This document shows, in pieces, positions 1 through 34,463 of a stretch of DNA of 34,463 nt. A model generated the notes under the pieces. That model was not told the origin of the DNA. It made no database searches and saw only the letters and a list, made by a program, of their open reading frames with translations. A program made the translations under genes and the position numbers. How positions within the stretch are numbered: the stretch's first letter is position 1; each line of letters starts with the position of its first letter. The stretch spans positions 1-34,463 of the forward strand of contig JAADGC010000168.1 of the NCBI GenBank assembly GCA_013152585.1, in the 5' to 3' direction. The stretch comes from Chloroflexota bacterium (GTDB taxonomy: Bacteria; Chloroflexota; Anaerolineae; J102).

Positions 1-207
1 CAGGCCGTTAGGCGGAACCTTGCACTACTGCTCTCTCTTTTTCATCCGGCCCGCGCTTGCGGGCACGGCGATTTTGGCGGCGCGGCCGGGGATGATGCGG
101 CGCTAAGGAATGATGCCATGCTTTGCGCTCTTCGCGCCCTTTGCGTGAGATATTCTTTGGCCAAAAGAGTACCTCCACTGCTCCACTTCCTTTCAGCGCT
201 CGCTAAT
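1..207. other. Intergenic start of window with a CTTTGCG-type repeat
   Basis: No gene is supported here. A short GC-rich hairpin lies around 50-66 but has no T-run on either side. Positions 114-150 carry a CTTTGCG...CCTTTGCG stretch that resembles, in reverse complement, the intergenic repeats near 1886-1960 and 4986-5058. Reading frames crossing this region on the minus strand run straight through the tRNA gene at 252 and are not credible. Confidence 0.6.
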
Positions 208-236
208 TTGACAAGCCGCCGCAAAATAGATACACT
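208..236 (+). promoter_or_regulatory. Sigma-70-type promoter for the tRNA-Ala/T-box/ilvE transcript
   Basis: A perfect -35 hexamer TTGACA (208-213) is followed after exactly 17 bases by TACACT (231-236), a good -10. Transcription would begin near 243, a few bases before the first tRNA at 252. No convincing terminator lies between that tRNA and the T-box leader, so this promoter probably drives both tRNAs, the leader and ilvE. That read-through is inference. Confidence 0.75.
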
Positions 237-251
237 GTGTAACGTCTTCCC

Positions 252-326
<75 letters not shown>

Positions 327-538
327 TAGTTTGGCCACCCGGCACAACCAAAGACACAAATGCAAAGACCAGGAGTAATAAGCCAGCTCGGAAGCGAGCC
401 GGGGACAGTGCAAGCCCGGCAGCGTGGTCATCGAGCCCACAGTAGGCCCAACTCGCCTGACAGCAGCACCGGTCAGATAGCGACCAGCCGGTGCCGGGAG
501 CGCCCGTTATAGCGTTCGAGTGGTCGGAAAAGTCCTAT

Positions 539-611
539 GGGGCTGTAGCTCAGTTGGGAGAGCACCACAATGGCATTGTGGGGGTCAAGGGTTCGAGTCC
601 CTTCAGCTCCA
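539..611 (+). tRNA. tRNA-Ala (anticodon GGC), embedded in the T-box leader
   Basis: A complete 73-nt cloverleaf with the G3:U70 alanine identity pair (GGGGCTG/CAGCTCC). The anticodon stem is CCACA/TGTGG and the loop ATGGCAT gives anticodon GGC (decodes GCC). The T-loop is TTCGAGT and the discriminator is A. CCA is encoded at 612-614. It lies inside the T-box leader, after the Stem III-like hairpin (498-517) and 48 nt before the T-box motif at 662, in the loop of a 9-bp helix (523-531/649-657). RNase P cleavage at 538/539 would separate the Stem I region from the antiterminator. Confidence 0.97.
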
Positions 612-680
612 CCACACCGAGGCCGGTCGTCCCCACGACCGGTCTTCATTTTCCGACAACCAGGGTGGTACCGCGGAGTT

Positions 681-713
681 CCCTTCGTCCCTGACCGGAC
701 GAGGGGATTTTTT
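681..713 (+). terminator. Intrinsic terminator of the T-box leader
   Basis: CCCTTCGTCC (681-690) pairs with GGACGAGGGG (697-706) as 10 bp with one T-G pair, loop CTGACC, followed by A and six T residues (708-713). The 5' arm includes CGTCC, which also belongs to the antiterminator's 3' strand, so the two structures are mutually exclusive, as in classic T-box attenuation. Confidence 0.92.
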
Positions 714-827
714 ATTGATTTTCTGTTAGCCTTTGCGCTATTATAAGAATCTCTGGCCGATTTTGACTCCTTCACTCTTTTCTCAAAACCATGAGAAAGC
801 CCAACTTTTCACAATGAGGTGATTCCC

Positions 828-1772
828 ATGCCTATGCGAGCTGATTGGATGTGGATGAATGGCGAGTTGATCCCCTGGGATCAGGCCAACGTCCACGTAT
901 TCACCCATGCCCTTCACTATGGTTCCAGTGCATTCGAAGGCATCCGCGCCTACAGCACCCCCAAGGGCCCGGCCATCTTCCGCGGTCCCGAACATTATCG
1001 TCGCCTGTATGATTCCAGCAAAATCATGCGTATACCGCTGGAGTATGGTGTGGACGAGCTCATCGCCGCCACCAAAGCGGCTATTCGCGCCAACAAACAA
1101 GACTCGTGCTACATCCGTCCGCTCGTCTTCCGCGGCTACGAAAGCCTGGGCGTCGATGGTCGCAAATGCCCGGTCGAAGTCATCATCGGCACCGTGCCCT
1201 GGGGCCGCTATCTGGGTCCCGAAGCCATCGATCAAGGCGTGGACGTGGTCGTGAGCTCGTGGCGGCGCATGTCGCCGGGCGCGTTTACGCCACTGGCCAA
1301 AATCGGCGGCCAATATGTCAATAGCCAACACGTCGCCATGGAAGCCCACGATCTCGGCTACACCGAAGGCATCAGCCTCGATATTAACGGCTACATCTCC
1401 GAAGGCTCTGGCGAGAATCTCTTCCTGATCCGCGACGGCGTCATTACCACACCGCCGCTGTCTGCCTCCATCCTGGGGGGCATCACTCGTGACTGCGCCA
1501 TCACCATCGCCGGCGATCTGGGCTACGAGGTGCAATTCGCCAACCTCACCCGCGAGATGCTCTATATTGCCGACGAGCTTTTCTTCACCGGTACCGCCGC
1601 CGAGATCACTCCCATCCGCTCGGTAGACCGTATGCCGGTGGGGGCAGGTAGTCGCGGGCCCATCACCAAAGCCATCCAGCAGCGCTTTTTTGCCATCACA
1701 GCCGGCGAGGTCGAAGACACTTACGGCTGGCTGGATGCGGTGTACGAACCCGGCGAATGGCCACTGGCATAA
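828..1772 (+). CDS. ilvE: Branched-chain amino acid aminotransferase
   Basis: A fold-type IV PLP aminotransferase of about 314 aa that catalyses the last step of Val, Leu and Ile synthesis (2-oxo acid + Glu to amino acid + 2-oxoglutarate) in the cytosol. The N-terminal ADWMWMNGELIPW, FEGIRAY and the PLP-lysine context LAKIGGQYVNS (Lys about 158) fit IlvE, as does ISEGSGENLF near 193. The start is placed at ATG 828 because AGGTGA lies about 5 bases upstream; an in-frame GTG at 819 overlaps that Shine-Dalgarno and is less likely. The gene follows the T-box terminator by about 115 bp, so its expression is probably set by tRNA charging. A D-amino-acid or 4-amino-4-deoxychorismate enzyme of the same fold is possible but less likely next to leuS. 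Confidence 0.93.
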   Translation: MPMRADWMWMNGELIPWDQANVHVFTHALHYGSSAFEGIRAYSTPKGPAIFRGPEHYRRLYDSSKIMRIPLEYGVDELIAATKAAIRANKQDSCYIRPLVFRGYESLGVDGRKCPVEVIIGTVPWGRYLGPEAIDQGVDVVVSSWRRMSPGAFTPLAKIGGQYVNSQHVAMEAHDLGYTEGISLDINGYISEGSGENLFLIRDGVITTPPLSASILGGITRDCAITIAGDLGYEVQFANLTREMLYIADELFFTGTAAEITPIRSVDRMPVGAGSRGPITKAIQQRFFAITAGEVEDTYGWLDAVYEPGEWPLA

Positions 1773-1885
1773 TTGGATGGCATAGCTGCATCCCAATCTG
1801 TCGGCGATCAGACGATGTTTGCGGCTATTCCCCTTTTGAGAACCCGGTAAACCGCAAGCGGCCCCAGTTACCCAGCACCAAGATT

Positions 1886-1960
1886 TCTCGCAAAGACGCC
1901 AGGCACAAAGTGTTTTTTTCTAACCACTTCTTCGCGTCCTTTGCGACTTTGCGAGAGCTA
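1886..1960. repeat. Dispersed CGCAAAG-type intergenic repeat
   Basis: TCTCGCAAAG (1886-1895) and CTTTGCGAGA (1947-1956) form a perfect 10-bp inverted repeat around an AT-rich centre. In reverse complement its right end reads TAGCTCTCGCAAAGTCGCAA, identical to the start of the repeat at 4986, so the two are inverted copies of one family. It lies in the 211-bp gap between ilvE and the cupin gene, which otherwise shows no gene. Confidence 0.75.
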
Positions 1961-1983
1961 AGAACCAGTCACATTCAGCGAGC

Positions 1984-2316
1984 ATGCTCATGCAAACACG
2001 TATTTCCCACAATGCCGCCACCCCCGTAGAAATGATGCCCGGCCTGGTGCGCCGCACCCTGGCCTGGGGCGAAAAAGCCATGGTCTGCGAATTTAGCGCC
2101 GACACCGGCGTTTTCATCCCCCTGCACGACCATCCCCACGAGCAGGTTGGCTATGTGATCGCCGGGCAGGTGGAATTCGTCTCAGCCGACGAGACCTTTA
2201 TCGCCGAACCAGGCGACTCCTACGCCATCCCCGGCGGCGTCAAGCACTCAGCCCGCTTTCTGGCCCCCACCACCCTGATCGAAGTCTTCAGCCCCGTGCG
2301 CGAAGAATTTAAGTAG
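1984..2316 (+). CDS. Small cupin-domain protein
   Basis: A 110-aa single-domain cupin. Cupin motif 1 is visible as HDHPHEQVGYVIAGQVEF (two His and one Glu as probable metal ligands) and motif 2 as PGDSYAIPGGVKHS (the fourth His). Such small cupins bind a divalent metal and act as dioxygenases, isomerases or sensors; the substrate cannot be told from sequence. It sits between ilvE and leuS on the same strand, 53 bp before leuS. The start codon is uncertain between ATG 1984 and ATG 1990, and no strong Shine-Dalgarno is seen. Family sure, function unknown. Confidence 0.88.
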   Translation: MLMQTRISHNAATPVEMMPGLVRRTLAWGEKAMVCEFSADTGVFIPLHDHPHEQVGYVIAGQVEFVSADETFIAEPGDSYAIPGGVKHSARFLAPTTLIEVFSPVREEFK

Positions 2317-2369
2317 CAATGTGGATGCCCACTATCCACTGATTCCTATCCTATTCCCCGAGGAAAACC

Positions 2370-4892
2370 ATGAAGGATCATTACGACCCCAGCATTATCG
2401 AAGCTAAATGGCAGAAAAAATGGGAAGAAGCAAAGCTCTATCGCCGCCACGATAGCAGCGACAAAGAAAAATGGTATTTCCTTACCATGCTTCCGTATCC
2501 CAGCGGTGATCTGCACGCGGGTCACTGGTATGCCATGTCGCCCTCGGATGCTGGCGCTCGTTTCAAGCGCATGCGCGGTTATAATGTCTGGTTCCCCATT
2601 GGTTTCGATGCCTTTGGCCTGCCGGCGGAGAACGCTGCCATCAAACATGGTCTGCATCCCTACACCTGGACCATGGCCAACATCGAGCGCATGCGCGGGC
2701 AACTACGGAAGTTAGGCACCATGTTCGACTGGGAACATGAAGCCATCTCCTGCCTGCCCGGCTACTATCAGTGGACGCAATGGTTTTTCCGTAAATTCTA
2801 TGATATGGGATTGGCGTATCGCGACAAAGCGCCTGTCGATTTTTGCCCAACCTGCAACACCACTCTGGCCCGCGAACAGGTGTGGGGCGAAGATCGGCAC
2901 TGCGAGCGCTGCGGCACGCCGGTCATCATCAAAAATCTGGCCCAGTGGAAATTCCGCATCCTCAACTATGCCGAAGAACTGCTCGATGGCCTGGACCAGG
3001 TGCAGTGGCCGGAGCGTGTCAAAACCATGCAGCGCAACTGGATCGGCCGCAGCGAAGGTGTAGAATTCACCATGCCGGTGCAGGGACATCCCGATCTCAG
3101 CTTCCGCGTCTTCACCACCCGCCCCGACACGACCTTTGGCATGAGTTTTGCCGTACTGGCGCCCGAGCATCCTCTGGTGGAACAGATTATCACGCCCGCA
3201 CAGCATGAGGCCGTGCACGACTATGTTGACGCCGCCAAACGCAAAAGCGAGCTGGCGCGGCAGACTGATGCCGGCGAAAAGACCGGCGTTTTCACCGGCG
3301 CCTATGCCATCAACCCCGTCAATCAGCAGCCTGTGCCTATCTGGATCGCCGACTACGTGCTCATGGGCTATGGCACCGGTGCCATCATGGCCGTGCCCGC
3401 TCACGACGAACGCGACTTTGCCTTTGCCCGTAAATACGGCCTGGCCACGCCCATCGTCATCGTCCCCAGCGAAGTCTACGCCGCCGGCGATGCCACTGCC
3501 TGGGACGAGGAGGCTGCCCGGACATTGGCCGAAGCCTACAGCCTCAAAGAAGGCGGCGTCATGGTCAACAGTGCAGCCTTCGATGGCACCCCGTGGCCAC
3601 GCAGCTTCGATGCCACTGCTGCATGGCTGGCTGAGCAGGCCGCGGGCGAGCGCAAGATCAACTATCGCTTGCACAACTGGCTGATTAGCCGCCAGCGCAT
3701 GTGGGGCGTGCCTATTCCCATCATCTACTGCCCCACCTGCGGCACCGTGCCCGTGCCCTACGAAGATTTGCCCGTGCTGCTGCCCGAAGATGCCGAGTTC
3801 AAGCCCACCGGCGAAAGTCCCCTCAAATATCATGAGGGATTCCGCTTCGTGAAATGCCCGCAGTGCGGCGGCGATGCCGAACGCGAGATCGACACCATGG
3901 ACACCTTCCTGTGCTCCTCGTGGTATCAATACGCCTACCTGTCGCCCTACTGGAAAGAAGGCGAAACCCTGAGCGCCGACGACATCCCCTGGGATGCGCA
4001 GGTGGCAGAGATGTGGATGCCTGTGGATCTGTACACCGGCGGCATCGAGCACGCCACCATGCACCTGCTGTACACGCGCTTCTTCACCAAAGCCATGCGC
4101 GATGCTGGCGTGGTGGATTTCGACGAGCCCATGCTGCGCCTGTTCAACCAGGGCATGATCCTGGGCGAAGATGGCGAAAAGATGTCGAAATCGCGCGGCA
4201 ATGTGGTGAACCCGGACGACTACGTGAGCCAATATGGCGCCGACGCCGTGCGCGCCTTCCTCATGTTCATTGGACCGTGGGAGCAGGGCGGCCCCTGGAA
4301 TCCCCGCGGCATTGGCGGCGTGCAGCGCTTCTTGCATCGCGTGTGGACGGTGGCGGTCAATCCCCCCACCACACCCACCGGCGCCACGCCCAGCGACCGC
4401 CAGATCGCCGACTTGCGCCGGGCCACACATCAAACCATCCTCAAGGTCACCGCCGACTACGAGGAATTCAAGTACAATACCATGATTGCGGCTCTGATGG
4501 GGTTCAGCAATACCCTGACCACCGCCAAAGAAACATCCGTTTATGGCAGCGATGCCTGGAACGAAGCGATCAGTAGTTTGTTGTTGATGATGGCGCCCGC
4601 CATGCCCCACATTAGCGAAGAGCTGTGGCAACGGTTGCATAAGCCATTCAGCATTCATACTCAGCCCTGGCCCCAGGGAGACCCCGAACTGGCGAAAGAG
4701 GACGTGATCGAAATTCCGGTGCAGATCAACGGCAAAGTGCGCGATCGTATCCAGGTCGCTGCCGGCGCCGACAAAGCCAGCCTGGAAACGGCGGCGCTCG
4801 CCAGCGAGAAGATTCAGGCGTGGATCGAAGGGAAGACCGTGCGCAAAGTGATTGCCGTGCCGGGGCGCATGGTCAACCTCGTGGTGCAATAA
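2370..4892 (+). CDS. leuS: Leucyl-tRNA synthetase
   Basis: A class I aminoacyl-tRNA synthetase of 840 aa, within the usual bacterial LeuRS range, that charges tRNA-Leu with leucine in the cytosol. The HIGH-type signature is HAGH (residues 49-52) in PYPSGDLHAGHWY, and KMSKS is at 604-608. Between them lies the CP1 editing domain (TTRPDTTFG, and GTGAIMAVPAHDERDFAFA, containing the editing-site Asp region). Zinc-type pairs occur early (CPTCNTT...CERCG) and later (CPTCG, CPQCGG). The C-terminal INGKVRDR segment is also typical. GAGGA sits about 7 bases before ATG 2370. An intrinsic terminator directly follows. No T-box was found immediately upstream, so control is by a different promoter or by read-through from the ilvE operon. 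Confidence 0.98.
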   Translation: MKDHYDPSIIEAKWQKKWEEAKLYRRHDSSDKEKWYFLTMLPYPSGDLHAGHWYAMSPSDAGARFKRMRGYNVWFPIGFDAFGLPAENAAIKHGLHPYTWTMANIERMRGQLRKLGTMFDWEHEAISCLPGYYQWTQWFFRKFYDMGLAYRDKAPVDFCPTCNTTLAREQVWGEDRHCERCGTPVIIKNLAQWKFRILNYAEELLDGLDQVQWPERVKTMQRNWIGRSEGVEFTMPVQGHPDLSFRVFTTRPDTTFGMSFAVLAPEHPLVEQIITPAQHEAVHDYVDAAKRKSELARQTDAGEKTGVFTGAYAINPVNQQPVPIWIADYVLMGYGTGAIMAVPAHDERDFAFARKYGLATPIVIVPSEVYAAGDATAWDEEAARTLAEAYSLKEGGVMVNSAAFDGTPWPRSFDATAAWLAEQAAGERKINYRLHNWLISRQRMWGVPIPIIYCPTCGTVPVPYEDLPVLLPEDAEFKPTGESPLKYHEGFRFVKCPQCGGDAEREIDTMDTFLCSSWYQYAYLSPYWKEGETLSADDIPWDAQVAEMWMPVDLYTGGIEHATMHLLYTRFFTKAMRDAGVVDFDEPMLRLFNQGMILGEDGEKMSKSRGNVVNPDDYVSQYGADAVRAFLMFIGPWEQGGPWNPRGIGGVQRFLHRVWTVAVNPPTTPTGATPSDRQIADLRRATHQTILKVTADYEEFKYNTMIAALMGFSNTLTTAKETSVYGSDAWNEAISSLLLMMAPAMPHISEELWQRLHKPFSIHTQPWPQGDPELAKEDVIEIPVQINGKVRDRIQVAAGADKASLETAALASEKIQAWIEGKTVRKVIAVPGRMVNLVVQ

Positions 4893-4896
4893 AGCA

Positions 4897-4927
4897 AAAT
4901 CCGGCGTCTGCAAAGGCGCCGGATTTT
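4897..4927 (+). terminator. Intrinsic terminator after leuS
   Basis: AAATCCGGCG (4897-4906) and CGCCGGATTT (4917-4926) form a perfect 10-bp stem with a 10-nt loop, four bases after the leuS stop. The A-rich 5' arm and T-rich 3' arm give a terminator shape on both strands. Confidence 0.88.
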
Positions 4928-4985
4928 ATGTTGCACAGCAGGGGCAAAGCGGTCACCGCCGCTCATGGCGATAGAGTTTCGTCAA

Positions 4986-5058
4986 TAGCTCTCGCAAAGT
5001 CGCAAAGGGCGCAAAGGGAAACAGAAGAAATAATTTTGGCGTTCTTTGCGCCCCTTTG
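4986..5058. repeat. Dispersed CGCAAAG-type intergenic repeat (second copy)
   Basis: It begins TAGCTCTCGCAAAGTCGCAA, the same as the reverse complement of the repeat ending near 1958. AAAGGGCGCAAAG (5004-5016) pairs almost perfectly with CTTTGCGCCCCTTT (5044-5057) around an AT-rich loop. It lies in the non-coding gap between the leuS terminator and the convergent metallopeptidase gene. Related shorter stretches occur at 114-150 and near 14432-14450. Confidence 0.75.
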
Positions 5059-5115
5059 GCTGGGATCAGCACATGCCTGGCGGGAGATTTTGATCGTTAC
5101 AGGGCGTGCAAGCGC

Positions 5116-7122
5116 TCATATGGACTGCTCACTGTTTGTCGACTCCAAGGTCATCAGGCCCGCTCTGGCCAGCAGCCTAAAATAGGTCTCGATGGCGGGG
5201 CCGAGGGCGTGCCCGGTCTCCATCTGCAGCAGGTGAGCGATTTCGGCCAGCGAGCGCTGGCCATCGGCCCAGTACTCAGCCTGCGCCCGTAGCATCCGCC
5301 ATTCGGGATGGTCGGCGGCCAGTCGCCGCCACGTCGCCACATCGTCTGCCGGGAGCTCGAGGCTGGGATGCGAGGGCCAAAAATCCATCACGGGGCCCCA
5401 GTAATGGCGCACGGGGAGCAGATGAGCGGCAGCGAGCGCCCAGTCATCCGTTGCCGGGGCAGGAGATGGCAGGGTGTGGGGCTGGATTTGTTGGCGGCTG
5501 CGTTCCTGCACCCGACCGGCAATGGTTTCGAGTTCGGCCTGCCACGCCGGCAGGTGATCCCCCATTGGAGCCAGCCGTTGCAGACTGACGAGCGCTAGCT
5601 GGGCGCGTTCCTGCCCATAGGTCATTTTTTGTTGAAACTGCGCCCAGGCCTGTGCCCGTGCCGGCATATCGTCGATGGCCAACACGGCCGTCACCGCGGC
5701 TTGCGCCTGTTGAGCCAGCCGTTGTTCGCTGCGAGCCAGCATTTCCCAACCCAACCACTGCCCGGCTGCGGCGTCGGCAAGAGCCAGCCACACGAGATAG
5801 CTCCCCGCCAATACACCGCTCAACCATAACGACTGTGGGTCCACGTGCTCGAGCGTGTCGGCGGTGGTGTGATAAAAACGGTCGGGCCACTGAATGAGCA
5901 TAGGGGTAGGAATACCCACGCTGGGATCGGAGGTGACCATGTGGTCGGAACCGCCACTGAAGGCGGCGGTGGTGGTGCGCAGGCGGGGAAAAGGGGCGTG
6001 TGCATCCTTATCCACCACTTTTTGCAGCAGCAGGTCGCGCAATGCGGCCAGCAGGTCGGGCGCAAACGAGGCCATTGCCGCCGGAGGCTCTTCCAGCACC
6101 CACACGGATCCCGTGCTTTCCTGCCTTTGCCCCACCATGTCGAGGTTGATACCGGCTTTGATGGTGGGGATCAGAGCGGCGTGGTCGTGCAGCCAGGCGT
6201 AGGTGCCGGTCATTTCGGGCACCCACAGGAAGCGGATGCTGCGTTGCGGCTGCGGCAGGCTGCCATCGGCGATCAATCGTTGCAGGGTGGTGGCCAGTTC
6301 CAGCAGACAACCGGCGCCGGAGGCGTTGTCATTGGCAAAGCCGTAGGGGTGGCAAAGATGGGCCGTGGCCAGGACGGATTCGTCGCTTTGGCCGGGGATG
6401 GTGGCCGATACGACTTCGATGCTGCCATCATAAAAGCTGGCATCGATGTGGGCATGCAGGCGCACGCTTTGGCCGTCGGCCAGTGCCTGACGGATGGCGT
6501 GTCCCTGGCGGGGGCTGAGCACAAAGCCCCAGGTTTTAGGCTGTCCTTCCCGCCACCAGAAGGAGCTGTACTGGCGGGCGTCGGGCAGGTCGATAGGATT
6601 GCGGCCGGGGGCGGAGGCGCTGATATTATCGAAGAGGATGCCAGCAGCTTCGCCGGTCACCACCGCTCGTTCGTAGGTCTGTTCAACGGGCGCTGATGAT
6701 AGCACCAGTTTACCCCGTACATCGATCCCGGCATAGTCCTCTTCCCCACCTTTTCCCACATCTACGACATCAAAATCGCCCTGCACCGCACACGAACGCT
6801 GGATCACGTCGACGGGTGAGAGGTGATAATCGCACAGACGCTCGTTGCCGTCGGCGTGGGGCCATTCCAGCAGCGCTTGCCGGCAGTCCCATTCCTGAAA
6901 CGAAGGCAGAACGCCGAAATGGCTGTGCGTATCTGCCGGATATTGCTCGATGGCGGTCTGCACGCCGGCAGCAGCCAGTTGGGCGGCCACCCAGGTGGCG
7001 GCTGCGCGAAAGCCGGGCGTGGCCTGGATACGATGATAGCGGGCGATTTCGGCCACCAGGTGTTTGGCGCGGGCGCCAGAGTAAGCCGAGGCCAGGGTGT
7101 CGATGATTTGTTGCGGGTGCAT
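5116..7122 (-). CDS. M28-family (aminopeptidase-like, DUF4910-related) zinc metallopeptidase
   Basis: A 668-aa protein with no signal peptide, probably cytosolic. A PA-like insert lies around residues 100-200, and a co-catalytic di-zinc peptidase core around 240-470. Candidate ligands are the His residues of TAHLCHPYGFANDNASG (about 253-269), Asp265, Glu303 (WVPEMTGT), Asp328 (NLDMVGQ) and the late His of FYHTTADTLEHVD. The last ~200 residues are an extra alpha-helical region that may hold a winged-helix-like fold; this part I do not recognise. The family comprises aminopeptidases; the substrate is unknown. It is the last gene of a minus-strand run with xdhC (51 bp gap) and the alpha-2-macroglobulin gene. 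A weak AAGGAT precedes the ATG. Confidence 0.85.
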   Translation of the reverse strand: MHPQQIIDTLASAYSGARAKHLVAEIARYHRIQATPGFRAAATWVAAQLAAAGVQTAIEQYPADTHSHFGVLPSFQEWDCRQALLEWPHADGNERLCDYHLSPVDVIQRSCAVQGDFDVVDVGKGGEEDYAGIDVRGKLVLSSAPVEQTYERAVVTGEAAGILFDNISASAPGRNPIDLPDARQYSSFWWREGQPKTWGFVLSPRQGHAIRQALADGQSVRLHAHIDASFYDGSIEVVSATIPGQSDESVLATAHLCHPYGFANDNASGAGCLLELATTLQRLIADGSLPQPQRSIRFLWVPEMTGTYAWLHDHAALIPTIKAGINLDMVGQRQESTGSVWVLEEPPAAMASFAPDLLAALRDLLLQKVVDKDAHAPFPRLRTTTAAFSGGSDHMVTSDPSVGIPTPMLIQWPDRFYHTTADTLEHVDPQSLWLSGVLAGSYLVWLALADAAAGQWLGWEMLARSEQRLAQQAQAAVTAVLAIDDMPARAQAWAQFQQKMTYGQERAQLALVSLQRLAPMGDHLPAWQAELETIAGRVQERSRQQIQPHTLPSPAPATDDWALAAAHLLPVRHYWGPVMDFWPSHPSLELPADDVATWRRLAADHPEWRMLRAQAEYWADGQRSLAEIAHLLQMETGHALGPAIETYFRLLARAGLMTLESTNSEQSI

Positions 7123-7173
7123 GATAATCCTTTTTCGCCAGACTTCGCCACTTGATGAGGGTTGCTACAGAGA

Positions 7174-8193
7174 TCAGGCCATGCCGCGCCTGACTGCCAC
7201 CACTTCGGCCATGATGGCCAGAGCGATTTCCTCGGGCGTGGCGGCCCCAATATCGAGCCCGATGGGATTTTTCAGTCGGGCCAACTGCTCTTCGCTGACA
7301 CCCTGCTGCCGCAAAGCCAGGCGGCGCGCCTCCATCGTTCGCCGCGAGCCCATCACGCCAATGTAGCGCGGCTGCCGCCGGCAGGCGATGGCCAGGGTTG
7401 GGATGTCCAGCTTGTCGTCGTGGCTGATCACGACCACGTAGGTGTTGGCGTGGAGATTCATTTCCGCCAGTGCCGCATCCGGCCACTGCTGCAGGATGTG
7501 GTCGGCATGGGGAAAACGGAGGCGGGTGGCAAAGATCGGCCGCGGATCGATTACGGTGCTGCGGAAGCCGAGGCGCCGGGCGAATTCGACCAGGGCCATG
7601 GCAATATGCACGGCGCCGATGATGACCAGATGCGGGGGCGGCGCCAACACCTCGATGAACACCTCGACCGTGCTTTCGCCTGGCGCCAGGGAGCAGCGCT
7701 GCGTTTGTAGGCGGGTTAGCAGCGGCATGGCTGCTTGCTGTACGGCCGCGGTCAGGGCCGGTGATTGCAGGTTGCCCATCAGGCGCCCGTCGGCCCCCAC
7801 CAGCATCTGTTGCCCGGCCTGCACACCTGTGAGTACCGTGGCCCAGGCCACGACGGCCTCGCCATCCCATGCGCCGGGTAAGCCCTGCCAGGGGGCGATG
7901 AATACTTCGATCTGGCCACCGCAGGCCAGGCCTACCGACTGCGCCCAGCCATCATCGATGCCATAAGCGCATAGCCGGGCCCGGCCAGTCTCTAAAACAG
8001 CCAGGGCTTCTTGTACAACGGCCCCCTCCACACAGCCACCACTCACCGAGCCCAGCATTTCACCGCTGGCCGATACCGCCATCCTGGCCCCCAACGGGCG
8101 TGGTGCGGAGCCGTAAACCCGCACCACGGTGGCCAGGGCGGCGGCTTTGCCCTGGCGTTGCCAGTCTTCGAGTTGGGCGATGATCGACTGCAT
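7174..8193 (-). CDS. xdhC: XdhC/CoxF-family molybdenum-cofactor maturation factor
   Basis: A 339-aa two-domain protein. The N-terminal XdhC_CoxI domain shows GSAPRPLGARMAVS and GSVSGGCVEGAVV (about 28-62), and the C-terminal XdhC Rossmann domain shows HLVIIGAVHIAMALVEFA and VIDPRPIFA. Family members bind molybdenum cofactor, promote its sulfuration and hand it to xanthine dehydrogenase-type hydroxylases. No molybdopterin hydroxylase gene is in the window, so the client enzyme must be elsewhere. The start lies 11 bp after the alpha-2-macroglobulin stop with no visible Shine-Dalgarno, suggesting translational coupling. Confidence 0.92.
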   Translation of the reverse strand: MQSIIAQLEDWQRQGKAAALATVVRVYGSAPRPLGARMAVSASGEMLGSVSGGCVEGAVVQEALAVLETGRARLCAYGIDDGWAQSVGLACGGQIEVFIAPWQGLPGAWDGEAVVAWATVLTGVQAGQQMLVGADGRLMGNLQSPALTAAVQQAAMPLLTRLQTQRCSLAPGESTVEVFIEVLAPPPHLVIIGAVHIAMALVEFARRLGFRSTVIDPRPIFATRLRFPHADHILQQWPDAALAEMNLHANTYVVVISHDDKLDIPTLAIACRRQPRYIGVMGSRRTMEARRLALRQQGVSEEQLARLKNPIGLDIGAATPEEIALAIMAEVVAVRRGMA

Positions 8194-8204
8194 GGAGAGA
8201 TGAA

Positions 8205-11200
8205 TCAGGGCCGGGTGATATGAAAGACACTGCCGGCGCCGCGGCCGAAGACTTCGGGGAAGTACATCATCTCGGCGCGCGGGGGCAGGACGTTGAAGTC
8301 CCCGGCGATGCTGGCCCGCAATTGATAGCGGAAGGTGTAGGTGCCGGGGGCCAGCGAGGTGGCGAACAGGGCGACTTTGTCATCTTTGAGTTCGAAACTG
8401 GTGGGATACCACCACCAACGCCACCACGCCGGGGCTGTCTCGCCTACGGTGTCGAGAGAGGGGCCGCTGTAACGCTGGCTGGTGGTGGCCAGGCTGCTGT
8501 CGATGGGCTCGGCACCGGCGGGGATGGGATCTTCGAGCAGGAAGTAGTGCATCTGACTGGGGATGATGAGGGTGAGCTCGACGTCGATGATGTCGCCGAC
8601 ATGGGCGGCGGTGATGTTGGTCCCGGTCTCGTCGTTGGCCAGGAAGTAGCGGCGGGCTACGGTGATGCCGCGGCTGAGGGGCTGCAGATCGGGCACGGGT
8701 AGGTAGACGCGCAGATCGGCGCTGTAATAAAGCTGCCCCGGCCCGGCGCCACGGTCGATCTGTAACAGATTGAGCTGATCGGCCAGGAGATCGGCGATGG
8801 CGATCCGCAGGGTGTACGGGGTCTGGACGTCGGCGGGGCTGATGTGGCCGTTGGCCAGGGGCTGGCCATTGAAGAGGGCGTCCCAATCATAATCGGCTTG
8901 CAGCTCACCCGTGGCGGCCATCCAGTCGGTGAGGGCGATCAGTGTCCAGGCGGTCTCGTGCGTGCTTTGCCAATGGCCGTCGGTGCGGGCGTGCATCAGC
9001 CAGCGTACCACATTGGGGCCCAGGGGATGGTCGGGTTGGATGGCAACGAGGGCGGCCAGAATCACGGCCGTGCTGCGAGTGTCGGTGTTCATGGTCCACC
9101 AATCGCTGTTGGCCTCTTCCCAGTGGGCGCCGGTGGCGCTGACAATGGCCTGCCCCAGCAGGTTGTCGAGCACATCCTGCGCCTGCGAGGCGGTGGCAGC
9201 CACATCGCTCTGCGCCTGCAGGGTGAGGGCGAGATAGGCCTGGGCATAGAGGGCGAGCCGCTGACGGGCCCCGACCAGCAGTTGGGCGTCGGCCAGGGGG
9301 CGGGCACCGTTGTTGCTGCGGCTGACCTCATCGAGCACGTAGACGATGAAGGCCTGGCGATTGAGTTCATAGTCTTGCAAATCATCGGGGTTGCGCAATT
9401 GCTGGCGCAGGAAGTCGGCCCCGCGCTGTATGACGCCGCTATCGACGGTGTAACCGATGCCCTGGGCGGCGGCGAGGCCAAAGAGAACGTAGGCGCTGGT
9501 GTAGAGATTGCTTTCTTCCTGGGCGAACCAGCCCCAGCCGCCATCCGGGTTTTGGCGGGTGAGCAGACGCTGCAAACCGACGTTGACCTGGGTGGCCAAC
9601 CCAGCCGCCAAGTCCGGCCGGCTCAGGCCCAGGGCGCCGAGGGCGCGGGTGGTGAGGATGTTTGGCAGGAAGCGGCTGACGGTCTGCTCGGTGCACTCGT
9701 ATTCAAAATGCTTCAGATAACGCAGCCCTTCGGTCATGCCCGCGGCCAACGAGGGTTCCAGCCGCAGGGTGAATTCGCCCTGGGTGGGATCGTAGCGGTC
9801 GGGCAGGGAGATGGCCTCGTAGCGGGTTTCGTCGGCGCTGACAACACCGGCCGTGGCCACGGTTTCGGGGCTGCTATAACGCCGTACCGGCAGACTGAGT
9901 TCGATGGCGTCGTTCACGTCATTGGCCCGGGCGACTATCCTCACCCCCACCGTCTGGCGCACGAGGCTGCTGCTGGGATCGATGTCGTTGACCTCCACTG
10001 GTAGATCGACGCGGCTGAGTTCGCCGGCGGGGATGTCCAGTTGGAAGGTAGGGTCATCCTGGGTGCTGAGGCCGTCAAGTTCGATGCTGAGGGCGACGCG
10101 TTGATCCTGGCCGGTGTTGTTTTGCACGATGGCGCCCAGCAGGAAGTGATCGCCATGCACCACAAAACGCGGCAGCACGGGTCGCACCAGCAGGGGCTTG
10201 GTGACCAGCAGATCGTAGGTGGCTTCGCCCACGATGGTGTTACGGGTGACGCCAATGGCGCGCATCTGCCAGGTGGTGAGATTATCGGGCAGCGTCACCT
10301 GCACGGTGGCCTCGCCCTGGCTATTGGTCTCTACATCGGCCTGCCAGAAGGCGATGTCACGAAAGTCGGAGCGCACGTCGATATCTGCCAGCCTGGCAAA
10401 GCCACCCCCGCCGCCACCTTTGGCGCCTTTGCTCTGAGCTTCGTCGATGCGGTTGAGAGAAGCGACGAGGGAGACGCCGGTTTGCACGCCCAGGCCGCGT
10501 TGCGACCAGAAGGTTTGGGCGATGCCGGGGGTTTCGTCGGGGCGCAGGCTGAGCAAGGCTTTATCGACCAGGGCCAACGATATCTGCGAGGATACGGGGC
10601 GGCCGCTGTAGTCGGTGGCGCGGATGGTGTAGCTGACAGTGTCGCCGGGGCGGGCGGGGTTGGGCTCGGCGCTGAGGCTGAGATTGAGCAGGTGCTGACT
10701 GACGTCGACGTTGATTTGCACCAGCCCCAGCTTGAAGCCGGGTGGTTCGTCGGCGGTGGGCGGCTGCACTAACAGCACCGAGACGAAGACATCGGGGGCG
10801 TAAGTGCCGAGAATGGGGACTTCGAGGGTCTCGCTGTTGCTTTGCAAGATGACCAGACGATGGCTGATGATGTTGCGTTGTTCGATGGTGACGAGGGCTG
10901 TGGTGGGGCCGGCGAAGGGGCTGGGGATGAGGATTTGGGCTGTATCCCCCACCTGATACGTATCCCGATCGGCGATCAGTTCGATGCGGTCGTCATTGCT
11001 GATGCGCCAGGGTGCGTAGGATGTGCCGGAGATCCAGGCGAAGGCGGCGCTACGTTTGCTGTTGCCCAGGGCATCGCCGGCCGTGGTGCGGATGAGATAT
11101 TGGCCCGGCTGTTCCGGCGTCCAGGCCAGGGTGGCGGTGCCGTCGGCACCGGTGGTGACGGTGGTTGTAACGACCGGCGTTTCGTCGACGGTGCTGGTGT

Positions 11201-14168
11201 AGCGCATGCGGCCATTGTCCCCGCGTTGGCGCACTGTGCGCCAGTCGATCAGGCTGATGTTGACCGCCATCGTCTGCGCGGCCAGCGGCGCCTTGCTGAG
11301 GGCGTCCACGGCAATGAAGTGCGCGATCTGCTCGGTTTGGGTCATGCCCACGTAGCGGTCGGGGCGCACGCCGGGATAGATGCCGGCGGCATGAATGATG
11401 AGGGCGGTGGAGCCGGAGATCTCCTGATCGTTGACATCGGTAACGCTGAATTCGATGGTGCGTACGGCGGATTCGTGCAGGGGCGTGGCCTCGGCGCTAA
11501 GCTCGGTGGGCACGTCGAAGCTGAACTGGCCCTGATCATCGGTTTGACCCTCACCGCTGCCGATTTCCTGGCGATAGGGCTGGCTGAAGGGTCGGAAAAA
11601 GGCGTCGGGCTGGAAGTCGGTGAAGGACCAGGGATGGCCGTCGTCATAGGGGAAAGTGTAGGGAGCGCTGAAGAGGGTCCAACGCGCTTGAGCGCGTTTG
11701 ACCGGGCCGCCACTAAAATAACTGGCCTGCACGGCGGCGGTGGCGGTTTCGCCGGCCAGCACCTCAGCGGGAGCGACGGAAACGCTCAACTCGTATTCAG
11801 GCTTGCGGAATGCTGCCACCAGGAAGCCGACATAGGCAGTGCTTTGATCCGCAATCGTCAGTTGGATGCTGTAAGAGCCCAGCTCGGTTTCACTGCTGAG
11901 CGTGAAGTCGGCAGCAACCGCCCCAAAGGCATCGGCCGTGAGCGTCTTTTTTTCCACCACATCCCCCTGCGGGTTGCGGAGAATGAAGGTGGCGGCAAGG
12001 GATGGCGGTAAGGCGTAGCCGGCGGGGTCGTCGCGGCGGATGATGGCGCGGGCATGCACCGTGTCTCCGGCGCTATAGAGCGGTCGTTCGGTAAGCAAAT
12101 GCACGCGATAATCCTGGGTGTAATACTCGCCCGGCAGATCGAAATTCCACACAGAGATGCCTTGATCCCAACGCGTGCTCGTCCATCCGGGATCATCTTC
12201 TGTGCCCACAAAGGCGATGGTTTCCTGCCAGGGCGAATCGCTGGCAGAAATGCCTGTTTGATACACGCCCTCGGCATTGGTCGTGCCCCCCGAAGCGATG
12301 ATTTCGCCCGCATGATAAATCGTCACCGGCTGTCCTGCCACCGGTTGCCCACTTTGCAGATCGGTGACCCAAACCAAGGCGTTTGTAACGCCTTTTTTGA
12401 TCACCACGTTGTAGCGGCTGATCACGAGTAAGGCGCGGGGTGTGGTATCGTATTCGCCGTAGCTCACCTGTGGCGAACGCGCCGTAATGAAGTAGAAACC
12501 CGGCCCCAGCGGCGCTCCGCTGGCATCTGTCAGAGCAGCGCGGGTCTGGCTGACTTGATTCAGCGAAAGGTCTTGGTGCAGGATCCAACTGCGCACGAGC
12601 TGTGATTTGGGAGGGCGATACGTACGCCAGGCCGAATAATCCTCATCCGGGCGGTTCGTGGCGAATTGCTGCGCCGGCAGCCGATATAGAGCGATATCGA
12701 TATCCGTGATATTGACATGATTAAAACGAATGGCGGGCTCGTTGTAGGCGTCGAATAAACCGATGGTGCCCGGGGTGAGCATACTGAGGAAGGGCGGGAG
12801 ATCGCCGGTGCGGAAGTGGATGGTAGTGGGGTCGGAAATGACATGGCCGTAGGGGTCGCTGATGCCTCCGGCCAGCGTCACTGTGTATGCGGTGCGCGGT
12901 TGCCGGGGGAAATAGATGCTGAGCGATTGATCGTAACTACTGTACCAACTGTAGACCTCTGTGGCGCTGATGGGAGGACTAACATCGAATTGCAGGGTTT
13001 CTTCCAGCACCGGCGCTGTGAAGCGAATGAGTACCGGCCCGTTGACCTCGACGTTATCGACGCCATCCTTGGGATCTGTAAAGAGAATGGCGGGAAGAGG
13101 GGCGATACGGAACAGTTGTGTGCGTGACTTTGGCAGAGGCGCTCCGGAAATGCCTTGGGCCTGAGTCGAGATGGACACCAGCACTTGGGCGCCCATCGGC
13201 AAGGGGGCTTCGGGCATGAATACGAGCTGCTGCCCGTTCTCGTGCCAACTGATCTCCCCTGTCACCACTTCGTCCCCTGCCACCACCTGCACGGCGCCTG
13301 CCGACCTTGCGGGGGCCATTTCTTGGCTGAAGGTGATCGTAATGGGGGTGTTGGGGCTGATAAGATCGCCAACAGGCGCGATGCCGGTCACCACGGGCAC
13401 GGCTGTGCGAAACTGGAAGACAGTGGGCTGTTCCAGGGGGCTGCCGCTCAAGTCGTTGAGATCGGCGATTGTGGCTGTGTACGTGATGCCGCCCGCCAAT
13501 GGGCCGTCCGGCTGGAACAGATAGATGCTGGGGTTCAGCCAGCGACCCGAGCCGCTGACTACCGGTTCCAGGTTCAGCGGCTGCGGCAGGCTGGGGTCAT
13601 CCCCGGCAATACCCAGCGGCACCACGGGCCGGTTGAAGGCAATGCTGATGGGGGCGTCGATGGCGATGCCCTCGGCGCCATCGCTGGGCGTGGTGGCCGT
13701 CACCTGCAGATAGCCCTGGGTTTGAATATGAAAACGCAGGGGCCCGGTTTGCAGCCCCTGGCTGGCGGCGCTGAGTTGCAGCAAGTAGCGCTTGCCGCGC
13801 TGATATGCGGCAGGCGTATACCGCACCGTGTTCCCCGATACCCGCAGCTTGCCGGGCAGCTCTGGCTCGAACGCCAGCGACAGGCTGTCGGCATCCACAG
13901 GCTGATCGAAAATAATCTCGATCGGCTGTTGCGGTGACAGTTCTTCGCCCCGGGCCGGATGCATGGCTACCACGCGGGGAGGCAGCGGCGGCAATGTCGG
14001 CACCACAGCCACAGCAACCACCGTGGGCTCTGGCGTAGGGAGCGGGGTGGCTGTGGGGGCAATGGGGGACGCTGTGGGGGTGGGCGCCTGTTTGCGACCA
14101 CAGGCCGACAGCAGCAAGCTGAACACAATCAACAAAATCAGGCCTGGCAAGAAAAAACGTCTGTTCAT
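8205..14168 (-). CDS. Lipoprotein alpha-2-macroglobulin with intact thioester motif
   Basis: A 1987-aa surface protein. The start is ATG 14168 (GGGGAG just upstream), giving a signal peptide with lipobox LSAC and lipidated Cys23, then a Pro/Thr-rich linker. Several Ig-like (Big_5) repeats follow, e.g. around SPQQPIEIIFDQPVD and DGAEGIAIDAPISIAFNRP, then macroglobulin domains. A Gly-rich, bait-like stretch (SKGAKGGGGGGFARLA) lies around residue 1250. The thioester motif CTEQ is at 1492-1495 within FEYECTEQTVSRFLPN, inside the alpha/alpha thioester domain (NPDGGWGWFAQEE). Bacterial alpha-2-macroglobulins are protease traps guarding the cell envelope. In proteobacteria the gene often pairs with pbpC; none is here. 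The longer frame from 14249 would mask the signal peptide, so it was rejected. Confidence 0.95.
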   Translation of the reverse strand: MNRRFFLPGLILLIVFSLLLSACGRKQAPTPTASPIAPTATPLPTPEPTVVAVAVVPTLPPLPPRVVAMHPARGEELSPQQPIEIIFDQPVDADSLSLAFEPELPGKLRVSGNTVRYTPAAYQRGKRYLLQLSAASQGLQTGPLRFHIQTQGYLQVTATTPSDGAEGIAIDAPISIAFNRPVVPLGIAGDDPSLPQPLNLEPVVSGSGRWLNPSIYLFQPDGPLAGGITYTATIADLNDLSGSPLEQPTVFQFRTAVPVVTGIAPVGDLISPNTPITITFSQEMAPARSAGAVQVVAGDEVVTGEISWHENGQQLVFMPEAPLPMGAQVLVSISTQAQGISGAPLPKSRTQLFRIAPLPAILFTDPKDGVDNVEVNGPVLIRFTAPVLEETLQFDVSPPISATEVYSWYSSYDQSLSIYFPRQPRTAYTVTLAGGISDPYGHVISDPTTIHFRTGDLPPFLSMLTPGTIGLFDAYNEPAIRFNHVNITDIDIALYRLPAQQFATNRPDEDYSAWRTYRPPKSQLVRSWILHQDLSLNQVSQTRAALTDASGAPLGPGFYFITARSPQVSYGEYDTTPRALLVISRYNVVIKKGVTNALVWVTDLQSGQPVAGQPVTIYHAGEIIASGGTTNAEGVYQTGISASDSPWQETIAFVGTEDDPGWTSTRWDQGISVWNFDLPGEYYTQDYRVHLLTERPLYSAGDTVHARAIIRRDDPAGYALPPSLAATFILRNPQGDVVEKKTLTADAFGAVAADFTLSSETELGSYSIQLTIADQSTAYVGFLVAAFRKPEYELSVSVAPAEVLAGETATAAVQASYFSGGPVKRAQARWTLFSAPYTFPYDDGHPWSFTDFQPDAFFRPFSQPYRQEIGSGEGQTDDQGQFSFDVPTELSAEATPLHESAVRTIEFSVTDVNDQEISGSTALIIHAAGIYPGVRPDRYVGMTQTEQIAHFIAVDALSKAPLAAQTMAVNISLIDWRTVRQRGDNGRMRYTSTVDETPVVTTTVTTGADGTATLAWTPEQPGQYLIRTTAGDALGNSKRSAAFAWISGTSYAPWRISNDDRIELIADRDTYQVGDTAQILIPSPFAGPTTALVTIEQRNIISHRLVILQSNSETLEVPILGTYAPDVFVSVLLVQPPTADEPPGFKLGLVQINVDVSQHLLNLSLSAEPNPARPGDTVSYTIRATDYSGRPVSSQISLALVDKALLSLRPDETPGIAQTFWSQRGLGVQTGVSLVASLNRIDEAQSKGAKGGGGGGFARLADIDVRSDFRDIAFWQADVETNSQGEATVQVTLPDNLTTWQMRAIGVTRNTIVGEATYDLLVTKPLLVRPVLPRFVVHGDHFLLGAIVQNNTGQDQRVALSIELDGLSTQDDPTFQLDIPAGELSRVDLPVEVNDIDPSSSLVRQTVGVRIVARANDVNDAIELSLPVRRYSSPETVATAGVVSADETRYEAISLPDRYDPTQGEFTLRLEPSLAAGMTEGLRYLKHFEYECTEQTVSRFLPNILTTRALGALGLSRPDLAAGLATQVNVGLQRLLTRQNPDGGWGWFAQEESNLYTSAYVLFGLAAAQGIGYTVDSGVIQRGADFLRQQLRNPDDLQDYELNRQAFIVYVLDEVSRSNNGARPLADAQLLVGARQRLALYAQAYLALTLQAQSDVAATASQAQDVLDNLLGQAIVSATGAHWEEANSDWWTMNTDTRSTAVILAALVAIQPDHPLGPNVVRWLMHARTDGHWQSTHETAWTLIALTDWMAATGELQADYDWDALFNGQPLANGHISPADVQTPYTLRIAIADLLADQLNLLQIDRGAGPGQLYYSADLRVYLPVPDLQPLSRGITVARRYFLANDETGTNITAAHVGDIIDVELTLIIPSQMHYFLLEDPIPAGAEPIDSSLATTSQRYSGPSLDTVGETAPAWWRWWWYPTSFELKDDKVALFATSLAPGTYTFRYQLRASIAGDFNVLPPRAEMMYFPEVFGRGAGSVFHITRP

Positions 14169-14494
14169 GGTAACTCCCCGTGCAAGCTGGTGAAGGCAGA
14201 GCGCATCAAGCGTATCTGGTTCGGGCGAACCTGATACCCATTGTGACATATTTTTCCATAATAATCCAGTCGATTTGTCATCGCTTAGCCTACGAATACA
14301 GGGTCATTGGCAAACGCTGAACCCGGCACCTACCTTCCGTACTATCCCCCACCTTTTTTCTTCCGTTCGGCTCACGGAACCATTTGTCTCAAGCCTCAAA
14401 ATGCGGTACAGTATTTTTTGACCCTCTCTTCCCGTCTCGGCGACTTTGCGTTGAAAAACCTCCGCCCCTCTGCCTCTCGACGTTAAAAATCGAC
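14169..14494. other. Divergent intergenic region
   Basis: This gap separates the minus-strand alpha-2-macroglobulin gene from the plus-strand methyltransferase and should hold both promoters. A minus-strand TATTAT near 14256-14261 is a possible -10, but no well-spaced -35 supports it. Around 14432-14450 there is a GCGACTTTGCG stretch of the dispersed CTTTGCG repeat family. A reading frame extending the methyltransferase back to TTG 14384 lacks family similarity. Confidence 0.5.
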
Positions 14495-15301
14495 ATGTCT
14501 GACCTGAATCAACCCGAGCATCTGCTCAAACATCAATACCAAAATGATGCCAATCTGCAAGCGCGTATCAGCCTGCACCAGCGATTCGGCAGCAACCCCA
14601 TGCCCTGGCAGCGTTGGGTCTTCGACCACTTGCAACTGCCGGCGTCGGCGCGTGTTCTCGAACTGGGCTGTGGCCCGGCCATGCTCTGGGCCGAGAACCT
14701 GGATCGTATCCCCAGCGGCTGGGATATCACCCTCTCTGATTTTTCAGCCGGCATGTTGGCCAAAGCCCGCTTGCACTTGCAGCAAAGTGGCCATCCCTTC
14801 CGTTTTCTGTGCATCAATGCCCAAGACCTACCCTTTGCCAGCGGTGCCTTCGATGCGGTGATCGCTAACCATATGCTTTATCACGTGCCCAACCGCGGTC
14901 AGGCTTTGGCAGAAGTCCGGCGTCTGCTCAAAAGCGGTGGTCGCTTCTTTGCCGCCACCATCGGCAAAGGTCACATGCAAGAATTATTCGATCTGGTTCG
15001 CCGCCTGGCACCGAACCAGGATATTTTCTCCCTGGGGTTCAACCGCACAGCTTTTACGCTGGAAAGTGGTGGTGATCAACTGGCCTCCCACTTCGGCACT
15101 GTTAGCCTGCATCGTTTTTACGACGATTTGAGTGTGACCGAAACTCAGCCTCTCGTCGAGTATGTGCGTTCGATGCTCAGCGGTTTTCCTGTGCCCGAAA
15201 CAGCGTACGCAACGCTGGCCGAGATCATGGATGAAGAAATTCGTCAGCAGGGTGCTCTGCACATCGGCAAAGCGACAGGGCTGTTCGTCGCCTCGGCCTG
15301 A
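14495..15301 (+). CDS. Class I SAM-dependent methyltransferase
   Basis: A 268-aa cytosolic Rossmann-fold methyltransferase of the UbiE/Methyltransf_11 type. Motif I is VLELGCGPAMLW, an acidic residue follows in ITLSDFSAGML, motif II/III is INAQDLPFASGAFDAVIANHMLYHVPN, and RLLKSGGRFFAAT follows. The substrate cannot be inferred; relatives act on small molecules, quinones or lipids. ATG 14495 (MSDLNQPEHLL) is chosen because similarity to the family starts about there; the Shine-Dalgarno is weak. The gene appears monocistronic. Confidence 0.88.
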   Translation: MSDLNQPEHLLKHQYQNDANLQARISLHQRFGSNPMPWQRWVFDHLQLPASARVLELGCGPAMLWAENLDRIPSGWDITLSDFSAGMLAKARLHLQQSGHPFRFLCINAQDLPFASGAFDAVIANHMLYHVPNRGQALAEVRRLLKSGGRFFAATIGKGHMQELFDLVRRLAPNQDIFSLGFNRTAFTLESGGDQLASHFGTVSLHRFYDDLSVTETQPLVEYVRSMLSGFPVPETAYATLAEIMDEEIRQQGALHIGKATGLFVASA

Positions 15302-15420
15302 GGTGGCAAGCTGGCTAACGGTAGTTTCAGCCGAGGAAGGCCGCAAAGCGGTTTGCTGCATGCGAGGTGTGCGACTCTTTTCGTTCAAAACGTGCATCCG
15401 CGATCTTCTACTTCTACCAT

Positions 15421-15837
15421 CTATAAAGAGGCTATCTCACTGATGAGTACAGGGATATTGGGATGAGTAAAACTCATTTCTGGCGCTGGAATTCGATTAT
15501 GCCTGATGTTGGGAGGAGTATGTTTGTGATGAGGGTGCGTACTTTGAAGTGAATCTTCATTCGGGTGGGGTTGCGAATCGTACCAGTAAAGTTTTTCATT
15601 CCCTCGATACACTTCATATCCATACCAATCCAACACAATAGGCAATCGGTGATACAAAACCCGCTCTCGAACCACTAGACGGATATCGTTTTCGAAAAAC
15701 AATTCCCCCGCTACTCTAGCTAGCGATGACCCAAGATGTATAAAAGTAATAGTCGAACGTTTGACCGAGGGATATTCATCTATCAGCGAATAGAGGAATA
15801 ATTCGTAATCCTCAGGTGTTCGAAAGAGGTTTCTCAC
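15421..15837 (-). CDS. TumE-family (DUF6516) toxin of a toxin-antitoxin pair
   Basis: A 138-aa protein matching the TumE/DUF6516 type: a beta-rich N-terminal half (RVAGELFFENDIRLVVRERV), the conserved YEVYRGNEKLYWYDSQPHP block near 74-92, a His-rich THPHHKHTPPNIRHNRIPAP stretch (about 100-119) and SFTHPNIPVLISEI at the end. Members are reported as toxins of type II systems; the mechanism is not visible from sequence. The GTG start overlaps the stop of the upstream partner by 4 bp (GTGA, 15834-15837), so translation is coupled and antitoxin comes first. It lies at the edge of an AT-richer region with a second toxin-antitoxin pair, which suggests horizontal acquisition. Confidence 0.82.
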   Translation of the reverse strand: MRNLFRTPEDYELFLYSLIDEYPSVKRSTITFIHLGSSLARVAGELFFENDIRLVVRERVLYHRLPIVLDWYGYEVYRGNEKLYWYDSQPHPNEDSLQSTHPHHKHTPPNIRHNRIPAPEMSFTHPNIPVLISEIASL

Positions 15838-16103
15838 GCCGCTTCTCGGACTAAACCGACTAAACTGGGCGACCGACGTTGAATCCGTTGGATTTCATTT
15901 CGATATTCGGCTTGGCGCGCTAACCAAGTCTTGTATACACTCGCCCATTCACCAAAGTCCAATACCCATTTATCATCTTCTGGCTCTTCTCCGGTTACAT
16001 AAGCAGCATACAAGGTCTCGGATCGGATACCATACTTCCGTTCGAACTGGAGAAGTTCTTCTTCGAGTGCGTGAATATCGGCCAAGATTTCGCGTATATT
16101 CAT
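15834..16103 (-). CDS. Probable antitoxin partner of the TumE-family toxin
   Basis: An 89-aa acidic, mostly alpha-helical protein. An N-terminal Leu/Glu-rich heptad-like helix (REILADIHALEEELLQFERKYG) precedes a Trp-rich middle (DKWVLDFGEWASVYKTWLARQAEY). No DNA-binding helix-turn-helix is obvious. The antitoxin role is inferred from position: first gene, small, overlapping the TumE-type toxin by 4 bp. I do not recognise the sequence family with confidence. Confidence 0.72.
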   Translation of the reverse strand: MNIREILADIHALEEELLQFERKYGIRSETLYAAYVTGEEPEDDKWVLDFGEWASVYKTWLARQAEYRNEIQRIQRRSPSLVGLVREAA

Positions 16104-16121
16104 AGTTCACTTCTACACACA

Positions 16122-16150
16122 ATTATAGTGCAGTTTGACCGCCACGAAAA
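16122..16150 (-). promoter_or_regulatory. Possible promoter just upstream of the TumE-pair antitoxin
   Basis: Read on the minus strand, a perfect TATAAT (16127-16122) lies 18 bp before the ATG at 16103. The sequence 17 bases further upstream (TTTTCG, 16150-16145) is a poor -35. A second candidate with a perfect -35 lies farther upstream at 16387-16358. Confidence 0.45.
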
Positions 16151-16321
16151 CATCCGCGTTCATCCTTGACTAGCCGCACAATGACTACAGGATTGATGAA
16201 GCAGCGTGGCAACAAATGATGAGTGTCGAGCATGTGATCGCCTGGGTTCAGACAAGGATGGGGTTAGAAAAATTGGTCACATCATCCTCAGTTGAACGAA
16301 GTCGAACCACACGCCTGACTG

Positions 16322-16387
16322 CTTTGGGGACCAAGGCGTGAAATAGGCCTTTGCCTGACGATACCATAATGAAAAGTGCGCTGTCAA
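16322..16387 (-). repeat. Promoter-like segment A, homologous to 17233-17298
   Basis: Read on the minus strand it starts with TTGACA (16387-16382), then an 18-base spacer and TATCGT (16363-16358), a plausible promoter pointing at the TumE-type operon about 250 bp away. Hand alignment with 17233-17298 on the plus strand gives about 50 identities in 66 positions, including TTATGGTATCGTCA, TATTTCACG and CCCAAAG. Weaker similarity continues for about 55 more bases. Whether it is a shared control region or the remnant of a duplicated element cannot be told from the sequence. Confidence 0.65.
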
Positions 16388-16619
16388 AAGTGCTTTTAAC
16401 GGTGTATAGTGGTCGTCCGAGGCCAATATCAGCCGCGACCACTGATCTCCAAACACCACTTGTAGCGGCTTTTCGGCCATAGACCATACGCCTCGCTGCC
16501 CCATGCCCCTCAGCCTCTTCTATATCGAAGCACTTTGTTTTTTACAAAGCGTCTCTGAACTTGGTGCGAACCAACCTGCAGTGAGGTGTGAGAGTAAAAA
16601 TATTCCGTATGCTGTGCCG

Positions 16620-16937
16620 TCAGTCTTCCTTACTGCTTTCTTTTTTGGTCGAGTTTTCCGTAGCCTTGGCTGTCGTTGCGTCTTTTGTCTTGCCGTTGGC
16701 GGAGGCGGTTTCTTGTTGGTCTTTGCTGGTCGCATGGGTGGCAGCACTATTCTTGCCACGGCTATCCGTCACATAAAAACCCGAGCCCTTGAAGACAATG
16801 GCGGGCATCGAAAAAACTTTGCGCACTTTCCCGGTGCCATTGCAGTGAGGGCAGGCGGGAATTCCGATATCCGAAAAATGACGGCGAACTTCGAAGTGGG
16901 TGTGACAGGTTTCGCAGAGATACTCGTACAGGGGCAT
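16620..16937 (-). CDS. fmdB: FmdB-family zinc-ribbon protein
   Basis: A 105-aa protein. The N-terminal FmdB/CxxC_CXXC_SSSS zinc ribbon (about 1-45) has MPLYEYLCETC...ACPHCNGTG, two CxxC pairs that should bind one zinc ion. A short KVFSMPAIVFKGSGFYVTD block follows, and then a low-complexity Ser/Thr/Lys/Glu tail to the end, typical of the family. The function is unsettled; the name comes from a putative regulator of formamidase/acetamidase genes. ATG 16937 is used because the domain begins there; the frame upstream is unrelated. It lies between two toxin-antitoxin operons and between two inverted homologous segments. Confidence 0.92.
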   Translation of the reverse strand: MPLYEYLCETCHTHFEVRRHFSDIGIPACPHCNGTGKVRKVFSMPAIVFKGSGFYVTDSRGKNSAATHATSKDQQETASANGKTKDATTAKATENSTKKESSKED

Positions 16938-17232
16938 GGTTGACAGCTCACAAAAACGGGTTAGAATTTTGACCAATAGATAATGATACCGGATGATCGC
17001 CCAGCGGTCAAAACTACCGGGGGCTGAATGCACGTGGACGAACAGAGCACCTGTAAACAGCGATCGATGGGAAAGCCACCTCTTTAGATGGGATGACCTG
17101 TGTTTAAGTTACGCTTGTTAGATAAGATGAACATATGCCAAACATTAATGTTTCATTAATACTTGGACTGAAGACATGGAGGGAAGCCGGGTTGATACTA
17201 AACATCTCACAAGAACCCCACCAAACCGGCTG

Positions 17233-17298
17233 TTGACAGTCTCGTTTTCTTTATGGTATCGTCATGCCAATCAGTATTTCACGACTTCATTCCCAAAG
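17233..17298 (+). repeat. Promoter-like segment B, homologous to 16322-16387
   Basis: TTGACA (17233-17238), an 18-base spacer and TATCGT (17257-17262) form a plausible promoter directed at the DUF433/DUF5615 operon about 220 bp downstream. The segment matches the inverted segment upstream of the TumE-type pair at about three quarters of positions. Both operons would therefore have long 5' leaders of similar length if these promoters are used. Confidence 0.65.
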
Positions 17299-17483
17299 GG
17301 GCCAGACTCGCCCCCTCGGCTCTGTTCAACAAGAGACACTGTAGCGACTTTCTCTGCTCACCGCGATGAGGAATCATGGCTGTTACCTCCGCACAAAAAG
17401 GTTCAGCGTATGTTGGTCGCGTCCCACGTCAACCCTTAATTCAGTATATTTCGATCAGCTACGCTAAAGTATGTGAGGTCTCT

Positions 17484-17795
17484 ATGCTAGTCGAAACCCG
17501 TTATGAACATGTCGTGCTAAATAAAGCACAAGTTCCCATAATACTCGGCTCAACAATGAAGGTAGTCGAGCTTGCATTGGCTCATCTTGCCTATGGATGG
17601 AGTCCGGAAGAATTACACTTTCAGTTTCCACATTTGACTTTGGGACAAATATATTCAGCCCTTGCCTATTATTGGGATCATCAGGAAGAACTCGATCAGG
17701 ATATTGAGCAACGTATAACATCGGTGGAGCGACTCCAACGATCATTTGGAGGATCACCACTTGTAGCCAGATTAAGAGCCAAAGGGTTGATCTAG
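17484..17795 (+). CDS. DUF433-family antitoxin
   Basis: A 103-aa protein with the DUF433 domain: an N-terminal beta strand region (VETRYEHVVLNKAQVPIILGST), then the helix-turn-helix-like core KVVELALAHLAYGWSPEELHFQFPHLTLGQIYSALAYYWDHQEELD. DUF433 proteins usually accompany PIN-like DUF5615 proteins and are treated as antitoxins and autoregulators. ATG 17484 has GAGGT about 5 bases upstream; longer frames from 17376 lack family similarity. The stop overlaps the next gene's GTG start (TAGTG), showing translational coupling. Confidence 0.9.
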   Translation: MLVETRYEHVVLNKAQVPIILGSTMKVVELALAHLAYGWSPEELHFQFPHLTLGQIYSALAYYWDHQEELDQDIEQRITSVERLQRSFGGSPLVARLRAKGLI

Positions 17796-18142
17796 TGGCG
17801 CTTGCGTTCTACATGGATCATCATGTGCCCAGAGCCATTATAAATGGGCTTCGTCTTCGAGGCATAGATGTACTTACAGCTTACGAAGATGGCACGAGCG
17901 AATACGAAGATGCAGATTTGTTGGATCGCGCTACTGAGTTACAGCGTGTGCTGTTTTCTCAAGACGACGATTTACTCAGCGAAGCCGCCAAGCGTATTCG
18001 TGAAAACAGTTTTTTCTACGGGGTGATTTATGCGCATCAATTGCGAGTATCGATAGGAACCTGCGTTAATGAACTCGAAATTATTGCACAAGCAAGTGAG
18101 CCTGAAGATATTATCAATCGCGTGCAATTCCTACCACTGTGA
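17795..18142 (+). CDS. DUF5615 PIN-like toxin
   Basis: A 115-aa PIN-like protein. Acidic residues of the putative nuclease site are visible at YMDHHVP (Asp8), the DLLDRATELQ region (Asp45/Asp48) and FSQDDDLL (Asp60-62). The ending GVIYAHQLRVSIGTCVNELEIIAQASEPEDIINRVQFLPL is highly typical of DUF5615. PIN-like toxins are metal-dependent RNases; this subfamily is assigned as toxin mainly by its constant pairing with DUF433. The start is GTG, sharing one base with the antitoxin stop. This is the second toxin-antitoxin pair within 2.7 kb. Confidence 0.9.
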   Translation: MALAFYMDHHVPRAIINGLRLRGIDVLTAYEDGTSEYEDADLLDRATELQRVLFSQDDDLLSEAAKRIRENSFFYGVIYAHQLRVSIGTCVNELEIIAQASEPEDIINRVQFLPL

Positions 18143-18332
18143 TAGCGGCAGCATGGTTCTAAATCCGAGAGGGCTGCCCAACTCCACGTTAACCGGATTC
18201 GCCTTCGGCTCCGGGAAGCGGTGCGATCTTTGCAAGAAATTCACTGTAGCGAAATAGGCGAGTCTTGCAAAAGTTGGCGAGCGGGTCACGCACACCGTTA
18301 GTATGATCGCGTGCTTGCGGCCACACCGCCAG

Positions 18333-19568
18333 CTAATTGGCGGCTGTGAGCACAGCGGTGATGCGTTCCAGGGCCCAGTCGATGGTGGGGCGAGTGATGA
18401 CGAGGGGTGGGGCGAAACGGATGACCGTGCCGTGGGTGTCTTTGGCCAAAATGTTTTGTGTTTGTAGTTGATCGCAAAAGGCGCGGGCGCCTCCGGCTTC
18501 GGGCTTGAGTTGCACGCCGATGAGCATGCCCCTGCCCCGCACTTCCTGCACAAAGGGACTTTCGATCTCTTGCAAACGCTGGCGGAAATAATCACCCAGC
18601 TTGGCGGCGTTGTCGATCAATCCTTCGTCCTGCAGCACGGCCAGCGCCGTACGGGCCACGGCCGCGCCCAGGGGATTGCCGCCAAAAGTGGAGCCGTGAT
18701 CGCCGGGTTGGAAGACTCCCAAGACCTCGCGGTCTGACAAAACGGCTGACACCGGATAGAAACCACCCGAGAGCGCTTTGCCCAGGATCATCACATCGGG
18801 CCGCACGCCTTCATGGTCGCAAGCAAAACGCTTGCCGGTGCGCCCCAGGCCGGTCTGGATTTCGTCGGCCATCAACAGCACATTGTGCTGGCGGCAAATA
18901 TCGGCTACAGCGCTGAGATATCCCTGCGGCGGCACCACCACGCCGCCTTCGCCCTGGATCGGCTCGACCAGGAAGGCGACGGTATTGGGGCCGATGGCCT
19001 CACGCAAGGCCCGGGCATCGCCATACGGGATAATGCGGAAGCCGGGGGTGAGAGGACCAAATCCGGCCTTGTATTGCGCTTCGGAGGAAAAACTGATAAT
19101 GGTGGTGGTACGGCCATGAAAATTACCGGCACAAACGATGATCTCCGCCTGATCCGGCGCCACATGCTTCACCTCGTAGCCCCATTTGCGCGCCGCCTTG
19201 ATGGCCGTCTCCACGGCTTCGGCGCCGCTGTTCATGGGCAACGCCAGCTCGTAGCCGCCAAACTCGCACAGATCACGATAGAACAGCCCCAGTTGATCAT
19301 TATAAAACGCCCGTGAGGTCAGCGTCAGGCGCTGCGCCTGCTCCATCATCGTGGCCAGAATGCGGGGATGGCAATGGCCTTGATTCACGGCGGAATAGGC
19401 ACTCAAACAATCGAGATAACGGTTCCCTTTCACATCATAGACCCAAACACCTTCACCGCGGCTGAGGACAACTCCCAAAGGATGATAATTATGAGCGCCG
19501 TAGCGATCTTCCAAAGCGATAAACTCGGCCGACGATTTGATCTGAGGCCTTTCTCGAGCAAGTATCAT
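18333..19568 (-). CDS. rocD: Ornithine aminotransferase (class III PLP enzyme)
   Basis: A 411-aa fold-type I class III aminotransferase. Ornithine--oxo-acid transaminase converts ornithine and 2-oxoglutarate to glutamate semialdehyde and glutamate in arginine/proline metabolism. Visible features are [83 protein letters not shown] and the PLP lysine in [12 protein letters not shown] (Lys about 264); YSAVNQGH and [11 protein letters not shown] favour RocD over other class III members. AAGGAG lies 11 bases before ATG 19568; an upstream GTG at 19580 abuts that Shine-Dalgarno and is unlikely. A sigma-70-type promoter lies at 19638-19610. The 190-bp gap before 18333 holds no visible gene. Confidence 0.95.
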
Positions 19569-19609
19569 GGTTGATTTCACTCCTTCGTGATGATAAAAAG
19601 ATACCCCTC

Positions 19610-19638
19610 ATTCCATCATGAAAGAGATTCGTTGTCAA
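19610..19638 (-). promoter_or_regulatory. Promoter of rocD
   Basis: On the minus strand, a perfect TTGACA (19638-19633) is followed after 17 bases by TGGAAT (19615-19610). The -10 is about 42 bp before the rocD ATG at 19568. Confidence 0.65.
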
Positions 19639-19683
19639 GTATATGGGCTATGAGAGATTGATGTATTTTGCGGCATGATCGGC

Positions 19684-20274
19684 TCATCCATGCTGGCCCA
19701 ACCGCAGTGTTTGCAGGCTCGTATACACTGCCCCCTGGGGCTGCAATTGACTGCGCATCACGTGAAGGGCATCGACGCGGCATGCGCCCAGAGGGGCACT
19801 CTTTGCCAGCTCTGCCAACATCTCGCCCAGGGTCTGGCGCTGGCGGCTGCCGGCGGAGCGCTGCACCCGGGCCAACGTCAGATGCCCGCTGAAGGGACGG
19901 CGCTCGGGCTGCCACCCCACCCCCACCAGGGCGCTATCGACCCCGGCCGCCAGGGCTTGCAGCTTGTGATCAGGGTCCTGCACCCCGACCCAAAGGACAT
20001 TGGGGCGGCGGTTATGGGGAAAACATCCCAGCCCGCCCACGGTCACGGCAAAGGGGGCATGGCTGTGCACGACCGGCTGTAAAGCGGCGAGGATGTCATC
20101 CAAACGGGCCGGATCGGTGTCCCCCAGGAATTTGAGGGTGAGATGGATGCCTTGGGGACGGGTCCAGCGCAGGGGGGCGGCACTGAGACGGCGTTTGAGA
20201 TGATCTTGCTGCCTCGTCAGGGCCGCCAGCAGATCGTGATCCAGATTGACGGAGATGAACAAACGCAGCATCAT
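19684..20274 (-). CDS. thpR: RNA 2',3'-cyclic phosphodiesterase (2H phosphoesterase, 'LigT')
   Basis: A 196-aa 2H-superfamily protein. The two catalytic HxTx motifs are HLTLKFLG (about 44-51) and HLTLARV (about 131-137). MLRLFISVNL at the N-terminus and RPNVLWVGV are typical of ThpR. The enzyme hydrolyses RNA 2',3'-cyclic phosphates and can catalyse 2'-5' RNA ligation in vitro. The start overlaps the stop of the upstream ubiD-like gene by 4 bp (20271-20274), so the two are co-translated; no functional link between them is known to me. Confidence 0.94.
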   Translation of the reverse strand: MMLRLFISVNLDHDLLAALTRQQDHLKRRLSAAPLRWTRPQGIHLTLKFLGDTDPARLDDILAALQPVVHSHAPFAVTVGGLGCFPHNRRPNVLWVGVQDPDHKLQALAAGVDSALVGVGWQPERRPFSGHLTLARVQRSAGSRQRQTLGEMLAELAKSAPLGACRVDALHVMRSQLQPQGAVYTSLQTLRLGQHG

Positions 20275-21617
20275 GGTTTTTTGTGCGGGGAGCGCCGGAG
20301 ATAGGGGGTGGGATCGATGCTGGGAAAAGAGACACGCCGAAAATGTGCGATATGCGAGGGGCCTGTGGGGGTGTCCCAGGGGATGGTGGCGTCAAGCCCC
20401 AGCTTGTCGCTGCGTGATTTCTGGCCGGGGCGATGCCGGGCGGAGGGATCGAGCGAGCTGGAGGGTTGGTCGGGCAGGATGACGAGATCGCGACCGGCCT
20501 GAAAGCGGGTGGCAATCGCCCATTCCACCTGCGCCAGGTGGAATGGGTCGATATCCTGATCGACAATAACCACGTGCTTGAGCGAAGGATGACCGCTAAA
20601 TGCGGCGGCGATAGCTGTACGGCCATCGTCGGGATACTGTTTGTCGATCTGCACCACGGCGTGCAGCCACGAGGCCCCGCCAGGAGTGATGTGCACGTTG
20701 AGCGCCCTGACCACACGGTTGACTTCGGCATAGATGCTGGGCTCTTTGGGCATGCCCATCAGCAGTTTGTGTTCCAGTTGGCCGGGCAAGAGCGCCTGAT
20801 AAATAGCCTGTCGCCGGTGGCTGATGCGCTCGATAGTGATCACGGGCTGGTGGCGCACGATGTCGATGGTTTCGGTGAGGTCCACAAAAGGGCCTTCTTC
20901 CCCTAATTCGTGCGTGATCCGTCCTTCCAGCACAAATTCGGCTGCGGCCGGCACCAACAGATCGTTGCTGAGACAGCGTACCAGCGGCGTAGGCGCCAGC
21001 GCCTGGGCGATATCCAGCTCGCTGACGCCGGGGGGCGGCGACATGCTGGCGGCCAGCAGAATATGCAGGGGCAGGCCGATGCAAATGGCCACGGGCAAGC
21101 CTGCGGGGCTTTTTTGCCAGGCTGTGTGCGTGCCGCGGCGTTCTACTAAGCGCGCCACACAATGGCGGGCGTCGCGGCGCAGCAGACGATGATAGGAGGC
21201 GTTCAAGCCCGTATCGGGATCGCGGATGATGGCGACGGCGGCGGTGGCATAAGCACCGGCATCGTCCGGCCAATGCTTGAGAAAGGGCAGGGTGGTCAGA
21301 TCAACCTGTGGATCGATGACTTCCTGGCAGGAGCCCTGGACGATCACGGGGGCGGGCCGGGGCTGTTGCAGGGCGGCGGCCAGTCGGAACAGAATCTGGT
21401 GGGGTTCGCAGCCTAATGCCAGGGCAAAGTGGCGGCGGTCGCCCGCCAGACCGGTCACTACCCGGTAGGCGCTGCCCCGCACCTGGTTGAATAGCACGGG
21501 GTTGCCATCGAGGGCATAGGCCAGCGCCGCCAGTTCCAGATGCGGATCAACCTCCCGGTCGATCTCGATCAGCCAGTTTTGCTCGGCAGCAGCGGCAAGG
21601 AATTGAGAAATGTCCAT
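20271..21617 (-). CDS. UbiD-family prenylated-FMN-dependent decarboxylase
   Basis: A 448-aa protein of the UbiD/Fdc1 type, which decarboxylates aromatic or alpha,beta-unsaturated acids using prenylated FMN. It begins MDISQFLAAAAEQNWLIEIDREVDPHLELAAL; later blocks are QVDLTTLPFLKHWPDDAG, LNASYHRLLRRD (prFMN-binding region), AWQKSPAGLPVAICIGLPLHILLAA, EFVLEGRITHELGEEGPFVDLTETID and LKHVVIVDQDIDPFHLAQVEWAIATRFQ. ATG 21617 is chosen where family similarity begins; TACAAT (21644-21639) upstream may be its -10. No UbiX flavin prenyltransferase is in the window, so the cofactor must come from elsewhere. The specific substrate (menaquinone/ubiquinone precursor or other aromatic acid) is unknown. Confidence 0.92.
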   Translation of the reverse strand: MDISQFLAAAAEQNWLIEIDREVDPHLELAALAYALDGNPVLFNQVRGSAYRVVTGLAGDRRHFALALGCEPHQILFRLAAALQQPRPAPVIVQGSCQEVIDPQVDLTTLPFLKHWPDDAGAYATAAVAIIRDPDTGLNASYHRLLRRDARHCVARLVERRGTHTAWQKSPAGLPVAICIGLPLHILLAASMSPPPGVSELDIAQALAPTPLVRCLSNDLLVPAAAEFVLEGRITHELGEEGPFVDLTETIDIVRHQPVITIERISHRRQAIYQALLPGQLEHKLLMGMPKEPSIYAEVNRVVRALNVHITPGGASWLHAVVQIDKQYPDDGRTAIAAAFSGHPSLKHVVIVDQDIDPFHLAQVEWAIATRFQAGRDLVILPDQPSSSLDPSARHRPGQKSRSDKLGLDATIPWDTPTGPSHIAHFRRVSFPSIDPTPYLRRSPHKKP

Positions 21618-22081
21618 AAGCTTGATCCGTCTTCTTTCATTGTAGCAAAGGCGGGGGACAAGGGAAAGATGGCAGGAGCGCACCCACCGAATCAATTCGG
21701 GGCTCGGGGGCGTTCCGCCGCCTGTAGCGCCTTCGCTTCACTCAGGACAGGCCTGCGGGGGCAGCTCGCCGAAAATAGCGGGCCGTTGTCAACAAGATTC
21801 AGACCTCCGGGAGGTGGCCGGGATATTTTTGCCCAAACAGAGCGTTTTTGGCCACCTTCCGGAGGTCACGGTGAGACCCCTGGATTCCGGTTGAACCCCA
21901 AAACTTTGCGACCTTTGCCAGAGATTTCTTCCACATGCTTGCCGGTCTCAGGCGCGGCTTCGCCAGACACTCTCGCGTAAAATAAACTTCGCCGGAAGGA
22001 TGGGGACAAGAAAACCGGGGCGATTTAGCTTTCGAGTTTAGCGAATTGTCGCTGTTTGGCGGCAATTGGAAGCCGGGCATC
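21618..22081. other. Long non-coding gap with an 18-bp inverted repeat
   Basis: No coding region is supported between ubiD and the bcp promoter. GACCTCCGGGAGGTGGCC (21802-21819) and GGCCACCTTCCGGAGGTC (21850-21867) are reverse complements at 17 of 18 positions with a 30-nt spacer, giving a strong cruciform/hairpin. Each arm itself contains the palindrome-like ACCTCCGG[G/A]AGGT, which recurs near 29219-29231. A CTTTGCG-type stretch lies near 21903-21917. Confidence 0.6.
21802..21867. repeat. Near-perfect 18-bp inverted repeat
   Basis: Two 18-bp arms (21802-21819 and 21850-21867) pair at 17 of 18 positions around a 30-nt loop. No T-run follows either arm, so it is not an ordinary intrinsic terminator. 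It is about 285 bp upstream of bcp. A similar ACCTCCCGGAGGT palindrome lies at 29219-29231 and a weaker one near 31159-31169, so it seems to belong to a dispersed palindrome family. Confidence 0.75.
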
Positions 22082-22110
22082 TTGAACAAATTGGGTATTG
22101 CGCATACGAT
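22082..22110 (+). promoter_or_regulatory. Promoter of bcp
   Basis: TTGAAC (22082-22087), a 17-base spacer and TACGAT (22105-22110) form a good sigma-70-type promoter. The -10 is 42 bp before the bcp ATG. Confidence 0.6.
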
Positions 22111-22152
22111 GGTAAGCACAACAAATCATGCTAACAAGGAGTCAAAAATTCA

Positions 22153-22617
22153 ATGACTATTTTACAACTCGGCGATATCGCCCCCCCTTTTGAGACGCTG
22201 ACAGACGCCGGCCACCTCGTGAAACTTTCTGATTACCGGGGACAACGTGTCGTACTTTATTTTTACCCCAAAGACGATACCAGTGGCTGCACCACCCAGG
22301 CCTGCGGATTCCGTGACGCCTATCCCCTCATTAGCGAAAAGAATGCAGTGGTGCTGGGTGTGAGCCCTGATGGTGTGGCCTCTCACCGAAAATTCAAGAG
22401 CAAATACAATTTACCCTTCACTCTCTTGGTGGATGAGGAGCATCGCATTGCCGAGATGTATGGTGTTTGGGCTGAGAAAAAACTGTATGGGCGTCGTTAC
22501 ATGGGTGTGATCCGTAGTCACTTTATTATCGATGCTGAAGGCCGCATTGCCGACGTGCAATACAAGATCAGCCCCACCAAAAGCGTTGACAAAGCATTGA
22601 AATCTTTGGCCGAATAG
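22153..22617 (+). CDS. bcp: Thioredoxin-dependent peroxiredoxin (Bcp/PrxQ)
   Basis: A 154-aa peroxiredoxin of the Bcp/PrxQ class that reduces hydrogen peroxide and organic peroxides in the cytosol. The peroxidatic Cys46 and a resolving Cys51 are in YFYPKDDTSGCTTQACGFRD, the five-residue spacing of atypical two-cysteine PrxQ. VVLGVSPDGVASHRKFKSKYNLPFTLLVDEE and GVIRSHFIIDAEG complete the fold. AAGGAG lies about 11 bases before ATG 22153, and a promoter sits at 22082-22110. Confidence 0.97.
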   Translation: MTILQLGDIAPPFETLTDAGHLVKLSDYRGQRVVLYFYPKDDTSGCTTQACGFRDAYPLISEKNAVVLGVSPDGVASHRKFKSKYNLPFTLLVDEEHRIAEMYGVWAEKKLYGRRYMGVIRSHFIIDAEGRIADVQYKISPTKSVDKALKSLAE

Positions 22618-22662
22618 CGTATCATCTCAGATGGTCAAAGTAGCAAAACGACCAAAATGAAG

Positions 22663-22680
22663 TGATCTTGATCATGGTCA
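22663..22680. promoter_or_regulatory. Palindromic operator-like site, Crp/Fnr-like
   Basis: TGATCTTGATCA (22663-22674) is a palindrome apart from its central two bases, and it overlaps TTGATCATGGTCAT, which resembles the FNR-type TTGAT-N4-ATCAA pattern in its left half. It lies about 100 bp before the flavin reductase ATG. A Crp/Fnr-family gene starts 2 kb downstream (24772), making control by that protein possible but unproven. Confidence 0.35.
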
Positions 22681-22777
22681 TTATTGAGTGATCTGTGATA
22701 AGCTTGCTGGGTTGAGTTTCCCCATCCATTTTTAGCACTCAGATGACACATCCATTATTATCCAGGAGCCCTTTTCT

Positions 22778-23335
22778 ATGCGCATCAAGGTAGATACCGG
22801 AGCTTTCGGCGAATATCTTCATTACGGAGCGCCCTTGACGTTGGTCACAGTGCATGGTGAGGATGGCACAGTGAATCTTTCCACCAATGTTTCCATTACG
22901 CCTCTTCCTGGCGCCGTACCCCGTCTGGCCATGGGGATACTGCACGTCAATTATACCAATAAACTCATCAAGGAAAGAGGTGAATTTGTCGTTAATGTGC
23001 TGACCGATCAGATGCGCTCAGCGGCGATTGTGTGTGGCAATACCAGCGGAGCCGATGTCGACAAACTGGCGCTGACAGAACTGACCCTGCTGCCGGGAAC
23101 GTATGTGCAGACGCCGCTGATTGCCGAATGTCCCCTCAATATCGAATGCCGGGTCGAAAGTGTGCATCACCTGCCTGACCTGGATTTGTGGGTAGCGGAA
23201 ATCCTGGCAGTGTACGCAGACGAGGCCTGGGCCAACGACCGCGCCGGTATCAACCTGAAGCGTTATCGTCCCCTGATGTATGCTTTTGGGCATACTTTTA
23301 CCTTTGGAAAACAGATCGGTTTCGGTGGCCTGTAG
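22778..23335 (+). CDS. Flavin reductase-like (split-barrel FMN-binding) protein
   Basis: A 185-aa split-barrel flavoprotein of the flavin-reductase-like type. The FMN-binding region is visible as LTLVTVHGEDGTVNLSTNVSITPLPG and LAMGILHVNYTNKLIKERGEFVVNVLTD, then LIAECPLNIECRVESVHHL and VAEILAVYADE. Family members reduce flavins with NAD(P)H or act as FMN-bound oxidoreductases; the substrate is unknown. CAGGAG lies about 10 bases before ATG 22778. The gene follows bcp on the same strand after 160 bp and may share an oxidative-stress or redox role. Confidence 0.88.
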   Translation: MRIKVDTGAFGEYLHYGAPLTLVTVHGEDGTVNLSTNVSITPLPGAVPRLAMGILHVNYTNKLIKERGEFVVNVLTDQMRSAAIVCGNTSGADVDKLALTELTLLPGTYVQTPLIAECPLNIECRVESVHHLPDLDLWVAEILAVYADEAWANDRAGINLKRYRPLMYAFGHTFTFGKQIGFGGL

Positions 23336-23353
23336 ACCTCAGAAACTAAGCTC

Positions 23354-23493
23354 CTGGACTTCGGCGTTTTTTCTTTTTGACACGAATTTTCACGAATTTC
23401 ACGAAAAAGTTGGCAAATAATTCGTCGCTTTCGGGTCATTCGTGCTAAAAGATGCGCTGCTAAGCCGTGAGCTTGATTTTCGCCAGACTCCAG
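23354..23493 (+). repeat. MITE-like repeat, copy 1 (140 bp)
   Basis: The left end CTGGACTTCGGCG (23354-23366) and right end CGCCAGACTCCAG (23481-23493) are imperfect inverted repeats (10 of 13). The interior carries repeated ACGAATTT/TTCACGAA stretches. A second copy in opposite orientation lies at 31183-31313 with roughly 80-85% identity by eye; copy 1 has an extra 11 bases near 23421-23431. There is no coding capacity. It fills most of the gap between the flavin reductase and the FemAB-like gene. Confidence 0.8.
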
Positions 23494-23526
23494 TAACATC
23501 TTTTCTCAGCTTGCAAAGCATTCACC

Positions 23527-24579
23527 TTGGCACTCCAATCCGTCCATAGTTTGCAACCCACCTGGGATGAGCAGGCATGGGATACCTTTGTCGCTACCCA
23601 CGCCTATGCTCATCCTTTGCAATTACATGCCTGGGGGACTTTGAAGCGCGCCTGGGGATGGCGGGATGTGCGGTGGGGGTTGAAAGAGGGAGCACAATGG
23701 GTGGCAGGGGCTCAGATTTTACTACGTCCCTTGCCCAGGTTCTCGTTGCTTCCCTTCTCTATTGCCTACATTCCCAAAGGCCCGTTGTGCGATTGGTCTG
23801 ACCCCCAGCAGGTGCAGCAGGTCTTTGCCGGCCTGCACCGCTTCTGCCGCCAGCTAAAAGCTGTGATGCTGCGTATCGAACCCGAATGGCCCGACAGTCT
23901 CGCCCATGCGACCTTTCTGCGCGATGCCGGTTTTGTCCCCAGCCAGATCACGGTGCAACCGCGCACCACCGTGTGGCTGGATGTTGCCGCGGATGACGAG
24001 GCCATTCTTGGCAACATGAAACAAAAATGGCGCTACAATGTCCGTCTTGCGGCCCGCAAGGGGGTGCAGGTACGCCTGGGTACCGCCACCGATCTGCCTG
24101 TCTTTGGCCGTCTGATGCAAGAAACCTCGCAACGCAATGCTTTCGGCGTGCATCCCCCGGCCTATTACGAACAATTCTGGCGCCTATTTGCCCCTGCTGA
24201 TCGGGCGGCATTGTTGATCGCCGAACACGAGGGGGCGGCGCTGGCTGCCATCATGGTGGCGCAATTGGCAGGCAAGGCCTACTATTTTTACGGCGCTTCG
24301 GGCAATAGCGGGCGCAATCTGATGCCTAACCATGCCCTGCAATGGGCGGCGATGCAATGGGCTAAAGCGCACGGCTGCTCCCGCTACGATCTGTGGGGCA
24401 TTCCTGACGCTGTGGGCATAGATGCCGAGGCTACTCCACCAGACCCGGCCACAGGTTTGTGGGGTGTGTGGCGCTTTAAGCAAGGGTTTGGTGGGGAAGT
24501 GGTGCGATATGTGGGCGCCTGGGACCGGTATTATGTTCCGGGGTTGGCCACGGTGGCGCGGCGCTTGGGCTTTGCCTGA
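23527..24579 (+). CDS. FemAB/FemX-like peptidoglycan bridge aminoacyltransferase
   Basis: A 350-aa protein of the FemABX family with two GNAT-like domains. Such proteins transfer amino acids from aminoacyl-tRNA to lipid II on the cytosolic face of the membrane to build peptidoglycan cross-bridges. Recognisable parts are HPLQLHAWGTLKRAWGW, LPFSIAYIPKGPLCDWSD, MKQKWRYNVRLAARKGVQVR, YYFYGASGNSGRNLMPNHALQWAAMQWAKAHGCSRYDLWGIPD and GLWGVWRFKQGFGGEVVRYVGAWD. No ATG fits; TTG 23527 is the only sensible start, since a stop lies at 23494-23496 and no Shine-Dalgarno is seen. A chain-specific lipid or polysaccharide N-acyltransferase of the same fold is possible. Confidence 0.9.
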   Translation: MALQSVHSLQPTWDEQAWDTFVATHAYAHPLQLHAWGTLKRAWGWRDVRWGLKEGAQWVAGAQILLRPLPRFSLLPFSIAYIPKGPLCDWSDPQQVQQVFAGLHRFCRQLKAVMLRIEPEWPDSLAHATFLRDAGFVPSQITVQPRTTVWLDVAADDEAILGNMKQKWRYNVRLAARKGVQVRLGTATDLPVFGRLMQETSQRNAFGVHPPAYYEQFWRLFAPADRAALLIAEHEGAALAAIMVAQLAGKAYYFYGASGNSGRNLMPNHALQWAAMQWAKAHGCSRYDLWGIPDAVGIDAEATPPDPATGLWGVWRFKQGFGGEVVRYVGAWDRYYVPGLATVARRLGFA

Positions 24580-24656
24580 GGTGTGCGCTTCAGGATGGAG
24601 GCGGGGTGGGGGCATCTCGTAAGTTCTTTTGACGCGCCCCTGTCAAACAGGCATGT

Positions 24657-24685
24657 TTGCTTTATGTAAGCGCTGGTACTATAAT
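24657..24685 (+). promoter_or_regulatory. Promoter of the Crp/Fnr regulator
   Basis: TTGCTT (24657-24662), a 17-base spacer and a perfect TATAAT (24680-24685). The -10 lies about 86 bp before the start codon of the regulator gene. Confidence 0.65.
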
Positions 24686-24771
24686 CACAGAGTTGATTCG
24701 TTGCCAGGCATCTGCCACGGCTCCCCTCTCTCCTCCTCGCTACCGATTCTGTTACGTTAAGGAAGACAATC

Positions 24772-25437
24772 ATGGACGAGAAGATGCACCACCTTTCGAC
24801 GATAGAACTTTTCCAGGATCTCTCTGAACGAGAACAGGAAGAACTTGACCGTATTACCACCATGAGCACCGTGCGTCGGGGAAAAGTATTGTATCGCCCT
24901 GATGAGATGGGAGAGGTTCTATTTATCCTGAAATCGGGGCGGGTGCAGCTCTATCGCATATCACCGGAGGGTAAAAAACTGGTGATCACCACCCTGGATA
25001 ATGGTTCTCTGTTTGGCGAGATGGCCTTGCTGGGTCAGCAAATGCACAATACTTTTGCGGAAGCCATGACGGATTGCACTATCTGTGTGATGAGCCGAAG
25101 CGATCTGGAGCGGTTGATCCTGCAGCAGCCGTTGGTGGCTTTGCGCATGCTCGAAATTACTGGCCGCCGTTTGCGCGATGCCGAAAGCAGGCTGGAAGAC
25201 ATGGCCTTCAAGAGTATCCCCGCCCGTATCTCTTCCGTGCTGCTGCGTCTGGCCGGCGCCGACCGCGATGAAATTTCCGGCTTCACGCATCAGGATTTAG
25301 CGGAAATGGTGGGTACCTATCGGGAGACAGCCACGCAGGTGCTCAATGATATGAAAAGCAAAGGTCTGATTGACATTGGCCGCAAGCGCCTCCTGATCCG
25401 CGATCGGGCGGGAGTGGAGGCGATGGCCGAAGGCTGA
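24772..25437 (+). CDS. Crp/Fnr-family transcription regulator
   Basis: A 221-aa regulator. The N-terminal cyclic-nucleotide-binding-type beta barrel is visible as [53 protein letters not shown] dimerisation helix ([26 protein letters not shown]) leads to a winged helix-turn-helix with [30 protein letters not shown] (recognition helix about 176-190). It lacks the N-terminal cysteine cluster of oxygen-sensing FNR, so it is unlikely to carry a 4Fe-4S cluster; the RXAA-type cAMP pocket is not clearly present, so the effector is unknown. AAGGAAG precedes ATG 24772. Confidence 0.93.
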
Positions 25438-25694
25438 TTCATCTCAGCTCGCCGATTAAGTAAGCGTCCAGGAATAACATTCCTTTTTTGGGTTGACGCT
25501 GGCCGAGGGAACCCTTCACTGCGCTCGAGGGCAGGCTCGGGCTCTTTGGACGCTTTGCGCCGGGAATCGGCCATCGCCGTCCGATCTTCGCCCCATGGAG
25601 AGTCGGCGAAGGCCGACTCCTGGCAGCCTGACTTCAGTCAGCGAGAGCAAAACGAAAGCTAATTTCTAGACGCCGGGCTGGTCTGGTAGCCGCA
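25438..25694. other. Intergenic palindromes between convergent genes
   Basis: There is no gene. AGTCGGC-GAAG-GCCGACT (25601-25618) is a short perfect hairpin, and GACTTCAGTC follows near 25630-25639. Around 25512-25534, CCCTTCACTGCGCTCGAGGGCA resembles the palindromic CCCTGAGCG...CGAAGGG element near 34312-34332. These look like dispersed palindromes between the convergent Crp/Fnr and Nudix genes. Confidence 0.5.
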
Positions 25695-26216
25695 TCAGGA
25701 GCAGCGGGGGACAGGGCCTGATGCTGGGGGCAACGCCGTCTGCAACCAACTGTGCATTTGCGGAAAAGCCAGCTCCGACCAGGGGATTTCATCCCGGCCA
25801 AACCACTGCGCTTCCGAAACATCATCACCGGGCTGCAACTCACCACCCAGCAGCCGGGCCCGAAGCAACAAAAAGATGCCTTGTTTGCGAGGATCGGAAA
25901 GGGCAAAAACATCCATCACCGAGCCGGCCTCCACCGTCAGGCCGGTTTCTTCGGCGACTTCGCGCTGCAGCGCCGGACGTGGTTGCTCGTCGTATTCTAC
26001 AAAACCGGATGGCAGGGCCCAGTAGCCAATGCGGGGGATGACATTGCGGCGGATAAGAAGCACCTTGTTTTCGTGCACAACCAGTGCTCCCACGGCCAGT
26101 TTGGGTTCGCGGAAATGGATAAACCCACAATCTGGGCAATAGAGGCGCTGGCGACCAAAGAGATACTTATAGCTTAAAATATGTGTACACCGGGGGCAAT
26201 ACTTGAAATCATCCAA
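25695..26216 (-). CDS. Nudix hydrolase with N-terminal zinc ribbon
   Basis: A 173-aa protein. An N-terminal zinc ribbon (CPRC...CPDCG, about 7-31) precedes a Nudix domain. The Nudix box GFVEYDEQPRPALQREVAEETGL fits GX5EX7REUXEEXGU completely, so metal-dependent hydrolysis of a nucleoside diphosphate linked to X is expected. Zinc-ribbon Nudix proteins include NADH pyrophosphatase-like enzymes, but the NudC SQPWPFPxS motif is absent, so the substrate is open. Its start overlaps the 3' end of the UroD-like gene by 8 bp, making it the third gene of a CBS / UroD-like / Nudix operon. Confidence 0.94.
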   Translation of the reverse strand: MDDFKYCPRCTHILSYKYLFGRQRLYCPDCGFIHFREPKLAVGALVVHENKVLLIRRNVIPRIGYWALPSGFVEYDEQPRPALQREVAEETGLTVEAGSVMDVFALSDPRKQGIFLLLRARLLGGELQPGDDVSEAQWFGRDEIPWSELAFPQMHSWLQTALPPASGPVPRCS

Positions 26217-27201
26217 ATTCTACTACCTTGCGCGCGGCGCGGATGTTGGACAGGGGTGTTGTGATCAGCGTTACGCAGCCGGTGGCCAAGATCAATCCCC
26301 GCCCGTCTGTCTGCTCGATGGCCTCGGCAGCCTCGCACCACACATCTTGCGGAGTGCCGCGCAACATGGTCTGCCATTGTTGCAAGCCCCCCACCAATGC
26401 GCCGGCAAAGTGCTCGCGGGCATCTTCGAGAGAGGGCGGACCTTCGCGATCATGCCAGTTGACGGCCTGTACGGGATAGCGACTGGCCAGCTCGAAATAG
26501 GCGTCGGCGCCATGCAGGTGCAGGAGGTTGAACCAGAACAAGTCTTTGGCCGCGGCAAGGATTTGTAGATCGTAGGGCTGGCCGAATTGTTGATATTCGT
26601 CGAAAGTAAGCTGGTGGGGAGAAGCCAGTTGTATGGCATAGAAGATGCCGGCGACACCGGTGGTGTGTATCGCCTGCAAAAAATCTAGCGTTGTCTGTGT
26701 AATCACCCGCAGGGCATGGTGCACGGCTTCGGGGTGCAGACGCATCTCGGCCACGACGCGATGCTTACCTGCCAGGTATTTGAGCTGGGCTGTGGGTGAG
26801 AAAACAGTCTGAATGAAGGGTGTATCCGTGGGCAGGGCTGCGCCCAAAATCTGCAAACACCGCCCCTGCCCGCCCAACATCCCTTGCCGCGGGTCCTGAG
26901 GTTGCAGCGCATACCAGTCGGCTTCGCAGTGTATAGGATGCGCTACATACTGGCGATTGCCCTCGTTGTTTCCCATCCACTGGGATTGCGCCCCCCAGGC
27001 CTGCACACAAAAATTGGAGGAGGGGCTGACCTTGACAAAGTCCCAATCAAACTGCGCCTGCCAGTCGAGGGCAGAACGCGCCAGTTCGGCAGGAATCTGG
27101 TCGTCACCTGGCCAGTGTCGCCATAGCGCCACACCAGGGCGGTCTGCTTTTTCGCCAGCACACAAGCGCTCGATTCGTTCGCGTTTACTAAGTGTTTTCA
27201 T
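26209..27201 (-). CDS. UroD-superfamily protein (not canonical HemE)
   Basis: A 330-aa TIM-barrel protein of the uroporphyrinogen decarboxylase superfamily. Similar blocks are KRERIERLCAGEKADRPGVALWRHWPGDD at the N-terminus, DWDFVKVSPSSNFCVQAWG, GVAGIFYAIQLASPHQLTFDEYQQF, LLHLHGADAYFELASRYPVQAVNWHDRE, LVGGLQQWQTMLRGTP and LILATGCVTLITTPLSNIRA. The HemE RQAGR active-site motif is missing, so haem-pathway decarboxylation is unlikely; relatives include methylcobamide:CoM-type methyltransferases. ATG 27201 is preferred over 27207: GGAGG is 7 bases before it, and it overlaps the CBS stop as ATGA. Confidence 0.88.
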   Translation of the reverse strand: MKTLSKRERIERLCAGEKADRPGVALWRHWPGDDQIPAELARSALDWQAQFDWDFVKVSPSSNFCVQAWGAQSQWMGNNEGNRQYVAHPIHCEADWYALQPQDPRQGMLGGQGRCLQILGAALPTDTPFIQTVFSPTAQLKYLAGKHRVVAEMRLHPEAVHHALRVITQTTLDFLQAIHTTGVAGIFYAIQLASPHQLTFDEYQQFGQPYDLQILAAAKDLFWFNLLHLHGADAYFELASRYPVQAVNWHDREGPPSLEDAREHFAGALVGGLQQWQTMLRGTPQDVWCEAAEAIEQTDGRGLILATGCVTLITTPLSNIRAARKVVEFG

Positions 27202-27617
27202 CGCCATACCTCCCGCGTGGCGTGCACAAGATGGTAGACAATGTCATGATCGGAGATGACCGCCAGGGGGCGCAGTTTACCCGCTTCTGTCTCTTCGACC
27301 ACCACTACCCGGTGGATATGTTTTTCTTGTACGAGACGGGCGATCTGATCGAGGGTGGCGGTGACGGGGGCCGTGATCACATCTTCGGTCATGGCGGCGT
27401 CGCACGTCATCTCGTACCAGGAATCGGGATGAGCCAGGGCCATTCGTACGATATCGGTACGTGTGACGATGCCGCGTAAATAACCCTGGCTGTCTGTCAC
27501 CACAATGCTGCTGATATCGTCCTCATCCATCTGTGCGGCTACATCCAGCAAGGATTTGGCACCGGCGCAACGGGTGATTTCCAGCCGTTTGGCGGCTAAT
27601 ACACTGAGCTTTTTCAT
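27198..27617 (-). CDS. CBS-domain pair protein
   Basis: A 139-aa protein made of two CBS motifs (a Bateman module): one around KSLLDVAAQMDEDDISSIVVTDSQGYLRGIVTRTDIVRMAL, the other around DAAMTEDVITAPVTATLDQIARLVQEKHIHRVVVVEE...PLAVISDHDIVYHL. Such modules bind adenine nucleotides and regulate partner proteins. The stop overlaps the start of the UroD-like gene by 4 bp (27198-27201), so the two are translationally coupled. ATG 27617 is used because the longer frame upstream is not domain-like. The 211-bp gap before it contains an ATTCGTG-type stretch near 27718-27740. Confidence 0.92.
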   Translation of the reverse strand: MKKLSVLAAKRLEITRCAGAKSLLDVAAQMDEDDISSIVVTDSQGYLRGIVTRTDIVRMALAHPDSWYEMTCDAAMTEDVITAPVTATLDQIARLVQEKHIHRVVVVEETEAGKLRPLAVISDHDIVYHLVHATREVWR

Positions 27618-27828
27618 AAGGGTTCCAGCTTTGGCAACATGATCTTGGGGATGTTTCTGATGAAGACAAGAAGACGAACCATCGTTTTTATGGATTCTTT
27701 CGATTTTTATCGGGGTGATTCGTGTCATTTGTGGGTGCCTTTTGCTTCCGGTTCGGCCGGATGAAGGCAGGCTGAATCTAAATGTACACTTGTATAAGGC
27801 CTTCGTCAAGCCAGATGATAACACCTCT

Positions 27829-29061
27829 TTAGCGGCGGAACAGTGCTACGGCTATCAGCCCGGCAGTTTGTGGCCCGCTATCGATGGGGGTTATTTCATC
27901 CAGAATGTAATGCCCCTGTTGCCAGGCCGGTAGATCGCGCAGCAGCGTGTTGGGATGAGGCGCCACGTAGGCCACGCGCTTGACGCCCATGCGGGCCAGA
28001 TTTTGGGCCAGGCGATGCCCCATGCCGGCGGCAGGCGGCGAGACCACGGCAATATCGGCATAGCCCTTGTGTAGCCGCAGTACCTGGGGCGGAGGGCCTT
28101 CGGACAGAGTCACATTATCGAGATGCTGGCAATTGAAGGCGCAATCTTCCATCGCTATGGCGTCTTCCTCGATGCCGATCATCACGCTCACCTGCTCGGC
28201 AAAGGCCAGCGTCATCAGGCCAACCCCGCAATAGACGTCGACCATCACCTGTCCGGGAGCGGGCTCCAGGTATGCCGCCACTTGCTCCAGCACGGCTTCG
28301 GTCGCGGCAATGTGAGCCGGGCGGGGTGAGCCGGCGCTGAGACGGTATTCGTGTCCGCGGATCAGTTCATAGATCCAGGGCTCGCCGATGAGAGGCTGGA
28401 TCGTGCCCCGGCTTCGTTGTAAGGCAATGGCAACGGGCAAATCGGTTTCGATTTCGGGCACTTCGTCTCTACGCGTGCGCAGTACCACCAGGCTTTGGCC
28501 GCTGCTGATGCCTACGCTCAGATCCACCGACTGCAAACCATCCCATTCCAGGTTGAACTGGGAATAGAGGGCTGCCAGCGCCGGATGTTGCAGCGGACAG
28601 TGGTCTATGGCGTGCATTTGCTGGCTGTGCCTTTGCGGCAGTCCCAGCGCCCCCGCGCCCGTTGCATAATAAACCCCCTGACTCTGGTAAGCCCAGGGCT
28701 GTGCCACGGCGGCGGTGGGGCGTATGCGCTCGGGGAAGAAGCCCTGCACCTGGGCCATCTGGTCTTGCAACAGGCGTTGTTTGTACGTCATCTGGGCCCT
28801 GACATTGGCGTGTTGCCACTGGCAGCCCCCACAGCGACCCGGCCCAAAATGAGGACAAGTGGGGGTGATGCGTTCGGGGCTGGGGCGCAGGATTTCTTGC
28901 AGTTCGGTGCGGGCCCAGCGTTTGTGTTCTTCGATCAAGGTGACGCGCACGCGTTCGTTGGGCAGGGCGTATGGCACAAAAAGGAGGCGATGTTCGTGGC
29001 GGGCGATGGCGTCGCCACCATAGGCCATGGCGGTTGTTTCAAGTTCTAATTCGGTGACCAT
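27829..29061 (-). CDS. TrmA/RumA-like protein lacking the catalytic residues
   Basis: A 410-aa protein with the architecture of RNA m5U methyltransferases: an N-terminal TRAM domain (about 1-60), a 4Fe-4S cysteine set (Cys69, Cys77, Cys80 in CPHFGPGRCGGC, and probably Cys155), and a C-terminal SAM-binding domain with DVYCGVGLMTLAFAEQ (275-290). The active site is lost: the DPPRxG motif is SPPAAG (341-346), the nucleophilic Cys of SCNP is replaced in APHP (367-370), and the C-terminal HxE base motif reads GLI (401-403). The protein is full length with no frameshift, so it seems a maintained pseudo-enzyme rather than a decaying gene. ATG 29061 is preferred to the TTG at 29076. Confidence 0.88.
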   Translation of the reverse strand: MVTELELETTAMAYGGDAIARHEHRLLFVPYALPNERVRVTLIEEHKRWARTELQEILRPSPERITPTCPHFGPGRCGGCQWQHANVRAQMTYKQRLLQDQMAQVQGFFPERIRPTAAVAQPWAYQSQGVYYATGAGALGLPQRHSQQMHAIDHCPLQHPALAALYSQFNLEWDGLQSVDLSVGISSGQSLVVLRTRRDEVPEIETDLPVAIALQRSRGTIQPLIGEPWIYELIRGHEYRLSAGSPRPAHIAATEAVLEQVAAYLEPAPGQVMVDVYCGVGLMTLAFAEQVSVMIGIEEDAIAMEDCAFNCQHLDNVTLSEGPPPQVLRLHKGYADIAVVSPPAAGMGHRLAQNLARMGVKRVAYVAPHPNTLLRDLPAWQQGHYILDEITPIDSGPQTAGLIAVALFRR

Positions 29062-29137
29062 GCAACAGGTATCCAAAATGGGGGGTGGGGTACAACAACA
29101 ATAGGTAGCCGCATTATAGCGTCAAACCGCATCTCAT

Positions 29138-29170
29138 AAAAAGGCCCCCGCGGGGGGTGCCGCGGGGGCC
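29138..29170 (-). terminator. Intrinsic terminator after gdhA
   Basis: On the minus strand, GGCCCCCGCG (29170-29161) pairs perfectly with CGCGGGGGCC (29152-29143), followed by TTTTT (29142-29138). It lies about 90 bp past the gdhA stop. Confidence 0.9.
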
Positions 29171-29218
29171 GTGTAGCATATGGGGGTAAGGCGGGCTAAA
29201 TGTTCGTCTGGAATGAAC

Positions 29219-29231
29219 CTCCCGGAGGTCA
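29219..29231. repeat. ACCTCCCGGAGGT palindrome
   Basis: ACCTCCCGGAGGT is palindromic around its centre and closely matches the core of each arm of the inverted repeat at 21802-21867. It lies between the gdhA stop and its terminator. A weaker relative lies near 31159-31169. Confidence 0.5.
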
Positions 29232-29260
29232 AAAGCGGGAAGTTATTTTGGGACGCTTAC

Positions 29261-30610
29261 TTAGACCAGACCTTGGTCGAGCATGGCGTTGGCCACTTTG
29301 ACGAAGCCAGCAGCGTTGGCGCCCATCAGGTAGTTGCCGGGATCGCCGTAGCGTTCGGCCGCTTCCACGCTGGCCTGATGGATGCTCTTCATGATGTTCT
29401 GCAGCCGACCATCGACTTCTTCGCGACTCCAGCTCAGACGCAGGCTGTTCTGGCTCATCTCCAGGCCCGAAACAGCCACGCCACCGGCATTGGCCGCCTT
29501 GGCCGGACCATACAGGATTTTGTTGTCGATGTAGAGGTGGATGGCATCGAGCGTGGAGGGCATGTTGGCGCCTTCGCTGATCACATAAACCCCATTGTGG
29601 AGCAGGTTCTGGGCGTCTTTGCTATTGATCTCGTTCTGGGTGGCGCTGGGGAAGGCGCATTCGGCCTTGTGATTCCACAAGGGGTTGGTGTCCAGGGTGG
29701 GATCCACGGGGGTGTAGACGGCGTTGGGGTATTTTGCGGCATATTCGAGAATGCGGCCGCGACGGACGTTCTTCAGTTCCATGACAAAGGCCAATTTTTC
29801 GCGGTCAATGCCTTCTTCGTCGTAGATGTAGCCGTTCGAGTCGGACAGGGTGACAGCTTTGGCGCCAAGGTCCAGCAGTTTTTCGACCGTGTACTGGGCG
29901 ACATTCCCGGAACCCGAAACCAGGCAGGTCTTGCCGGCCAGGGTTTGGTTGCGGGTGGCCAGCATTTCGGCAGCAAAATAAACCGCGCCGTAGCCGGTGG
30001 CTTCCGGGCGAATGAGGCTTCCGCCCCATCCCAGACCTTTCCCGGTGAGGATGCCGGCGAATTCGTTGCGCAGGCGTTTGTACATACCAAAGAGGAAGCC
30101 GATTTCGCGGGCACCAACGCCAATGTCGCCGGCGGGCACGTCGGTATTGGGGCCGATATGGCGGCACAGTTCCATCATAAAGCTCTGGCAGAAACGCATG
30201 ACTTCGTTATCCGATTTGCCTTTGGGGTCGAAATCGGAACCGCCTTTACCGCCACCCATGGGCAGCGTGGTCAGGGCATTCTTGAAGACCTGCTCGAAAG
30301 CCAGGAATTTGAGGATGCTGAGGTTGACGGAGGAATGAAAACGCAGGCCGCCTTTGTACGGGCCAATGGCGCTGTTCATTTGAATGCGATAACCACGGTT
30401 GATCTGGATTTCGCCAGCATCATCCATCCACGGCACGCGGAACATAATGACGCGTTCGGGTTCAACCAGACGGTCGATAATTCTAGCCTGACGATATTCG
30501 GGATGACGATCCAGCACAGGCACGATAGACTCAAAAACTTCCCGAACGGCCTGGTGAAATTCTTTTTCACCGGGATCGCGGGCGATGACGCGTTCGACAA
30601 AAGGTAACAT
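29261..30610 (-). CDS. gdhA: NADP-type glutamate dehydrogenase
   Basis: A 449-aa hexameric-class glutamate dehydrogenase that makes glutamate from 2-oxoglutarate and ammonium (reversible) in the cytosol. Catalytic and substrate residues are visible in GPYKGGLRFH (Lys86), PMGGGKGGSDFDPKGKS (Lys122 and the Lys/Asp following) and DVPAGDIGVGAREIGFLFG. The Rossmann nucleotide motif is SGSGNVAQYTVEKLLDLGA, with VTLSDSNG after it. Length and sequence fit the NADP-dependent GdhA group; the cofactor is inferred from family. AAGGAG lies 9 bases before ATG 30610. A terminator-shaped hairpin at 30666-30710 in its leader suggests attenuation. Confidence 0.97.
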   Translation of the reverse strand: MLPFVERVIARDPGEKEFHQAVREVFESIVPVLDRHPEYRQARIIDRLVEPERVIMFRVPWMDDAGEIQINRGYRIQMNSAIGPYKGGLRFHSSVNLSILKFLAFEQVFKNALTTLPMGGGKGGSDFDPKGKSDNEVMRFCQSFMMELCRHIGPNTDVPAGDIGVGAREIGFLFGMYKRLRNEFAGILTGKGLGWGGSLIRPEATGYGAVYFAAEMLATRNQTLAGKTCLVSGSGNVAQYTVEKLLDLGAKAVTLSDSNGYIYDEEGIDREKLAFVMELKNVRRGRILEYAAKYPNAVYTPVDPTLDTNPLWNHKAECAFPSATQNEINSKDAQNLLHNGVYVISEGANMPSTLDAIHLYIDNKILYGPAKAANAGGVAVSGLEMSQNSLRLSWSREEVDGRLQNIMKSIHQASVEAAERYGDPGNYLMGANAAGFVKVANAMLDQGLV

Positions 30611-30658
30611 GTTACAAATTCTCCTTTGAATTTGCCACTTGAGGCAAGGTTGAAATAG

Positions 30659-30715
30659 AAAAAACCGCCTGCCCCCGGAATGACTCGTTAATACAAGCCT
30701 GGGGGAGGCGTTTTT
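30659..30715. promoter_or_regulatory. Terminator-shaped hairpin in the gdhA leader
   Basis: CGCCT-G-CCCCC (30666-30676) pairs with GGGGG-AGGCG (30701-30710): 10 bp with one bulged G, and a 24-nt loop. It is flanked by A6 (30659-30664) on one side and T5 (30711-30715) on the other, so it looks like an intrinsic terminator on both strands. On the minus strand it lies only about 50 nt before the gdhA start, with no good promoter between, so it may attenuate gdhA. A small TTGCC/GGCAA hairpin (30632-30647) sits between it and the Shine-Dalgarno. Confidence 0.7.
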
Positions 30716-31182
30716 GCGCAATATCAAAAACGGTCTCATTCCTGTTAGCAGGTGATGGTTCTTGTATAGAAGTTACGGATATCCCCTCCCTCGTTTTTTT
30801 GCCTTGTTGAAGGCGGGTAAACGAACCCCAAGCAGGAAGAATGTCCAGCATGATGGAACGAATGAAGCAAGACGTCATTGTTTCGCAAAAAGAGAGCACC
30901 CGCAAAAGTGGATTAAGGTCTTAAGATTAGGTGCCACTCATTGCTAGAATGCTAACACAGGCACGTCTGATTGGCTAATTTTCTATCGCACTTTGGTGCA
31001 ACTTTTATTCAGTGGCCAAGTGAGGCATAATGAAATTTGATTTGCCTACCTGTCAATTCTTTTCCCCCTTATCCCTAAGAATCGTCGCCAAATGAGTTTC
31101 CGTTTTTAAGCTCCGTGAGCTGCTCAGAAGTGCTGCCAGCACCGAAGTATCGGCGCCACCTCCCGGAGATCGATTCTCAATA
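30716..31182. other. Non-coding divergent region between gdhA and the PEP-synthase-like gene
   Basis: There is no gene. The region should hold the gdhA promoter (minus strand), but I see no well-spaced consensus pair. Small inverted repeats occur, e.g. GCCTTGTTGAAGGC near 30801-30814, GCACTTTGGTGC near 30989-31000 and AGCTCCGTGAGCT near 31109-31121. A GAATGC/GCCACTC pair near 30933-30953 looks like a weak CIRCE but does not fit its spacing. Confidence 0.5.
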
Positions 31183-31313
31183 CTGGCGTCTGGCGAAAAT
31201 CAAATCTACGGCTCAGCAACGCATTTTTTGACACGAATTACCCGAGTTATTTGCCAAATTTTTCGTGAAATCCGTGAAAATTCGTGTCAAGAAGAAAAAA
31301 CGCCAAAATCCGG
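31183..31313 (-). repeat. MITE-like repeat, copy 2 (131 bp, inverted)
   Basis: Reverse-complement copy of the 23354-23493 element. The ends are CTGGCGTCTGGCG (31183-31195) and CGCCAAAATCCGG (31301-31313). TA dinucleotides flank both sides (31181-31182 and 31314-31315), as a TA target-site duplication would give. It ends 12 bp before the start codon of the PEP-synthase-like gene, so that gene's immediate upstream DNA, including any promoter and ribosome binding site, is mostly repeat sequence. Confidence 0.8.
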
Positions 31314-31325
31314 TAAATAAACACT

Positions 31326-34292
31326 ATGTCTCCAAGCGCTCTCCGTTTTCCCCAAATTCCCGACGCGACCTTTAAGGTGTTCCATGAACTGATGCCGCAT
31401 AAGGTGCGCGATGTCTTGCTGGTCTCTACCCCGTACGATGCCTGGATGTTGGAAGAAGATGGGCGCCTGTCGGAACGCATTGTCAACGAGTATCGGGGGC
31501 TGAACCTCAGCCGTCCCCCGCGGCTGACGTGGGTGGCATCGGCCGAAAAAGCCCTGGCGATGTTAGCACAGCGGCCCTACGATATGGTGATTACCATGCC
31601 GCGTCTGGCCGATATGGATGCTTACATGCTGGGCACAGAAATTAAGAAGATAAAAGCAGACATGCCGGTGATCGTACTCTCGCACGGTCTGGCGCCACTG
31701 GATATTGATTTTTCCACCTCGCAACGTCCGCGAGGCATCGATCGCCACTTCGTATGGTTCGGCAATGCCGACCTGCTGCTGGCGCTGGTTAAAAACACGG
31801 AAGACCAATGGAACGTCGAGAACGACACCGAGGCCGCCCGCGTGCGCGTTATTCTTTTTGTAGAAAACTCCCCCATTCATCTATCGATTCTGTTGCCGCT
31901 CTTGTACAAAGAATTGGTGAGTCAAACCCGTGCTGTTTTGGAAGGCACGTTGAACGAGGAACACCGTTTGCTGACGATGCGCGCCCGGCCCAAGATCTTG
32001 TTGGCCGAGAATTATGAACGGGCCTGGCAGCTTTTCACCCAATTCGAGCCTTATGTGCTGGGGGTGATCTCGGATGTGGAATTTTCGCGCAAGGGGGTGC
32101 TTGATAAGCGTGCGGGCATAAAACTATTGCAGGCTGTTCGCAAGCAGCGTTTCGATATCCCCTTGTTGCTCACCAGCTCCAATTCGCGCAACGTGGTGTC
32201 GGCACAACGCTTACAGGCTGCGTTTGTGGATAAAACCTCACCCTCGCTGCGCGAAGACCTGCACAGCTTTTTTAAGTATAGTCTGGCCTTTGGTGATTTC
32301 ATCTTTCGCGTGCCCGATGGCGCCGAAGTGGGTCGGGCCTGGGATTTGCGTTCATTGGAGCGGGCACTGCGCACCGTGCCTGATAAAAGCATTCTCTATC
32401 ATGGCAGCCGTAACGATTTTTCGCGCTGGCTGTTTACGCGTACCGAAACCGTGCTGGCCACCTACATGCGTGATATTGTCATCGCTGACTACGTCGAGGT
32501 CAGCGCTTTGCGGCATCATATGATCACCGTGCTTCATGCCCACCGTCGTGAACGTCAGCGGGGGATTGTGGCCGACTTCGATGCCCGCGATATCGATCCG
32601 GTCATCCGTTTTTACAAGTTGGGTAAAGGATCGCTGGGCGGCAAAGGTCGGGGGTTGGCCTTCCTGAGCTGGTTGCTGCGTCAACGCCAGGATCTACGGC
32701 AGAAATATGGTGCCGTCCGCTTGTTCGTTCCCCGCACGCTCGTCATTTCCACCGAGATATTTGAAGACTTTGTGGCTCAAAACCACCTGCACTATCTGGC
32801 AGAAGAGGATCTGCCCGATCAGGAAATCGCCAGCCGGTTTATCCACGGCGTCTTTCCCAAAGGCGTCACCAGCGACCTGCGTGCCTATTTGGCTCAGATA
32901 CGCTATCCCCTGGCGGTGCGTTCCTCCAGTCTGCTGGAAGACGCCCAGTTTCGGGCGTATGCGGGACTATATCGCACTTACATGCTCCCCAACGAACATA
33001 CCAGTCTCGAACGCCGGCTGCATCACCTGCTACATGCCATCAGACTGGTTTATGCTTCCACCTATTTTCAAAGCCCCAAGGCCTTTTCTCAGCGGGTGGG
33101 ACGTCGTACCGAAGAAGAACAGATGGCGGTCATCCTCCAGCAGTTGATGGGCGAACAGCATGGCGACTATTTCTATCCTGTCCTGTCTGGTGTTGCTCAA
33201 TCTTATAATTATTATCCCTTCGCCCAGGTCAAGCCCGAAGACGGACTGGCGACCATCGCCGTGGGCCTGGGCCGGGCCGTGGTAGAAGGAGAACAGACAC
33301 TGCGATTTTCGCCCAGGCACCCCCAGGTGCTCCCCCAGCGTTCTTCTGTCGACCTCATTCTCGAAAACGCCCAGCGCTATTTTTATGCCCTGCGTATGGG
33401 CATCGATGCCCATGATCTCGACATCAGTGATCGCGAAAACTTGATCCGGCGCCAGATTGTCGATGCCGGCGACGAAGCCCCCATCCAGCGTGTCATCAGC
33501 ACCTACATTCCGGACGAACATCGCATTCGTGATACCAGCGCCGCTACCGGCTATCCGGTTGTGACCTTCGCCTCCATCCTCAAATACAAGCAATTTCCCC
33601 TGGCCGAGCTGCTGACCGATATTTTGGCCATGGGCTCCGAAAGTATGGGGGCGCCGGTCGAAATTGAATTCTCGGTCAACATGCGCCAGAACCCAAAATG
33701 CAAACCCGACTTCGCATTTCTGCAAATGCGGCCCATGACTGCCCGCGCCGAACTGGGCGTTGTCGATATCACCTATGAAGACATCCAGAAGGCCATCTGC
33801 TATGCCACCAAAGCTTTGGGAAATGGCATCAACAACGAGATAAGCGATATCGTATACGTGAAACCCGAGGCCTTTCGGCGCCAGCAAAGCCAAAGCGTTG
33901 CCGCCGAAATCAGCCATTTCAACGCCCTGCTGCTCCAGCAAAAGCGCAAATACATCCTCATTGGTCCCGGCCGCTGGGGCACAGCCGATCGCTGGTTGGG
34001 CATCCCCGTGCGCTGGCACGATATTTCGGGCGTGGGAGCGGTGATCGAAACACCCCTCGACGACCTCAATGTCGAACCCTCCCATGGTTCACACTTCTTT
34101 CACAACCTCATCACCCTGGGCATCAGCTATATCACAGTCAGCACCAAAGCTCCCGATCATTTGCAATGGGAATGGCTGACAGCGCAACCGATTCACAGCG
34201 AAACCCCCCACGTCGCTCACGTGCAACTACCCCGTCCCCTCACCCTCAAGGTGGATGGCCGCACATCGACCAGTGTGATCGTGGTTCCTTAA
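31326..34292 (+). CDS. PEP-synthase-like protein with two receiver-like domains
   Basis: A 988-aa protein. Two response-regulator-like domains open it: one about 28-150, where the acidic pocket and phospho-acceptor look replaced (LLVSTPYD, VITMPRL), and one about 172-300 that retains an Asp in GVISDVEF. From about 430 comes the PEP/pyruvate-binding ATP-grasp region of PEP synthase/PPDK: KLGKGSLGGKGRGLAFL and YPLAVRSSSLLEDAQFRAYAGLYRTY (about 528-553), then VEIEFSVN...FLQMRPM. The phosphohistidine swivel motif and the C-terminal PEP-binding barrel are missing; instead a conserved YILIGPGRWGTADRWLGIPVRW module (about 878-900) closes it. It is thus probably not a complete PEP synthase but a signalling or kinase-type relative. 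No clear Shine-Dalgarno precedes ATG 31326. Confidence 0.85.
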   Translation: MSPSALRFPQIPDATFKVFHELMPHKVRDVLLVSTPYDAWMLEEDGRLSERIVNEYRGLNLSRPPRLTWVASAEKALAMLAQRPYDMVITMPRLADMDAYMLGTEIKKIKADMPVIVLSHGLAPLDIDFSTSQRPRGIDRHFVWFGNADLLLALVKNTEDQWNVENDTEAARVRVILFVENSPIHLSILLPLLYKELVSQTRAVLEGTLNEEHRLLTMRARPKILLAENYERAWQLFTQFEPYVLGVISDVEFSRKGVLDKRAGIKLLQAVRKQRFDIPLLLTSSNSRNVVSAQRLQAAFVDKTSPSLREDLHSFFKYSLAFGDFIFRVPDGAEVGRAWDLRSLERALRTVPDKSILYHGSRNDFSRWLFTRTETVLATYMRDIVIADYVEVSALRHHMITVLHAHRRERQRGIVADFDARDIDPVIRFYKLGKGSLGGKGRGLAFLSWLLRQRQDLRQKYGAVRLFVPRTLVISTEIFEDFVAQNHLHYLAEEDLPDQEIASRFIHGVFPKGVTSDLRAYLAQIRYPLAVRSSSLLEDAQFRAYAGLYRTYMLPNEHTSLERRLHHLLHAIRLVYASTYFQSPKAFSQRVGRRTEEEQMAVILQQLMGEQHGDYFYPVLSGVAQSYNYYPFAQVKPEDGLATIAVGLGRAVVEGEQTLRFSPRHPQVLPQRSSVDLILENAQRYFYALRMGIDAHDLDISDRENLIRRQIVDAGDEAPIQRVISTYIPDEHRIRDTSAATGYPVVTFASILKYKQFPLAELLTDILAMGSESMGAPVEIEFSVNMRQNPKCKPDFAFLQMRPMTARAELGVVDITYEDIQKAICYATKALGNGINNEISDIVYVKPEAFRRQQSQSVAAEISHFNALLLQQKRKYILIGPGRWGTADRWLGIPVRWHDISGVGAVIETPLDDLNVEPSHGSHFFHNLITLGISYITVSTKAPDHLQWEWLTAQPIHSETPHVAHVQLPRPLTLKVDGRTSTSVIVVP

Positions 34293-34373
34293 ACGGAGCC
34301 CGGCGACGCTTGCCCTGAGCGCGATCGAAGGGTCATCACCAGGTGGTTTTCCAAAAAGTGATGCACACCCCGC

Positions 34374-34463
34374 ATGCCCTATTCCGATGATGTTACCTTC
34401 AACCGGCAAACTATCGTGCATGAACTGGCGCACGTGATCGATTGGCACAGCAGAATCAGGCTG
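34374..34463 (+). CDS. Possible zinc metallopeptidase, cut by window end
   Basis: From ATG 34374 the frame reads MPYSDDVTFNRQTIVHELAHVIDWHSRIRL and runs off the window. HELAH followed by VIDWH is an HExxH zinc-site signature. The signature is unusually near the start, so this could be a truncated gene, a remnant, or a gene whose true start is elsewhere; an in-frame stop lies at 34359-34361. No Shine-Dalgarno is visible. A palindromic CCCTGAGCG...CGAAGGG element (about 34312-34332) lies just upstream. Confidence 0.45.
   Translation, partial: MPYSDDVTFNRQTIVHELAHVIDWHSRIRL

Follow-up and report, generated by a model that had tools for sequence, protein, structure and literature searches.

Genes and paired segments of the window

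The window, which is the whole stretch of 34,463 nucleotides analysed here, carries two putative toxin-antitoxin (TA) operons on opposite strands, with an fmdB-type zinc-ribbon gene located between them (Table 1). The minus-strand operon consists of a TumE-family toxin gene and its putative antitoxin partner, and the plus-strand operon of a DUF433 putative antitoxin and a DUF5615 PIN-like putative toxin. The ATG at 17484 is the likelier start of the DUF433 gene, because the start of the longer ORF (17376) falls within an attC site.

The initial annotation described an inverted pair of promoter-like segments in front of the two operons, and this pair is real. Positions 16387-16322 (minus strand) and 17233-17298 (plus strand) are identical at 50 of 66 positions according to direct comparison, and a promoter scan detected TTGACA-N18-TATCGT in both. 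The right copy, used as a BLAST query against its own genome, matched the left copy at E=8e-7. When all 66-mer pairs of the window were compared exhaustively and without gaps, only three inverted pairs reached at least 48/66, this one among them. The shared sequence is longer than was noted, as the 66-bp segments form only the 5' half of a unit of ~230 bp: profile comparison extends the homology of the promoter half to 16397-16291 (minus) and 17222-17333 (plus), and the conserved unit runs on through an integron-type attC site to about 16177 (minus) and 17448 (plus). Exhaustive scanning also revealed a stronger inverted repeat elsewhere in the window (23354-23495 versus 31313-31181; 60/66 and 54/66) and a direct repeat at 252/539.

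Table 1. Features of the window around the two units, with the support for each.
Feature	Position	Strand	Support
TumE-family toxin	15421..15837	-	Pfam PF20126, 48.5 bits
Putative antitoxin, TumE partner	15834..16103	-	ORF overlapping the TumE gene; Pfam match only sub-threshold
Left unit, attC, decayed	16177..16303	-	Covariance model R1, 21.8 bits, E=0.015
Left unit, promoter half (putative promoter and leader)	16291..16397	-	Profile match, E=9e-25
Left promoter, predicted	16358..16387	-	-35 TTGACA 16387-16382, 18-bp spacer, -10 TATCGT 16363-16358
fmdB-type zinc-ribbon gene, resident, between both units	16620..16940	-	Pfam PF09723
Lineage-specific insertion (right unit and TA pair)	17156..18297	+	Comparison with G001, G002, G004, G009 and G011; exact ends inferred
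Right unit, promoter half (putative promoter and leader)	17222..17333	+	Profile match, E=4e-24
Right promoter, predicted	17233..17262	+	-35 TTGACA 17233-17238, 18-bp spacer, -10 TATCGT 17257-17262
Right unit, attC, partly decayed (CAG^TATA, not CG^TTA)	17318..17448	+	Covariance model R1, 97.6 bits (itself among the 12 sequences building R1); independent BLAST match to the C18 attC, 5e-10
DUF433 putative antitoxin	17484..17795	+	Pfam PF04255; start inferred
DUF5615 PIN-like putative toxin	17795..18142	+	Pfam PF18480
Possible attC ending the TA cassette (GCCCAAC ... GTTAGTA)	18177..18303	+	Weak: best pairing of the region beaten by 4/150 shuffles and using another core; fold z=-0.8

The gene fmdB is present in 19 of the 20 genomes of the family, and in five relatives (G001, which belongs to the same genus, G002, G004, G009, and G011) it neighbours an aminotransferase gene. 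The right unit and the DUF433/DUF5615 pair lie within an insertion of ~1.14 kb, which is absent from the aminotransferase-fmdB interval of these five relatives, and fmdB is therefore considered a resident gene rather than cargo. In G001, only ~30 bp separate the aminotransferase stop codon from the conserved stretch upstream of fmdB. The window copy of that stretch stops near 17155, with ~1.14 kb in between. The unoccupied site in G001 reads CATTAGTATTTCG^TTAGTGC, and the junctions in the window read CATTAATGTTTCA^TTAATAC and CACCG^TTAGTA, where the flanks are much diverged and the exact junctions are approximate. The apparent start of the insertion, at a G^TT-like junction, lies 66 bp ahead of the right unit, and the resemblance of both junctions to G^TT cores fits an insertion at an integron-type core. 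As for the left unit, comparison with G001 revealed no unoccupied site, since no homology was found beyond the fmdB stop codon. Insertion of both segments into the same kind of site, as suggested in the initial annotation, thus gains ground in that the shared segment belongs to an integron recombination unit and the right copy has an empty counterpart in relatives, but no such counterpart was found for the left copy.

Copies and structure of the unit

The genome is a 3.8-Mb draft from Chloroflexota, Anaerolineae, in 251 contigs, and all genome-wide counts were obtained from sequence and profile searches of these contigs. An iterated profile identified 12 copies of the promoter half, on C215, C11 (two), C106, C210, C18 (two), C166, C133, C72, and in the window (two). 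The congeneric genome G001 contributes two more units (C252, 1-115 and 860-1073), which form an outward-facing inverted pair ~0.8 kb apart. The order within the unit is TTGACA-N17/18-TATC(C/G/T)T, GCCTTAATCCCCAAA, GGCTTCGTTCAACAAGAGATT, and then TGTGGCGGC ... GCCGCGCCACATCAATCCTTAATTCGTTA. The predicted -35 hexamer is TTGACA in 11 of the 12 copies and TTGACG in one, most of the spacer is variable, and the distance from promoter to attC is 59-61 nt. The 5' edge is sharp, 12-17 bp before the -35, and shows no consistent GTT core. Two units stand in tandem on C18, on C11, and in the relative G203, and attCs lacking a promoter half were found on C4 and C66, as well as directly behind genes on C18 and C72. 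There is no gene between the 5' end of the ~230-bp unit and its attC, and no common ORF with a database match. The units were also considered as a coding remnant with common ORFs, which was dropped because the promoter hexamers and attC cores are conserved and the reading frame is not.

The cores of attC sites follow the patterns RYYYAAC (R'') and GTTRRRY (R'). The 3' half of the unit is an integron attC of the form GTTCAAC...GTGGCGGC//GCCGCGCCACATCAATCCTTAATTCGTTA, with R'' GTTCAAC and R' CGTTAGC/CGTTGGGC in intact copies and CGTTAGGC in relatives, whereas both window copies are decayed. The two arms pair with one extrahelical base, and 84% of the cells in the attC stem are paired. Three pairs are changed on both sides, which was equalled by 48 of 500 shuffles, so that the covariation is at most suggestive. 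Folding predicts the expected stem for C18b (z -1.3) and for C30 of G007 (z -1.7), but not for the right window attC (z=+0.7). Identity between copies, both in the own genome and in the pairs of G203 and G209, stops abruptly after CGTT, that is, at the G^TT crossover, as expected if the bases behind the crossover belong to the next cassette (PMC11014356). As both window attCs are decayed (CAG^TATA in the right copy and 21.8 bits for the left), these copies are probably fossil recombination sites; they are old, with attCs that are probably no longer recombinogenic and promoters that look intact. A short palindrome, CCTGTCTGC-NNN-CAGGCAGG, has been inserted within the attC of three units (L009 ~12986-13010, L060 ~170-195, and L061 ~1770-1795).

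An intact integron integrase gene is present on C37; it scores 498 bits, where the NCBIfam model requires 265. Its best PDB match is 2a3v (E=3e-101), an integron integrase of solved structure, which ranks far ahead of the Xer recombinases. A truncated second tyrosine recombinase gene adjoins it (L057, C37 of the own genome G000, 13769-14212) and runs to the contig end. The unit was also considered as a copy of the platform's own Pc-attI, a candidate rejected after the promoter profile gave no match on C37.

A methyltransferase cassette on C18 is bounded by GTTATACCC ... GGGTATAAC, followed by the attC start, and a UPF0175 and PIN cassette on C106 is followed by its own, unrelated attC-like palindrome (0/150 shuffles; fold z=-2.75). 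A scan for R''/R' cores behind genes and upstream of units detected no attC in six of the stretches scanned, and most cassette 3' ends were not found. Moreover, Rfam gave no match at E<=1 in window positions 15000-18600 and only chance-level matches at eight loci, a plasmid BLAST search gave no match, and no viral contig pattern was seen.

Repeats beside some units belong to separate MITE-like families. One is a repeat of ~146 bp with the ends GGGTGCGTCCC/GGGACGCACCC, whose copies are 88-98% identical and occur at L008 (C210, 1240-1390), at L068 (C237, 1117-1261), and at about 40 other places in the genome; it lies just upstream of the unit on C210, with a 9-bp duplication (CACGTCAAA), and beside an attC-like end on C237. 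Another repeat family, likewise dispersed, is ~230 bp long and has GCGTC(T/C)A...-like ends; it was found at 25457-25672 of the window, at L060 (1352-1590), L062, and L065 (7775-7939), and on C106 it follows a cassette attC at a distance of a few bases.

The initial annotation also offered the two copies as the ends of a decayed element that had contained fmdB. They would then be terminal repeats of a decayed transposon. The copies are indeed inverted around fmdB, the second outward-facing pair on C252 of G001 encloses transposase-like remnants, and the genome has MITEs, one of them with a 9-bp duplication. However, fmdB is resident beside the same aminotransferase gene in the five relatives that lack the unit and the TA pair there, the other copies are single or in direct tandem before genes, and the 3' boundary coincides with the attC crossover in every lineage, all of which makes a transposon origin very improbable.

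Related units in Anaerolineae and the genes behind them

With the unit as the BLAST query, other genera match only at its attC 3' end, while a covariance model of the attC matches 32 of 396 genomes of the class (E<=1e-5). The leader-attC pattern also occurs in public records whose titles name Thermoflexales, Chloroflexi, and Anaerolineae bacteria. Candidate promoters upstream of these attCs are TTGCCC-type, N18, TACAAT in G039, G143, and G074, TTGTCA-N18-TACAAT in G209, TTGACA-N17-TACAAT in G142 and G100, and TTGACA-N18-TATACT in G192 and G298. The -10 of the best promoter is located 78-104 nt upstream of attC at 24 of 40 sites in relatives, against 6.7 +/- 2.3 (maximum 15 in 60 trials) in a Markov-resampled null, and the mean promoter score is 9.9 versus 5.7 in the null; because related loci are not independent, this excess is a description and not a probability. 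A box, CTTAAATTCCAAA, which lies outside the search model, occurs with at most three mismatches within 75 nt upstream of attC at 24 of 41 loci, mostly 28-36 nt away; examples are L120 1965, L125 1880, and L132 3311. In G039, the box and attC are about 290 bp from an integrase fragment. Units paired within one genome share 85% (G203) or 89% (G209) identity across ~255 bp; both limits of this similarity are sharp, and the 3' one falls at GTT. The near-invariant -35 and the conservation across the class back the initial description of the segments as promoter-like.

Of the 12 promoter-bearing units found in the whole genome, 8 precede TA pairs, two precede DNA methyltransferase genes (C18 and C133) and two precede other genes (a DJ-1 protein and a small membrane protein). 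The eight TA-type loci encode the TumE pair and DUF433/DUF5615 (both in the window), Phd-like + PIN, UPF0175 + DUF3368, PIN + partner, HigB + HTH, DUF2281 + PemK, and nucleotidyltransferase + HepT, and these families are mutually unrelated. In relatives, only 4 of 20 scanned downstream genes are TA components (HigB, BrnT, DUF2281, and PemK); among the others are genes for a peroxidase, a radical SAM protein, TrmO, a restriction enzyme, a protein resembling Imm5, and proteins of unknown function. TA genes are a common cargo of integrons (PMC9668308), and TA pairs are frequent among cassettes (PMC9668308, PMC11023631).

Co-regulation of the two TA families, which was first proposed to explain the common leader, would make the shared sequence an operator for mutual control among the TA systems or for control by a single antitoxin. 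The preponderance of TA pairs behind the units of this genome agrees with such a role, but units also stand before methyltransferase and DJ-1 genes here and before peroxidase, radical SAM, TrmO, and other genes in relatives, the TA families concerned are unrelated, and the conservation takes in an attC that regulation would not need. We thus consider an operator to be highly unlikely.

Interpretation and comparison with known systems

We interpret the paired segments as the promoter halves of two integron-derived units, which are most likely promoter cassettes without a gene of their own (probability roughly 0.7, judged from the sequences). Within ~230 bp, each unit would combine a promoter of the sigma-70 type with a leader and an attC, and it would have spread in the genome along with integron gene cassettes. 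The units sit 5' of captured genes, which are mostly TA pairs in this genome, and the attC separates the promoter from the gene. IntI would recombine the attC of the unit, with the crossover at G^TT, with another attC, attI, or secondary genomic sites; a cassette joined to the 3' end of the unit would then be transcribed from the unit promoter through attC, and the unit itself would move as a cassette. According to this interpretation, the two TA operons have a leader in common owing to their position behind integron units of one kind, and such a unit resembles a portable switch for genes that have been captured.

Alternatively, the units might be dispersed landing pads without an integrase, i.e., fixed platforms resembling Pc-attI that spread by other means and in which IntI, acting in trans, would place cassettes through recombination between two attCs. 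The 5' edge, which lies 12-17 bp ahead of the -35 and has no clear GTT core, leaves room for fixed landing pads, and the conserved promoter-to-attC distance and leader box, the usually single model match per locus, and the position of the unit directly before genes are in line with them. In contrast, the apparent G^TT-like start of the window insertion, 66 bp ahead of the unit, suits a cassette, and tandem units occur on C18, C11, and in G203, so that we regard fixed landing pads as rather unlikely. A broader proposal, that Anaerolineae possess dispersed mini-platforms lacking an integrase (a ~230-260-bp unit of promoter, leader with the box CTTAAATTCCAAA, and attC) that capture and express cassettes at many chromosomal places, is tentative, and somewhat doubtful at present; if it were true, captured genes could lie outside a single integron array and be independent of its Pc promoter.

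In the usual view, expression from a single promoter reaches only the first cassettes of an integron. With a conserved promoter fixed to a recombination site and repeated around the chromosome and across the class, captured genes for TA, restriction, and other functions could be expressed at any place where they landed. The unit would also serve as a sequence marker in searches for cassettes in Chloroflexota, in which integrons have already been reported (PMC9668308).

Promoter-bearing cassettes without genes, TA cassettes, attC clusters lacking an integrase, and attG insertions are already known, and an incomplete search of the open-access literature yielded no homologous promoter-leader-attC unit amplified within genomes and across Anaerolineae. 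Similar to the Pc-attI platform, the unit has a putative promoter reading into a recombination site and captured cassettes, but its site is an attC-type palindrome instead of attI, and the unit has no match on the genome's own intI contig. Like CALIN and single attC sites lacking an integrase, these attCs lie away from intI, as far as a draft assembly shows, with cassettes attached, but unlike them they are coupled to a promoter at a conserved distance. Cassettes were reported to insert at genomic attG sites (Loot et al. 2024, as cited in PMC12901181), and the right window block, which lies in no array and occupies a G^TT-like site of the chromosome, resembles such an insertion to judge from the comparison with relatives, with approximate junctions and IntI as its putative agent. 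As in integron TA cassettes, TA pairs are the cargo; those cassettes were described with their own promoters, while here a common promoter would lie 5' of the preceding attC, and TA-internal promoters are possible too. Finally, gene-less cassettes of Vibrio superintegrons were shown experimentally to have promoter activity (Nucleic Acids Res 2024, PMC11014356). The Vibrio promoter cassettes lie in superintegron arrays and were tested by experiment, whereas the Anaerolineae units occupy dispersed chromosomal sites and were recognised from their sequence; and, unlike in Vibrio, they are copies of a single homologous unit, conserved in its -35/-10, its leader box, and its attC, which has been amplified within genomes and recurs across Anaerolineae.

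Follow-up and report, generated by a model that had tools for sequence, protein, structure and literature searches.

An RlmD (RumA) orthologue stripped of its active site and conserved in a family of Anaerolineae

Described relatives and identity of the gene

Mammalian mitochondria already provide a case of a dead m5U methyltransferase homologue retained for RNA binding; its recurrence in a bacterial RlmD is the surprise here. Passages of PMC7237155 describe bovine and rat mitochondrial TRMT2B as m5U54 methyltransferase homologues predicted to be dead (Cys to Tyr in Bovinae), report that m5U54 is absent from bovine mt-tRNAs, and carry the authors' suggestion of a kept RNA-binding or chaperone role. 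TrmFO-like proteins of mollicutes have both catalytic Cys changed to Tyr, and the rlmD cases there are apparent pseudogenes (passages of PMC7226160). A tRNA folding role independent of catalysis is described for E. coli TrmA and TruB and yeast Trm2 (review PMC11301382, in excerpt). In RlmCD the base is held by F281, Q283 and D381, with E443 acting as general base (parts of PMC6235398 and PMC5614603); mutant F281A loses most activity, F281A and D381A bind SAM as the wild type does, and E443Q serves as inactive control (parts of PMC5614603).

The gene described here lies in the window, a stretch of 34,463 nucleotides from a draft genome of 3.8 Mb (96% complete) of the class Anaerolineae, phylum Chloroflexota. 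Its product resembles RlmD/RumA (E. coli; 1uwv, 2bh2) and RlmCD in the whole fold and SAM motif I, and E. coli RumA in the Fe-S cysteines, but is without the Cys nucleophile, the D and R of DPPR, HxE and FFQ that these enzymes possess. As in bovine and rat TRMT2B, in the passages cited, the catalytic Cys is lost while the fold and the remaining sequence are conserved; TRMT2B is, however, TrmA-type, mitochondrial and changed in a single residue, whereas the window protein is of bacterial RlmD type, is altered across the whole pocket and belongs to a pattern with several origins in one class. Unlike the dead window protein, TrmA and TruB of E. coli and Trm2 of yeast are, in the excerpted review, active enzymes on tRNA. 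The mollicute TrmFO-like proteins, in the passages cited, are likewise m5U enzyme kin without a nucleophile, but they belong to a flavin/folate family and are paralogues, whereas the window protein is the sole copy. Among open-licence PMC papers, no description was found of an RlmD loss fixed in a bacterial family, of its several-fold origin in one class, or of a lost pocket combined with kept Fe-S and SAM parts.

The frame (27829-29061, minus strand) is intact and has 410 codons from an ATG; an alternative in-frame TTG upstream (29074-29076, minus strand) would give 415 aa, and this longer form, P0001, supplies the numbering used below (ATG numbering is P0001 minus 5). The protein scored 187.5 bits against TIGR00479 (rumA; 23S rRNA m5U1939 methyltransferase; NCBIfam), just over the cut-off of 183.55, 18.3 against PF05958 (Pfam), under the cut-off of 23, and only 19.5 bits against TIGR02143 (TrmA, tRNA m5U54 methyltransferase), for which the cut-off is 334.65. 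Of the solved structures, E. coli RumA (1uwv) was nearest at E=5e-32, followed by S. pneumoniae RlmCD at E=1.8e-19. The window protein is, by its sequence, RlmD-like and not TrmA-like, and of the label 'TrmA/RumA-like' given in a preliminary description of this DNA only the RumA half holds. Profile-based annotation labels these dead proteins active RlmD, the TIGR00479 cut-off being passed in 14 of 20 genomes of the family, including the Cys-bearing genome G009 discussed below.

When the protein was aligned to E. coli RumA (1uwv), SPPAAG, APHP and GLI matched the DPARAG, SCNP and HLE segments, respectively. All features that follow are on the minus strand. APHP (27952-27963; residues 372-375, 367-370 in ATG numbering) replaces SC(N/D)P and turns the nucleophilic Cys into Pro (P373), SPPAAG (28024-28041; residues 346-351, 341-346 in ATG numbering) replaces DPPRxG, and GLI (27853-27861; residues 406-408, 401-403 in ATG numbering) replaces HxE, with the general base Glu changed to Ile (I408). 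The preliminary description, which had reported a full-length protein altered in these three motifs, is confirmed to this extent, and a further change absent from it was found: PRP (28318-28326; residues 251-253) stands in place of FFQ, whose F and Q bind the flipped uracil in this enzyme family. On the catalytic side of the comparison with RlmD the window protein thus has P373, I408, S346, P251 and P253, and all of the base-holding and general-base residues of RlmCD (F281, Q283, D381, E443) are replaced. With its flipped-uracil pocket dismantled and no catalytic residue left, this protein is not expected to form m5U.

The four cysteines of the predicted Fe-S site, which are not universal in the wider family of enzymes, are present: C74, C82 and C85 in the loop CPHFGPGRCGGC (28822-28857; all three Cys in 16 of 16 dead family members) and C160 (28597-28599). 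SAM motif I, DVYCGVG, is kept (28219-28239; residues 280-286), as is E303 (28168-28170), which the alignment makes the putative counterpart of the ribose-binding acid E333 of RlmCD. The claim that Fe-S cysteines and SAM fold were retained is therefore borne out, but the CX7CX2C spacing, which had been taken to be unusually long, proved ordinary and is ruled out as a special feature: it occurs in 48 of 116 Cys-bearing homologues of the class, against 52 of 116 with CX5CX2C.

An AlphaFold2 model built from the window protein and 40 relatives reached a pLDDT of 94.5 and a pTM of 0.92. It superposed on the RumA-RNA-SAH complex (2bh2) with Z 44.0 and 2.3 A over 394 residues, and on the RlmCD-RNA complex with Z 44.1 and 1.8 A over 408 residues; the predicted architecture is OB/TRAM, central and Rossmann methyltransferase domains. 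The N-terminal OB/TRAM-type beta barrel (28885-29052; residues 9-64) was assigned from the secondary structure of the model and from the superposition on RumA and RlmCD. The Pfam TRAM profile gave no match at E<=1 on the N-terminal part, so the earlier statement that TRAM is retained fails by profile; it is upheld by structure because the model superposes on RumA across residues 3-410.

Fixation in the window's family

The family (f1) was represented by 20 genomes; three of the window's relatives among them have genes identical to genes in the Chloroflexota MAG records JAADII01, JAGFJG01 (labelled Caldilineales) and JALWDV01 (Anaerolineae). With P0001 as query, 17 had one orthologue each, and TIGR00479 likewise gave one RlmD in 17 and none in G001, G008 and G013; its other weak matches were confined to the SAM region of different methyltransferases. 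Completeness is 79-85% in the three genomes that lack a match, and the number of missing genes expected from incompleteness, summed over the family genomes, is 2.1 of 20, against 3 observed. The catalytic Cys was absent from 16 of the 17 orthologues, the exception being that of G009. Alignment of orthologues, proposed at the outset as the way to see whether the changes are fixed, thus answers in the affirmative, and judged from this alignment the loss of the RlmD active site in the family is more than chance. A local mutation or sequencing error is ruled out, 16 genomes sharing the loss. Orthologues with an intact Cys, which the preliminary description had named as a refutation, are limited in the family to the one in G009.

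The position of the Cys is occupied by H in ten of the Cys-less members, Q and S in two each, and P and D in one each. The former Asp at 346 is S or T in 16 of 16, with the PP mostly kept; residue 349 is A in six, E in four, D in four, N in one and G in one; residue 408, the former Glu, is T, I, A or S; and FFQ has become RRP or similar. Canonical F251, F252, Q253, D346, R349, S372, F401, H406 and E408 occur in 0 of the 16 dead members. All 16 genes are full-length frames without internal stops, and SAM motif I is kept in 15-16 of 16.

No second RlmD gene was detected in the 16 dead family genomes by P0001 and TIGR00479 searches, and PF05958 gave no match in the window's own genome. With at most one RlmD per genome over the 20 genomes, a second canonical copy taking over is ruled out in the family. 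A second TrmFO/RlmFO as replacement is ruled out as well, TrmFO being single in each genome where it was found, inside and outside the family. TrmFO is found in 19 of the 20 genomes, as it is in most other families, and presumably supplies tRNA m5U54 in the window's family.

Among 116 Cys-bearing proteins of the class, 76 sites are conserved at >=90%; the family has kept 49 of these and lost 27. The lost sites are concentrated from residue 247 on, in the methyltransferase half (20 of 42, versus 7 of 34 in the N-terminal half; Fisher p=0.017). The family also has 36 fixed sites of its own whose residues canonical proteins rarely show (among them W178, R200, C316, P329, H354-R355 and N359), which looks like new constraint on the sequence rather than relaxation. 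The net charge of the family is -3.4, compared with a canonical mean of -18.7; in other dead lineages the charge is inconsistent, and because it is clearly raised in the window's family only, a common trend towards more basic proteins with a firmer grip on RNA is ruled out.

In the 12 closest family pairs, all inside genus g6, dN/dS was 0.11-0.29, and for the dead methyltransferase domain it was 0.09-0.22 in the six closest pairs (calculated with our own NG86 script). Close pairs of dead proteins are under purifying selection. The proposal that this is a conserved pseudoenzyme gains support from these values together with the loss of the Cys in 16 of 17 orthologues, the single RlmD seen in each of those 16 genomes and the retention of the Fe-S cysteines in 16 of 16 and of SAM motif I in 15-16 of 16. 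The window copy itself, at pS 0.58-0.77 to all others, is too distant for the selection test. Only G011 rivals it in divergence: of the sites at which all 15 other members agree, the window copy differs at 16 of 112 and G011 at 21 of 117, compared with 0-4 for each of the remaining 14. The window's genus has one other genome, G001 (85% complete), in which P0001 had no match; given this and the divergence, decay of the window's own copy is conceivable from the sequences.

The exception, G009, carries a canonical Cys-bearing RlmD (contig C62, 16928-18244, locus L055; also locus L310, 8902-10248). In this genome no pseudoenzyme gene was found. The rlmD gene groups with family f20 with support 100 in both trees (FastTree and IQ-TREE) and is not adjacent to a glutamate dehydrogenase gene. 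About 4 kb from it, on the same contig, is a gene for a 1,212-aa protein that is 69-78% identical to full or near-full family copies (78% to the counterpart in G011) and 59-64% identical to those of f20; contamination is thereby ruled out as the source of the G009 gene. Because the contig is the family's own while the gene groups with f20, rlmD was probably acquired. The simplest reading, for one draft genome, is that a canonical gene was gained and the pseudoenzyme lost, which makes G009 a likely natural replacement of a pseudoenzyme by an active enzyme; if this is right, the two are partly interchangeable.

Recurrent loss across Anaerolineae

The homologue set comprised 236 distinct sequences, 174 of them from genomes of the class, which represent 53 families. 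The Cys column was readable in 171 class sequences, of which 118 had the Cys and 53, from nine families, did not; f19 and f35 were deliberately oversampled after first sight, so the 53 of 171 should not be taken as a prevalence. The initial sample, which took one or two genomes from each family other than f1, had 5 Cys-less loci among 35. The Cys-less sequences were distributed as follows: 16 of 17 in f1, 14 of 14 in f35, 12 of 12 in f19, 3 of 3 in f28, 3 of 6 in f31, 2 of 6 in f16, 1 of 3 in f25, 1 of 2 in f46 and 1 of 1 in f38.

Trees were made without the motif columns, using 196 of the 236 sequences, with 8 partial rows omitted. The fewest changes of Cys state were 8 (FastTree, 196 rows), 8 (IQ-TREE mixture model, 91 rows) and 7 (27 rows), and these are read as losses, not gains, because the outgroups are Cys-bearing. 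Constraining the 13 Cys-less rows of the 27-row set to a single clade cost 476 log units, and one common origin of the Cys-less proteins is rejected with a p-AU of 2.6e-53, a value that is indicative only, the constrained group having been named after the tree was seen. As a control, 53 loci were examined from other classes of the phylum (a subset of the matches was taken): all 52 that were readable at the Cys keep it, and Asp and Gln are present in 53 of 53.

The kept parts recur across the dead lineages. In 51 full Cys-less proteins of the class, an acid is found at 280 in 50, G284 in 50, G286 in all 51 and an acid at 303 in 50, and the Fe-S set is complete in 49 of 52 readable Cys-less proteins. 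The other classes have the reverse pattern, with invariant catalytic residues and a full Fe-S set in 46 of 53 loci, some of the seven incomplete ones being possible misalignments. Four of these loci (L362, L364, L368 and L376) are canonical Cys-bearing RlmD without the Fe-S cysteines, a mirror image of the dead class members. In f35, three Cys-less proteins (L296, L297 and L305) have lost the Fe-S cysteines too, and the family may for this reason show a later stage of divergence. Early-looking stages were seen in f31, where L235, L132 and L224 are affected and the other members are canonical; in L235 the Cys is replaced by Ser and the His of HxE by Tyr, with Gln, Asp and Glu still there, as if the Cys had gone early.

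Of the 53 genomes of the class that carry a Cys-less gene, 51 had a single match to P0001. The exceptions were G099, with two non-overlapping pieces, and G122 (f46), which has both a Cys-less and a Cys-bearing RlmD (L137/L280 and L308), unlike the single-copy dead lineages.

Directly upstream of the window gene, on the same strand, lies a glutamate dehydrogenase gene (29261-30739, minus strand; Pfam PF00208/PF02812). The same place directly downstream of glutamate dehydrogenase is occupied in G003, G004 and G011 of the family, in G046 (dead, f28) and in the canonical G038 and G041, that is, in 7 of 17 stretches compared including the window; the other stretches have other neighbours. Because this neighbour is common to both, the dead and living proteins are taken as orthologues at one ancestral locus, and paralogy is ruled out. 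Loss of the target base is ruled out where the 23S rRNA was seen: an exact U1939 context was recovered from five of the 20 family genomes and from G046; G000, the window's own genome, gave no match.

Readings of the conserved protein

The window gene is an intact, conserved, catalytically stripped RlmD orthologue. It is probably, in our reading, a conserved pseudoenzyme derived from RlmD (RumA) that serves as an rRNA-binding folding or assembly factor, with SAM perhaps still bound. The protein would still bind the RNA on which its ancestor acted, the stretch of 23S rRNA near U1939 or a precursor of it, through its OB, Fe-S and central domains, as the kept parts suggest, and the bound RNA would be helped to fold or assemble without being methylated, by analogy with TrmA and TruB on tRNA and with the role suggested for dead TRMT2B; the unchanged U1939 context fits such binding. 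SAM or SAH might stay bound as a structural ligand or a signal, which is possible because the F281A and D381A mutants of RlmCD still bind SAM like the wild type. Retention of GxG and the acid can also reflect stability of the fold instead of SAM binding.

Because the active site was lost several times in Anaerolineae, selection there seems to keep the protein and not the methyl mark. As a wider and more tentative proposal, RlmD in Anaerolineae may be a SAM-liganded Fe-S rRNA chaperone whose active site has been discarded in at least seven lineages, m5U1939 methylation being a removable side activity. Whether rRNA-modifying enzymes matter for the mark or for RNA handling is an old question, and here the catalytic part has been removed repeatedly while the protein was kept, in a family whose 23S rRNA still has the target nucleotide. 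The family offers ready-made catalytically dead proteins for chaperone tests, and raises the question of why a 4Fe-4S cluster should outlive the neighbouring chemistry.

An unlikely alternative is that the protein is an RNA-bound sensor, in which the former pocket, occupied by SAM or SAH, and the Fe-S cluster would inform the ribosome or RNA of methylation potential or redox state. In its favour, 50-51 of 51 Cys-less proteins keep SAM motif I and the ribose acid, and 49 of 52 keep the Fe-S set, which some Cys-bearing enzymes of other classes lack, but there is no conserved signalling partner, the neighbourhood varies within the family, and the stretch aligned to the adenine contact of RlmCD is a family-specific GPP.

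It is quite improbable that the protein is a methyltransferase re-tooled for another atom or RNA, in which S/T-PP has become motif IV. The invariable S or T at 346, the mostly kept PP, the kept SAM motif and the 36 newly fixed sites would suit such an enzyme. Amino (N4-C/N6-A) methyltransferases have a motif IV of the form (S/T/D/N)PP(aromatic), yet residue 349 is never aromatic in the 16 dead members; moreover, the nucleophile position is variable, residue 408 takes any of four identities, no new conserved catalytic set emerges, and the other dead lineages are altered differently.

Ordinary decay, in which the methyl mark is dispensable and the gene slowly erodes, seems very unlikely to account for the family. 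Repeated losses in one class, the loss of the Fe-S cysteines as well in 3 of 52 proteins (f35) and a window copy more diverged than most are what erosion would leave. Against it stand full-length frames without stops in all 16 genomes, low dN/dS in genus g6 that extends to the dead domain, 49 old and 36 new fixed sites, and a count of missing genes of 3 where 2.1 of 20 are expected. That m5U is still made, with other residues as nucleophile and base, is highly improbable: ten of the 16 members have His where the Cys was, and a Cys-to-Tyr mollicute TrmFO-like protein has been discussed as possibly active (passages of PMC7226160), but the window has Pro there, F, Q, D and E are lost too, and in RlmCD the F281A change alone costs most of the activity and E443Q is an inactive control (parts of PMC5614603).

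Two further frames in the window were noted. On the minus strand, 8205-14249 encodes a 2014-aa bacterial alpha-2-macroglobulin with Big_5 domains (Pfam), and on the plus strand a 988-aa frame (31326-34292) joins a weak response-regulator match, DUF5752 and a PPDK ATP-binding domain (Pfam), an unusual combination.
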